Source: Labilithrix sp. (GTDB lineage: Bacteria; Myxococcota; Polyangia; Polyangiales; Polyangiaceae). Taken from it: a stretch of DNA of 48,150 nt. Each line of letters starts with the position of its first letter. The first letter of the stretch is position 1. Below the pieces are notes generated by a model. That model searched no databases and was not told where the DNA came from. It was given only the letters and a program-made list of their open reading frames with translations. The stretch spans positions 1 through 48,150 of the forward strand of contig JAQBQL010000120.1 of the NCBI GenBank assembly GCA_028287035.1. The letters run 5' to 3'. This document shows, piece after piece, positions 1-48,150 of this stretch. Position numbers and translations under genes: made by a program.

Positions 1-2070
1 CTCGTGCCCCCGGGCGGCGCGCCCGGCGCTGCCAGCGCGGCGCCCGCCGTGCCGGCTGCGCTCGACATCGACCCGGTGGTCGTCGCGCTCGGCCGCAGCA
101 CGGCCGGTCCGGGCACTCCCGAGGACATCGCGAAGGCGCGCACGGGCGTGGTCCGGCTCTGCGACGACAGCCTCGCGCGCGCCGCGCTGATCCTCGGTGA
201 GGTGCGGGCCATGGACACCAAGCCCGACGCCGAGCTCACCTTCGAGGCGACGCTGGGCGGCCTCGATCGCGCGCAGATCGCCATCCGCAACGCCGCCGAT
301 TTTCCGGGCCTCCTCGCGGTGGCCCATCCCGACGACGCGGTCCGCGAGCAGGCGAAGAGCTGCGAGCCGAAGGTCGAGAAGCTCGAGACCGAGATGTGGC
401 TCGACGCGGCCCTCGCGCGCGTCGTGAAGCGCTACGCCGCGAAGAAGGAGCCCCTCGTCGGCGTGCGGGCCCGTCTCCTCGCCCACACCCTCCGTGACTT
501 CCGGCGCAACGGCCTGGAGCTCGACGAGAAGGGCCAGGCGCGGGTGCGCTCGCTGAACGAGGAGCTCACGAAGCTCGGTCAGGACTTCGACACGAACCTC
601 GCCGCCTCGCACCTCACCGTGGACGCGACCCCGCAGCAGCTCGAGGGCCTTCCCAAGGAGTGGCTCGCCGCCCACAAGCCAGAGGCCGACGGCAAGATCC
701 GGGTCACGACCGACTACCCGGATTACTTCCCGGTCGTCACCTACGCGAAGGACCGCAAGGTCGCCCTCGAGCTGTTCAAGCAGTTCGACAACCGCGCCGC
801 CGACAAGAACGTGCCGCTGCTCGACCGCATCCTCGCCCTGCGTAACGAGAAGGCGAAGCTCCTCGGCTACCCGACGTGGGCGGACTACGTGCTCGAGCCT
901 CGGATGGCGAAGGACGCGAAGACCGTCGCCACGTTCCTCGACGGCCTCAGGAAGCACGTCGCGCCCAAGGCGCAGGCCGAGATGGCGGAGTTCCGCGCGC
1001 TGCACGTGAAGCTCGGCGGAAGTGCGAACGACCCGATCCCGCCGTCCGACCGGCTGTATCTCGAGGACCAGCTGCGCCAGTCGAAGTACGGGCTCGACTC
1101 CAAAGAGGTCAGCCAGTACTTCGAGGTGCGCAAGGTGAAGGAGGGCCTCCTCACGATCACGAGCCGCATGTTCGGCATCAAGTTCCGCCCGGCGCCCGAC
1201 ATGCCGACCTGGCATCCCGACGTCGAGCCGGTGGAGGTCACCGACAACGACGGCAAGGTGATCGGGCGCTTCTACTTCGACCTCTACCCGCGCGAGGGCA
1301 AGTACAAGCACGCGGCGGTCTTCAGCATCCGCGACACCGTCAAGCTGCCGGACGGCTCGCGCCTCGTGCCGATCGCCGCCATCGAGTGCAACTTCCCGCG
1401 CCCGGGCGGCGGCGGGCCCGCGCTGATGACCCATCAGGACGCGGTCACGTTCTTCCACGAGTTCGGACACATCCTGCACCACGTCCTCAGCGAGTCCGAG
1501 CTGTCGACCTTCGCCGGCACGAGCGTGGCGCGCGACTTCGTGGAGTCGCCGTCGCAGATGCTCGAGGAGTGGGCGTGGTCGAAGCAGACGCTCGATCTGT
1601 TTGCCGTGCACCACGAGACCGGCAAGCCGATGCCGCAGGCACTGCACAGCGCGATGGTGCGCTCGCGCGGGTTCGGCCGCGCGCTCGCGACGCAGCGTCA
1701 GCTGTTCCTCGCCGCCCTCGACCAGACGTACCACACGCGTACGCCCCCCTTCGACACCACCAAGGTCCTGCAGGAGACGAACGACGCGTACACCGCGTTC
1801 AAGTACGTCGACGGCACGCACTTCCAGGCGACCTTCGGGCACCTCATCGGGTACGACGCGGGCTACTACGGCTACCAGTGGGCGCTGTCGATCGCGCAGG
1901 ACCTCTTCACGCGCTTCAAGCGCGAGGGGCTCCTCAACACGAAGACGGCCGCCGACTACCGCGCCGCCATCCTGTCGCGCGGCGGGAGCGACGACGAGAC
2001 GAAGCTCGTGACGAAGTTCCTGGGGCGGCCGCCGAGCGACGCCGCCTACAAGGCGCTCCTCCTCGAGTAG
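1..2070 (+). CDS. M3 family oligopeptidase (5' partial)
   Basis: This encodes a zinc metallopeptidase of the thimet oligopeptidase/oligopeptidase F group (M3), which cleaves short peptides. The frame is open at the window edge, so the true start is probably upstream; a GTG at 4 is the first start codon visible but is followed by an Ala/Pro/Gly-rich stretch that reads like the mature N-terminus of an exported protein whose signal peptide lies outside. The zinc site HEFGH is at about residue 485 counted from the GTG, inside the typical FFHEFGHILH context, and the downstream FVESPSQ carries the third zinc ligand Glu. The helical N-terminal half and the conserved C-terminal region are complete. 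The next gene, a dipeptide epimerase, starts 4 nt after the stop, so the two are probably co-transcribed and may act together in peptide breakdown. Family assignment is firm; substrate and location are inferred. Confidence 0.93.
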   Translation, partial: LVPPGGAPGAASAAPAVPAALDIDPVVVALGRSTAGPGTPEDIAKARTGVVRLCDDSLARAALILGEVRAMDTKPDAELTFEATLGGLDRAQIAIRNAADFPGLLAVAHPDDAVREQAKSCEPKVEKLETEMWLDAALARVVKRYAAKKEPLVGVRARLLAHTLRDFRRNGLELDEKGQARVRSLNEELTKLGQDFDTNLAASHLTVDATPQQLEGLPKEWLAAHKPEADGKIRVTTDYPDYFPVVTYAKDRKVALELFKQFDNRAADKNVPLLDRILALRNEKAKLLGYPTWADYVLEPRMAKDAKTVATFLDGLRKHVAPKAQAEMAEFRALHVKLGGSANDPIPPSDRLYLEDQLRQSKYGLDSKEVSQYFEVRKVKEGLLTITSRMFGIKFRPAPDMPTWHPDVEPVEVTDNDGKVIGRFYFDLYPREGKYKHAAVFSIRDTVKLPDGSRLVPIAAIECNFPRPGGGGPALMTHQDAVTFFHEFGHILHHVLSESELSTFAGTSVARDFVESPSQMLEEWAWSKQTLDLFAVHHETGKPMPQALHSAMVRSRGFGRALATQRQLFLAALDQTYHTRTPPFDTTKVLQETNDAYTAFKYVDGTHFQATFGHLIGYDAGYYGYQWALSIAQDLFTRFKREGLLNTKTAADYRAAILSRGGSDDETKLVTKFLGRPPSDAAYKALLLE

Positions 2071-2074
2071 TCGC

Positions 2075-3175
2075 ATGAGCGGCTTCGCCATCGCGAGCGT
2101 CCGTGCGCGGCGCCTCGACATCCCGATGAAGAAGGCCTTCGGCATCGCCGGAGGCGCCCAGGAGGTCGCGCGCAACGTGCTCGTCGAGGTGACGCTCGCG
2201 TCGGGGGCGCGCGGCTACGGCGAGGCGGCGCCGCTGCCGCCGTTCAACGGCGAGACGCAGGAGAACGCGCTCGCCGCCATCGAAGCCGCGGCGTCCGAGC
2301 TCGTGGGCGCCGACGTCCGCTCGTGGCGCGCGCTCGCCGAGCGGGCGCAGGACCTGACCGCGCGTGGAACGCCATCGGCGTCTGCGGCGTGCGCGCTCGA
2401 GACCGCCGCGCTCGACGCGCTCTGCCGCGCCAACGGGAGCTCCCTGCTCGCGTTCTTCGGCGGGGCCGCGGCGTCGGTGGTGACGGACGTCACGATCACG
2501 ACGGGCACCGCGGCGCAGGCGGCCGCCGAGGCGCGCGAGCATGCGGCGTTCGGCACGCTGAAGATCAAGGTCGGCGGCGCGGCCGATCACGACGTGGACC
2601 ACGACGTCGCGCGCGTCCTCGCGGTGCACGAGGCGCGGCCCGATGCGCGCCTCCTGCTCGATGCAAACGGCGGCCTGTCGGTGGCGGGCGCGTTGCATCT
2701 GGCGCGCGAGCTGGGCGCGCGGGGCGTCGTGCCAGCGCTCTTCGAGCAGCCCGTCGCGGCGGGCAGCTGGGAGGCGCTCGCGGAGGTGCGCGCGAAGACG
2801 GGGCTCCTCGTCGCGATCGACGAGTCGGTCACGCGCCCCGAGGACGTGGTCGCGGCGCATCGCGCGGGCGCCGCCGACGCCGCGAACGTGAAGATCATGA
2901 AGAGCGGCATCGCGCGCGCCATCGACATCGCCGCCGCGATCCGCGCGTGCGGGCTCCTACCGATGATCGGCGGCATGGTCGAGGCGCGGGTGGCGATGGG
3001 CACGTCGGCGTGCCTCGCCGCGGGCCTCGGCGGCTTCGCGTTCGTCGACCTCGACACGCCGCTGTTCCTGGCGGAAGACCCCTTCGACGGCGGCTACACG
3101 CAAGCCGGCGAGCGGCTGGATCTCACGAGCATCGACGTGGGCCATGGCTGCGTCCCTCGCCATCGTGAAGGGTGA
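2075..3175 (+). CDS. dipeptide epimerase, enolase superfamily (L-Ala-D/L-Glu epimerase type)
   Basis: The 366-residue protein is a member of the mandelate racemase/muconate-lactonizing branch of the enolase superfamily. Visible landmarks in order are an N-terminal capping domain, the KIKVGG strand with the catalytic Lys pair (K-x-K), the LLLDANGG metal-ligand strand, the FEQPV strand with the Glu ligand, the AIDES strand with the Asp ligand and the VKIMKSG strand with the second catalytic Lys. This layout fits dipeptide epimerases that interconvert L-Ala-D-Glu and L-Ala-L-Glu during murein peptide recycling, though related epimerases act on other dipeptides. ATG at 2075 lies 4 nt after the M3 peptidase stop, suggesting an operon that cleaves and epimerises peptides. 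The exact dipeptide specificity cannot be read from the sequence. Confidence 0.88.
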   Translation: MSGFAIASVRARRLDIPMKKAFGIAGGAQEVARNVLVEVTLASGARGYGEAAPLPPFNGETQENALAAIEAAASELVGADVRSWRALAERAQDLTARGTPSASAACALETAALDALCRANGSSLLAFFGGAAASVVTDVTITTGTAAQAAAEAREHAAFGTLKIKVGGAADHDVDHDVARVLAVHEARPDARLLLDANGGLSVAGALHLARELGARGVVPALFEQPVAAGSWEALAEVRAKTGLLVAIDESVTRPEDVVAAHRAGAADAANVKIMKSGIARAIDIAAAIRACGLLPMIGGMVEARVAMGTSACLAAGLGGFAFVDLDTPLFLAEDPFDGGYTQAGERLDLTSIDVGHGCVPRHREG

Positions 3176-3264
3176 CGAGCGGCTCTGCGTGTCGCTACGT
3201 CGTGATCGAAGTGAATCTCGTCTGGTAGGAGAGCAAGGCCGCGGCGATGATAGCGCTGCGTGAC

Positions 3265-3334
3265 GAGGCTGCTGAAATTCCCGGACGCACGAGAACGCGC
3301 CGGCGGGGCAACCGTACTTCCGATTCGGAAGTAA
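3265..3334 (+). repeat. dispersed repeat copy A with terminal palindrome
   Basis: A segment of about 70 bp begins with GAGGCTGCTGAAA and ends with the perfect palindrome ACTTCCG-ATT-CGGAAGT (3316-3332). A second copy in the same orientation lies at 6344-6416: the first 13 bases are identical and the last 20 or so nearly so, with a more diverged middle. The palindrome begins a few bases beyond the stop codon of the HNH gene (3339, minus strand), where it could also act as a transcription stop. The conserved ends and variable middle suggest a small non-autonomous element or the remains of insertion-sequence ends, but no transposase is present and target-site duplications were not established. 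Confidence 0.6.
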
Positions 3335-3338
3335 CCCC

Positions 3339-4493
3339 TCACGCAGGCGCGAGCACCCGCAGCGCGTCGCGAAGCAGATCGGGCAGAGGCGGCTCTTCGC
3401 CATGCGATGCAGCCGATACCACCGACGTCACGGCGCGCGCGGCCTCCGTCGCCTTGAAGCCGAGCCCGACGAGCGCGCCGCGGAGCAGCTCGCGCGTCCG
3501 GTCCATGACCGGTGTCGTGCCGGAGCGACGCTCCGCGATCTTCGCCTCGACGTGCGCGCGCCCGAAGTCCTGCTCGGCATGCAGCCGGTTGTGCGCGCGA
3601 CACCGCACGCCGAGATTGTCAGGATTGTCACTGCCCCCGAGCGCGCGGGCGTGAAGATGATCCAGCTCCAGCATGTGCGTCGACGGACAGCGACGCCCAC
3701 TGTCGTCCTGATATCCGCAGCGATGCCCATCCCGCGCGAACACCGCGCGCACCGCCGCGCGTGAGATTCCTGCCTTCGCGTCAGCGGTTTCCGGTGTGGT
3801 TCGCGGACGCTCGGCGAGCCCGAGCCGCTCCTTCTCCAGCTTCGCGAGCAGCAGATCGAGGGCCGCCTCCACCGTCACGGCCAGGTCTCGATCGGGCTGC
3901 CGATGGCTCAGGAGATCGCGCGCCCTCTCGAGCTTGTCGTGCAGCTTCTGGCTCACGGTCATCTGCAGCGCATACCGCGCCTCGCCGAGGGGCTCGATGC
4001 GTGCGCGCGGCGTCGGCATGGGCGCGGCCTCTGCTGACGCCAGCAGAGGTGCCTGCTCCACGACACGTTCCAATCGCGTCGGCACGGCCGGCCGCGGCGC
4101 ACGCTCGACGAGCAGCGCCTTCACCTCGCTGGTCGTCTTTCCAGCCACCAGCGCGACCAGCGACGCAGCGTTCTCGGCCGTGAGGAGCCCGTCCAGCATC
4201 ACCATGCTCGAGAGCGTGAGATGCCCCTCCGCAAGGTGGTCGAGCAGCTCCGGATGACGCCGCACCATCTTGACTGCCACCGATCTCCGAAAGGAGCCGG
4301 ACTCGCTCATCAGGAGAAAGCGCCTGCAGAAATCGTAGATCGAGGTGTACGCCGTGCGCAGCTCGAGCCGCCGGTCCTCGACCTCCACGAGCATGCGGAG
4401 CATCCGCGCGTCGATGCGGCGCTTCGTCGAGCGCAGCGCCTGGAGGGCGGCGAGGAGCTGGTCGTCTTCATATCCGTCGAGGTCAGACTGCAT
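3339..4493 (-). CDS. HNH endonuclease with DUF222-like front and RuvA domain III-like tail
   Basis: The 384-residue protein has a helical N-terminal part (about residues 1-240) resembling DUF222/13E12-type HNH proteins, an HNH nuclease module at about 249-310 (ARDGHRCGY, two Cys pairs, LELDHLHARALGGSD, then RCRAHN), and a C-terminal segment at about 336-384 containing ALVGLGFKATEAARAV, which closely resembles domain III of the Holliday-junction protein RuvA. HNH modules cut or nick DNA using one metal ion; the RuvA-III segment normally binds RuvB. ATG at 4493 is preceded by AT-rich DNA and no clear Shine-Dalgarno. Such proteins occur in many copies in myxobacterial genomes. The gene sits between copies of a short repeat, which suggests a mobile patch. 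The biological role is unknown. Confidence 0.82.
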   Translation of the reverse strand: MQSDLDGYEDDQLLAALQALRSTKRRIDARMLRMLVEVEDRRLELRTAYTSIYDFCRRFLLMSESGSFRRSVAVKMVRRHPELLDHLAEGHLTLSSMVMLDGLLTAENAASLVALVAGKTTSEVKALLVERAPRPAVPTRLERVVEQAPLLASAEAAPMPTPRARIEPLGEARYALQMTVSQKLHDKLERARDLLSHRQPDRDLAVTVEAALDLLLAKLEKERLGLAERPRTTPETADAKAGISRAAVRAVFARDGHRCGYQDDSGRRCPSTHMLELDHLHARALGGSDNPDNLGVRCRAHNRLHAEQDFGRAHVEAKIAERRSGTTPVMDRTRELLRGALVGLGFKATEAARAVTSVVSAASHGEEPPLPDLLRDALRVLAPA

Positions 4494-4511
4494 CCGTAGA
4501 TATTAGCTCGC

Positions 4512-4552
4512 ATCGTGCGTATTTTCGATATTTCGATTATCGATTTATCGGC
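4512..4552. promoter_or_regulatory. AT-rich iteron-like spot upstream of the HNH gene
   Basis: In a GC-rich genome this short stretch is strikingly AT-rich and carries several overlapping, imperfect copies of TCGATAT/TCGATTA/TCGATTTA spaced about 8 nt apart. It lies 20-60 bp upstream of the HNH start codon on the minus strand, where a promoter and operator would be expected. Promoter function is inferred from position and base composition only; no convincing -10/-35 pair was identified. Confidence 0.35.
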
Positions 4553-4579
4553 TTTTGCAGGAGACGCACCGAGCTTTGC

Positions 4580-4726
4580 AGCCTGTGGAAAGCGTGGACA
4601 GCGGCGCGCCGGGGGACAGCGGGGACAACTGCGCGGCTGGCGCGACGCGAGCCGGGGGCGGTCCCGCGCGCCGTTGCCCCCGCTGCCCCCCGTCGCTGCT
4701 TCCGCTGCCCACCCTTTCCACAGGCT
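4580..4726. repeat. large imperfect inverted repeat
   Basis: The left arm begins AGCCTGTGGAAAGCGTGGAC and the right arm ends with the matching complement. The arms are about 60 nt each, with roughly four of five positions matching and a spacer of about 25 nt. Inside the arms, GGACAGCGG-type units recur. The element occupies most of the 465-bp non-coding gap between the HNH gene and the hypothetical gene at 4959, and could fold into a long cruciform or hairpin RNA. Nothing in it looks protein-coding. Confidence 0.65.
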
Positions 4727-4797
4727 CTACGACTGATTTTTTGAATTGCTCGAGACGGCAGGGCGGTGAGGGTCGAGGGGCGATGCCGCCGACGCGG

Positions 4798-4822
4798 CGC
4801 CACTTCCTAATCGGAAGTGGCG
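4798..4822. repeat. palindrome related to the dispersed repeat
   Basis: Arms CGCCACTTCC and GGAAGTGGCG enclose the loop TAATC. The core is a variant of the ACTTCCGATTCGGAAGT palindrome found at 3316 and 6397, giving three related palindromes within 3.1 kb. The rest of the 70-bp repeat is absent here. It could be a protein-binding site or a relic of the same element. Confidence 0.55.
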
Positions 4823-4958
4823 AGAAGGGCTGCGCTGTCACGTTGCGGCGAGGAGGCGCCATTCCGTAAGCGCAGGAGGTGCTCCGGAGGCGGCCAGACG
4901 CAGCCGTGGCGTGTTGATCTGCTTCCTCTCGTGGCGGTCGTCCGGTGAGCGGCACCGA

Positions 4959-5423
4959 TCACGCGAGCGGGCCGGTCCACGTTTCGACCCGCTCCAGCCT
5001 TTCGAGCAGTCGAAGCGAGACCGCGCCGCCGCGCAGGGTGATCGTAGCGTCCGATAGCGCCCAGGTCATGTGAGCCGTGCCGAGCTCACAGGCGACGTCG
5101 CGCAGGAGGGCCGCGGGGTCGATGAACGCTCCGTCGCTGCCTCGCAGCTCACATTCGAAGACGCTGTCCGCCTCGTCGCGTGGCGGCGACCCATGGAGGT
5201 CGAAGGACTCGAGCCCCACGAACGAGAGCTCCGCCCGGAACGACCAGACTCCGCACGTCTCACCCGTCTCCCGCAGATAGACCGCAAGATGGGCGAGCTC
5301 GATACGTGCATCGCCTTTCCTCGTCATCTCGAAGCGCTCCACGATCGCGTCGTGGAGCTCCACGAGCAAAACGTCGTCCGGGTACCTGCTCGACGATGTC
5401 ATCCCCGAGCCTGGAGCGCCCAT
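4959..5423 (-). CDS. hypothetical soluble protein
   Basis: This 154-residue protein matches no family I recognise. It is acidic, rich in alternating hydrophobic residues consistent with a beta-sheet fold, and has no signal peptide or membrane segment. Motifs such as DDVLLVELHDAIVERFEM and WALSDATITLRGGAVSL give it the composition of a genuine protein rather than an antisense artefact. The ATG at 5423 lies 30 nt downstream of the preceding small membrane-protein frame, so it may be the last gene of a three-gene minus-strand unit (about 6185 to 4959) inside the repeat-bounded patch. An in-frame ATG at 5402 is an alternative start. Confidence 0.55.
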   Translation of the reverse strand: MGAPGSGMTSSSRYPDDVLLVELHDAIVERFEMTRKGDARIELAHLAVYLRETGETCGVWSFRAELSFVGLESFDLHGSPPRDEADSVFECELRGSDGAFIDPAALLRDVACELGTAHMTWALSDATITLRGGAVSLRLLERLERVETWTGPLA

Positions 5424-5453
5424 CTCAGAATGCCGGGTCCGCCTGGATCGAAA

Positions 5454-5778
5454 TCAAGAGAGTAATTGCGCATACCGCAATCCACATCGAACGAGCGACC
5501 AGTGAGCTGAAAGCAAAGCCGCCGTGGAAGCGGAGACCTGGTCAAAGCCGTGGCGATCGCCCCCCCCAGCAAGGCACATTCCGCCGGCCAAGGTGGGAAC
5601 CCACCAAACGATATCCAGGCTCAGCGTCGCGGCCAGCAGCACGGAGACCATCGCGAGAACGAGGTCCACGAGCACGCGACGCCGCGCTGCCGAGGCGTTC
5701 GAGTGAGGGTGCGTTGCAGAGGCTGGCGAAGGCAGTCATGACGACAGCAACCCAGAGAGCAGTGTGGAGCGAGGCCAT
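5454..5778 (-). pseudogene. small membrane protein, apparently frameshifted
   Basis: An ATG at 5778, with GAGGTG upstream, opens a hydrophobic signal-like segment (MASLHTALWVAVVMTAFASL), but that frame then turns into low-complexity Arg-rich sequence. A second frame, readable from about 5735 (GTG at 5675), gives a convincing membrane segment (LVLAMVSVLLAATLSLDIVW) and ends at 5454. The simplest reading is one small membrane protein broken by a frameshift near 5690-5735, caused by mutation or sequencing error. Alternatively only the 73-residue frame from GTG 5675 is expressed. The ATG is 14 nt after the stop of the upstream membrane-protein gene, so it belongs to that transcription unit. Confidence 0.35.
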
Positions 5779-5792
5779 CGCGTTTGTGCACC

Positions 5793-6185
5793 TCAGGTGG
5801 CGATTCCGATGCTGAACAGGTATCCCGTGAAATACCAGAGCAGGACCCCGAGGGCCAACACGCCGCGCGATGGCCTACGGAGGTAGAAGTAAAGAGGCGC
5901 CGCCGCCGCGAGAGTAGTGGGTACGAGGAGAGTCAGCGCCTCCGCGGGGTACGAGCGGAAGGCCTCCGCTTGCAAGGCGCCCCACCAGCCAGAGATCGGT
6001 CCACCGCTGAGTCGCAAGAACAGATGGTCGATCCCGGTCCCGGCATTCGCACGTGTCGTGAGGAGGTTCGCCAGCGCGAGTGCGACGACGGCAACCATGA
6101 CGTCCAACCACCGCCTGCAAGGCGCGCCATTCGCCGGGGCCGGCGGTCGCGACCTGGAGCTCGGTTTGGGTTGTGGGTCGCGCAT
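5793..6185 (-). CDS. hypothetical membrane protein, three predicted membrane segments
   Basis: The protein has a short Pro/Ser/Arg-rich cytoplasmic N-terminus, a membrane segment around DVMVAVVALALANLL, a loop containing FLRLSGGPISGWWGAL, and two further hydrophobic segments (ALTLLVPTTLAAAAPLYFYL and GVLALGVLLWYFTGYLFSIG). No family is recognised. The start is uncertain: ATG codons at 6185 and 6206 are both possible and neither has a strong ribosome binding site; a more upstream ATG at 6377 lies inside the dispersed repeat and is unlikely. It appears to lead a small minus-strand unit of three genes of unknown function. Confidence 0.45.
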   Translation of the reverse strand: MRDPQPKPSSRSRPPAPANGAPCRRWLDVMVAVVALALANLLTTRANAGTGIDHLFLRLSGGPISGWWGALQAEAFRSYPAEALTLLVPTTLAAAAPLYFYLRRPSRGVLALGVLLWYFTGYLFSIGIAT

Positions 6186-6343
6186 CGGTCGAGACTCAGG
6201 GCGCATGTCTGCGGGACGTCGGAAGCGCTGCGCGCCGTCAGCGTTCGGAGCCGGCGCTGACGATGGCGTGAGCCAGCTGGCGGCCTTGACAGCATCACAA
6301 GATGCCCCGCTCGCCGGGCAGTAGTACTGACAGGACTGCCTAG

Positions 6344-6416
6344 GAGGCTGCTGAAAACGGGTTCCGAGATGCACCACAAGGCGCGCGCCGCACCGTAGTT
6401 CCGATTCGGAAGTGAC
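6344..6416 (+). repeat. dispersed repeat copy B
   Basis: This is the second copy of the element at 3265-3334 in direct orientation. It starts with GAGGCTGCTGAAA and ends with GCACCGTAGTTCCGATTCGGAAGTG-type sequence, in which the palindrome core TTCCGATTCGGAA is kept while the outer arm has one mismatch. It lies about 160 bp upstream of the small membrane-protein gene. Together with copy A it brackets the 3.1-kb patch with the HNH gene. The stretch from here to 6650 shows no convincing gene. Confidence 0.6.
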
Positions 6417-6650
6417 ATGGAGGTTCGGCTTGCCGTCGTCGCTCCCGGCCGAATCCTGAGGACCTTGGCCCGAATCTCCCTTCTTTATTGGTCCTTTTTC
6501 GACCTAGACGGGATCCATCGATGGGGACCGTGCCGGTTGGGCACGAATCCGTGCTTCGCACGTCGCGATGCCTGCGTACGCCGCCCTCATCAGGCCCTTC
6601 ATCATGGACCGTCGCCGCCATCTTCCGTCGCTGGGCTCCACCGGAGAATC

Positions 6651-7064
6651 CTAAGCCCGTTTGCGCGCGCGCTTCGTGCGCGTCGGCACCGGCTGCACTG
6701 CGCCCGACGAGGAGGCGCGCTCGGAGCGCATCGCAAGGCAGCGCGGCCCCCAGCGGCGCGTTAGCCCAGGACGGGCCGGAAGGTCATGAGCCTCGATCAG
6801 GTCCGGGTAGCTGTCACCGATCGGATAGAGAAGCTCGTCCCCGAGCACCGAATAGAGGTGCCCGAGGGTCTGGCCCAGGCGCGCCCACTCGTCTGGAGCC
6901 ATCACCGAGTTGCAACGCGCAAGCAGCTCGCCGGTCGCTTGCATGTAACGGGTGGTCAATCCGGCCAGCCGCTTTGCTTCGCGTCGCGAGATCATCGGCA
7001 GACGTTCCTCGCTTGGATCCATGCCATCAGCGTGCAAAGGGGTCTTCCGACGGGCGGTGGCCAC
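6651..7064 (-). CDS. hypothetical protein
   Basis: This 137-residue protein is predicted to be mostly helical, with a conserved-looking centre (ISRREAKRLAGLTTRYMQ, then DEWARLGQTLGHLYSVLGDE) and an Arg/Ser-rich basic C-terminus. No family is recognised and no signal peptide or membrane segment is seen. The GTG at 7064 has GGGGCGG a few bases upstream and lies 12 nt past the stop of the preceding membrane-protein gene, which favours it over an ATG at 7022. It is probably the last gene of the minus-strand ArsA operon. Confidence 0.55.
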   Translation of the reverse strand: MATARRKTPLHADGMDPSEERLPMISRREAKRLAGLTTRYMQATGELLARCNSVMAPDEWARLGQTLGHLYSVLGDELLYPIGDSYPDLIEAHDLPARPGLTRRWGPRCLAMRSERASSSGAVQPVPTRTKRARKRA

Positions 7065-7076
7065 ACGAATCCGCCC

Positions 7077-8837
7077 CTACTTCGCCGCTGGTTCCTTCGC
7101 AAAAAACAGGCCCAGCACCTTGCCGCCGAACTGGTCGAACGCTTCGCTGGCCATCGTCTCGTACACCTTTTCCTCCGCCGGGCCGGGGAGGAGGTCCTCC
7201 TCCTTCAGCACGTGGAGCGGGGCCTGCTTCGAGGTCTCCCATTTCAGCTTGAGGGGCTTCGCGTCGCCCGGGATGACGAAGACCGCCTCGAACGGGAAGC
7301 CCACGCCGACGTAGCTGCCGCGCGGCTTCGTGCTCACGTACGTGAGGCCCGACCACTCGGCACTGTGCGTGACGAAGAGCGTCGGCACCTTCACGTCGGG
7401 GAGCACGTCGGTGTCGACGGGGATCTGCGCGCCCTGCTGGACGTCGAAGAGCTCGGGGCTGAGGCCCGCGTCGAGGCGCGTCGCGAGGAGCTTCGCGAGT
7501 ACCCCTTCCCGCTTCGTGCCGTGGCGGTCGTCGAACTGGCGCGACGGGTACGAGACCTCGCCCATGAACGATGGCGTCTTCGCGACGTACTGGTCGGCCC
7601 GGCCCATCGACTCGTTCTTCTTGCGCCGGAACCGGAGCTCGACGCGCGGTCCGTTCTTCTCGGCCCAGGCGAAGAGCCGCTCCACGAAGGGAACGGCGTT
7701 CTTGTCCTTCGGCGGCTGCGGCGCGCGCTTCTTGTACGCCTCGAGGTCACGAACGTAGATCGCGTGGACCGCGTCCTTCAGCTCGGCGTCGACGCCGTGG
7801 TCCGGGAACTTCTTGCCGAACTCGTCGAGCGCGGCGAGCGTCCCGACCGCCTTCGCCTTCTCGAGCTCGCCGAGCATCGCGCCGCGGATCGACGCCGCCA
7901 CCTCGGTCGCGATCTTGGAGCTCGGGTGCTTCGTCCGGTAGTCGACGAGCGCCTCGACCGTGCCGGTGCGCTCCGCGTCGCGCAGCTCGGCGCGCGGCAG
8001 GAGGACATTGCCGACCTCGTCCTTGAACTTCGTGCCGCGCTCCAGGTACGCGCGGTACGAGGCCGTGTCGTTCGCCTGCGTGGCGCGCGCGTACATGGTG
8101 CGATCGCTGCCCGAGTTCCGCGCGAGCCAGAGGGTGGGCGCGACGATGACCGCGACGAGCAGCGCGAGCGCCCAGCCGAACTGCCGCCACGGCGGACGCC
8201 GCAATGCGTGCGGATCACGGGGCCCGACCGGGCTCGAGAAGCGCGGGTTGTGGAGCGGATCGGCGGCGACGAGCTCCTTCGGGTCCTCGGTGGCGCGCGC
8301 ATGCATCGCGCGGTCGCGTCCGGTCTGCACCTCGGCGACGATCGCCGCGGCGCGCGACGGGTCGGCGCAGGCGAAGAGGAACGTGCGGCCGCCGCCGAAG
8401 ACCACGCGCACCGCCGCGCCCTGCGTGTCGACGGTCTGGAGATCGTGCGTCGAGTAGACCTTGAACTGGTCGCTGCGCGCGTCGATGAGACAAGCCGGAA
8501 AGAGATAGATGCCCGCCGCGTACGGCAGCGCGCGCTCGCGCGTGCTGAGGCCGACCGCCTGCACGATGCCGAAGACGCCGCCGAACACGAGCGCGACGTA
8601 GAGGACGAGCGCCTTCGCCGAGTGCAGCGCGAGCGCGCTCTCGAGCGATCCGTACCCGATGCGCGTCACGACGGCGACGAGCAGGAAGCTCGCGACGGAG
8701 AGCGCGATCCACGCGAGCTTCAGCGGCGTGCCGCCCTTCGTCGCGAGGACCGGCGCCGGCGGGAACCCACTCATCACGGACCCGACGAAGCGGTCCTGGA
8801 TGGCGCGTGGGAGCTTGTAGAAGTCGACTGGCTTCAT
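7077..8837 (-). CDS. large hypothetical membrane protein
   Basis: The 586-residue protein has two membrane segments near residues 40-65 and 75-100, a folded region with FKVYSTHDLQTVDTQGAAVRVVFGGG that resembles a PH-like or membrane-anchored sensor module, a third membrane segment around residues 228-245 (FGWALALLVAVIVAPTLWLA), and a long soluble C-terminal part. The region following the third segment contains helical repeats of the kind seen in tetratricopeptide-like proteins (TASYRAYLERGTKF, then TLAALDEFGKKFPDH). No named family is recognised. It starts 29 nt after the ArsA-like gene, so it is probably in the same operon and may be a membrane partner or client of the ATPases. Confidence 0.78.
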   Translation of the reverse strand: MKPVDFYKLPRAIQDRFVGSVMSGFPPAPVLATKGGTPLKLAWIALSVASFLLVAVVTRIGYGSLESALALHSAKALVLYVALVFGGVFGIVQAVGLSTRERALPYAAGIYLFPACLIDARSDQFKVYSTHDLQTVDTQGAAVRVVFGGGRTFLFACADPSRAAAIVAEVQTGRDRAMHARATEDPKELVAADPLHNPRFSSPVGPRDPHALRRPPWRQFGWALALLVAVIVAPTLWLARNSGSDRTMYARATQANDTASYRAYLERGTKFKDEVGNVLLPRAELRDAERTGTVEALVDYRTKHPSSKIATEVAASIRGAMLGELEKAKAVGTLAALDEFGKKFPDHGVDAELKDAVHAIYVRDLEAYKKRAPQPPKDKNAVPFVERLFAWAEKNGPRVELRFRRKKNESMGRADQYVAKTPSFMGEVSYPSRQFDDRHGTKREGVLAKLLATRLDAGLSPELFDVQQGAQIPVDTDVLPDVKVPTLFVTHSAEWSGLTYVSTKPRGSYVGVGFPFEAVFVIPGDAKPLKLKWETSKQAPLHVLKEEDLLPGPAEEKVYETMASEAFDQFGGKVLGLFFAKEPAAK

Positions 8838-8866
8838 GCTCGAGGGGTGGCCTCGAGCCGAGCCTA

Positions 8867-10033
8867 TCAGGCGCCTTCGAAGCGCACGAGGTTACGTGCA
8901 AGGGCCTTCAGCCCCACGAGGTCCTCGACCGCGCCGCCCAGGTGGGGCGTGGCGATGGCCGACCCCGACTCGGTCTCCATGCGAAGGCGCGCGAGCAGGT
9001 CGCGATCGCGCTGGGCGCGCCACCGCTCGGCGTCGGCGAGCTGCGCAAGCTTGCGCAAGGCGACGCGCTGGACCTCGGTGGCGTCGGGTCCCAGCGGAAT
9101 CGTCTCGGGTCCCAGGAATCCGCGCGTGTAGGCCCAGCTGCGATTGAGGACGTACCCGGCGAAGGGCAGGCCGAGCTCCTTGATCTTGGTCTGGAAGTAG
9201 GACGCCTCCGCGAGCGCCGCGGGCTCGGGGCTCGTCACGAGGAGGAACGCCGCATCGTCCGAGGAGAGGAGCTTGCGCACCGCCTCCGCGTGGCTGCGCA
9301 TCCCCCCGAACATCCCCGAGAAGGCGCCGAGGAACCCCTGGAGATCGCCGTAGAAGCCGACCCCGAAGGCGCGCGTGAAGACCCGCTCGATGAGCCCGCC
9401 GGCGGCCGCCATCAGCCCGCCCTTCTTCGGCAGGAAGACGCCGATGACGCGCTCGTCGAGGAACATGGAGAGCTTGCGGGGCGCCTCCAGGAACTCGAGC
9501 GCGTTCCGGGAGGGCGGCGTGTCGAGGACGACGAGGTCGTACTTGCCCTCGGTGGCGAGCGTGTAGAGCGCCTCGGCCGCGGTGTACTCCTGCATGCCGG
9601 CGACGATCTTCGAGAGGTGCTGGTAGAGGCGGTTTTCGAGGATCTCCTTCACCCGCCCCTCGTCGGTCGCGAGACGGCGCACCATCTGCTCGAACACCAC
9701 CTCGGGGGCGAGCATCCACGCGTGCAGCTCGCCCTCGGGCGGCACGCCGAGCTCGTCGAGCTTCGCGCGCGGCACCGCCGACGGCGCGCGCGCGGCCTGC
9801 GGGGTGAGATCGATGCCCATCGCCTCGGCGAGGCGACGCGCCGGATCGATGGTGAGCACGAGGACCTTCCGCCCGTGGAGCGCGCTCGCCACGCCGACCG
9901 CGGCGGCCGTGGTGGTCTTGCCGACGCCCCCCGCGCCGCAGCAGACGATGACCTTCTTCCGCTGCACGAGCGGGTCGATGAACGTGAGATCGTCGGGGCG
10001 GACGGGCGCGACGTCCGGCGGGCGCGAGGTCAA
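8867..10033 (-). CDS. ArsA/Get3-like ATPase (first of pair, TTG start)
   Basis: The 388-residue protein carries the deviant Walker A motif GAGGVGKTTTAA near the N-terminus, a TIDPARRLAEAMG switch segment and VVLDTPPSRNALEFLEAP, where the Asp corresponds to the Walker B/switch II Asp of ArsA-type ATPases. Such proteins use ATP for dimer rearrangements that drive oxyanion export (ArsA), tail-anchored protein delivery (Get3) or other unknown tasks. It lacks an obvious arsenic-binding Cys set, so arsenic export is not supported. The start is taken as TTG at 10033 because GGAGGA lies 7 nt upstream and the TTG overlaps the stop of the upstream ATPase as TTGA, a typical coupling geometry. It is adjacent to a second ArsA-like ATPase, as is usual in myxobacteria. 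Confidence 0.9.
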   Translation of the reverse strand: MTSRPPDVAPVRPDDLTFIDPLVQRKKVIVCCGAGGVGKTTTAAAVGVASALHGRKVLVLTIDPARRLAEAMGIDLTPQAARAPSAVPRAKLDELGVPPEGELHAWMLAPEVVFEQMVRRLATDEGRVKEILENRLYQHLSKIVAGMQEYTAAEALYTLATEGKYDLVVLDTPPSRNALEFLEAPRKLSMFLDERVIGVFLPKKGGLMAAAGGLIERVFTRAFGVGFYGDLQGFLGAFSGMFGGMRSHAEAVRKLLSSDDAAFLLVTSPEPAALAEASYFQTKIKELGLPFAGYVLNRSWAYTRGFLGPETIPLGPDATEVQRVALRKLAQLADAERWRAQRDRDLLARLRMETESGSAIATPHLGGAVEDLVGLKALARNLVRFEGA

Positions 10034-10947
10034 ACCGTTCCTCCGAGGTTCATGAGCGAGGCCATCTCCTCGGCGAGGCGCGGGCCCTCGAGCCACACGT
10101 CCTGCAGGGAGACGATCGGCACCTTCACCTCGCGCTGCAGCCGGGCGAGCGAGACGCGCGCGCGGTCGATGCGCTCCATCGTCCGCTCGCCGAGCGTCGG
10201 TCCGCGGTCCTTCAGGAGGTCGCGCACGGCCTCGCGCTCCTCCTCGCTGAACGGGTCGTAGGGCACGCGGTTCACGAACACCTGTGCGAGCGGGATGTGG
10301 TGCTCCTCGATGCCCCTGCACAGCTCGAGGGCCTCGCTGATCGGGAGCGTCTCGGGAAGCGTGACGACGACCGCGCCGGTGCGCGTCGCGTCGGTGAGGA
10401 GATCGAGGCCCTCGCGCACCGCCTCGGCGATGGGGCCGGTCGGGATGACGCGCAGGAGCGACGCCGGGATCTGCGCGAGCGCCAGCGCGTGGCCGGTCGC
10501 CGGCAGGTCGACGATGATCGTCTCGTACGTCGGCGAGCCATCGCGGTTCTTCATGCGCACGAGGTCGAGGAGCCGGTAGAGGACGCCCATCTCCGGGAAC
10601 GTCGGCGCCGCCGCGAGGAACCGCCGGATCGCCGCCGACTTCATGGCGCCGTCGGCGAGGATCTTCATCGGCAGCACGTCGCGCAGGAACCGCGCATGAC
10701 CGAGCTGCGGGGCGAGGACGACCGCCGACAGGCTGCCCGAGATCGCCACCGGCTCGATCTCGAGCTTGGGAACGCCGAGCGCGTCGGCGAGCGCAGAGGT
10801 GCCGTCCTCGCCGCCCACCATCTCTGCGCAGAGCACGCGTTTGCCCTGGCTGGCCGCATAGCGGCCGAGCGAGGCGGTGAGGGTCGTCTTACCGACTCCA
10901 CCCTTGCCCGTGACGAGCACGGCACGCAACGGAAGCAGGCTCTTCAA
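10030..10947 (-). CDS. ArsA/Get3-like ATPase (second of pair)
   Basis: The 305-residue protein begins with a strand leading directly into GKGGVGKTTLTASLG, the ParA/ArsA-type Walker A with the signature Lys, and carries IIVDLPATGHALALAQIP, matching the switch II region of ArsA-type ATPases. A later segment, VFVNRVPYDPFSEEE, is also typical. It is the promoter-proximal gene of a minus-strand operon with the neighbouring ATPase, a membrane protein and a small protein. The two ATPases may form a pseudo-symmetric heterodimer, as the two halves of plasmid ArsA do; this is inference. There is no ArsB or arsenical regulator nearby, so a role in protein targeting or cell-surface organisation is as likely as metalloid handling. 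Confidence 0.9.
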   Translation of the reverse strand: MKSLLPLRAVLVTGKGGVGKTTLTASLGRYAASQGKRVLCAEMVGGEDGTSALADALGVPKLEIEPVAISGSLSAVVLAPQLGHARFLRDVLPMKILADGAMKSAAIRRFLAAAPTFPEMGVLYRLLDLVRMKNRDGSPTYETIIVDLPATGHALALAQIPASLLRVIPTGPIAEAVREGLDLLTDATRTGAVVVTLPETLPISEALELCRGIEEHHIPLAQVFVNRVPYDPFSEEEREAVRDLLKDRGPTLGERTMERIDRARVSLARLQREVKVPIVSLQDVWLEGPRLAEEMASLMNLGGTV

Positions 10948-11004
10948 GGCGATCCAGAGGTATCAGATCCGGAGCTGACCCGAGAAAGTTGCTACGCTCC
11001 GATC

Positions 11005-11148
11005 ATGCCGAAGGACGACGAAGACATCGAGGTCCGGTGCCCGGAGTGCAATGCGGTCGTGCGCGTCTCCGTCGAGAAAGCGGAGCGCGACAACAAGGCG
11101 CGCTGCCCGAACGGGCACGAGATCCCGCTCGCCAAGGCCCTGGGCTGA
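11005..11148 (+). CDS. small zinc-ribbon protein
   Basis: The 47-residue protein carries the pattern CPECNAVVRVSVEKAE then CPNGHEIPL, i.e. CxxC followed by a Cys/His pair suited to bind one zinc ion. The charged start MPKDDEDIEV is typical of a small regulatory or structural zinc ribbon. The ATG at 11005 lies in the short gap after the divergent ArsA operon, and the gene ends 3 nt before the GTG start of the large lipoprotein. Function is unknown; binding to nucleic acid or a protein partner is possible. Confidence 0.72.
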   Translation: MPKDDEDIEVRCPECNAVVRVSVEKAERDNKARCPNGHEIPLAKALG

Positions 11149-11151
11149 AGA

Positions 11152-13308
11152 GTGGCGCGGCCGCTCCGCCTCGTCGCTCTGCTGACGTGGGGCGCGGCCT
11201 TCACGGCGCTCGGCGCGCTCACCGGGCTCCCGGCCTGCGGCTCGGACGAACGCGAGCTGTTCGTCCGTCCGTACGACGCGGCGGTCCCGGCCGACGCGAC
11301 GGACGAGGACGGCCCGGTCGTGGACCCGACGCTCGGCGGCCCGTGCAGCGAGGACGCGCAGTGCGATGACCGGATCGCCTGCACCTTCGACCGCTGCGAC
11401 CAGGCCCTCTCGCGCTGCCGGAACACCCCCGACGACTCGCTCTGCGCCGACAGCACGTACTGCAACGGCCGCGAGGTGTGCGTGCTCCGCCAGGGCTGCG
11501 CCGCGGGGCCTCCGGTCACCTGCCAGGACGACAGCGTCTGCTCGAGCGACCGCTGCAACGAGGCGACGAAGACCTGCGAGCACGCGACCCGCGACCTCGA
11601 CGGCGACGGCGACCCCGACGACCACTGCGTCAGCGCGAAGGACTGCGACGATCTCGATCCGGACGTGAGCAGCACCCACTCCGAGGTGTGCGGCAACTTC
11701 AAGGACGACAACTGCAACGGCCAGGTCGACGAGCCCGGCTGCGTCGCCGCGCAGAGCGACGTCTGCGCGACCGCCTTCCCGGTGACCGCGTCCGGCACGT
11801 ACCTACTGACCACCGCGGCCGCGAAGAAGGACTACGCGACGAGCTGCTCGGTCGCGACGGCGAGCGCCGCCAAGGACGTGGTCGTCGCGATCACCGTTCC
11901 CGGTGCCGCCGGCGATCCGCCGAAGAACGTCGAGGTGCGCGCCGCCGCCCAGGTGTCGACGAACGAGGTCGCGCTCGCGCTCCAGACCGCGTGCGGACAG
12001 GCGGCGACCGAGGTGTCGTGCGGACACACCGCCGGTACCGCGCGCGCGCGCGCCATCGCCCGCAGCGTGCCGGCGGGCAGCGTCCTGAGCGCGATCGTCG
12101 TGACCCAGCAGGAGGGCGCCGTGGATCTGGTGGTCGACATCACCGATGCCGCGCCCCGGCCCACCAACGAGTCCTGCGCGGCCCCCGAGCCGGTCGCGGT
12201 CGGCACGCCCTTCACCGTGCACCTCGTCGACCCCGCGAAGGATCTGCCGACCGACTGCGCCGCCTCGCAGACCGGCGAGCTGACCTACGCATTCACGCTC
12301 GCCGCCGCGCAGGACGTACGCATCTTCGCGAGCACGCTGTCGGCGAGCGGCGACCCGGTCGTGTCGCTCCGGGACGCAACCTGCGCGGGCGAGCTGCGCT
12401 GCCGCGCCGGCGCAGCGGTGCCGGTGTTCGCGCGCAGCCTCGCCGCCGGCACCCACGTGTTCACGGTGTCGGGCACCGAGCAGCTCGACGCGAGCATCGT
12501 CGTCCGCACCTACCCGCCGACCGCGCCGCCGCCGAACCAGTCGTGCGCGACCGCGCCGCCGATCGCCGTCGACCAGGACGTCCTCGTCGATCTCTCCGCG
12601 CAGGAGGACGCGATCGACGACGGCTGCTTCCCGGGCTCCTCGTCGGCCGCGTACGCGCTGGTCCTCACCGAGCCGAGCGACGTGCTCGCGGTCGCCCGCT
12701 TCGCCCAGAACGAGACGGGCTCGATCTCGATCGACGCGCCCGGCTGCACGACGGGGGACCTCCTCGCGTGCGCCAAGGGCGCGACCCCGCAGCGCGTGTC
12801 GCGGCGCAACCTTCCCGCGGGCAGCTACCGCATCGTGGTGAGCGACAGCCTCGCCCAGAGCGCGCGCGTGACGGTGCTCGTGCGCCCCACCACGCCGCCC
12901 ACCGTCGTGAACGGCGCCGCGGGCTGCGCGGGCGCGGTCGCGGTCGCGGCGGGCGGCGGCTTCTTCACGGGCGACACCACGGGCCGGATGCCGAGCGAGA
13001 GCGCCGGATGCGACGCGCCCGGGCAACCGGTGAACGGCGCGCCCGACCAGCTCCTGCGGCTCGACCTGGCGCAGCCGCGCCGCGTGGTCCTCGACATGAG
13101 CGGCTCGTTCTACACGACGATCCTCGACGTCCGCGCCGGCGGCACCTGTCCGGGCGCCGAGGTCCCCGACGCCTGCTACGTGGGCTTCCAGAGCGGCCGC
13201 AGCTTCCTCGATCTCCCGCTCGCCGCCGGCACGTACTGGCTGCAGGTCGACGGGTACGCCGGCCAGCAGGGCGCGTGGAACCTCGACGCGCGCATCCTTC
13301 CGCCCTAG
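11152..13308 (+). CDS. large lipoprotein with Cys-rich and MopE-like metal-binding region
   Basis: The 718-residue protein starts at GTG 11152 with a signal peptide and lipobox-like LPACG, so it is probably anchored at the outer membrane. Residues about 60-145 are Cys-rich with Myxo-type spacing. Then comes DLDGDGDPDDHCVSAKDCDD followed by CGNFKDDNCNGQVDEPGC, matching the putative metal-binding motif of MopE-like proteins. The rest is built from about five repeats of 100-110 residues, each opening with a segment such as NESCAAPEPVAVGTPF or NQSCATAPPIAVDQDV, of the type seen in bacterial pre-peptidase C-terminal (PPC-like) beta-sandwich domains. It probably has a surface adhesion or metal-binding role. 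It is co-transcribed with the zinc ribbon upstream and perhaps with the thioesterase, 10 nt downstream. Confidence 0.85.
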   Translation: MARPLRLVALLTWGAAFTALGALTGLPACGSDERELFVRPYDAAVPADATDEDGPVVDPTLGGPCSEDAQCDDRIACTFDRCDQALSRCRNTPDDSLCADSTYCNGREVCVLRQGCAAGPPVTCQDDSVCSSDRCNEATKTCEHATRDLDGDGDPDDHCVSAKDCDDLDPDVSSTHSEVCGNFKDDNCNGQVDEPGCVAAQSDVCATAFPVTASGTYLLTTAAAKKDYATSCSVATASAAKDVVVAITVPGAAGDPPKNVEVRAAAQVSTNEVALALQTACGQAATEVSCGHTAGTARARAIARSVPAGSVLSAIVVTQQEGAVDLVVDITDAAPRPTNESCAAPEPVAVGTPFTVHLVDPAKDLPTDCAASQTGELTYAFTLAAAQDVRIFASTLSASGDPVVSLRDATCAGELRCRAGAAVPVFARSLAAGTHVFTVSGTEQLDASIVVRTYPPTAPPPNQSCATAPPIAVDQDVLVDLSAQEDAIDDGCFPGSSSAAYALVLTEPSDVLAVARFAQNETGSISIDAPGCTTGDLLACAKGATPQRVSRRNLPAGSYRIVVSDSLAQSARVTVLVRPTTPPTVVNGAAGCAGAVAVAAGGGFFTGDTTGRMPSESAGCDAPGQPVNGAPDQLLRLDLAQPRRVVLDMSGSFYTTILDVRAGGTCPGAEVPDACYVGFQSGRSFLDLPLAAGTYWLQVDGYAGQQGAWNLDARILPP

Positions 13309-13318
13309 AACCGTCGTC

Positions 13319-13780
13319 ATGCTCGAGGCCCGCCCGCAGTCGCACAGCCGGACGCAGATGACCGAGTACGTGCTGCCTCAGCACGCCAACGCGCTCGGGA
13401 ACATCTTCGGCGGTCAGGTCATGGCCTGGGTCGACCTCTGCGCCGCCATCTGCGCGCAGCGTCACTGCGGGCGCATGGCGGTGACGGCGTTCGTCGACGA
13501 CCTGAAGTTCGAGCAGCCGGTCCGCGTGGGCGAGGTGCTCGTCCTCGACGCGCGCGTCACGGCGGTCTTCCGCACGTCGATGGAGCTCGAGGTGGTCGTG
13601 CAGGGCGAGGACGCGCGGAGCGGCCGGCGCTGGCCATGCGTGGACGCGCGCCTCACGTTCGTGGCGATCGACGAGGACGGGAAGCCGACCGCGGTGCCTC
13701 CCCTCCTCTGCGATACCGAGGAGCTCCGCGCATCGCAGGAGGCGGGCCAGGCGCGCCGCGCGGCACGGCTCGCGCGCTGA
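13319..13780 (+). CDS. acyl-CoA thioesterase, hotdog fold (YciA-like)
   Basis: The 153-residue protein hydrolyses acyl-CoA to free acid and CoA. The hallmark hotdog segment [20 protein letters not shown] carries the helix-capping GG and catalytic Asp region, followed by [20 protein letters not shown] and [15 protein letters not shown], which match the YciA/BACH-type acyl-CoA thioesterases. The length is right for a single-domain hexameric enzyme. It starts 10 nt after the lipoprotein gene and ends 28 nt before asnS, so it is part of a compact plus-strand run. Chain-length preference cannot be told from the sequence. Confidence 0.88.
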
Positions 13781-13808
13781 AACGCGTCGTGGTAACGGTC
13801 ACGCCGCC

Positions 13809-15158
<1,350 letters not shown>

Positions 15159-15169
15159 GGCCCCGAGCT

Positions 15170-16669
15170 CTACGCGCGCGTGAGGAGCGCGGCGTAGAGC
15201 TCCGCATACGCCCGAGCAGGGCCGGGCCAGCCGAAGTCGGCGGCCATCGCGCGCGCCGAGGCCTCGTCGACGAGGCCGCGATCGCGCCACAGCTCGAAGG
15301 CGGCGAGCAGCGCGGTCCGCAGCGAGGGCACCTCGGCGTGCGCGGCCACGAAGCCGGTTCCCCGCGCGGTCGCGGGGTCGATCGGCTCGACGGTGTCGTG
15401 CAGGCCTCCCACGTCGGTGACGATCGGGATCGCGCCGTAGCGCATCGCGTACATCTGCGTGAGGCCACACGGCTCGAAGCGCGAAGGCACGACGAAGAAG
15501 TCGACGCCGCCGTACACGCGGCGCGCGAGCGGCGGATCGAAGGCGATGCGGGCGACGACCCGCCGCGGGAAACGCTCGGCCGCGGCGCGCACCCGCTCCT
15601 CGAGGTCGGGCTCCCCCTGCCCCACGAGGATCACGCGGCCGCCCCGCTCCACGATCTCGCCGAGCAGCGGGAGGAGGAGGTCCACGCCCTTCTGCCACGT
15701 GAGCCGCGTGATGCAGCCGAGGACCGGACCGTCCCCCGCCTCGAGCCCGAGCTCCTCGGCGAGCGCGTCCTTGTTGGCCTTGCGCGCGTCCGGCGCATCG
15801 GCGGCGCCGTAGCGGGCGGTGAGCGCGGCGTCACGGGCGGGGTCGAACGCGTCGCGATCGATCCCGTTGAGGATGCCGACCAGCTTGTGCGCGTGGGCGC
15901 GCAGGTGCTCGTCGAGGCCGAAGCCGAGCTCCGGCGTCAGCATCTCCTTCGCGTACGTGGGGCTCACCGTCGTGATGCGGTCGGCCAGGGCGGTCGCCCC
16001 CTTCATCAGGTTCACGTTGCCCTGGTGGAGGAGCAGCTCGGGGCGGAAGGCGTCGCGCGGGAGGTGCAAGCGATCCAGCGCGCCAGGATCGAGGACGCCC
16101 TGGAACGCGAGGTTGTGCACGGTGAAGACGACGCTCTTCTTCGCCCAGTGCTCGCCCATGACGAGCCGCGCGTAGAGCACCGCGAAGGCCGCGTGCCAGT
16201 CGTGCGCGTGGATGACGTCGGGGCCGCCCTCCCAGACGCGCGCCGCGATCTCGAGCCCGCCGCGCGACATCACCGCGAAGCGAAGCTCGTTGTCGCCGAA
16301 CGCGCCGCTGGCGTCGCCGTAGATGCCGGCGCGATCGTAGAGGCCGGAGTCGTCGAGGAGGCACACGCGCCGGCTGCCGCCCGAGGGAAACGTCGCGACG
16401 GGCAGCTCGAGGACGCCCGCCGTCCGCACGTCGTCCGGTCCCCAGCCGTGCCGGATCGAGACGCCCTCGTCCCAGTGCTGCGCGCCCGCGGGCACGGTGG
16501 TGATCCCGTAGCGCGGCGTGACCACCAGCACCTGCTCGCCCTGCGCCGCCAGCGCGAGCGACAGCGCCTGCACGACGTCACCCAGCCCGCCCGTGCGCGC
16601 GAGCGACTCCACCTCCGACGAGATCATGACCACGCGCGCCAACGGACGCGCGACTATGCCACGGGCCAC
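15170..16669 (-). CDS. glgA: glycogen synthase
   Basis: The GT5 family glycosyltransferase (about 499 residues) transfers glucose from ADP-glucose to growing alpha-1,4-glucan. Seen are the N-terminal substrate loop SEVESLARTGGLGDVVQ, the HAHDWHAAFA motif, FTVHNLAFQG, GILNGIDRDAFDP and the C-terminal SRFEPCGLTQMYAMRYG with the catalytic Glu. The normally conserved Lys of the KxGGL loop is Arg here, a conservative change worth noting. The start is uncertain: GTG at 16669 is chosen because it leaves a normal short leader before VVMISSE and avoids overlap with the upstream gene; GTG 16633 or ATG 16627 are alternatives. It follows the anti-sigma gene by 16 nt on the same strand, so it may be co-transcribed with the sigma/anti-sigma pair. 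Confidence 0.93.
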   Translation of the reverse strand: MARGIVARPLARVVMISSEVESLARTGGLGDVVQALSLALAAQGEQVLVVTPRYGITTVPAGAQHWDEGVSIRHGWGPDDVRTAGVLELPVATFPSGGSRRVCLLDDSGLYDRAGIYGDASGAFGDNELRFAVMSRGGLEIAARVWEGGPDVIHAHDWHAAFAVLYARLVMGEHWAKKSVVFTVHNLAFQGVLDPGALDRLHLPRDAFRPELLLHQGNVNLMKGATALADRITTVSPTYAKEMLTPELGFGLDEHLRAHAHKLVGILNGIDRDAFDPARDAALTARYGAADAPDARKANKDALAEELGLEAGDGPVLGCITRLTWQKGVDLLLPLLGEIVERGGRVILVGQGEPDLEERVRAAAERFPRRVVARIAFDPPLARRVYGGVDFFVVPSRFEPCGLTQMYAMRYGAIPIVTDVGGLHDTVEPIDPATARGTGFVAAHAEVPSLRTALLAAFELWRDRGLVDEASARAMAADFGWPGPARAYAELYAALLTRA

Positions 16670-16685
16670 GCCGCGGAGAGCCGCA

Positions 16686-17354
16686 TTATGACGTGCGCTG
16701 GCGGAGAAGCGCCCAGCCGAGCGCGCCGCCGAGCGCCGCCAGCACGAGCGTCGGCACCACATGGGCGACGAGGCAGTGCTCGAGCGCGGTGTGCGGGCAG
16801 CGCACGTACGCCATCGCCGCGCTCCACGAACCTGCCGCAGCGCCGAGCGCGGCGCCCGTCACCACCGGATGCACGGGATCGCTGCCGCGGCGGGGCACGA
16901 CGAGGACGAGGAGCGGCAGCGCGCCCTGCACGAGGCTCATGAGGGCGCAGCCGACGTCGGACCGGGCCGCCACCGCGGGCTCCACGTGCTCCGGCCAGAG
17001 CGTCGCGGCCGCGAGGAGCGCGACGGCGAGCAGCGGCGCGGCGGCGAGCGCGGCACCGGCGAGGAACGGGCGAGGCCGACCCAGCGGCGAGGAGCGTGGC
17101 CCGGCGGCGACGCGCGTGAGGGCGATCGCGAGCAGCAGGCCAGTCCCCGACGTGAAGGCGATCATCGGCAGCGGCCGGAGCCCGATGCGCGGTCCGCCCA
17201 TCGCCATGAACAGCAACACGGCGGCGAGGGCGCCCAGCGCGGTGACGAGCAGCACGTGGCGGCGGTGCTTCGCGCGCGTCGCCGCCGGAGTCTTCGCCAC
17301 CTCCGCGAGGATGCGCGCGCGGAGGTCGAGCACCTGAGGATCACGTGCGCTCAT
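16686..17354 (-). CDS. NrsF-like (DUF1109) membrane anti-sigma factor
   Basis: The 222-residue protein has a short N-terminal cytoplasmic segment of about 30 residues (probable sigma-binding region) and then about six hydrophobic membrane segments. Cys136 (SDVGCAL) and Cys186 (AYVRCPH) are exactly 50 residues apart; the Caulobacter anti-sigma factor NrsF is known for two functionally important cysteines with, as I recall it, the same spacing. The C-terminal part (CLVAHVVPTLVLAALGGALG) is typical of the family. The ATG at 17354 overlaps the sigma-factor stop by 4 nt (ATGA), so the two proteins are translationally coupled. The likely role is holding the sigma factor inactive at the membrane until an envelope or redox signal; this is inference from the family. 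Confidence 0.75.
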   Translation of the reverse strand: MSARDPQVLDLRARILAEVAKTPAATRAKHRRHVLLVTALGALAAVLLFMAMGGPRIGLRPLPMIAFTSGTGLLLAIALTRVAAGPRSSPLGRPRPFLAGAALAAAPLLAVALLAAATLWPEHVEPAVAARSDVGCALMSLVQGALPLLVLVVPRRGSDPVHPVVTGAALGAAAGSWSAAMAYVRCPHTALEHCLVAHVVPTLVLAALGGALGWALLRQRTS

Positions 17355-17983
17355 CCTCGCTGCCCTCCCGGCGGCCTGTCGCCTCGCGTGTTGGTGTCGA
17401 TGCCGAGGGCGCCGAGCGCTTCGCGGAGCGCCTCGTAGGCGCGGTGGGCGCGGAGCTTCACCGCCGCGACCGTCGTGCCGAGCGCCTGCGCCGCCTCGGC
17501 GACGCTGAGCCCGTCCTGCTTGATCAGCTCGAAGGCGACGCGCTGGTTCTCGGGCAGGCGCGCGAGCTCCTCGTTCACCTTCGCGGCGACCTCCTTCGCG
17601 ATCGCGAGATCGTCGGCGGGCGCGTCCACCGCCGCGAGCAGGCGCGTCAGCGAGTCGTCGTCGGTGGGCGCGAGCACCTCGCGACCACCACGACGATGAG
17701 CGTCGACGAGCGCACGACGCGCGATCGCGAACGCCCACGGCACCACCTGTCCGCCCGGCTCGAAGCGCCCCCGATGCCTGTGGATCTGGAGCATCGTCTG
17801 CTGGACCACGTCCTCGGCGCGCGCGCGGTCGCGGGTGTGCCGCGCCAGGAACGCGAGCAGCCGCGGCGCGAGCCCGTCGTAGAGCGCCTCGAACGCCGCG
17901 TCCTCGCCGCGCGCGTAGCGGTCCATCGCGGCGTCGAGGAGCGCGCTCGAGGCGCCTTCGCTGCGGCTCCGCGACGTGGTCAC
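17351..17983 (-). CDS. ECF-type RNA polymerase sigma factor
   Basis: The 210-residue protein has the sigma-2 region (MDRYARGEDAAFEALYDGLA through RARAEDVVQQTMLQIHRHRG and PWAFAIARRALVDAHRR) and the sigma-4 helix-turn-helix region (RLPENQRVAFELIKQDGLSV then AAQALGTTVAAVKLRAHRAY), with no sigma-3 domain, as expected for extracytoplasmic-function sigma factors. GTG at 17983 is chosen; longer in-frame versions extend into sequence without sigma homology, and ATG 17926 would cut the first helix. The adjacent membrane anti-sigma factor, overlapping by 4 nt, is its probable regulator. The secreted protein gene starting at 18378 on the other strand is a possible target, but no promoter match was identified. 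Confidence 0.9.
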   Translation of the reverse strand: MTTSRSRSEGASSALLDAAMDRYARGEDAAFEALYDGLAPRLLAFLARHTRDRARAEDVVQQTMLQIHRHRGRFEPGGQVVPWAFAIARRALVDAHRRGGREVLAPTDDDSLTRLLAAVDAPADDLAIAKEVAAKVNEELARLPENQRVAFELIKQDGLSVAEAAQALGTTVAAVKLRAHRAYEALREALGALGIDTNTRGDRPPGGQRG

Positions 17984-18377
17984 TCGCGCGGTTCTATCAC
18001 GGGCGTCACCGGAGCCGACCGCAAGGCGGGCAGGAGTGAAGGAGAACGGTGAGGCTGATGACGCCAACATGAACGCCTCACCGGTACGCGACTGCACGCC
18101 TCGGAGTTTCGGGGATGCCGCCCGCATCCGTCGAAAAGCGAGGACTCCCGGCCTCGGTCCCTGGTCCTCGCCTCACCCAGCACACGGCACCGGGAATGCG
18201 CGGACCTCGGCCGTTACGAGGGATCGCCGTCGGGATCGACCGGCAAAGCTGGACTGCACGAAAGCGCCGCGTTTCACCTACACGGCGCGTTCGGCGGCGG
18301 CACGGCCGTTGCGTCGAGGAAACCCGGATGATCGGTCTCCAGAAGCTTTGGTCCCCGGTCCTGAGGAGCGTCCACGT
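17984..18377. other. 394-bp non-coding region between divergent genes
   Basis: This gap separates the sigma-factor gene (minus) from the secreted-protein gene (plus). It is less GC-rich than the flanking genes near 18055-18080 and 18325-18365 and presumably holds both promoters. I see no tRNA, no clear riboswitch, and no convincing ECF-type -35/-10 pair. The open frames across it have the composition of non-coding sequence. Confidence 0.5.
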
Positions 18378-19061
18378 ATGCGGGTGAAGTCCAGAGTCGT
18401 CACGTCGGTGCTCGGGGGCCTCGCCTTCGCGGCCGCCATGACCGCCCCCGTCACCGCCCATGCGAGCGATCTCCCGCGCGTCGACTGGGGCCGCATGCTG
18501 GCCGATGTCGACGCGGTCGTGAACAACGGCTCCGCGGTCCTCGACAGCCCGCGCTGCGCCCTCGCCGGCTGCCAGACGGAGGCGAGCACGACGGCTCGTG
18601 CCCCCGAGCGCACCACCCTCACCGAAGGCGCCCAGCTCGATCGCCACGAGTGGTTCGCGGTCGACCCGAAGTTCTCGCTCGTCGCTCGCGACTGGAGCTC
18701 GGCGTTCCGCGTGGCAGGCGGCGGTGAGCGCCTCGCGCTCGTCGACGCGCTCCGGCTCACGAGCTCGACGCGCATGGTCATGGGACGAGTTCGCCTGAAC
18801 GCGTCGCGGATCAGCCCGTTCGTGCAGGTCGGCGTCGGCCAGTGGCGGATCGATCCGTACCTCCTGCCGCTCACCCAGAAATTCACCGAGATCGCCGCGC
18901 AGGCCGCGATCGGGCTCGAGATGCGCGTCGTCGGCACGTGGCAGGTCGGCCTCGAGACGTCGACCACCATGCTCTACCGTGAGTATCGCGAGCAGCGTGA
19001 TCAGGCGATGCCGGCCATGCCCATCTGGAACACGACCTTCGCCTCGCGCGTCGACTTCTGA
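18378..19061 (+). CDS. secreted hypothetical protein, probable outer-membrane barrel
   Basis: The 227-residue protein has a clear signal peptide (RVVTSVLGGLAFAAAMTAPV, cleavage near AHAS) and then alternating beta-strand-like segments such as RMVMGRVRLNASRISPFVQV and GLEMRVVGTWQVGLETSTTM, ending in FASRVDF with a terminal Phe, the usual signature for insertion by the BAM machinery. ATG at 18378 has GAGGAG about 11 nt upstream. The N-terminal part of the mature protein contains two Cys (PRCALAGCQ). No named family is recognised. The divergent ECF/anti-sigma operon 394 bp away makes it a possible regulon member. Confidence 0.75.
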   Translation: MRVKSRVVTSVLGGLAFAAAMTAPVTAHASDLPRVDWGRMLADVDAVVNNGSAVLDSPRCALAGCQTEASTTARAPERTTLTEGAQLDRHEWFAVDPKFSLVARDWSSAFRVAGGGERLALVDALRLTSSTRMVMGRVRLNASRISPFVQVGVGQWRIDPYLLPLTQKFTEIAAQAAIGLEMRVVGTWQVGLETSTTMLYREYREQRDQAMPAMPIWNTTFASRVDF

Positions 19062-19089
19062 GGTCCCGCGTCTCTCTCTCCTACCGATG

Positions 19090-19107
19090 CGCGCTCGCAG
19101 GAGCGCG
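19090..19107 (+). terminator. stem-loop after the secreted-protein gene
   Basis: CGCGCTC-GCAG-GAGCGCG forms a perfect 7-bp stem with a 4-nt loop, followed by a short TTT, 29 nt beyond the stop codon at 19061. It sits in the 76-bp gap between convergent genes. The weak T-run makes efficient intrinsic termination uncertain. Confidence 0.45.
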
Positions 19108-19137
19108 TTTCGCGGTTCTCGAAAAAAAGTCTCGCCT

Positions 19138-20460
19138 CTACTTCCGGCGGATCTTCCAGACGCACTCGCCCCCGTCGTCCGTGACGTAGAGGCCGCCGTC
19201 GCGGGCCTGCGCCACCGCTACCGGCCGCCCCCAGACGTCGCCATCGGGCGTGACGAACCCGGTCATGAAGTCGACGTACTCGCCGGTCGGCACCCCGTTC
19301 ACGACCGGGATGTTGATGACCTTGTAACCCGTCCGCCGCGCGCGGTTCCACGAGCCGTGCTCCGCGGCGAAGGCGCTGCCCTGGTACTCGGCAGGGAACG
19401 CGGTGCCCGCGTAGAACATCATCCCGAGCGACGCCGAGTGGGACTGGAGGAGGACGTCCGGTACCGCGATCGCTCCCGCTAGCTCGGCGTGCTTTCCGGC
19501 GTGCCGCGGATCCTGGTGCGCGCCGAGATAGAACCAGGGCCACCCGTAGAAGCCGCCCTCGCGGACGCGCGTCACGTAGTCGGGGACGAGGTGATCGCCG
19601 AGCTCGTCGCGCTCGTTCACCGACGCCCAGAGCTCACCGGTTCGCGGATGAACGGCGAGGCCGACCGCGTTACGGATGCCGCTCGCGTAGACGCGCCCGT
19701 TCTTGCCCTCGGGCGTGTACTCGAAGATGCGTGCGCGGCGCTCCTCCTCGGCGTCGTCGGACACGTTGGACCGGGAGCCGATCGACACGAACATGCGGCT
19801 GCCGTCGTTCGAGAACACGACGTCCCGCGTCCAGTGCCCGCCGCCGCGGAGGTGACCGCCGCCCGAGATGCCCTCGACCACGGTCTCGGCGGTGCCGCGC
19901 GCGGTCACGTCGCCATCGACGTACGGGAACCGGAGCACCGCATCGGTATTTGCAACATACACCCACTTCGGCGCAGGGCCGGGCGGCCAGAACGCGACGC
20001 CGAACGGCTGCTTCAGGCCCTCGGCGAAGATCTTCACGAGCTCCGGCTTGCCGTCGCCGTCGGCATCGCGGAGCACGCGGATGCGGTCCTTCTCCGACTC
20101 CACCACGAAGAGGTCGCCGTTGGGAGCGACGCGGGCCTGCCGAGGGTTGTCGAGATCGGCGGCGAACAGGCTCACCTCGAAGCCCGCCGGCACCTGCGGG
20201 CTCGCGCCGGCGGGTCGCTTGACGATGTGCGGGCCGTTGTCGACGGAGGGGGTGTCGTTCGGAGGCGGCAGATCGGCGACCGTGAGCTTGCGACGGACCC
20301 CCGGCGCATCGGTGCGGTAGTCGCCCTTCGCAGCGTCGCCGGTGAGCAGCGTTCCCAGCACCGGCGCGGTCGGCGTCCCCGGAGGATCGGCGACCTTGTT
20401 CGCGGACCGCGAGCAGGAGGCCGCGACGCACGCAAACAAGAGACCGGCGAAGGAACGCAT
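19138..20460 (-). CDS. sorbosone dehydrogenase-like beta-propeller lipoprotein
   Basis: The 440-residue protein starts with a lipoprotein signal (LLFACVAASC) and continues as a six-bladed beta-propeller of the soluble glucose/sorbosone dehydrogenase (GDH/PQQ-type) superfamily. Family landmarks include ARVAPNGDLFVVESEKDRIR, RDADGDGKPELVKIFAEGLK, YGWPWFYLGAHQDPRH, and the closing GRPVAVAQARDGGLYVTDDG. Members oxidise sugars or aldoses in the periplasm using pyrroloquinoline quinone, but many homologues have no known substrate and no pqq genes are present in this window. The gene stands alone, convergent with the secreted-protein gene and divergent from the RNA-modifying fusion gene. Confidence 0.88.
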   Translation of the reverse strand: MRSFAGLLFACVAASCSRSANKVADPPGTPTAPVLGTLLTGDAAKGDYRTDAPGVRRKLTVADLPPPNDTPSVDNGPHIVKRPAGASPQVPAGFEVSLFAADLDNPRQARVAPNGDLFVVESEKDRIRVLRDADGDGKPELVKIFAEGLKQPFGVAFWPPGPAPKWVYVANTDAVLRFPYVDGDVTARGTAETVVEGISGGGHLRGGGHWTRDVVFSNDGSRMFVSIGSRSNVSDDAEEERRARIFEYTPEGKNGRVYASGIRNAVGLAVHPRTGELWASVNERDELGDHLVPDYVTRVREGGFYGWPWFYLGAHQDPRHAGKHAELAGAIAVPDVLLQSHSASLGMMFYAGTAFPAEYQGSAFAAEHGSWNRARRTGYKVINIPVVNGVPTGEYVDFMTGFVTPDGDVWGRPVAVAQARDGGLYVTDDGGECVWKIRRK

Positions 20461-20717
20461 CTCCGACTCTTAGCGCGCGATCCGCGCCCGTGCTGGGCGG
20501 CCGCGCTGCAACCTGCTGACGCACACGGGCTCCTCTCGTCCATGGACGGTCAAACGGCTTCCGTCGATTTACGCGAGGGGTGGAACGTGTCAGCTTGGGT
20601 TCTCTCCGGATGCCGCCTCGAAGCCTCAGACCTTCGGCTGGTGTCAGCGATGTCGATCTCATCAGCCTGCTGAGAGCGCCGTCGCTGGGTCTGCACGAGG
20701 CGGACGGCGCTGCGCCG

Positions 20718-22775
20718 ATGGCGGAGCGTGTGGTGTGTGAGCATGCCGACCGCTGCGGCGGCTGCCCGATCATTGCGCTGCCCTACGGCGAGCAGCTCGC
20801 CATGAAACGTGGCCGGGTCGTGCAGTCCGCGTCGCGCTACCCGACGCTGGAGCTCGTCTACACGGAGCCCGTCGCCGCGGCGCACCCCATCGTCGAGTAC
20901 CGCACGCGCGCGAAGCTCATCGTGTCGTCCGGGGGCCGCCTCGGGCTCTACGCCAAGGGCGGCGGACACCAGGTGGTCGACATCCCGCGCTGCCGGGTGC
21001 TCTCGCCCACGCTGGTCGCGGTTGCCGCGGAGCTCCGGGCGCGCATCGTCCAGGACGAGCACGAGGGCGGTCCCTTCGCGCCGCTCGACCCCGGGCGCGG
21101 AGGCACGCTCCGCGCCGTCGATCTGCGCGAGGTCAGCACCGACGACGGCCCGCGCGTGCTCGTCACGCTGGTGGTCCAGCGCGCGCCCCTCGCCTCGCCC
21201 GAGGTGCTCGACGCGCTCCAGGGCGCCGTTGCGTCGCTCGCTGCCGCGCTGCCGGCGGTGGTCGGGATCGCGCTGAGCCTCCATGACGGCGAGTCGCCGC
21301 AGGTCCTCGGCAGCGAGACGGTGGTGGTGCACGGCGAGGCGAGCGCGGTCGACCGCACCGGCCTCTCGCAGCACCACGCGACGTACGGCGGCTTCGTCCA
21401 CGCGCACCGCGGGCAGGCCGAGCGCGTCCACGCGACGCTCGTCGATCTGCTGGGCCTCGAGCAGCGCGACGACGAGGGCTCCAGCGCCACGCCGGACGAC
21501 CGCATGCGCGTCCTCGAGCTGTATGGTGGGTCGGGCGCCATCGGAATCGCGCTCGCTCACGCCGGCGCGAGCGTGCACCTCGTCGAGTCCTCCGCGGTCT
21601 CCGCGGAGCACGCCCAGCGCGCCGCCGAGGGCCAGCACGTGCCGGTGGTCAGCGAGACGTCGGAGGTCTCCGTCGCGCTCCGCCGGCTGAGCGACGAGCG
21701 GCGCGCCTTCGACGCGGCGGTCACCAACCCCCCACGTCGCGGAATGAGCCCGCTGGCGCGCGAGCTGGTCGCGCGTCTGTCGGTGTCGACCCTCGCCTAC
21801 GTGTCCTCGGACCCGGACACGCTGGCCCGCGACCTCGATCACCTCGCGCGGCTCGGCTTCACGGTCTCGACGCTTCGCCCCCTCGACATGATCCCGCTCA
21901 CCGACGAGGTGGAGACGATCGCGCTCCTCCGGCGCATCGGCGTCCCGACGCCCAAGGTGGCCTACGAGGACGACGAGCTCCTCGCGGTGGAGAAGGGCGC
22001 GCACGAGCCGACGCTTCCGCAGACGGACTACGCCACCTCCCTCCTTGCCCGGGCGCGGCGGCTCCCCGGCGCCGAGCAGGCGGTCCCCGTGCACGGGCTC
22101 GACACGGGGACGAGCGGCCTCGTGCTGCTCGCAAAGCGTCCCGAGCACGCCGCCCGCTGGGAGGCGGTGATGGCCGCCGAGAGCACCCGGAAGATCTACA
22201 TCGCGGGCGTACGCGGGGTGACGCCGAGCAAGGGCGCGATCACGCGGGACCTCCGCGAGGAAGGCAAGATGTACCCCGCCCGCACGCGCTATCGGCGCCT
22301 CGCGGTTGCTAGCGGGCACTCGGTCCTGCGCGTCATCCCCGAGCAGGGGCGGCCTCACCAGATCCGGCGGCACCTCGCGGCGATCGGGCATCCCGTTCTC
22401 GGCGACGATCGGTTCGGCCACGCGCCGACGAATCGCTTCTTCGAGGACAAGAACGCGCTCGACCGCACGTTCCTGCACTGCGTGCGGCTCGAGCTCGATC
22501 ATCCCGACAACGGCCAGCGCCTCATCATCGAGTGCTCGATGCCCGGGGATCTGCGCAGCGTGCTCGAGCGTACGAGCGGCCCGGGCACGCTGCGGTTCCT
22601 CGAGCAGAAGAACGCGCTCGGCCGCACCGGCCAGTCGAGCCTCCCGCCTCCTCCCGACAGCGGTCAGGACACGGCGAGCGGCCTCGACCTCGAGTCGAGC
22701 TCACGTTCGATGCGGCCCGAGATGGTCACCGACGACGAGGACGTGGGCACGCGCGACACCGGCCGCGACTTCTGA
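20718..22775 (+). CDS. fused m5U-methyltransferase-like (Fe-S) / RluA-family pseudouridine synthase
   Basis: This 685-residue protein joins two RNA-modification modules. Residues about 1-408 resemble RlmD/TrmA-type m5U methyltransferases: C7, C13, C16 (C-x5-C-x2-C) and C92 match the 4Fe-4S ligands, LELYGGSGAIGIALA the SAM-binding loop, and E399 (DEVETIALL) the general base. But the canonical YVSCNP motif reads YVSSDP, so the catalytic Cys is Ser364, and DPPR is NPPR (N337). Residues about 411-620 are an RluA-type pseudouridine synthase with HGLDTGTSG (catalytic D462; the usual Arg of HRLD is Gly) and GRPHQIRRHLAAIGHPVLGD. An acidic tail follows. Start ATG 20718 is the first Met ahead of the Fe-S motif; an in-frame GTG at 20580 would add 46 residues. 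The methyltransferase half may be an RNA-binding pseudoenzyme that guides the synthase. Confidence 0.85.
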   Translation: MAERVVCEHADRCGGCPIIALPYGEQLAMKRGRVVQSASRYPTLELVYTEPVAAAHPIVEYRTRAKLIVSSGGRLGLYAKGGGHQVVDIPRCRVLSPTLVAVAAELRARIVQDEHEGGPFAPLDPGRGGTLRAVDLREVSTDDGPRVLVTLVVQRAPLASPEVLDALQGAVASLAAALPAVVGIALSLHDGESPQVLGSETVVVHGEASAVDRTGLSQHHATYGGFVHAHRGQAERVHATLVDLLGLEQRDDEGSSATPDDRMRVLELYGGSGAIGIALAHAGASVHLVESSAVSAEHAQRAAEGQHVPVVSETSEVSVALRRLSDERRAFDAAVTNPPRRGMSPLARELVARLSVSTLAYVSSDPDTLARDLDHLARLGFTVSTLRPLDMIPLTDEVETIALLRRIGVPTPKVAYEDDELLAVEKGAHEPTLPQTDYATSLLARARRLPGAEQAVPVHGLDTGTSGLVLLAKRPEHAARWEAVMAAESTRKIYIAGVRGVTPSKGAITRDLREEGKMYPARTRYRRLAVASGHSVLRVIPEQGRPHQIRRHLAAIGHPVLGDDRFGHAPTNRFFEDKNALDRTFLHCVRLELDHPDNGQRLIIECSMPGDLRSVLERTSGPGTLRFLEQKNALGRTGQSSLPPPPDSGQDTASGLDLESSSRSMRPEMVTDDEDVGTRDTGRDF

Positions 22776-22791
22776 CGCGGGCCGAGCAGGC

Positions 22792-24000
22792 TCACACGAG
22801 GCTGCGTACGAGCCCGGCCCCGAGCAGCAGCTTCGTCGACCAGGCCAGCGTGTCTCCGCGGTACCAGCGCATCGCGGCGTCCCGCGCGAACGACGAGCGG
22901 AGGAGGAGCTGGCGCGCCGGACGACCGCTCCGCGGGCGGAAGACGCGGCGCGCGAGCCACGCGCTCTGCAGCATGTGGCGGCCGATCGTGGAGCTGCGCA
23001 CCTCGCTCGCGTAGCGCTCGAAGGAGGCGCCGCCGGTGCGGAGCGCGCGAACGAGGTGCCGCGCCGCCATCTCGCCCATCACGATGGCCTGCGCGATCCC
23101 TTCGCCGGTCGTCTGATCGATGCCCGCCGCCTCGCCGACGAGCACCACGCCCTCCTGCGCGAGGACCGAGGCGCTGACGAACGGGCGCGTGCTGAACGGG
23201 CGCGGCTTCACCTGCGCGAGATCGATGCCGCGCCTCGCGAGCGAGCGCCGGAGCGCGCCCTTCACGTCAGGCCCGCGCGCCGGAGGGGTGCCAGGCGCCC
23301 GGGGCGCGGGCGGCCGCAGGTTCGTCGCGTAGATGCCGCGGCTCACGTGCGGGGCGCCGTCGATGAGCGTCGGAAAATCCCAGTAGTAGCCCTCGAGGCC
23401 CTCGTCGACGACGGACAGGTCGAAGTCGATGAGCCCGCGCGCGCAGCCCACGTCGCCGGGGCCGGCGGGCGTCTCGAGGACGTAGAGGTGGCCCTTCCGT
23501 GCGGGCTCGCGCAGACCGAGCAGCTTGCGCGTCGTGCTGCCGGCGCCGTCGCACGCCGCGACCGTGCGCGCGGTGAAGCTGCCCTTCGCGGTCTCCAGCC
23601 GGAAGCCGCCCGGGATGCGGGTGAGGCCGGTGAGCCCCGCGCCCTGACGCACGACGACGCCCGCGTCCTCGGTCAGGCGGAGCAGCGACGCGTCGTATTC
23701 CGTGCGGCGTACGACGATGCCGGCCGTGCAGAACGTCTCGCCGACCGACCCCTCGGTGATCACACGTACCCCGCGCATGACGACGAACGGCACGCGCACC
23801 TCGACGCCGATCGCCCGCAGCGCATCGACCCCGAGCTGGCTGATCGCGCCGGCGCACGGCTTGTCGCGGGGGAAGACCGCCTTGTCGACGACCACGATGC
23901 GGTCCGGCAGGACGCCGTGGGCCCGCACGAGGTGGAGCGCGGTGCTGGTCCCGGCGGGTCCGCCGCCGACGATCGCGACGTCGTGGTCGAACGGGATCAC
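22792..24000 (-). CDS. geranylgeranyl reductase-family FAD oxidoreductase
   Basis: The 402-residue flavoprotein opens with the dinucleotide fold AIVGGGPAGTSTALHL and has FPRDKPCAGAIS, the counterpart of the KPCGG-type motif of the geranylgeranyl reductase/digeranylgeranylglycerophospholipid reductase family, and VVLVGEAAGIDQTTGEGIAQ, the second FAD-binding motif. These enzymes reduce isoprenoid double bonds or act on related lipids and quinones; the substrate here is not known. The start is GTG at 24000, overlapping the stop of the upstream DUF4911-like gene as GTGA, so the two are translationally coupled. It converges with the fusion gene, only 16 nt apart. Confidence 0.87.
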   Translation of the reverse strand: MIPFDHDVAIVGGGPAGTSTALHLVRAHGVLPDRIVVVDKAVFPRDKPCAGAISQLGVDALRAIGVEVRVPFVVMRGVRVITEGSVGETFCTAGIVVRRTEYDASLLRLTEDAGVVVRQGAGLTGLTRIPGGFRLETAKGSFTARTVAACDGAGSTTRKLLGLREPARKGHLYVLETPAGPGDVGCARGLIDFDLSVVDEGLEGYYWDFPTLIDGAPHVSRGIYATNLRPPAPRAPGTPPARGPDVKGALRRSLARRGIDLAQVKPRPFSTRPFVSASVLAQEGVVLVGEAAGIDQTTGEGIAQAIVMGEMAARHLVRALRTGGASFERYASEVRSSTIGRHMLQSAWLARRVFRPRSGRPARQLLLRSSFARDAAMRWYRGDTLAWSTKLLLGAGLVRSLV

Positions 24001-24245
24001 GCGGGGTCCTGGGGAAGGATCCCGTCGAGCTCGCGCGCGAGGTCGGTGACGAGCTCGTCGAGCTCCGCCTCGCGCCCGACCGGCGCGGCCAGGGTGAGGT
24101 CGCCTCCGCCCTCGGCGAAGACCTGGGCGAGACCCTCGTGGGCTTCGACGATCCCCTTGAGGAACGCGACGTCCTTGGCGCGCACGACGACGCGTCGCGT
24201 GATCATCCCTTCGCCGACCATGGGGGGTACGGGGCGCCGCGGCAT
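23997..24245 (-). CDS. small DUF4911-like protein
   Basis: The 82-residue protein contains RRVVVRAKDVAFLKGIVEAH followed by EGLAQVFAEGGGDLTLAAPV, a pattern matching DUF4911-like proteins of Deltaproteobacteria, which are of unknown function. No signal peptide or membrane segment is seen. ATG 24245 is used; ATG codons at 24221 and 24206 are alternatives and the latter removes a Pro/Arg-rich leader. The stop overlaps the GTG start of the flavoprotein gene, suggesting coordinated production and possibly a shared process. Confidence 0.65.
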   Translation of the reverse strand: MPRRPVPPMVGEGMITRRVVVRAKDVAFLKGIVEAHEGLAQVFAEGGGDLTLAAPVGREAELDELVTDLARELDGILPQDPA

Positions 24246-24294
24246 GCTGGTGTTTTAGCCGATCCGGGCCCCGGCCCCACGATAGAGTGAGAGC

Positions 24295-24708
24295 GTGGAG
24301 AGCACGGTCATCCGTCACGTCAGCATGAGCGCCATGCTGGTCGGGCCGAACAGCGACGTCGCCGACCGGGTGACGTCCAGGTTCGAGGAGTCGAACGTGA
24401 AGGTGGTGCGGGCGGGCCACGCAGCTGCGGCGTGCGAGCGGCTGGCGGTCGCGATGCCCCAGGTGGTGGTCGTGCTCGGCAGCCTGCGCGCCGACGAGCG
24501 AGAGGCGCTCGCCGACCGCGCCACGGCGATCGGCGCGCTCCTCATGGACATGGACCCCGAGCTCGACGACGAGACGCTCGGGGAGCTCGTCGCCCGCGCG
24601 GCACGGGCCGCGATCGAGCGGAAGTTCGCGCGTGACGAGTCGGGCCCGGCCGGCGCGACGGAGCCGCCCGGCGAGCCCGACGACGACGAGGTCGACTCGC
24701 GCTGGTGA
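24295..24708 (+). CDS. degenerate receiver-like protein
   Basis: The 137-residue protein has the alternating strand/helix pattern of a response-regulator receiver domain (AMLVGPNSDVADRVTSRFEE, then VKVVRAGHAAAACERLAVAM, then PQVVVVLGSLRADERE), but the strand that should end in the phospho-accepting Asp reads VVVVLGS, with no Asp near residues 61-62. It is therefore a pseudo-receiver that probably cannot be phosphorylated in the usual way. The C-terminus is acidic and unstructured (EPDDDEVDSRW). GTG at 24295 is the start. It stands between divergent and convergent neighbours, with no kinase nearby. The assignment is based on pattern only. Confidence 0.6.
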   Translation: MESTVIRHVSMSAMLVGPNSDVADRVTSRFEESNVKVVRAGHAAAACERLAVAMPQVVVVLGSLRADEREALADRATAIGALLMDMDPELDDETLGELVARAARAAIERKFARDESGPAGATEPPGEPDDDEVDSRW

Positions 24709-24717
24709 CGGGGCCGC

Positions 24718-26652
24718 TCAGGGGCCGTTGCCGCAGAAGTGGTCGCCCACCGCGCGCAGCCAGGCCCCGAACGTCCGGTTGTCGAAGCGGCAGAAGCCGC
24801 CCGGGCCGACCGCCGGCGCGATGCACGCGCTGGCGATCGCCTGTCCGCTGCACTTGCCGCCCGCGGTGAGGACCGAGGACCGGCACTGCGTCTCGTTCGC
24901 CGCCGGACACTGGTCGCACGCCGTGTCCTCGCAATCGGCCGCACAGCCGGTGCTCCGGTTGCACGTCGCGTTCACGAACGGCGCCGCGCACAGGTAGAGA
25001 CCGGTGCCCTGCGCGAACGGCACGTTGAACGGCGCGATGCACGCGGCGCACGCGGGGTTCGTCGCCTGGAGCACAGCGAACGCCCCGGCGCAGTTGCCGC
25101 CGTCACAGCCCGCCTGCAGCGAGTCGAGATCGGCGACGTCGCTGCACAGGTTCTGGAGCGAGGGCGTGACCGGGGTGGCGACGCCCGCGGCGCAGCCAGG
25201 GTAGTTCGCGGGACACAGCCCCGCCTGGTTCGCGCAGAGGCGCGGGACGTTCAGCGTGCTGCAGGTCGAGCCCTGCGCCGTGCAGTTCGTGCACGCCGCG
25301 CCGCCCGATCCGCATGCGCCGCCCGTGAACCCGCCGGCGCACGTCGTGCTGCTCGAGCAGCAACCGGCGCAGTTGGCGGGACCGCACCGCGCGACGCACG
25401 CCTGACCGCTGCAGGCCTGGCCGGTCGCGTTGCAGTCGGTGCACGCGGCGCCGTTCTTCCCGCATGCGGGGTCGGTGATGCCCTGGACGCAGGTGTTGCC
25501 CGAGCAGCAGCCCGCGCAGTTCGCCGGGCTGCACGAGGGCACCTGGCACGTCGCGCCCTGGCAGACGCGGCCGATGCCGGCGCAGTTCGCGCAGGCGATG
25601 CCCGCGGCGCCGCAGGCGGTGTCCTGGGTGCCCGCCGCGCACACGTCGCCGACGCAGCAGCCCGCGCAGTTCGCGGCCGTGCAACCGACCGGCGGGATGC
25701 AGGCGCCCGCGTTGCAGCTGTCGCTCGGCCCGCACACCTTGCATGCCTCGCCACCCTTGCCGCACGCGGCGCGGGTGGTGGCGATGACGCACGCGTCGCC
25801 GACGCAGCAGCCCGCACACGTGGCGGGGCTGCATGCCGGCGGCGCCTGGCAGGTGCGCTCGCCGGGGAGGCCGTCACCGATGCACACCTTCCCGGTCGCG
25901 CCGCAGTTGGTGCACGCGGCGCCCTGCTTGCCACACGCGCTCGCGTCCGTGCCGACGACGCACTGGGTGCCGTTGCAGCAGCCGCCGCAGTTCGCCGGAC
26001 CGCACGTCGCGGTGCCCTGGCACTGGCCGCCGCCCGAGCCGGTGCCGCCGCACGTCTGGCCGGTCGACGTGCAGCTCGTGCAGGCCGTGCCGCCCGCGCC
26101 GCACGCGGTGTTCTCGAGACCGGTCAAGCACTGGTCGCCGACGCAGCAGCCCGCGCAGTTGCTCGCGTCGCACTTTCCGGCGCCGCACTGGCGGGAGAAG
26201 CTGTCGCACGCGCGGCCCTGCTGGGCGCAATCGAGGCACGTGTCGCCGGCGCGGCCGCACGCGGTGGGATCGGTGCCGGCGAGGCAGGTGGCCTGCCCGC
26301 CGTCGAAGCTGCAGCAGCCATTCGGGCACTCGTCGGGACCGCAGCTCGCCACCGGCCGCGAACAGACCCGCCCGCGCGACACGTCGCACGTGGTGAAGCC
26401 GTTCGCGATGCAATCGGAGCACTGCTGGCCGCGCGATCCACAGGCCTGGTTGTCGCTGCCGACGCGGCACTTGCCGCCGGCATCGCAGCAGCCATTCGGA
26501 CAGCTGGACGGGCCACACGCGCCGCCGTCGGCGGAGGCGTCGAGCGCCTCGAATTCGAGGCTCGAGCGACCGCAACCGGGAGCGAGGACGACGAGGAGCA
26601 CCGTCGCGAGGACGAAGGCCGCGAAGGCACGAAGAAGCGAAGGCAGGCGCAT
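24718..26652 (-). CDS. Cys-rich repeat lipoprotein
   Basis: The 644-residue protein begins with a lipoprotein signal (VLLVVLAPGC lipobox) and contains eight tandem repeats of about 40-55 residues, each built around CxxxxCxxGCC and a second half such as ACGKNGAACTDCNATGQ. Examples of the core are CGPSSCPNGCC, CDASNCAGCC, CSPANCAGCC and CGPANCAGCC. The C-terminal 150 residues form a separate, less repetitive Cys-containing domain. Such Cys-rich surface proteins are abundant in myxobacteria; disulphides are expected to form in the periplasm or outside. The role is unknown, possibly surface structure or adhesion. The gene is monocistronic, ending 9 nt from the convergent receiver-like gene. Near-identical repeats at DNA level make it prone to copy-number change. 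Confidence 0.85.
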   Translation of the reverse strand: MRLPSLLRAFAAFVLATVLLVVLAPGCGRSSLEFEALDASADGGACGPSSCPNGCCDAGGKCRVGSDNQACGSRGQQCSDCIANGFTTCDVSRGRVCSRPVASCGPDECPNGCCSFDGGQATCLAGTDPTACGRAGDTCLDCAQQGRACDSFSRQCGAGKCDASNCAGCCVGDQCLTGLENTACGAGGTACTSCTSTGQTCGGTGSGGGQCQGTATCGPANCGGCCNGTQCVVGTDASACGKQGAACTNCGATGKVCIGDGLPGERTCQAPPACSPATCAGCCVGDACVIATTRAACGKGGEACKVCGPSDSCNAGACIPPVGCTAANCAGCCVGDVCAAGTQDTACGAAGIACANCAGIGRVCQGATCQVPSCSPANCAGCCSGNTCVQGITDPACGKNGAACTDCNATGQACSGQACVARCGPANCAGCCSSSTTCAGGFTGGACGSGGAACTNCTAQGSTCSTLNVPRLCANQAGLCPANYPGCAAGVATPVTPSLQNLCSDVADLDSLQAGCDGGNCAGAFAVLQATNPACAACIAPFNVPFAQGTGLYLCAAPFVNATCNRSTGCAADCEDTACDQCPAANETQCRSSVLTAGGKCSGQAIASACIAPAVGPGGFCRFDNRTFGAWLRAVGDHFCGNGP

Positions 26653-26707
26653 GAACGTGGCCTTTCACGAGCGAGCGTAGCGCGGCTCCCCTCGGCACGG
26701 ATAGTTT

Positions 26708-26745
26708 CGTGGGAACGGCAGGCGGCTTCGCCCGCTTGTCCCACG
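26708..26745 (-). terminator. two-part stem-loop after gene 26761-28620
   Basis: Outer arms CGTGGGA and TCCCACG enclose an inner GGCG-CTTC-type hairpin. On the minus strand it starts 16 nt past the stop at 26761 and ends about 55 nt before the Cys-rich lipoprotein gene. There is no strong T-run, so intrinsic termination is only suggested. Confidence 0.45.
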
Positions 26746-26760
26746 CGCGCGGCGCCTGGC

Positions 26761-28620
26761 CTACAGGCCGAGCTGCCAGCGGGACAGCTCGCGGAGCAGC
26801 CCGTTCGTCACGTCCACGCGGAGGAAGGCAGCATCCCCTCGCCGCCCCAGCGACGCGACGAGCGGCGCCGTCGGGAGATTCGCACGCAGCGGATCGAACC
26901 GCAGCGGCTGCACGAGGAGCACGGTGTTCACGTCGCTGCCGAGCGTGGCGAGGCGGCGGGTCACGAGGAGCTCGTCGGCGAGCTTCGCATCCGGGTGGAG
27001 CCCGGCGGCGAGCGTCGCGAGCGGCGCCTCGCCCGCGCCCATCGTGAACGAGCCGCCCTCCGTCATCCAGGCGAGCCCGAGCTCGTCCTTCTTCGGCGCG
27101 CCCGCGTCGTCGCTGCCCGCATCGAGGCCGGCGCCGCCGCGGTGAGCCGGGCGTTCGGCGGGCCTCGGCTCGCGCGTGATCGTGGCGAGCGACACGTGCG
27201 ACCCGCCCTGGTCCTCCGTCCGCGTCGTCACGTCGCGCGCGCGCACCATCTGCTTGAAGGGCGCGGTGCGAAGGAGCTCGACGAGCCCGTTCATCGCGCG
27301 GCCGCTGGCGTCCGCGTCCCGCACCGGCGCGCGCACCACGAGCCCCTGCGGCTCGTCGCGGATCGCCGCCATCGTGAGGAGCTCGCCCCGCGCGGCCGTC
27401 GCGTCGGCGAGGACGGCATGGAGCCGCTTCTGGTCGGCCTCGGCGAGGCGCGTCCCGAGCGCCTCGGTGACGAGCCGCTCCGCGCCGGCGGCCTCGGCCT
27501 GTCGCTCGGCTTCGCTGTCTCGCATCGAGAGCGCGATCGCCGACGTACGCGGAAGCGTCCCGATCGCCGCCGCATCGCCGAGCACCATGCCCTTCGTCCA
27601 CGTGCTCGCCGGACCGCCGCCCGGACGAGGCGTCATGGTGGCGGTGAGGTCGATCCCGTCGTCGTCGATCCCGAGGGCGACGCGCATCGTGGACAGGTCG
27701 GACACGACGCCGATGCGCTGCTGCACCCAGCCGTCGAGGATCGTGACGATCGCCTTCGGGTCGCCGAAGTCGGGGGCGCGGCCCCCGTGGCTCCTCCGCA
27801 TGCGCTCGTCCTCGGCGAGGAGGAACGCGCGGAGCTGCGACCAGAGGTCGGCCAGCTTCGGCTGCACCAGCGTCGCGAGCGCCGCCTGCGGGACGTCGGC
27901 GACGAGCGCGCCCTCGGCCGGCGGCGGACGCTTCGGCAGGGTGCGCGTCACGTACGGACCGAGCCTCGCCAGATCGGCCGCCTTGCCCGCCACGAGCAGG
28001 TACCCGCTCGTGGACACGCCCACCGCTGCCGCCGGGTCGCGTCCCCGCTCCTTCGGCAGCACCTCGGTCACGCCGCCGTCCTCGCGCGCCGTGAAGCGCG
28101 CGACGTCGCCCTCGAAGAGATCGGCGCGCGCCCGGGCGAGATCGGACAGACGGACGGCGAAGAGCCAGTGCGGGTCCCCGGGGTCACCCGCGACGACGCC
28201 GTACGCCGGCGAGGCGCCGTCGATGTGCGACGCGAAGAGCGGATCGAGACCGGTCAGCAGGCACAGGATGCCGCCCGCCGAGGACGGCAGGATTCCGAGC
28301 ACGCCGCCGATGCTGCGCTGCATGCGCTGCCACGAGGCGTTCGGCGTCCCCATCGACACGTCGGCGAGCAGCTGGTCCGGCGCAGGCACCGCGGGCTCGT
28401 CGGGCAGCGTGGGGATCGCGGCTGCATCGTCGACGCGCGGCGGGCTCTTCGCCTGCTGCCAGACGAGGCCGGCGACGCCGAGGCCGGCCGCGGCGAGCGC
28501 CGCGACGAGCACGCGATTCTGCGAGCGGGTGAGCGCCGGTCGCTTCGCAGCGGCGGCCTCCGGAGGGCGCGTATCGTCGGGACGCGAGGGCGGCGCTTCG
28601 GGCTCGGGCTCGTCGCTCAC
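26761..28620 (-). CDS. large hypothetical membrane-anchored protein
   Basis: The 619-residue protein has a Pro/Glu-rich cytoplasmic N-terminus of about 30 residues, one membrane segment (VLVAALAAAGLGVAGLVW) and a large extracytoplasmic part. Stretches such as SIGGVLGILPSSAGGILCLL, SAIALSMRDSEAERQAEAAG and GSHVSLATITREPRPAERP are reminiscent of other myxobacterial proteins of unknown function that recall DUF3352-like folds, but I cannot name a family with confidence. The GTG at 28620 is preferred because it begins the charged SDEPEPEAPPS leader. It lies 17 nt downstream of the Cys-rich gene 28638-29750, so the two are probably one transcription unit. Confidence 0.75.
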   Translation of the reverse strand: MSDEPEPEAPPSRPDDTRPPEAAAAKRPALTRSQNRVLVAALAAAGLGVAGLVWQQAKSPPRVDDAAAIPTLPDEPAVPAPDQLLADVSMGTPNASWQRMQRSIGGVLGILPSSAGGILCLLTGLDPLFASHIDGASPAYGVVAGDPGDPHWLFAVRLSDLARARADLFEGDVARFTAREDGGVTEVLPKERGRDPAAAVGVSTSGYLLVAGKAADLARLGPYVTRTLPKRPPPAEGALVADVPQAALATLVQPKLADLWSQLRAFLLAEDERMRRSHGGRAPDFGDPKAIVTILDGWVQQRIGVVSDLSTMRVALGIDDDGIDLTATMTPRPGGGPASTWTKGMVLGDAAAIGTLPRTSAIALSMRDSEAERQAEAAGAERLVTEALGTRLAEADQKRLHAVLADATAARGELLTMAAIRDEPQGLVVRAPVRDADASGRAMNGLVELLRTAPFKQMVRARDVTTRTEDQGGSHVSLATITREPRPAERPAHRGGAGLDAGSDDAGAPKKDELGLAWMTEGGSFTMGAGEAPLATLAAGLHPDAKLADELLVTRRLATLGSDVNTVLLVQPLRFDPLRANLPTAPLVASLGRRGDAAFLRVDVTNGLLRELSRWQLGL

Positions 28621-28637
28621 CCGCGAGGTGATAGCAC

Positions 28638-29750
28638 CTACGGCGCGCAGCGGGCGCGCTTGTCGTGCGGGTCGGCGCCCGTGGTGGCGGCCTCCACGCA
28701 GCGCGAGAGCCCCACCGACTTGCACAGGTACGCGCGCGGCTGTCCGAACGCGCAGTAGCGGAGCGTGGCTCCGTCACACGTGCCGGGAGCGGCGGGGTCG
28801 CACGCGCCGGCCTTCGCGACCGCGCATGCGCCCACCACCGCCATCGCGGGCCCGCCGCCTGCTGCCTGGCCGGACGCGCAGACGAGACCACGCGCCCCGC
28901 AATCGACGCGCACCTCGTGACGGTGCCAGCACGCGATCGACGTGGCGCCGTCGCAGCGCTGCGCGTCCTCGGTGCACGGCGCGCCCTGCGTGGCGCACTG
29001 CGGACCCTCGGCGGACGGCGCGCACCGCAGCCCGAACGCCCCGCAGTCGAGGCTGAGGAGCTTTCCCTTCTTGCACTCGACGACCCGCGTGCCCGACGGC
29101 GAGCACGAGGACGCGGCCTCCGTCTCGCAAGGCCCGAGCGCGCACACCGCCTTGCCGTCGCGCACCGCGCACTGCTCGCCCCCGCGCGGGCAGTCACGCA
29201 CGAGCGCGACGCGCTCCTGGCTGCACGTCACGGCGCGGCCCTCGGCGTCGCAGAGGTCCACCGGCCCGACCTTGCCGCGGCCCTTGCACGCGTCGGCGCT
29301 CGCCCCGCGCAGAGCGCACGTACGGAGCTCGCCGCAGGAGCTCGCGCGGAGCCCGCAGTCACGCAGGGTGAGGGAGAACGACGCGGCGGCCGGCGAGGCG
29401 AGCTCCGCGTACAGCGCCTTCGTGCACGCGACGAAGTCCTTCGGAACGAGCCCCGCAGGGAGCGGGAGCCGCTCGCACGACGTGAGGAGCGCGCACATGT
29501 GCTCGACGTCCTCGAGGTCGACGGGCGTGACGTGGGCGGGCGGAGCCGCGGCCGGGCGTGGAACCGCCGTGCCCCCCGGCGGCACCACTGTCGCACCCGC
29601 ATCGTCCGCCGCACCGGTCCGGGACGGTCCGAGCACGGCGAGCGCGCTCGCCAGCACCGCGGCCATCCGCAGGAGGCGCGGAGCAGGGAGGCGGGCGGGC
29701 AACGCAGGCAATGCAGGCAATGCAGGCAACGCAGGCAAGAGGCGGCGCAT
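28638..29750 (-). CDS. secreted Cys-rich hypothetical protein
   Basis: The 370-residue protein has an unusual signal peptide: after MRRL it carries a run of Leu-Pro-Ala triplets encoded by a 9-bp tandem repeat, then a regular hydrophobic core (LLRMAAVLASALAVLG). The mature part has about 30 Cys in loose repeats such as CDAEGRAVTCSQERVALVRD, CSPSGTRVVECKKGKLLSLD and CDGATSIACWHRHEVRVD, a pattern of small knottin-like modules often seen in myxobacterial extracellular proteins. ATG 29750 has GGGAGG 7 nt upstream, fixing the start; the longer open frame upstream is non-coding. It leads a two-gene unit with the membrane-anchored protein. The function is not known. Confidence 0.8.
   Translation of the reverse strand: MRRLLPALPALPALPALPARLPAPRLLRMAAVLASALAVLGPSRTGAADDAGATVVPPGGTAVPRPAAAPPAHVTPVDLEDVEHMCALLTSCERLPLPAGLVPKDFVACTKALYAELASPAAASFSLTLRDCGLRASSCGELRTCALRGASADACKGRGKVGPVDLCDAEGRAVTCSQERVALVRDCPRGGEQCAVRDGKAVCALGPCETEAASSCSPSGTRVVECKKGKLLSLDCGAFGLRCAPSAEGPQCATQGAPCTEDAQRCDGATSIACWHRHEVRVDCGARGLVCASGQAAGGGPAMAVVGACAVAKAGACDPAAPGTCDGATLRYCAFGQPRAYLCKSVGLSRCVEAATTGADPHDKRARCAP
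29695..29739 (-). repeat. 9-bp tandem repeat in signal-peptide coding region
   Basis: Five consecutive 9-bp units read GCRGGCAAN on the plus strand: GCGGGCAAC, GCAGGCAAT, GCAGGCAAT, GCAGGCAAC, GCAGGCAAG. On the coding (minus) strand they specify Leu-Pro-Ala triplets close to the start of the Cys-rich protein. Because the unit is a multiple of three, gain or loss would change signal-peptide length without breaking the frame. Confidence 0.85.
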
Positions 29751-29847
29751 GACCTCCCGGCGAGGATAGCCCTTCCGGTCCCGGGAAAGGGCGGGTAAGG
29801 TTCCGGCGTCCTTTTCCAGACAGTCTCGACACGGAGCGCTTTTCCTC

Positions 29848-30405
29848 ATGCTGGACGACGTACAGAAAGAGCTGGTCGCCTCGATCGCCAAGGCCATCGA
29901 CGTGCTCCGCCGCGACCTCGCGAAGCTCCGCGCCGGGCGCGCGAGCACGAACCTGCTCGACGGCATCCGCGTCGACTACTACGGCACGATGACCCCGCTC
30001 GGGCAGATGGCCAACGTCGCCGTCCCCGAGCCGCGCCTCCTCACGGTGAAGCCGTGGGACAAGAGCGTCATCAAGGCCGTCGAGAAGGCCCTCCGCGAGA
30101 ACGACATGGGTCTCAACCCCCAGGTCGACGGCGATCTCATTCGCATCCCCCTCCCGCCCCTCACCGAGGAGCGCCGCAAGGAGTTCGCGAAGATCGCGAA
30201 GAAGTACGGCGAGGAGTGCCGCGTCACCATCCGCAAGGCGCGCCACGACGCGCTCGACATGCTGAAGGAGATCGAGGAAGGCGGCGGCACCACCTCCGAC
30301 GACGTCGATCGCGCCAAGAAGAAGGCCGAGGAGACCGTTGCCGATTCCGGCAAGCAGGTCGAAAGCATCATCGCGGCGAAAGAAAAGGATATCATGGAGG
30401 TATGA
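29848..30405 (+). CDS. frr: ribosome recycling factor
   Basis: The 185-residue protein, with EF-G, splits post-termination ribosomes. The characteristic segments are present: LAKLRAGRASTNLLDGIRVD in the first long helix, MTPLGQMANVAVPEPRLLTV in domain II, LRENDMGLNPQVDGDLIRIP, LPPLTEERRKEFAKIAKKYG and the closing helix VADSGKQVESIIAAKEKDIM. Length and order are normal. ATG 29848 starts the usual N-terminus (MLDDVQKELV). It diverges from the Cys-rich gene and is followed by a phosphatase gene 117 nt downstream. In many bacteria frr follows pyrH and tsf; here it stands first in its unit. Confidence 0.97.
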   Translation: MLDDVQKELVASIAKAIDVLRRDLAKLRAGRASTNLLDGIRVDYYGTMTPLGQMANVAVPEPRLLTVKPWDKSVIKAVEKALRENDMGLNPQVDGDLIRIPLPPLTEERRKEFAKIAKKYGEECRVTIRKARHDALDMLKEIEEGGGTTSDDVDRAKKKAEETVADSGKQVESIIAAKEKDIMEV

Positions 30406-30474
30406 GGACCTCTCTCCTCGTACGGTCGATCTCGAGCGTGTGCCCCCCGGGCATGCGCGTCAGTGTGCTTGACA

Positions 30475-30490
30475 CCCGGCCTGGGCCGGG
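30475..30490 (+). terminator. hairpin between frr and the PP2C gene
   Basis: CCCGGC-CTGG-GCCGGG is a perfect 6-bp stem with a 4-nt loop in the 117-bp gap after frr. No T-run follows, so it may be a weak terminator, an RNA-stability element or part of the promoter region of the phosphatase gene (TTGACA lies immediately before it, but no fitting -10 was found). Confidence 0.35.
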
Positions 30491-30522
30491 GCGAGCCTGG
30501 ATCCAGCGGAGCCGTTGACGTG

Positions 30523-31521
30523 ATGCGGGCAATCGCAGCGGGCGTGAGCGATGTCGGGCTCCAGCGGGAGCACAACGAAGATTCCTTCGTCGTGCTCAAG
30601 GAGTACGACCTCTACGTCGTGGCCGACGGGATGGGCGGTCACCGCGCAGGTGACGTCGCGTCCAAGCTCGCCACCGACACCATCAGCGAGTTCTTCAAGT
30701 CGACGGCCAACGACGACGTGACCTGGCCGTTCCACTTCGACACGAACCTCTCCGAAGAGGAGAACCGTCTCCTCACCGGCATTCGCGTGGCAAACCGCCA
30801 GATCTTCGAGCGCTCGACGCGCTCGCGCGAGTACCACGGCATGGGGACGACCGTGGTCGGCGCCATGTTCAGCCCGCGCAAGAACCGGATGTACATCGGT
30901 CACGTGGGCGACTCGCGCTGCTACCGGGTCCGCGGCGGCGAGATCCAGCTGCTCACGCGCGACCACTCGCTCATCAACGACTACCTGCTCGCGATGCCCG
31001 ACCTCACGGAAGAGCAGCGCAGCGAGCTTCCCAAGAACGTCATCACGCGCGCCCTCGGCATGCAGGACCAGGTCGTCGTCGACATCCAGCACGACGAGCC
31101 GCTCCCGAACGACGTGTACTGCCTCTGCTCGGACGGCCTCTCCGGCATGGTCCAGGACGAGGAGATCCTCAGGATCGTCAGCAGCGCCCAGGACATCGGC
31201 GAGGCGTGCAAGAACCTCATCGCGCGCGCCAACGAGCACGGCGGCGAAGACAACATCACGGCCGTCCTCATCAAGATCGAGAAGCTCGACGTCGACGGAC
31301 AGACCGAGGAGATGCCGGCGCTCGACGCGTCGTCGCCCTCCGCCATGCGCCGCGGCAGCACCGTGCCGGCGCGGAGCATGGCAGGCGTCGCGAAGCCGGC
31401 ACCTGCGCCGGTCGCGGCCCCCGAAGACGACGACGACCTCGGGATGAGCGATGAGCCCACCGCCCCGGGCATCAACCCGTCCGGCGCGCCGGGCCCGCGC
31501 AGCAAGCCCCCGACGACCTGA
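30523..31521 (+). CDS. PP2C-family serine/threonine protein phosphatase
   Basis: The 332-residue protein has the catalytic core of metal-dependent phosphatases: REHNEDSFVV, VVADGMGGHRAGDVAS, MYIGHVGDSRCYRVRGGEI, LCSDGLSGMV and GGEDNITAVLIKIE, providing the Asp residues that bind two metal ions. It removes phosphate from Ser/Thr residues and would oppose Hanks-type kinases, which are numerous in myxobacteria although none is in this window. Residues after about 265 form a disordered Pro/Asp-rich tail without a membrane segment, so the enzyme should be cytoplasmic. ATG 30523 is chosen; a GTG directly before it is equally possible. Confidence 0.93.
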   Translation: MRAIAAGVSDVGLQREHNEDSFVVLKEYDLYVVADGMGGHRAGDVASKLATDTISEFFKSTANDDVTWPFHFDTNLSEEENRLLTGIRVANRQIFERSTRSREYHGMGTTVVGAMFSPRKNRMYIGHVGDSRCYRVRGGEIQLLTRDHSLINDYLLAMPDLTEEQRSELPKNVITRALGMQDQVVVDIQHDEPLPNDVYCLCSDGLSGMVQDEEILRIVSSAQDIGEACKNLIARANEHGGEDNITAVLIKIEKLDVDGQTEEMPALDASSPSAMRRGSTVPARSMAGVAKPAPAPVAAPEDDDDLGMSDEPTAPGINPSGAPGPRSKPPTT

Positions 31522-31522
31522 C

Positions 31523-32170
31523 ATGCACGAGCTCCTAGAGATCTTCCGCAGCCTCACGAAGAACCTCGATCAGTTCACGATCGAGCACGGCAACACGACG
31601 TACGCGATCCTCATGGTGATCGTGTTCGCCGAGACCGGCCTCGTGGTGACGCCGTTCCTCCCGGGTGACTCGCTGCTGTTCGCGGCCGGCGCCGTGGCCT
31701 CGCGCGGCTTCCTCAGCGCGCCGATGCTGGCCGTCGGGCTCGTCCTCGCGGCGGTCGTCGGCGACACGGTCAACTACCACATCGGCAAGGCCATCGGCCC
31801 GCGCGTCATGAAGAGCGAGCGGTCACGCTTCTTCAACAAGAAGCACCTCGTCAAGACGAACCGGTTCTTCGAGAAGTACGGCCCGAAGACGATCGTGCTC
31901 GCGCGGTTCGTCCCGATCGTCCGCACGTTCGCGCCGTTCGTGGCCGGCGCCGGAGCGATGAACTACCGCACGTTCATCGTCTACAACATCGTCGGCGCCG
32001 TCGCGTGGGTCACGCTGATGCTCGGGTCCGGCTACATGCTCGGCTCGATCCCGGTGGTGAAGAAGAACTTCGAGCTCATCGTCATCGGCATCGTCGTGCT
32101 GTCGGTCCTTCCGATGGTCATCGAGTGGTGGCGGAGCCGCGGCGAGAAGCCGGAAGAAGAAGCGGCCTGA
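31523..32170 (+). CDS. DedA-family membrane protein
   Basis: The 215-residue integral membrane protein carries the DedA/SNARE-associated (PF09335) signature: FAETGLVVTPFLPGDSLLFA, GDTVNYHIGKAIGPRVMKSE and ARFVPIVRTFAPFVAGAGAM, followed by a C-terminal membrane segment and a charged tail EEA-rich end. Some DedA proteins flip polyprenyl phosphate or phospholipid across the inner membrane. The ATG lies one nucleotide after the phosphatase stop, indicating co-transcription and probably coupled translation. It converges with hemG, 21 nt away. Lipid substrate is not predictable here. Confidence 0.92.
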   Translation: MHELLEIFRSLTKNLDQFTIEHGNTTYAILMVIVFAETGLVVTPFLPGDSLLFAAGAVASRGFLSAPMLAVGLVLAAVVGDTVNYHIGKAIGPRVMKSERSRFFNKKHLVKTNRFFEKYGPKTIVLARFVPIVRTFAPFVAGAGAMNYRTFIVYNIVGAVAWVTLMLGSGYMLGSIPVVKKNFELIVIGIVVLSVLPMVIEWWRSRGEKPEEEAA

Positions 32171-32191
32171 GCGCGCTGGCGCCGCCCGGCG

Positions 32192-33604
32192 TCAGCCGCC
32201 CATGATGCGGGCGGCGATCTCCTCGCCCTGGCGGATCGAGTCGGGGATGCCCGTCCCGATGAAGCCGTTGCCGCCGACGTAGAGCCCGGGGTGCGTCGCG
32301 GTGCGGGCGAGCAGCCGGCGGATGCGTCCGAGGTGCCCGACCGTCGGCTGCGGGCTCGCCCCGCGGAAGCGAAAGACCTTCGTGAACGAGGGCGCGCGGT
32401 CGATGCCGATGAGGTCCTTGAGCTGCTCGCGCGCGAGCTTCACGAGACCCTCGTCGTCGCGGAGGAGGTAGTGCTCGGCCCCTGCCCCGCCGATGAAGAC
32501 GCGGAGGAGGGCCTGTCCCGAAGGCGCGCGGTGCTCCCATTTGCTGGAGACGAACGTGCACGCGATGATCGGCCGGCCCTCGCCCTTCGGCACGAGGAAG
32601 CCGACGGCATCGAGCGGGTGGCGGACGTCGTACTTGCGGTAGGCGAGGAACACCGTGGCCGTCGAGACGTAGCCGACGTCCCCGAGCATGTCGGCGAGCG
32701 TGCCGTCGAACCCGCGGACGAGACGCGAGGACTCGCGGGCCGGCATCGCGAGCGCCACGTGGTCGGCGAACAGCGCGCCCTTCGCGGTGTCGAGCGCCCA
32801 GGTCCCGCGCGGGTCGCCGGGCGCGAGCCGCTCGAGGCCGAGCGCGGGACGGCTGCGCGACACCTCGGCGTCGCGCAGGCGATGGGCGACGTAGGTGACC
32901 AGATCCCCGAGCCCCCGCTTCACCGAGAGGAACGTGCTGGATGCCTGCTCGCCGGTCGCCGTGACCGACTTCCGTGCCTCGCGGAGCGCGCGCATGGCCA
33001 TGATGAGCGAGCCGTACTTCGCCTCGGCCTCGACGAACTGGGGAACGCACGCGCGCACCGAGAGCGACTCGGGATCGCCCGCGAAGATGCCGCCCAGCAG
33101 CGGGCCCGCGATGCGGTCGGCGATGTCGGGACCGAGCCGGCGGCTCACGAACGAGGCGATGCTCTCGTCGTCGTCCTCACCCGCGAACCGGCGCCGCGGG
33201 ATGAAGGGCTCGAGCGCGGCGCGGAGCTTCGTGTCGAGGCCGAGCAGCTCGGTCTCGGCGAAGGGGCGCCACTCGGTGGGGATGCCGAGGACGAGCCCCT
33301 CCGGCATCGCGTGCAGCTTGTTCTTCCAGACGATGTAGACCTTGCGCGTGTCGGGGCGGGTGCCGATGAGCTCGTCGCCGAGGCCGACCTCCTTGGCGAG
33401 CCGCGTGGCGTGCGGCTTCGTCGCGACCCACGAATCGGGCCCACCATCGATGGTGAAGCCGTTGTGGTTCAGCGTGACGAGGTTGCCGCCGAGCCGGTCC
33501 GAGCCCTCGACGAGGCGCACGTGGTAGCGCTCGCGGGACTTCTCGAGCGCATGCGCGATCGCGAGGCCGGTGATGCCGCCGCCGACGATGACGACTCGCT
33601 TCAT
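32192..33604 (-). CDS. hemG: protoporphyrinogen oxidase (HemY type)
   Basis: The 470-residue FAD enzyme oxidises protoporphyrinogen IX (or coproporphyrinogen in the other heme branch). The N-terminal VVIVGGGITGLAIAHAL is the FAD-binding fold, followed by NHNGFTIDGGPDSWVATKPH, which lines the flavin site, and a C-terminal FAD-contacting segment GLYVGGNGFIGTGIPDSIRQ. Length is normal for the oxygen-dependent HemY/PPOX family, named hemG in myxobacteria. It is the last gene of the hemE-hemH-hemG operon, its ATG overlapping the hemH stop by 4 nt (ATGA). It shares a compact convergent end with the DedA gene. Confidence 0.93.
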   Translation of the reverse strand: MKRVVIVGGGITGLAIAHALEKSRERYHVRLVEGSDRLGGNLVTLNHNGFTIDGGPDSWVATKPHATRLAKEVGLGDELIGTRPDTRKVYIVWKNKLHAMPEGLVLGIPTEWRPFAETELLGLDTKLRAALEPFIPRRRFAGEDDDESIASFVSRRLGPDIADRIAGPLLGGIFAGDPESLSVRACVPQFVEAEAKYGSLIMAMRALREARKSVTATGEQASSTFLSVKRGLGDLVTYVAHRLRDAEVSRSRPALGLERLAPGDPRGTWALDTAKGALFADHVALAMPARESSRLVRGFDGTLADMLGDVGYVSTATVFLAYRKYDVRHPLDAVGFLVPKGEGRPIIACTFVSSKWEHRAPSGQALLRVFIGGAGAEHYLLRDDEGLVKLAREQLKDLIGIDRAPSFTKVFRFRGASPQPTVGHLGRIRRLLARTATHPGLYVGGNGFIGTGIPDSIRQGEEIAARIMGG

Positions 33605-34572
33605 GCGCGTCGCTCGGTCACGAGGGCGCGCGTGACCGCCACGAGCGCATCGACGATTCCGTCGCCGTCGTCCAGCGAGGCGGAGCGGCGAAGGTCGAGG
33701 CCGAGCTCACGGGCCCACTGCTTCGCCTCGATGTCGAGGTCGTAGAGGATCTCGACGTGGTCGGCGAGGAAGCCGATGGGCGCGATCACCACGTGCTTCT
33801 GCCCGGCCGCGGCGATCTCCCGGAGCGTCGCCTGGAGATCGGGGCCGAGCCACTTCATGGGCCGGCCGCCCGGGCCCGTCGACATCCCCTGGCTCTGGAA
33901 GCAGACGCGGTGCTCGGCGAAGGACGTGAGCTCACGAACGCGCGCCGCGACCGCCTCCGCGCTGGCCCGCAGCTCGCGCTCGTAGGGGTCGCCGGCCTCG
34001 ATGATGCTGACCGGCAGGCTGTGCGCGGTGAGGAGGAGCGTGGTGCTCGCGCGCTCCTGGTCGGTGAGCTCGGCGAGGCGCGCCGTGATGCTCTGCGCGA
34101 AGGCCTCCGTGAGCTCGCGGGTCTGGCCCCAGTTCGCCGCCGCCGCCACCTCGAGATCGAGCCCGCCCTCGCGGACCGCCTGCTCCACCGCCTGCCCGTA
34201 GATCGGCGCCGAGTGCTGCGCGAGCGGGACGACGAGGACGCGCTTCACGCCGCCCGCCGCGAGCGGCGCGAGGACCTCGGTGGGGTACGGCCGGAAGAGG
34301 CGGCTCACCGCGCGAACGGGCACCCCGAGCCGCTGCTCGAGGCGCGCCGCGAGACGCCGGTTGATGGTGTTCAGCGGGGAACGGCCGCCGATCGCCTCGT
34401 AGCGGCGGCGCACCTCGGCGAGGAGCTCGGGCGGCGGCGCGTGCCCGCGGCGGATGTTGGTGAGGAACTCGGGAAGCTCCTCGAGCTCCTCGACGGTGCC
34501 GTGCGAAGGCAGGAGCACGGCGTCGGTGCGCGGGTCGAGAGCACCGGTTGGCGAGGGGTTCGTCACGCTCAT
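33601..34572 (-). CDS. hemH: ferrochelatase
   Basis: The 323-residue protein inserts ferrous iron into the porphyrin. Landmarks are AVLLPSHGTVEELEELPEFL at the N-terminus, LVVPLAQHSAPIYG, LLLTAHSLPVSIIEAGDPYE with the conserved His, SQGMSTGPGGRPMKWLGPDL and VIAPIGFLADHVEILYDLDI with the conserved Glu/His region. The length matches bacterial ferrochelatases without a C-terminal Fe-S tail. The ATG at 34572 overlaps the hemE stop by 4 nt and the stop overlaps hemG likewise, so the three late heme steps are made as a coupled set. Confidence 0.94.
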   Translation of the reverse strand: MSVTNPSPTGALDPRTDAVLLPSHGTVEELEELPEFLTNIRRGHAPPPELLAEVRRRYEAIGGRSPLNTINRRLAARLEQRLGVPVRAVSRLFRPYPTEVLAPLAAGGVKRVLVVPLAQHSAPIYGQAVEQAVREGGLDLEVAAAANWGQTRELTEAFAQSITARLAELTDQERASTTLLLTAHSLPVSIIEAGDPYERELRASAEAVAARVRELTSFAEHRVCFQSQGMSTGPGGRPMKWLGPDLQATLREIAAAGQKHVVIAPIGFLADHVEILYDLDIEAKQWARELGLDLRRSASLDDGDGIVDALVAVTRALVTERRA

Positions 34573-35588
34573 CGCGCGGACGTGCGGTGCACGAACTCGA
34601 CGATGGCCTCGACGTTCTCCATCGGCGTCTCGGGGAGGATGCCGTGGCCGACGTTGAAGATGTGCCCCGGGCGGCCGCCGGCCTGCTCGAGCACGCGCGC
34701 GGCATGCTTCTCGGCGACGTCACGCGGCCCGAGGAGCACGGTCGGGTCGATGTTGCCCTGCACCGCGCGATCGTGGCCGACCTTCTTCCACCCCTCGTCG
34801 AGGGGCGTGCGCCAGTCGAGACCGATCACCGTTCCGCCCGCCTCACGCTGCGCCTCGAGCAGGTGATACGTCCCCGTCCCGAAGTGGATGACCGGGACGC
34901 CCCGCTTCTCGACGTCCTTCAGGATCCCCTGCACGTGCGGGAGGATATAGGTGCGGTAGTCGACGGCGGACAGCTGGCCCACCCACGAATCGAACAGCTG
35001 CACGGCATCGACGCCGGCGTCGATCTGCTTGTGCAGGAACCGCCGGACCACCTCGCTGAGCTTCGCGAGCAGCGCGCCGAACGTCTCCGGCTCGGCGAAC
35101 ATGAAGCGCTTCGCCTTCGCGAACGAGCTGCTCTTGCCGCCCTCGATGAGGTAGCTCGCCAGGGTGAAGGGAGCTCCCGCGAAGCCGATGAGCGGGACCT
35201 TCAGGTCCTTCTTCAGGAGCTTGATCGCGTCGAGCACGTAGCCGAGCCCCTCCTCGATCTCGAAGTCGTGCAGCTTGTCGACGTCGGCCTTGCACGTGAC
35301 GGGCGAGAAGATGACCGGCCCCTCCCCCTTGTGGAAGTCGAACGGCGCGCCCATCGGCTCGAGCGGCAGCAGGATGTCGGCGAAGAGGATCGCCGCGTCC
35401 ATCCCGAACCGCAGCGGCTGCAGCGTCACCTCGCGCGCGAGCTCCGGCGTCTTGCAGACCTCGAGCATCGTGTGCTTCGCGCGGAGGGCGCGGTATTCGG
35501 GCATGTAACGGCCCGCCTGGCGCATCATCCAGACGGGCGTGCAGTCGGTGGGCTCCCGTCGGCACGCACGCAAGAACCGGTCATTCAT
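34569..35588 (-). CDS. hemE: uroporphyrinogen decarboxylase
   Basis: The 339-residue TIM-barrel enzyme converts uroporphyrinogen III to coproporphyrinogen III. The signature PVWMMRQAGRYMPEYRALRA near the N-terminus contains the substrate-binding Arg pair; FADILLPLEPMGAPFDFHKG carries the conserved Asp; later segments LIGFAGAPFTLASYLIEGG and QLFDSWVGQLSAVDYRTYIL are typical. ATG 35588 is the start. It is the first gene of the heme operon. A coproporphyrinogen oxidase gene is not in the window, so the step between HemE and the oxidase must be encoded elsewhere. Confidence 0.96.
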   Translation of the reverse strand: MNDRFLRACRREPTDCTPVWMMRQAGRYMPEYRALRAKHTMLEVCKTPELAREVTLQPLRFGMDAAILFADILLPLEPMGAPFDFHKGEGPVIFSPVTCKADVDKLHDFEIEEGLGYVLDAIKLLKKDLKVPLIGFAGAPFTLASYLIEGGKSSSFAKAKRFMFAEPETFGALLAKLSEVVRRFLHKQIDAGVDAVQLFDSWVGQLSAVDYRTYILPHVQGILKDVEKRGVPVIHFGTGTYHLLEAQREAGGTVIGLDWRTPLDEGWKKVGHDRAVQGNIDPTVLLGPRDVAEKHAARVLEQAGGRPGHIFNVGHGILPETPMENVEAIVEFVHRTSAR

Positions 35589-35619
35589 CGTCCGCGAGCC
35601 TATCCGATCTGGCAGGGCG

Positions 35620-35643
35620 GCGGCCGGACTTCCCGCCGGCCGC
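35620..35643 (-). terminator. stem-loop between the fibro-slime gene and hemE
   Basis: GCGGCCGG and CCGGCCGC form a perfect 8-bp stem around an 8-nt loop in the 74-bp gap between the lipoprotein stop (35663, minus strand) and the hemE start (35588). It probably ends or attenuates lipoprotein transcription before the heme operon. No T-run is seen. Confidence 0.5.
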
Positions 35644-35662
35644 GACGCCCTCCGTCAGCCCT

Positions 35663-37288
35663 TCACTTGGGGACGACCGCCTCCGACTTGCAGGTCGCCG
35701 AGCAGCCGTCGCCGCTCACGAGGTTCCCGTCATCGCACTGCTCGCCCTGGGCGCTCTGGACCGTGCCGTCGCCGCAACGCGGGCCGAGGGTGCAGGTGGC
35801 GGTGCACTTGCCGTAGCCGCCCGAGTTCCCGGCGCCGTCGTCGCACGCCTCGTTCTTCGTCTTGATCCCGTCGCCGCACTTCGGCGTGCACGAGGTCTTC
35901 TTCTTCTCGAAGCCGCGCAGCGTCAGCTTGTAGTTGGACTGCGTGGTGTGGCGCTCGGCCTGGAAGAGGTCGATCTCGTACATGCCGTCGACCACGAGGC
36001 CGAACTTCGTGGCCGCCGCCGCGTCGAGGGTGATGGATCCGTCCGTGGCGCTGTGGAGCCCGCCGAGGTCGACGGCGAGCTTGCCGTTCACGAAGACCCA
36101 GACGTCGTCGTCGCCGGTGAAGTCGAGCTTCTCGTTACCCTTGTACGTGAAGTAGTAGCGAAGCTCGCTCGTGAAGTGGAAGTTGTGGCCGCTCGACGCG
36201 TAGTTGCCGAAGCCCATGCCGTCGATGGGGAAGAACGACGAGCTGAGGAACTGGTAGGCGCCCCCGTTGTTCGTCATCGTGAGCGTCTTGTCCCAGATCG
36301 TCCACTCCGTGGTGTGCGTCGCGTCGTCCGACCACCACTTGTCGAAGTTCACCTTGCCCGTGAGCTGCGTGCTCGTGTTGTTGGTGGGCGTGTTGGACTT
36401 CCACTGCGGGAAGCCGGTCGCGCCGAGCGCGTCCTGCACGAGGCCGAGGTTCGCGCCGCTGCCGCCGAACGACTCGAAGTCGGGATGGCTCGGCGTGAAG
36501 TCACGGTAGACGATCGGGATCGCGATCGAGGCGGGCGGGGTCGCGATGGTGACCGCGCAGTCGAAGCCCTGTTCGAGCTTGCACGTCGTGCTGCAGCCGT
36601 CGCCGTCGCGGAGGTTGCCGTCGTCGCACTCCTCGTCGGGGAACTTCACGCCGTCGCCGCAGAGCGCGGTGCACTTGCCGCCGGCGCACTTCGGCTCGAC
36701 TTCGCAGGTCGGCGAGCAGCCGTCGTACGGGTGCGTGTTGCCGTCGTCGCACTGCTCGCTGCCCTCCTTGACGCCGTCACCGCAGGTCGTCGCGAGACAC
36801 GCCGCGCCGGGGGTCGGGCACTTGAAGCCGCTCTCGAACGTGCAGAGCGCGCTGCAACCGTCGCCGGCGGTCGTGTTGCCGTCGTCGCAGTCCTCGTCAC
36901 CAGCCACGATGCCGTCGCCGCACGCGGCGGCGATGCAGGCCGCGCCGACGGTGGGGCACGCGTAGCCCGTCTCGATCTTGCAGGTCGCGCCGCAGCCGTC
37001 GCCTGCCGTCTTGTTGCCGTCGTCGCAGGTCTCGCCGGTCTCCTTCACGGAGTTGCCGCAGCCCGGCTCCGGGGCCTTGCCGCTGTCCGGGGTGGCGCCG
37101 CCGCCGTCGCCGGTTCCGAAGTTGCCGCCGCTGCTGTTGTCGCCGCCGGCAGCGTCGTAGTCGCCGTTGTCGAGCTTCTTGTCGGGCGTGAAGTCGCTCC
37201 CGCCGGAGTCGCCTCCACCGCAGCCGTACGCGACCAGCAGACCAAGGACGGAGAGAAGGAAGAGGGAACCCCGACGAGCGTTGACCAT
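35663..37288 (-). CDS. fibro-slime domain lipoprotein with DUF4215 Cys-rich repeats
   Basis: The 541-residue protein has a lipobox (LGLLVAYGCGGG), a Gly/Asp/Ser-rich linker, four DUF4215-type repeats of the form CGDGxxxxxExCDDGNxxxGDGCSxxC, a fibro-slime/PA14-like domain (VYRDFTPSHPDFESFGG through FTGDDDVWVFVNGKLAVDLG), and two more DUF4215 repeats at the C-terminus. Fibro-slime domains are found in extracellular matrix and adhesion proteins of slime moulds and some bacteria. The ATG at 37288 has GGAGG 11 nt upstream. It diverges from the envelope operon at 37517; both presumably have promoters in the 228-bp gap. Likely a surface or matrix protein; precise role unknown. Confidence 0.9.
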   Translation of the reverse strand: MVNARRGSLFLLSVLGLLVAYGCGGGDSGGSDFTPDKKLDNGDYDAAGGDNSSGGNFGTGDGGGATPDSGKAPEPGCGNSVKETGETCDDGNKTAGDGCGATCKIETGYACPTVGAACIAAACGDGIVAGDEDCDDGNTTAGDGCSALCTFESGFKCPTPGAACLATTCGDGVKEGSEQCDDGNTHPYDGCSPTCEVEPKCAGGKCTALCGDGVKFPDEECDDGNLRDGDGCSTTCKLEQGFDCAVTIATPPASIAIPIVYRDFTPSHPDFESFGGSGANLGLVQDALGATGFPQWKSNTPTNNTSTQLTGKVNFDKWWSDDATHTTEWTIWDKTLTMTNNGGAYQFLSSSFFPIDGMGFGNYASSGHNFHFTSELRYYFTYKGNEKLDFTGDDDVWVFVNGKLAVDLGGLHSATDGSITLDAAAATKFGLVVDGMYEIDLFQAERHTTQSNYKLTLRGFEKKKTSCTPKCGDGIKTKNEACDDGAGNSGGYGKCTATCTLGPRCGDGTVQSAQGEQCDDGNLVSGDGCSATCKSEAVVPK

Positions 37289-37328
37289 GCTTTTTGACGC
37301 CTCCAGTTGCCTCTCACAGGTCCCGGTC

Positions 37329-37408
37329 GGAAACGCACCGCCGGAACGAGAAGGGCCCACTGTGGAACAGCGAAGCACCGCAAAGCCAGGGCGGGCAACG
37401 GGGTTTTC
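37329..37408 (+). ncRNA. candidate GEMM-I-like (cyclic-di-GMP) riboswitch
   Basis: The segment starts with GGAAAC and ends with GTTTTC, which can pair as a closing stem. The 5' part continues GCACC, and the 3' part contains CGCAAAGCC and then GGGG before GTTTTC. In the Vibrio Vc2 GEMM-I RNA the same order appears: GGUCAC-GCAC, ACGCAAAGCC, GGGGUUACC. Against the match, the conserved AGGGCAAACC and GAAA tetraloop are not clear; AAGGGC and a GGAA loop occur in a longer middle part. It lies about 110 nt upstream of the first gene of the envelope operon on the same strand. The resemblance is by eye only. Confidence 0.3.
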
Positions 37409-37516
37409 TGGCGCCGATCAGCACCGTTATCCTTCGGCCGCGCACGTCGAACGAGCACGGAGATGCTGTATCGGTCTATCGCAGCGTGTGGAGAAATGGT
37501 CTCTTGTGCGCCGGAC

Positions 37517-38791
37517 ATGCGAGACCCTCGATTCCGCCGAGCCGCACGCCTCGCCCTCACGCTAGGAGCGGCCCTTTCCATCGAAAAAACCGCGGCCGCG
37601 GCCCCCTGCGACGCGCTCGACGGCGAGGACAACACGGTCCCGATCCTCTACGTCGAGAACGGCGATACGCAGGAGCCCCTGCTGAAGCGACTGGGTAAGC
37701 AGCTGATCCAGACCGCCGGCAAGAAGCTTCGCATCGTGTATCGAAACCGGCCGACGTGTGAGCTGGCCGCGAATTATTTCGGAGCCCGGGACCTCGCGCC
37801 GGTGACCGCGCCGGCCGCCCGACCGGTGCGGTACATCCCCGGCGACCCGAGCTTCGACCCGACCGGGGCCGCAGCGCCCCCGACCTGCGACCCGCCGCTG
37901 ACGAGCGGCGCGTACCCGCGCGTCGACCTCGCGATTGGCGCCACATTCCTATCGGGCTGCGGGGCGCTCCCCGCGCGACCGGCAGACGTGAGCGTGATCG
38001 ACGGGCCGAACCAGGCGTACGGCTTCATCGTGCCGAAGACGAGCGCGGAGGCCGCGATCACCGCCGAAGAGGGGTATCTCGCGTTCGGCTTCGCGGGCGC
38101 GAATGGCATGGCCGCTCCGTGGATCGATCAGGCGCTCCGCTTCACACGCGGCCCGACAGCGAGCACCACGCTGACGACCTCCGCGAGCCTGGGCCTCACC
38201 GCGGCGCAGATGGTTGCCGGCTCGAGCAACGCCGCCGGCACGGCAACCTCGGTCCTCGTCCTGAGCGCGGTACAGAGCGCGCCGTCGGTGCAAGCGGCGA
38301 TCGGCGCAGTCGGCGGCGATCTCTACGACGCCAACCGGGACAAGGTGAAGATGCTGGCATTCAAGGCATTCCAGCAGCGGTATGCCTACTTCCCGGACTC
38401 CACGTCCACCTCGTTCGACAAGCAGAACGTGCGTGATGGGCACTACACGGTCTGGTCACCTACTCCGTACCTCTACGTTCACGTGCCGGGCACGGACGTC
38501 CCTGCGACCACGGACGTGAAGCGCCTGGTGGACCTCGTCTTCGGCCACACCGCGGAACCCGACGTGAACGGGCTGGGGTCGGTCGCGCTCTCCGGCCTGG
38601 TCCCGCAGTGCGCCATGAAGGTGAAGCGCGCGTTCGACGGTGGACAGCTCTCCCTCCACGCGCCGGACGAACCGTGCGGGTGCTTCTACGAGCAGTCCGT
38701 GCCGAGCGGCGCGACCGCGTGCGCTCCGTGCGCCGATGACGGCGTCTGCGGAGGCGGGACGTGCCGCTTCGGCTACTGCGAGGCACGATGA
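37517..38791 (+). CDS. secreted PstS-like (periplasmic binding protein type) protein with Cys-rich tail
   Basis: The 424-residue protein has a signal peptide (ARLALTLGAALSIEKTAAAA) and a mature part that resembles the phosphate-binding PstS-like fold: TVPILYVENGDTQEPLLKRL at the start, EEGYLAFGFAGANGMAAPWI in the hinge region, and AFKAFQQRYAYFPDSTSTSF with DGHYTVWSPTPYLYVHV near the end. The C-terminal 45 residues are Cys-rich (CGCFYEQS, CAPCADDGVCGGGTC), uncommon for a soluble binding protein. ATG 37517 is used; ATG 37496 with an overly close GGAG is an alternative. It leads a six-gene operon ending at 44301 and its stop overlaps the next start as ATGA. The ligand is not known; the PstS likeness is my reading, not a proven match. 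Confidence 0.65.
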   Translation: MRDPRFRRAARLALTLGAALSIEKTAAAAPCDALDGEDNTVPILYVENGDTQEPLLKRLGKQLIQTAGKKLRIVYRNRPTCELAANYFGARDLAPVTAPAARPVRYIPGDPSFDPTGAAAPPTCDPPLTSGAYPRVDLAIGATFLSGCGALPARPADVSVIDGPNQAYGFIVPKTSAEAAITAEEGYLAFGFAGANGMAAPWIDQALRFTRGPTASTTLTTSASLGLTAAQMVAGSSNAAGTATSVLVLSAVQSAPSVQAAIGAVGGDLYDANRDKVKMLAFKAFQQRYAYFPDSTSTSFDKQNVRDGHYTVWSPTPYLYVHVPGTDVPATTDVKRLVDLVFGHTAEPDVNGLGSVALSGLVPQCAMKVKRAFDGGQLSLHAPDEPCGCFYEQSVPSGATACAPCADDGVCGGGTCRFGYCEAR

Positions 38792-39099
38792 GCACCGGTG
38801 GACGCGGCGTTCGCCGGCTCGCTGCGCTCCTCGCCTTCGTCGCAGTGCTCCTCGCCGCCGCCTGTGACGACACCAGCGCCGTGAAGGAGGCAGCTCCCGA
38901 CGCGGCGACCACCGCCCCGCGGACCGACGGCGGCGCCGGTGCGGATGCTGCGACGACCGACGCAGGATCGTCCGATTGTTTCATGAACCCCACGACGCAC
39001 TTCGAGATCATCAACGCGTGCACCAGCGCGCAGAAGATCATCAAGAATCCGACCCTTCCGAGGCTGCTCCCCGACGGTGGCTTGCCCCCGCTGAGCTGA
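38788..39099 (+). CDS. small lipoprotein
   Basis: The 103-residue protein has a signal peptide (RRLAALLAFVAVLLAAAC, lipobox LAAAC) and then an Asp/Ala/Gly-rich linker, ending in a short conserved-looking segment SDCFMNPTTHFEIINACTSA with a Cys pair. No family is recognised. The ATG overlaps the stop of the upstream PstS-like gene (ATGA), and the porin gene starts 14 nt downstream, so it is an integral member of the envelope operon and may bridge periplasmic protein and outer-membrane channel. Confidence 0.75.
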   Translation: MSTGGRGVRRLAALLAFVAVLLAAACDDTSAVKEAAPDAATTAPRTDGGAGADAATTDAGSSDCFMNPTTHFEIINACTSAQKIIKNPTLPRLLPDGGLPPLS

Positions 39100-39113
39100 A
39101 AGGATCGCGGCGC

Positions 39114-40394
39114 GTGCGGTGGTCGCGGAGTGCGTTTGTGGCCGGCCTTGCTGGCGCGATGATGAGCATGGCGCGAGGCGCGCACGCCGGCGATCCGGCG
39201 CTTCCGGTCGAGGTGCTCGGCTATGTGCAGGCCGACTGGACCGCGTTCCGGCAAACGTCCCAGAACGAGGTCGACCCGGATGGCGAGCCTCTCAACGAGG
39301 AGCGATTCGTCATTCCACGAGCCCGCTTCCGGATGACTGCCGACCGCGGCTACACCGCCGGGGCGCTCGAGATCGACGCGAACACCGTCCACGGCCCGCA
39401 GGTGCGCCCTATCGATGCGGAGGCATCGTTGAAGTGGCCTGCGGCGCGCCCCACGTTCGATCCAGCGCGGGAGCAGCGCGGGCTCCCGCAGGAGACCTGG
39501 TTCATGGTCACCTTCGGGCTGCTCCCCACGCCGTTCGGATTCGAGCCGACCGAGGTAGCCCTGCGCCGCCCCTTCCTGGAACAGAGCACGATGTCGAATG
39601 CCTTCTTCCCCGGTCAGTACGACCTCGGTTTCCGGGTGGTCGGCGCATTCAAGATGATCAACTACGCGCTCGGGATCATGAACGGCGATCCCATCGGCGA
39701 ACGCACCTTCCCGGGTCGCGATCCCAACCAGAGCAAGGACCTCGTCTTCCGGGTCGGCGCCTCCGGTGACGTGAGCGGCCGGCTCCGCGTCGAAGGCGGC
39801 TTTTCGGGCCTGACGGGCCGCGGTTTCCACGAGGGGCGGAACGCCACGGGCGACCAGGTGCAGTGGCGGGACGTCAACGAGGACGGGGTCGTGGACCCCA
39901 TCGAGCTCCAGGGAATTCCCGGCACCGCTGCGGAGCCGTCGGCGACCTTCAAGCGTTTCGCGCTCGGCGCCGACGTGCGCGTCTTCGTCGCGGTGCCCCC
40001 GCTCGGTGAGCTGGCGCTCCGGGCCGAGGTGGTGCGCGCGGCAAACCTCGATCGGGGCCTCTACGTGGCCGACCCCGTGGCTTCCAGCCGGGACCTCCGC
40101 GAGACCGGCTGGTACGTCGGCGGCACCCAGGAGCTGACGCGCTGGGCGCAGATCGGCATCCGGTACGACACCTACAATCCCGATTCGGACGCGACCGAGC
40201 GTCTGCCGTTCACGCTGGTTCCTGCAGATCTGTCGCTCTCCACCTGGTCCTTCATGGCGACGGCACGCCTGGCGCATGGCCGGGTTGTCGCGCAGTTCGA
40301 CCACCGGACGAACGCGCTCGGTCGGGACGAGCGGGGATCGCCGACGACGCTCGCGGACGATTCGTTCACGCTCCGCGCGGAAGCGCGATTCTGA
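39114..40394 (+). CDS. OprP/OprO-like porin
   Basis: The 426-residue protein starts at GTG 39114 (AGGA 9 nt upstream), has a signal peptide ending near GAHAG, and continues as a beta-barrel: VEVLGYVQADWTAFRQTSQN, FVIPRARFRMTADRGY, FGLLPTPFGFEPTEVALRRP, FFPGQYDLGFRVVGAFKMIN, YALGIMNGDP, and a C-terminal strand TLRAEARF ending in Phe. The order (arginine-rich first strands, TPFGFE motif, NG-DP loop) is that of phosphate/pyrophosphate-selective porins of the OprP/OprO family. It lies between a PstS-like protein and a TonB receptor gene, suggesting an outer-membrane route for an anionic substrate. The last base of the stop overlaps the next start (TGATG). Substrate inferred only. Confidence 0.78.
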   Translation: MRWSRSAFVAGLAGAMMSMARGAHAGDPALPVEVLGYVQADWTAFRQTSQNEVDPDGEPLNEERFVIPRARFRMTADRGYTAGALEIDANTVHGPQVRPIDAEASLKWPAARPTFDPAREQRGLPQETWFMVTFGLLPTPFGFEPTEVALRRPFLEQSTMSNAFFPGQYDLGFRVVGAFKMINYALGIMNGDPIGERTFPGRDPNQSKDLVFRVGASGDVSGRLRVEGGFSGLTGRGFHEGRNATGDQVQWRDVNEDGVVDPIELQGIPGTAAEPSATFKRFALGADVRVFVAVPPLGELALRAEVVRAANLDRGLYVADPVASSRDLRETGWYVGGTQELTRWAQIGIRYDTYNPDSDATERLPFTLVPADLSLSTWSFMATARLAHGRVVAQFDHRTNALGRDERGSPTTLADDSFTLRAEARF

Positions 40395-41290
40395 TGCGCA
40401 CCGCCGTGGCGATGCTGACGCTCGTCGTTGGGCTCCCGGCATTCGCGTGCGAGCGCACGACCCCGGACACCGGGCGCGACGCGCTCCTCCAGGTGCAGGG
40501 CGGAAGCTTCTTCCGCGAGCCGCTGCCCCCCGACGAGGCCGGCCCACGCGTCCTCTCTCTCACGCTCGCCGCCACGCTCGCGGCGGGCCAGAGCGGCCAG
40601 GGAGCTGCGGGAGAAGGCGAGCGACCGACGCGGGCGTTCGCGTTCGCAGTCGGAGGTGACGTCGGCTACTGGATAGTCCCCGCAGGAATCCCAAGTATCT
40701 CGGCGGCCAGCGCACCAACGTACGAGATCTCCTACGCGATCGGCCGTGCCCTGGCGCCGGGACCGCACGAGTTCGTGGTGCGAGCGGTCGACGAGGAAAA
40801 GCGCTTCGGCCCGCCCCTCGTGCGACCGTTCACCGTCACGGCGCCGCGCGACCCTTCGGGAGCCCTGGTCGTCAGCTTGCGGTGGGAGAACGGTGCCAAC
40901 CTCGACCTCCACGTCATCGACCCGAGCGGAACGGAGATCTTCAAGCGGAACATCAATTCGTATTCGTCCGGGCCGCCCGGCAGCGCACCGGATGCGCCGG
41001 GAGCTCCCCACGACGGAGGGGTCCTCGATCTCGACTCGAATGCCGGGTGCGTCTACGACGGGCGGTCTGTCGAGCACGTCGTCTGGGAAGGCCCGCCGCC
41101 GCGTGGCCATTACCTCGTTCGCGTCGACACCTTCTCGCTATGCGGCGAGCCCGTCGCACGGTGGGAGGTCGAAGCGCTGCTGGGAGGAGTGAGGATTGGC
41201 GCGGCGCAGGGGTACGGCACCGTGCAGGACACGAAGCTCGGCCATGATCGAGGTGCCGGCGTCCTGGCCCTCGAGATCGACGTCCCCTAG
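40394..41290 (+). CDS. secreted protein with YfaP/DUF2135-like domain
   Basis: The 298-residue protein has a hydrophobic signal (MRTAVAMLTLVVGLPAFAC; the Cys could be a weak lipobox) and two beta-sandwich-like parts. The N-terminal part ends in a fibronectin-like segment (YAIGRALAPGPHEFVVRAVD); the C-terminal part contains LVVSLRWENGANLDLHVIDP followed by SGTEIF and DLDSNAGC, the hallmark of the YfaP/DUF2135 family, thought to be extracellular or periplasmic binding domains. It overlaps the porin by one base, and its stop TAG is directly followed by the ATG of the TonB receptor. It could be a periplasmic or surface substrate-binding partner of the receptor. Confidence 0.75.
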   Translation: MRTAVAMLTLVVGLPAFACERTTPDTGRDALLQVQGGSFFREPLPPDEAGPRVLSLTLAATLAAGQSGQGAAGEGERPTRAFAFAVGGDVGYWIVPAGIPSISAASAPTYEISYAIGRALAPGPHEFVVRAVDEEKRFGPPLVRPFTVTAPRDPSGALVVSLRWENGANLDLHVIDPSGTEIFKRNINSYSSGPPGSAPDAPGAPHDGGVLDLDSNAGCVYDGRSVEHVVWEGPPPRGHYLVRVDTFSLCGEPVARWEVEALLGGVRIGAAQGYGTVQDTKLGHDRGAGVLALEIDVP

Positions 41291-43390
41291 ATGCGCGAGC
41301 TCCGGAGTCTCGCGGTCTTCGTCGCGGCCGTCGTCACCAGTGCGCGTGCGGGTGCCCAGCCGCCGGGCAGTGACGCGAGCGACCCCGCCGCCGACGAGCC
41401 GACGCAAGAGGACATCGTCGAGGTGCGAGGGCGCCCCGGGTCGCGGCACGAAGTCCGCGAGACGACGATCTCCGCGCGTGATGCGCGCGTGGTTGCGGGC
41501 AGCCAGGGTGACGTACTGAAGGTCCTCCAGAACCTCCCCGGCGTCGCGCGTCCGCCGCTCGCATCGACAGAGATCGTGGTGTGGGGCGCGTCCCCGCGCG
41601 AGACGCGCATCTACATCGACGGGGTCGACGTGCCCGCCCTCTATCACGGCTCTGCGCTTCGTTCGGTGATCAGCTCGGACCTCGTCGCGTCCGTCGACGT
41701 CGTGCCCGGCTCGTTCGGCGCCGAGTACGGTCGCGGGCTGGGCGGGGTCGTGCGCGTCGTGACGCGAGCCCTGCCGCGCGGATTCCACGGGAACGTCGCG
41801 GCCGACACCCTCGACGGCTCGGCCCTCGCGGCAACGGATGTCGGCGAGCACGCGCGCATCGCCGTCGCGCTCAGGCAGAGCTGGCTTGACCGCTTGCTGG
41901 CGGTCACGAGCGCGCGCGATGTGGGCGACTTCTTCCCTGTTCCACGGTACCGCGACGGGCAGGTGAAGGCCACGATCGATCTGCGTCGTGGGGAGTGGGT
42001 CGACCTGGTGATGCTCGGCACCGAGGACGAGCTCACCCGCGCCGTGCCGTCCCCGGACCCGGCCGCCGGTCGTCGTCAATCGACCCATTCCGGTTTCTGG
42101 CGTATCTATGCGCGTTACCAGGCCTCGGAGGCGGACGGTGGCGCGCTCAGCATCACTCCGTTCTTTGGATACGACGGATCGGGTTCCGTGCAGCGCTCGG
42201 GGGCCGCGACCACCTCGCTCGATCTAGGGAGCACACGTTATGGGCTCCGCGCGTCGCTCCGTTCGAAGGTCCTGACGCGGGTGACGGTTGTCGGTGGTCT
42301 CGACGCGCTTGGCTCGAGCACGAACGTCACGCGAGTAGGCTCGCTGGCGCTGCCGCCCCGCGAGGGCGACATTGCCGTGTTCGGACAGCCACCCGAGGAC
42401 GAGGTCGCCACCGACCACTACCGGGCGAACATCCTGGACGTCGGCCCTCACCTGGAGGCTGACGTTCGCGTCGGCCCGTTCACGTTCACTCCCGGGCTGC
42501 GCGCGGACGCGTTCCTCATCGAGGGAAGTCGCAAGACGCCCCCGGTGCCCCTCGTGCCGGACCGCGGCTTCTCGCGACTGGAGACGGCGCTCGCGCCTCG
42601 GATCTCGAGCCGTTACGAGGTGTCGCGGCAGCTCTCGTTCACGGCAGCATACGGCCGGTATCACCAGGCGCCGGAGGCCGAGGACCTGTCCGCCGTGTTC
42701 GGCACCCCCGACCTCGGGCTCGCGCGCGCCACGCATGCGTCGGCGGGCGAGTCGCTACGGATCATCCATGGCCTCACCGCCGAGGTGGTCGCCTACTCGA
42801 AGACGATGCAGGACCTCGCCGTGCGGAGCAGGCTCTCGGCCCCCGTTGCCGCTCGATCGCTCACCCAGAACGGAGAAGGCCGGAGCTACGGGCTCCAGCT
42901 CCTCCTCCGACAGGAGACATGGCGCGGCTTCAGCGGGTGGGTCTCGTATGCGATCAGCCGCAGCGAGCGCCGCTACGACGCGCCAGGGGACCGCTTCCGG
43001 CTCTTCGACTACGATCAGCCGCACGTGCTCACGATCGTCGCGAATCAGGAGCTGGGTCGCTGGTCGGTGGGGACGCGCTTCCGTTACGCCTCCGGGGATC
43101 CGCGGACCCCCGTGGTAGGCAGCAGCTATGACTCGCGGAACGATCGGTACGATCCGATCTTCGGGATCCAGAGCTCCCTTCGCATCCCCGCTTTCTGGCA
43201 GCTCGACCTTCGCGTGGAGCGCGCGTTTCCGCTGGGCGACCGGGTCCGCGCCCGTCTCTTCGCGGACGTCCAGAACGTGACGAACCGCGCGAATGCGGAG
43301 GATATCGTGTATTCCCCCAGCTACCGTGAGCGCGGCGTTCTCCGTGGGCTCCCGACGATCGCGGTGATCGGGGCGAGGGTCGAGCTGTGA
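41291..43390 (+). CDS. TonB-dependent outer-membrane receptor
   Basis: The 699-residue protein has a signal peptide, then a plug domain with VLKVLQNLPGVARPPLASTE, TRIYIDGVDVPALYHG and SVDVVPGSFGAEYGRGLGGV followed by VRVVTR, and a 22-strand-type barrel with aromatic strand ends to the C-terminus. EDIVEVRG near the mature N-terminus is a possible TonB box. TonB receptors import bound substrates using energy from the inner membrane through TonB-ExbB-ExbD, none of which are in this window. It is embedded in the operon with a PstS-like protein, a porin and a YfaP-like protein. No siderophore or cobalamin biosynthesis genes are nearby, so the ligand is open. The stop overlaps the next gene's GTG (GTGA). 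Confidence 0.93.
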   Translation: MRELRSLAVFVAAVVTSARAGAQPPGSDASDPAADEPTQEDIVEVRGRPGSRHEVRETTISARDARVVAGSQGDVLKVLQNLPGVARPPLASTEIVVWGASPRETRIYIDGVDVPALYHGSALRSVISSDLVASVDVVPGSFGAEYGRGLGGVVRVVTRALPRGFHGNVAADTLDGSALAATDVGEHARIAVALRQSWLDRLLAVTSARDVGDFFPVPRYRDGQVKATIDLRRGEWVDLVMLGTEDELTRAVPSPDPAAGRRQSTHSGFWRIYARYQASEADGGALSITPFFGYDGSGSVQRSGAATTSLDLGSTRYGLRASLRSKVLTRVTVVGGLDALGSSTNVTRVGSLALPPREGDIAVFGQPPEDEVATDHYRANILDVGPHLEADVRVGPFTFTPGLRADAFLIEGSRKTPPVPLVPDRGFSRLETALAPRISSRYEVSRQLSFTAAYGRYHQAPEAEDLSAVFGTPDLGLARATHASAGESLRIIHGLTAEVVAYSKTMQDLAVRSRLSAPVAARSLTQNGEGRSYGLQLLLRQETWRGFSGWVSYAISRSERRYDAPGDRFRLFDYDQPHVLTIVANQELGRWSVGTRFRYASGDPRTPVVGSSYDSRNDRYDPIFGIQSSLRIPAFWQLDLRVERAFPLGDRVRARLFADVQNVTNRANAEDIVYSPSYRERGVLRGLPTIAVIGARVEL

Positions 43391-44301
43391 CATCAGCACG
43401 TGCAATATTCTTCACGGTCGGCGTGCTCGCGGCGTGCCGGCCAGACCTCGGTGAGCGCGAGTCGCGGGTCGATCGCACGAAGGTGATCGCCGTGCTCGTC
43501 GAGCCACCCGACGCCATGCCGGGACAGGAGGTCACCGCGACCGTCGTCGTGGCGTCGCCGGACGGGCCGGTGACCGCGAGCGCGGAATGGGCGTTATGCG
43601 CGACACCCCGGCTGCTGACCGAGAACGGCTCGGTCAGCACCGCGTGTCAGGCGAACGGCGTCGTGCCGTTGGGGGGCGCTCCGGCGGCCTCGGTGACCCT
43701 GCCGCTGCCCTCTGACGCCTGCGCCGCGTTCGGTCCCGAGATCCAGGCCGCCGAGGTCCGGCCGCGCGATCCCGATTCCACCGGCGGTTTCTTCGCGCCC
43801 ATTCGGGCTCTCGTGGTCACCGCGGGCGGCGGGCCGCTCACCGCATTCGGGTTCGCGCGCCTCCGCTGCGGTCTGGCAAATGCGTCCGCGGAGAACGTGC
43901 AGGCATTCGCCGCCCGGTACGCGCCGAATCGCTCCCCGGTGCCCAGCCGGCTCGCCGCTGCGCCGCGGTCCGGCGCGCCGGCGGGCCTCGATGCGATCGC
44001 GCCCGGAGATCGGGTCGTGCTACGCGCCTCCTGGCGCCCCGAGGATGCGGAGGTCTACGCGTACTACGACCCGGCGGCGCTCGCGGTGGTCGACCGCCGG
44101 GAGGGCATGCGCGTGACGTGGCTCGCCTCGGCAGGAGACTTCGACGCGGACCGCACCGGGCGCGCCGACACCGAGGCCGAGGTATTCACGGACAACACGT
44201 GGACCGCGCCTCCACGAACGGGGCTCGTGCACGTGTGGGCGGTGCTCCGCGACACGCGTGGGGGCACGGCTGCGCTGTACGAGACGCTCGTGGTGCGTTG
44301 A
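43387..44301 (+). CDS. lipoprotein of unknown function at operon end
   Basis: The 304-residue protein starts at GTG 43387, coupled to the TonB receptor stop, with lipobox VGVLAAC. The mature part is beta-rich: VIAVLVEPPDAMPGQEVTAT recalls immunoglobulin-like surface domains, and AVVDRREGMRVTWLASAGDF and TWTAPPRTGLVHVWAVLRDT resemble the repeats of PKD or cadherin-like modules. No exact family is recognised. It closes a six-gene envelope operon; a partner role such as a lipoprotein lid or accessory binding protein of the receptor is possible but unproved. A 54-nt gap follows before the next plus-strand gene. Confidence 0.75.
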   Translation: MTSARAIFFTVGVLAACRPDLGERESRVDRTKVIAVLVEPPDAMPGQEVTATVVVASPDGPVTASAEWALCATPRLLTENGSVSTACQANGVVPLGGAPAASVTLPLPSDACAAFGPEIQAAEVRPRDPDSTGGFFAPIRALVVTAGGGPLTAFGFARLRCGLANASAENVQAFAARYAPNRSPVPSRLAAAPRSGAPAGLDAIAPGDRVVLRASWRPEDAEVYAYYDPAALAVVDRREGMRVTWLASAGDFDADRTGRADTEAEVFTDNTWTAPPRTGLVHVWAVLRDTRGGTAALYETLVVR

Positions 44302-44355
44302 GCCCCGGACGGAATCCTCGCTGCTCGGCCGGGGGTTCGCTATGAGGCGTCGTCG

Positions 44356-45462
44356 ATGGCTCCGAAGCGCAAGCCGGTCGGCATCTCGCCGAAGCTCCTC
44401 TTCGAGCAGGTGCTTAGCACCGCGCCCTGGTCTCCGGCGATCACGCCGAAGCTCCCCGCGCTGGCGGTGCTCGAGCGCGCGCCGGAGCTCGAGACCCGCT
44501 GGAAGAACGGCGAGGACACCGAGGAGTACTTCGTGTTCCTCCTCGCCGCGCACTTCACGACCGTCGCGACGTTCGTGCCGACCGACGTCGACCAGCGCAT
44601 CCGCGCGCTGACGTGGGCGCCGCTCACCGGGCGACGTCTTTCGTCGGCAGTGGACCGCACCCTCGAGGTGGCGACCTGGGACATGCGCCCGGTGTCGGAG
44701 CGCACCGTGACCATCGGCGACGAGGTGCTCGCCGGACATCATGGCGAGTGGCTCAGCGTCATGGCGGGGGCGCTCGGGCGAGCGCTCGTCCTCGCCGACG
44801 CGCCGGTCGTGACGCGCGCCACCGACTTCATCGAGGCCGAGCTCGTGCGCGAGGCCAAGCTCATCGCGCTCGCACGGAAGAAGAAGACCGACCCCCGCAC
44901 GCTGCTCTCGGTCGTCACGACGGTGGCCCACAACCTCGGCGACCTCTCGCGCGTGGTCGACACGTGGAAGCCGGAGCACGCGGAGTCGGAGCTCGGGCTT
45001 CGCTTCCGGCGCCTCGGCCACGAGGGAGGCAGCCTTCGTTACGGCGAGGGGTTCGCGTACGCCGGTGATCTCAACAAGCGCCTGATGGCGATCGAGAACC
45101 ACCGGTTCCTTCCGCTGCGCGTCCCGCGGGCGCTCCGTCGGTCGCGCGAGCTGCTGCTCCCCTTCGGACCGTACTTCTTCGAGTGGGGGCAGAGGATCGC
45201 GAGCACGACGATCCTGGCCGACCCCGAGCGCGCCGAGATCCTGCTGGCGCTCCTGCGCATCCACGAGCGACGCGCCGAGGAGCTCGGGTGCCTTCGGGCG
45301 ATCGCGGGCATGCACGGCGCCTTTCCGGGCGGGGTGGAGCGCCTCGCCAAGCTGCTACCGGCGAACGAGACGAGCGCGCTGCGGAAGCCCGCGGTGCGCG
45401 ACGCGCTGCGCACGACCGAGAAGGACTTCCTGAAGGACTTCCACGCCGCCGTCACGCGGTGA
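44356..45462 (+). CDS. hypothetical soluble protein
   Basis: The 368-residue protein has no signal peptide or membrane segment and is mostly helical by composition. Segments such as ISPKLLFEQVLSTAPWSPAI, DTEEYFVFLLAAHFTTVATF and HNLGDLSRVVDTWKPEHAES read as genuine protein. I recognise no family or catalytic motif. ATG 44356 has GAGG about 9 nt upstream. It follows the envelope operon by 54 nt and could be in the same transcript or have its own promoter. It ends 6 nt from the convergent acetyltransferase gene. Confidence 0.7.
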   Translation: MAPKRKPVGISPKLLFEQVLSTAPWSPAITPKLPALAVLERAPELETRWKNGEDTEEYFVFLLAAHFTTVATFVPTDVDQRIRALTWAPLTGRRLSSAVDRTLEVATWDMRPVSERTVTIGDEVLAGHHGEWLSVMAGALGRALVLADAPVVTRATDFIEAELVREAKLIALARKKKTDPRTLLSVVTTVAHNLGDLSRVVDTWKPEHAESELGLRFRRLGHEGGSLRYGEGFAYAGDLNKRLMAIENHRFLPLRVPRALRRSRELLLPFGPYFFEWGQRIASTTILADPERAEILLALLRIHERRAEELGCLRAIAGMHGAFPGGVERLAKLLPANETSALRKPAVRDALRTTEKDFLKDFHAAVTR

Positions 45463-45468
45463 CGCCCC

Positions 45469-46275
45469 TCAGGTCGCGCGGTCGAACCGCAGCAGGAAGC
45501 ACTGCGCCGCGTGGAGCGTCTCGAACCCGAGGTGCTCGAGCAGCGGCGCCGCCGTGGCCTCGCGCGCGAGGGTGATCGCATACGGAAGCCCCAGCTGGTG
45601 CAGCAGCCCGAGACGCGCCGCGGTGAGCGCGCGGTAGGCTCCCTGCCCGCGCGCGGCGGCGAGCACCTGGCCGCCCACGAGGTAGCCGAACCCTTCGCGG
45701 AGGAAGAGGCCGGCCGTGCCGATCAGCTCGCCGTCGAGCTTCGCGGCGACGAAGTACGCGGTCGGGCGAGGCTTGCGCAGCTCACGCAGGTGAGCGGCGC
45801 GCTCCGCCGCGAGCTCCGCCTCCCCGATGCCCCACCCTTCCGCGTTGACGGCGAGGTACGGCTCGAGCTCCGCCTCGCCGATCGCCTCGGCGGTGACGCG
45901 CGATGACGGGGCCCCCAGATCCAGCGTCGTCCCGGCGCCCATCGCCCGCACCGCGACGGGCTCGTACCCCCGCCGCACGAGACGCTCCTCGAGGGTCGCG
46001 GGCCGGTCCCCGGGCGCGACGTACCACTTCGTGAGCACACCGAGCGCGCCGAAGTCGGCGACCACCTGATCGATGGCCGCCTCGATCGCCTCGTCGCCGA
46101 GGTCGGTCGCGTTGATCTCGTTGAACCCGAGCTTCGACGACGGCGTGATCATCCCGCGCAGGCCGGGCCGCTCGTACACGCGCGAGTCGTCGCGCCACAT
46201 CTCTTGCCCGTCGCCGACCCGGCGCGCCGCCGCGCGCTTCCACGCGAGATCCATGGCCGCGGCCCGCGCGCTCAC
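45469..46275 (-). CDS. GNAT-family N-acetyltransferase
   Basis: The 268-residue protein contains the GNAT core near its C-terminus: AYFVAAKLDGELIGTAGLFL, GYLVGGQVLAAARGQGAYRA (the acetyl-CoA-binding Arg/Gln-x-x-Gly-x-Gly/Ala loop) and ALTAARLGLLHQLGLPYAIT followed by LLEHLGFETLHAAQCFLLRF. The N-terminal half (AWKRAAARRVGDGQEMWRDD and KLGFNEINATDLGDEAIEAA) may form an additional domain. GTG 46275 is the start because it overlaps the polyferredoxin stop as GTGA; ATG 46254 is an alternative. Substrate is not known. Translational coupling to an iron-sulphur membrane protein is unusual. Confidence 0.8.
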   Translation of the reverse strand: MSARAAAMDLAWKRAAARRVGDGQEMWRDDSRVYERPGLRGMITPSSKLGFNEINATDLGDEAIEAAIDQVVADFGALGVLTKWYVAPGDRPATLEERLVRRGYEPVAVRAMGAGTTLDLGAPSSRVTAEAIGEAELEPYLAVNAEGWGIGEAELAAERAAHLRELRKPRPTAYFVAAKLDGELIGTAGLFLREGFGYLVGGQVLAAARGQGAYRALTAARLGLLHQLGLPYAITLAREATAAPLLEHLGFETLHAAQCFLLRFDRAT

Positions 46276-48150
46276 GACTTCTGGTTGTAGTTCGTGTTCT
46301 CGAGCAGGATGACGTTGGACTTCGAGCGGCTCTCGCCGACGCTCGTGATGTACACGGCGGGCTGGTCCTGCACGGGACACACCTTCTCGCAGGCGCCGCA
46401 GCCGATGCAGAGATCCGGCTTCACGTGGGGGCGCTGCAGCTTCACGTCGAGCATCGCGGGCTGCTCGCCGTTCGGCCCGGCCTTGCTGTCGCGGACCTTC
46501 GCCTCGACCTCTTCGACCCAGATCGCCTTCGGCGACGTCGGGCAGAACTCCTCGCACACGATGCAGGGCGTCTGCATGCTCCACGGGAGGCAGCGGCCCA
46601 CGTCGTAGAACGCGGTGCCGATCTTCACGGCGGGCACGCCCTGACCGAGCTTCTCCTTCTCGGTGATCTTCTGGATGGCGCCGGTCGGACAGACCTGGCC
46701 GCACAGCACGCACGAGTGCTCGCAGTAGCCGATGCGCGCGATGAGGATGGGGGTCCACAGCCCCTCGATCCCCGCCTCGAAGAGCGCCGGATGAAGCGCG
46801 TTGTTCGGACACACCTTCATGCACTCGGCGCAGCGGATGCAGCGCTCGAGGAACGCGCGCTCCTCGACGGCGCCCGGCGGCCGGATCACCTTGGAGTGGT
46901 AGTTGACGTCGAGCGAGTCGGCGATGCGCGCGACCGGGATGAACGCCGCGCCCGCCGCGGTGGTGGCGAGGAGCGTGCGACGCTGCAGGGCCGGCGCGCC
47001 GAGGCGGCTCTTCCGGTTCGGCAGGAAGCGGAACTTGATGACGTCCTCGGGGCAGGCGTTCTCGCAGTTGAGGCACATGTGGCACTCGTCCTGCCGCCAC
47101 TTCACGCCGCCCTGCGGCGAGTCGGCGCCCTGGCAGTTCACGAGGCACAGGTTGCAGTCGGTGCACTTCGCGTGATCCTTCTCCATGCCGAAGAGCGCGA
47201 ACTTGGCGAACACGCCGAGGAACGCGCCGAGCGGACAGAGCACGCGACACCAGAACCGCGGGATGAAGCGGTTCATGAAGAGGACCGCGATGAGGAGGAC
47301 GACGATGAGCCAGGTCTGGTGGAAGTAGAACTGGTGCGAGCCCCAGACCGCCTTCGCGAGCGCGTCCTGGGTGTGGTCGGCGGCGCTCTGGAGCGGACGC
47401 ACGGGCACGTCCTGCACGGCGCCGAGGCCTCGATGCGCGACGTACTGCACGCCCGGGATGACGCCGAGCCCGATGGCACGGACGGCGATGCAGATCGGAT
47501 CGAAGAGCCCGCCCACCGCGCTGCCCGCGACGGCCGCGAGCAGGAACGCGTACATCAGGTAGTACTTCGCGTTCTGCAGGCGATCGTGCGTCTTGTTGGC
47601 CTCGACGCGCGAGGCGCCGCGCCCGCGCCGTGACGGCAGGATCCAGCCGAAGAAGTGGTGGAGCGTGCCGAAGGGGCAGATCCATCCGCAGAAGACGCGA
47701 CCGACGACGAGCGTGAGACCGAGGAGACCGACGCTCCACAGGAGGCCGCGATAGACGGTGTGCGTCGAGAGCACGGTCATCGCGCTCACGAACGGATCGG
47801 CGAGGAGGAACGCCTCGACCGGTAGCGGGAGGCGCACCGGCGTGTCCGACTTCGCAGCGAAGCTTCCGTGGAAGCCCGTCTGGAAGAGGAAGTACATGAA
47901 GAGGACGAAGAACCCGACCTGCGACGCGCGGCGGATCCACACCAGTGTGCGGATGCTCTTTCGCGCAGGGATGCCGGAGCCGGGGAGCTTCGGATCGATC
48001 TTCTTCTTCTTGGGTCCGCTACCCGGCAGCCCAATCCCGAGCGCACTCTCGATCGCGGCAGCGCTGGCCTTCTCGGCCGCCGCCATGACCGCGGCGTCCT
48101 TCTTCTTCGCGGGCGCGGGCGCGGGCGCGGGCGCGATCGCGATCGTCGCC
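46272..48150 (-). CDS. NapH/NapG-like fused polyferredoxin membrane protein (5' partial)
   Basis: The frame is open to the window edge; a possible start ATG at 48086 would give 604 residues, but an upstream start cannot be excluded. After a Lys/Pro-rich cytoplasmic N-terminus come several membrane segments, with VFCGWICPFGTLHHFFGW and FWCRVLCPLGAFLGVFAKF, the CxxxCP motifs of NapH/CcoG-type proteins. Then follow 4Fe-4S motifs CTDCNLCLVNC and CHMCLNCENACP, a segment QRRTLLATTAAGAAFIPVAR like a Tat signal, and CIRCAECMKVCP, CEHSCVLCGQVCP, CIVCEEFCP and CIGCGACEKVCP. The arrangement looks like NapH fused to NapG-like ferredoxin. It likely relays electrons from quinol to a periplasmic or cytoplasmic acceptor; no nitrate reductase genes are present. 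Confidence 0.88.
   Translation of the reverse strand, partial: ATIAIAPAPAPAPAKKKDAAVMAAAEKASAAAIESALGIGLPGSGPKKKKIDPKLPGSGIPARKSIRTLVWIRRASQVGFFVLFMYFLFQTGFHGSFAAKSDTPVRLPLPVEAFLLADPFVSAMTVLSTHTVYRGLLWSVGLLGLTLVVGRVFCGWICPFGTLHHFFGWILPSRRGRGASRVEANKTHDRLQNAKYYLMYAFLLAAVAGSAVGGLFDPICIAVRAIGLGVIPGVQYVAHRGLGAVQDVPVRPLQSAADHTQDALAKAVWGSHQFYFHQTWLIVVLLIAVLFMNRFIPRFWCRVLCPLGAFLGVFAKFALFGMEKDHAKCTDCNLCLVNCQGADSPQGGVKWRQDECHMCLNCENACPEDVIKFRFLPNRKSRLGAPALQRRTLLATTAAGAAFIPVARIADSLDVNYHSKVIRPPGAVEERAFLERCIRCAECMKVCPNNALHPALFEAGIEGLWTPILIARIGYCEHSCVLCGQVCPTGAIQKITEKEKLGQGVPAVKIGTAFYDVGRCLPWSMQTPCIVCEEFCPTSPKAIWVEEVEAKVRDSKAGPNGEQPAMLDVKLQRPHVKPDLCIGCGACEKVCPVQDQPAVYITSVGESRSKSNVILLENTNYNQKS
48111..48134 (-). 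repeat. hexamer tandem repeat coding Ala-Pro
   Basis: Four perfect copies of GGGCGC on the plus strand encode an (Ala-Pro)n run at the N-terminal side of the polyferredoxin. It is a simple in-frame microsatellite; whether it is translated depends on where the protein really starts. Confidence 0.7.

Follow-up and report, generated by a model that had tools for sequence, protein, structure and literature searches.

A methyltransferase-pseudouridine synthase fusion in a myxobacterial lineage carries substitutions at both active sites

TrmA and TruB are described as tRNA chaperones (PMC11301382), and that work raised the question of whether such a protein is kept for the mark it makes or for the RNA folding it assists. 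The account of bovine TRMT2B in PMC7237155 adds a natural variant, in which the nucleophilic Cys is changed to Tyr with the rest conserved; a tRNA chaperone role is proposed there for the protein, and bovine mitochondrial tRNAs are reported to lack its mark. For pseudouridine synthases, the portion of PMC3919597 cited here describes a homologous Arg that fills the place of the flipped base: RluA variants carrying Met or Lys instead are inactive, and RluB with the Arg changed to Ala shows 0.6% activity. The pneumococcal methyltransferase RlmCD, which has a DPPR motif, is reported to keep about 10% of its activity when D381 is changed to Ala (PMC5614603); thus, this position matters, yet Asn occurs there naturally in E. 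coli RlmC. Here we analyzed a gene that joins these two RNA modification chemistries in a single chain, a fusion for which a narrow literature search, at the level of listings, returned no description.

The window, i.e., the whole 48,150-nucleotide stretch of DNA analyzed, lies on a contig related most closely, among named entries, to Labilithrix MAGs. It contains an open reading frame on the plus strand (20718 to 22775) that translates into 685 residues with no internal stop. The ATG at 20718 was used as the start throughout; starting instead from an in-frame GTG at 20580 would lengthen the protein by 46 residues. The features of this gene are as follows.

20718..22775, plus strand: fusion ORF of 685 aa with m5U-methyltransferase and pseudouridine-synthase domains (translation, Pfam, NCBIfam, PDB search)
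20718..21944, plus strand: RlmC/RlmD-type m5U methyltransferase domain, residues 1-409 (TIGR00479 and PRK03522 models, AlphaFold2 model)
20736..20765, plus strand: codons of C7, C13 and C16, Fe-S loop (aligned with RlmD C81/C87/C90)
20991..20993, plus strand: codon of C92, fourth Fe-S cysteine (aligned with E. coli RlmD C162)
21726..21737, plus strand: NPPR, residues 337-340, RlmC-type motif (E. coli RlmC has NPPR)
21807..21809, plus strand: S364 (TCG), replacing the nucleophilic Cys (aligned with E. coli RlmD C389)
21912..21914, plus strand: E399, general-base Glu, kept (aligned with E. coli RlmD E424)
21954..22592, plus strand: RluA-superfamily pseudouridine synthase domain, residues 413-625, sister to the TruC-type clade (Pfam, NCBIfam, tree)
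22095..22097, plus strand: G460 (GGG), replacing the HRLD Arg (RluA R62); HGLD is residues 459-462 (alignment, codons)
22101..22103, plus strand: D462, catalytic Asp, kept (RluA D64; alignment)
22197..22199, plus strand: Y494, kept (RluA Y96; alignment)
22365..22367, plus strand: R550, kept (RluA R165; alignment)
22569..22655, plus strand: conserved C-terminal tail, residues 618-646, outside the Pfam match (column conservation)

Two Pfam domains scored above cut-off in this ORF, tRNA_U5-meth_tr and PseudoU_synth_2, the latter with 75 bits versus a cut-off of 26.8. The NCBIfam models for RlmD, RlmC and the RluA subfamily also matched the protein, all under their curated cut-offs (121.5 bits versus 558 for the RlmC equivalog and 125.8 versus 183.55 for RlmD), and a PDB sequence search returned RlmCD, RumA and RluC/RluD/RluA. 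In the AlphaFold2 model, the methyltransferase half is mostly confident and the synthase half poorly resolved, with pLDDT below 50 at residues 498-537 and 546-583. The fold comparison that the initial annotation had proposed was made with this model: the top Foldseek matches were RlmCD bound to U747 RNA (5zq0, TMt 0.74) and RumA (1uwv, 0.69), followed lower down by RluC (0.57) and RluA (0.55). By Pfam, NCBIfam and fold comparison, the protein has the fold and SAM-binding domain of an m5U RNA methyltransferase. Together with the trees described below, sequence and model show that the window protein is an m5U methyltransferase with a 4Fe-4S motif fused to a TruC-like pseudouridine synthase.

Alignment with E. 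coli RlmD bore out what had first been read from the letters of the methyltransferase domain, namely, four cysteines of a 4Fe-4S cluster, a retained general-base Glu and a Ser in place of the catalytic Cys. The positions of C7, C13, C16 and C92 are Cys in 121 of 121 aligned rows (the window counted twice), and by its four conserved Cys ligands the window protein would be a 4Fe-4S protein with a predicted cluster. Only 6 residues precede the first of these cysteines, leaving no TRAM-sized segment. The SAM-motif glycines are kept along with E399 and NPPR. No Cys is left in the methyltransferase domain that could substitute for the nucleophile, as the remaining two (C588 and C606) belong to the synthase; the idea that another cysteine serves in its place thus found no candidate. 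NPPR is present as first noted, but it is no departure from a DPPR norm, for E. coli RlmC itself reads LVNPPRRG.

In the synthase domain, the equivalence of the HRLD Arg with RluA R62 was taken from an alignment of the window with RluA. The retained Asp and the change from Arg to Gly had both been recognized correctly; the site cannot, however, be called intact, since the lost Arg is essential in characterized relatives. Within this domain, the stretch NRFFEDKNALDRTF (22431-22472, residues 572-585) is echoed by LRFLEQKNALGRTG in the tail (22590-22631, residues 625-638), an internal repeat that could represent structural mimicry.

To place the methyltransferase domain among its relatives, trees and pairwise matches were considered together. 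In the tree, the domain is placed on the same side as RlmC and apart from a separate RlmD-like group, with moderate support (87/92) and long branches, and its best E. coli blastp match is RlmD (25%, 3.6e-19), followed by RlmC (22%, 3.3e-14). We therefore regard it as a putative methyltransferase of the RlmC/RlmD type with a lean towards RlmC. Of the 17 fusion genomes examined, 15 also contained a separate match to the RlmD model, and TrmFO, which provides the alternative path to m5U54 in tRNA, scored above cut-off in 17 of 20 genomes; by elimination, U747 would be the likeliest methylation target. G190, G196 and G250, the three fusion genomes whose 23S sequence was read, all carry both U746 and U747; the 401-base E. 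coli 23S stretch used for this purpose matched 4 of 20 genomes at seven loci, three of them on the minus strand, and G158 was not read. A pairing of RlmC (m5U747) with RluA (Psi746) on adjacent bases of helix 35 was considered and is not supported, because the synthase groups with TruC (97/92) and not with RluA.

A sequence search with the window protein matched 1066 proteins. The best 120 of these, the window's own entry excluded, share 66-78% identity with it over 99-100% of the query, and the few named among them are Labilithrix or Deltaproteobacteria MAGs; two further sets (best 120 of 962 and best 120 of 697 matches) added Polyangiaceae MAGs and Pendulispora rubella. The related loci L001 and L003 belong, by NCBI taxonomy, to Labilitrichaceae (Myxococcota, Polyangiales), with Polyangia as the class name. 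Among 289 genomes from the class that includes Myxococcales MAG 68-20 (G002), about 100 have a strong match (E 1e-45 or better; 101 when counted by hand), in most cases one that spans both domains, and a phylum-wide draw gave a match in 48 of 377 genomes. The synthase domains of 20 fusions and the window form a single clade (100/96) with the TruC-type proteins as its sister group (97/92), a topology that suggests that the fusion arose once. Genomes G001-G003 carry nine PF00849 matches each, including the fusion and a TruC-type protein. In each of G277, G150 and G184, two fusion-like proteins are encoded, one with a recognizable synthase and a second (L120, L124 and L128, respectively) that lacks synthase motifs and keeps the methyltransferase Cys.

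We then asked how position 364 varies, using 142 proteins from the nearest part of the family (the three best-120 sets described above) and 81 fusions read from genomes; both counts leave out P0002, which is the same protein as P0001 of the window, and the standalone proteins L129-L135. The residue is Cys in 136 of the 142 proteins and in all 81 genome fusions, Ser in five (P0001, P0006, P0042, P0043 and P0136), and deleted in one (P0067). Since Cys is nearly universal here, Ser364 is not a feature of the fusion architecture. The initial annotation had asked whether all homologues of the fusion share the Ser, and had named fusions with the normal Cys as evidence against its own reading; such fusions are the rule. 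The Asn of NPPR, by comparison, occurs in every one of the 142 proteins, among them that of the window; of the 81 genome fusions, 67 have it and the other 14 have Asp. Some distant fusions read DPPR. All four Fe-S cysteines are visible in 136 of 142 proteins, the other six being incomplete at the N terminus, and in 77 of 81 genome fusions; L071 is incomplete, and the distant fusions L105, L107 and L108 lack the first Cys, yet keep the methyltransferase Cys and HRLD. In P0067, on a 46-kb contig, 18 residues around the methyltransferase nucleophile are deleted and HRID is kept, which is either another route to methyltransferase loss or an assembly fault.

The Ser carriers are not of one descent. 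By parsimony with column 364 left out, they require about four changes (P0136 sits on a very long branch), and a single clade of all five was rejected (p-AU 0.0002, column 364 left out). The window protein and P0006 are sisters, with an SH-aLRT of 99 with or without column 364, and their shared Ser is thus probably inherited. P0042 and P0043 are joined in the methyltransferase-domain tree (SH-aLRT 85, column 364 included), and the evidence against them as a single clade is weak (p-AU 0.038, column 364 left out). A single base change in TGC can yield Arg, Tyr, Gly, Phe or Trp besides Ser. All five Cys substitutions observed are to Ser, a pattern that may reflect either a tolerance limited to small side chains or a functional Ser. 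At the codon level, position 364 is TGC or TGT in six relatives read as DNA versus TCG in the window, and position 460 is CGC in the same number versus GGG; both window codons are two bases away from those of relatives (TGC to TCG, CGC to GGG) and are thus not single-base errors.

The synthase site is less uniform. Of the 142 proteins, 127 retain both the Arg and the Asp of HRxD; among the 81 genome fusions, 50 do so and the remaining 31 lack at least one of the two. Some distant members have no recognizable synthase motif (e.g., L112, L117, L119, L120, L124 and L128), although the alignment is uncertain there. In the genome set, therefore, loss affects the synthase site more frequently and the methyltransferase keeps its chemistry residues, opposite to what had initially been suggested. 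The motif reads HGLD in the window, HDLD in P0006 and FGTD in P0136, all three being changed at both sites, and P0042 and P0043 combine Ser with an intact HRxD (HRID/HRLD). The synthase Arg or Asp is missing in 3 of 6 non-Cys proteins versus 11 of 135 Cys proteins (Fisher P of 0.013, kinship ignored; the fragment P0130, which has no synthase-motif region, was excluded). The losses at the two active sites are linked.

Both active sites look complete in most of the close relatives retrieved, and thus the ancestor probably made both marks: m5U, perhaps at U747 of 23S rRNA, and pseudouridine. In the window lineage, the methyltransferase nucleophile became Ser and the synthase lost its base-flipping Arg. 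Judging from mutants of related enzymes, the window protein has probably lost both activities or retains them only very weakly, and it most likely persists, on the precedent of the proteins introduced above, as an RNA-binding or RNA-folding factor, e.g., a chaperone of rRNA assembly. On balance, we lean slightly towards this reading, in which the window fusion is a double pseudo-enzyme, an orthologous copy kept for RNA binding or folding.

The gene order around the window fusion is that of L003 (sigma factor, GSDH, fusion, FAD oxidoreductase, Cys-rich ORF), and L001 has the same neighborhood minus the GSDH gene. The conserved neighborhood disfavors the idea, which we considered, that the gene in the window is merely a spare paralogue. 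The Cys-rich ORF (24718-26652, minus strand, 644 aa) consists of many repeated Cys-containing units, gave no Pfam match at E 1e-5 and has counterparts in L001 and L003 that are homologous and occupy the equivalent position.

Selection on the gene was assessed in two ways. The dN/dS ratio of the window versus six relatives is 0.29-0.36, averaging over Ser and Cys states, and the 15 pairs among the six relatives give 0.15-0.39. A sharper test is offered by P0001 and P0006, since their differences postdate a common, probably Ser-bearing ancestor. With P0129, P0130 and all Ser or deletion proteins set aside in defining the conserved columns, these two agree at 157 of 163 conserved methyltransferase columns and at 155 of 233 others (i.e., since the Cys was lost, 96% identity versus 67%), and the Cys pair P0003/P0004 agrees at 158 of 163 and 179 of 233, respectively. 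For the synthase domain, the corresponding values are 109 of 114 conserved columns and 55 of 99 others for P0001/P0006, and 113 of 114 and 78 of 99 for P0003/P0004; in the tail (residues 611-646), P0001 and P0006 are identical at 23 of 23 conserved columns. Thus, the conserved methyltransferase columns are about as constrained in the Ser pair as in the Cys pair, those of the synthase slightly less, and these data show that purifying selection still acts on the Fe-S cysteines and on the conserved positions of the family in the window lineage.

These values bear on the possibility that the fusion is decaying in the window lineage, its intact ORF reflecting a recent loss of function. Ser lineages do evolve faster: the window lineage has 73 unique changes versus 20 for P0004 (chi2 30.2) and 60 versus 29 for P0003 (chi2 10.8). 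Of 296 columns with at least 95% conservation, the window departs from the family at 11, compared with a median of 2, and only 3 of 120 rows depart more often; both active sites are altered together. Such rates and departures could mean decay in progress. However, P0001 and P0006 are only 77% identical overall and still agree at nearly all conserved methyltransferase and tail columns, simulated mutation to 77% identity left the ORF free of stops in only 14 of 500 runs, and the position of the gene is conserved. We therefore consider decay unlikely, although it deserves weight.

A second alternative holds that Ser364 acts as a nucleophile, probably a slow one, and that the protein is still an m5U methyltransferase. 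The residues a pure RNA binder would not need, E399, NPPR and the SAM-motif glycines, are all kept, so this explanation fits them too. About four independent changes of Cys, all to Ser, point the same way, as do the NPPR retained in all five Ser proteins and the Glu retained in four, with Asp in P0042. On the other side, the published mechanism is described as wholly dependent on Cys and Glu (PMC7237155), TrmA C324A is reported to have lower activity and RNA binding (PMC10484741), and Ser may be merely the least disruptive replacement. Overall, a serine nucleophile strikes us as rather improbable; were Ser lineages still to methylate, it would be an unusual nucleophile for this class of m5U methyltransferases.

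The initial annotation had proposed that a dead methyltransferase domain guides an active pseudouridine synthase. D462, Y494 and R550 of the window accord with this idea, and the proteins that fit it best are P0042 and P0043, where Ser accompanies an intact HRID or HRLD; the nucleophile deletion of P0067 beside a retained HRID is in line with it as well. In the window, however, the synthase itself has lost its base-flipping Arg, as it has in P0006, and the homologous Arg is reported to be essential in RluA and RluB (PMC3919597); P0136, with FGTD, fares no better, and the family at large keeps the methyltransferase Cys. We give this reading only a slender chance. The fusion that had been noticed is real, but conversion of the methyltransferase into a guide does not describe its architecture, because homologous fusions keep the Cys. 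A non-catalytic methyltransferase domain is plausible in the window lineage alone; the earlier interpretation was partly right and set at the wrong level, that of an architecture instead of a lineage variant. Finally, a sequencing or assembly error has hardly any probability in our view: the window protein was recovered from a single contig, and the contigs of P0043 and P0136 are 3.2 and 6.8 kb long, but the codons differ by two bases at both sites, there is no frameshift and the same Ser occurs in P0006 on a different, 417-kb contig.

Returning to the double pseudo-enzyme, we regard the fusion family, with its repeated loss at either active site, as a more interesting object than the window variant. 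Either site has apparently been lost in different lineages with the protein kept, which amounts to a natural experiment on the mark versus RNA folding. It is conceivable, and we suggest it tentatively, that a bifunctional modifier has shifted repeatedly to a non-catalytic Fe-S RNA chaperone, through loss at one active site or both, in several myxobacterial lineages, or else that m5U methylation has passed to a serine nucleophile in the Ser lineages.

Compared with known systems, the window protein resembles E. coli RlmC (23S m5U747) in having its Fe-S cysteines at the extreme N terminus, in NPPRRG and in falling on the same side of the tree (87/92, long branches). E. coli RlmC has the usual Cys/Glu region of the family, whereas the window has Ser at the nucleophile position and a fused synthase, and the two share only 22% identity (blastp), with a weaker E-value than that for RlmD. 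The fold is shared with E. coli RlmD/RumA and pneumococcal RlmCD, and the 4Fe-4S cysteines with RlmD. RlmD, however, has about 80 residues ahead of the cysteines and DPAR, versus 6 residues and NPPR in the window, and RlmCD is described as having DPPR and lacking the Fe-S cysteines (PMC5614603), in contrast to NPPR and four cysteines here. On the synthase side, E. coli TruC (tRNA Psi65) of the RluA superfamily represents the sister clade (97/92), and the equivalents of RluA D64, Y96 and R165 are kept; unlike TruC, the window synthase is fused behind a methyltransferase and lacks the HRLD Arg, and in G001-G003 a separate TruC-like protein is kept beside the fusion. Bovine TRMT2B offers the parallel of a replaced nucleophilic Cys in an otherwise conserved protein (PMC7237155), although it is eukaryotic, has Tyr instead of Ser and, in the portion of that paper cited here, goes without mention of a synthase fusion.
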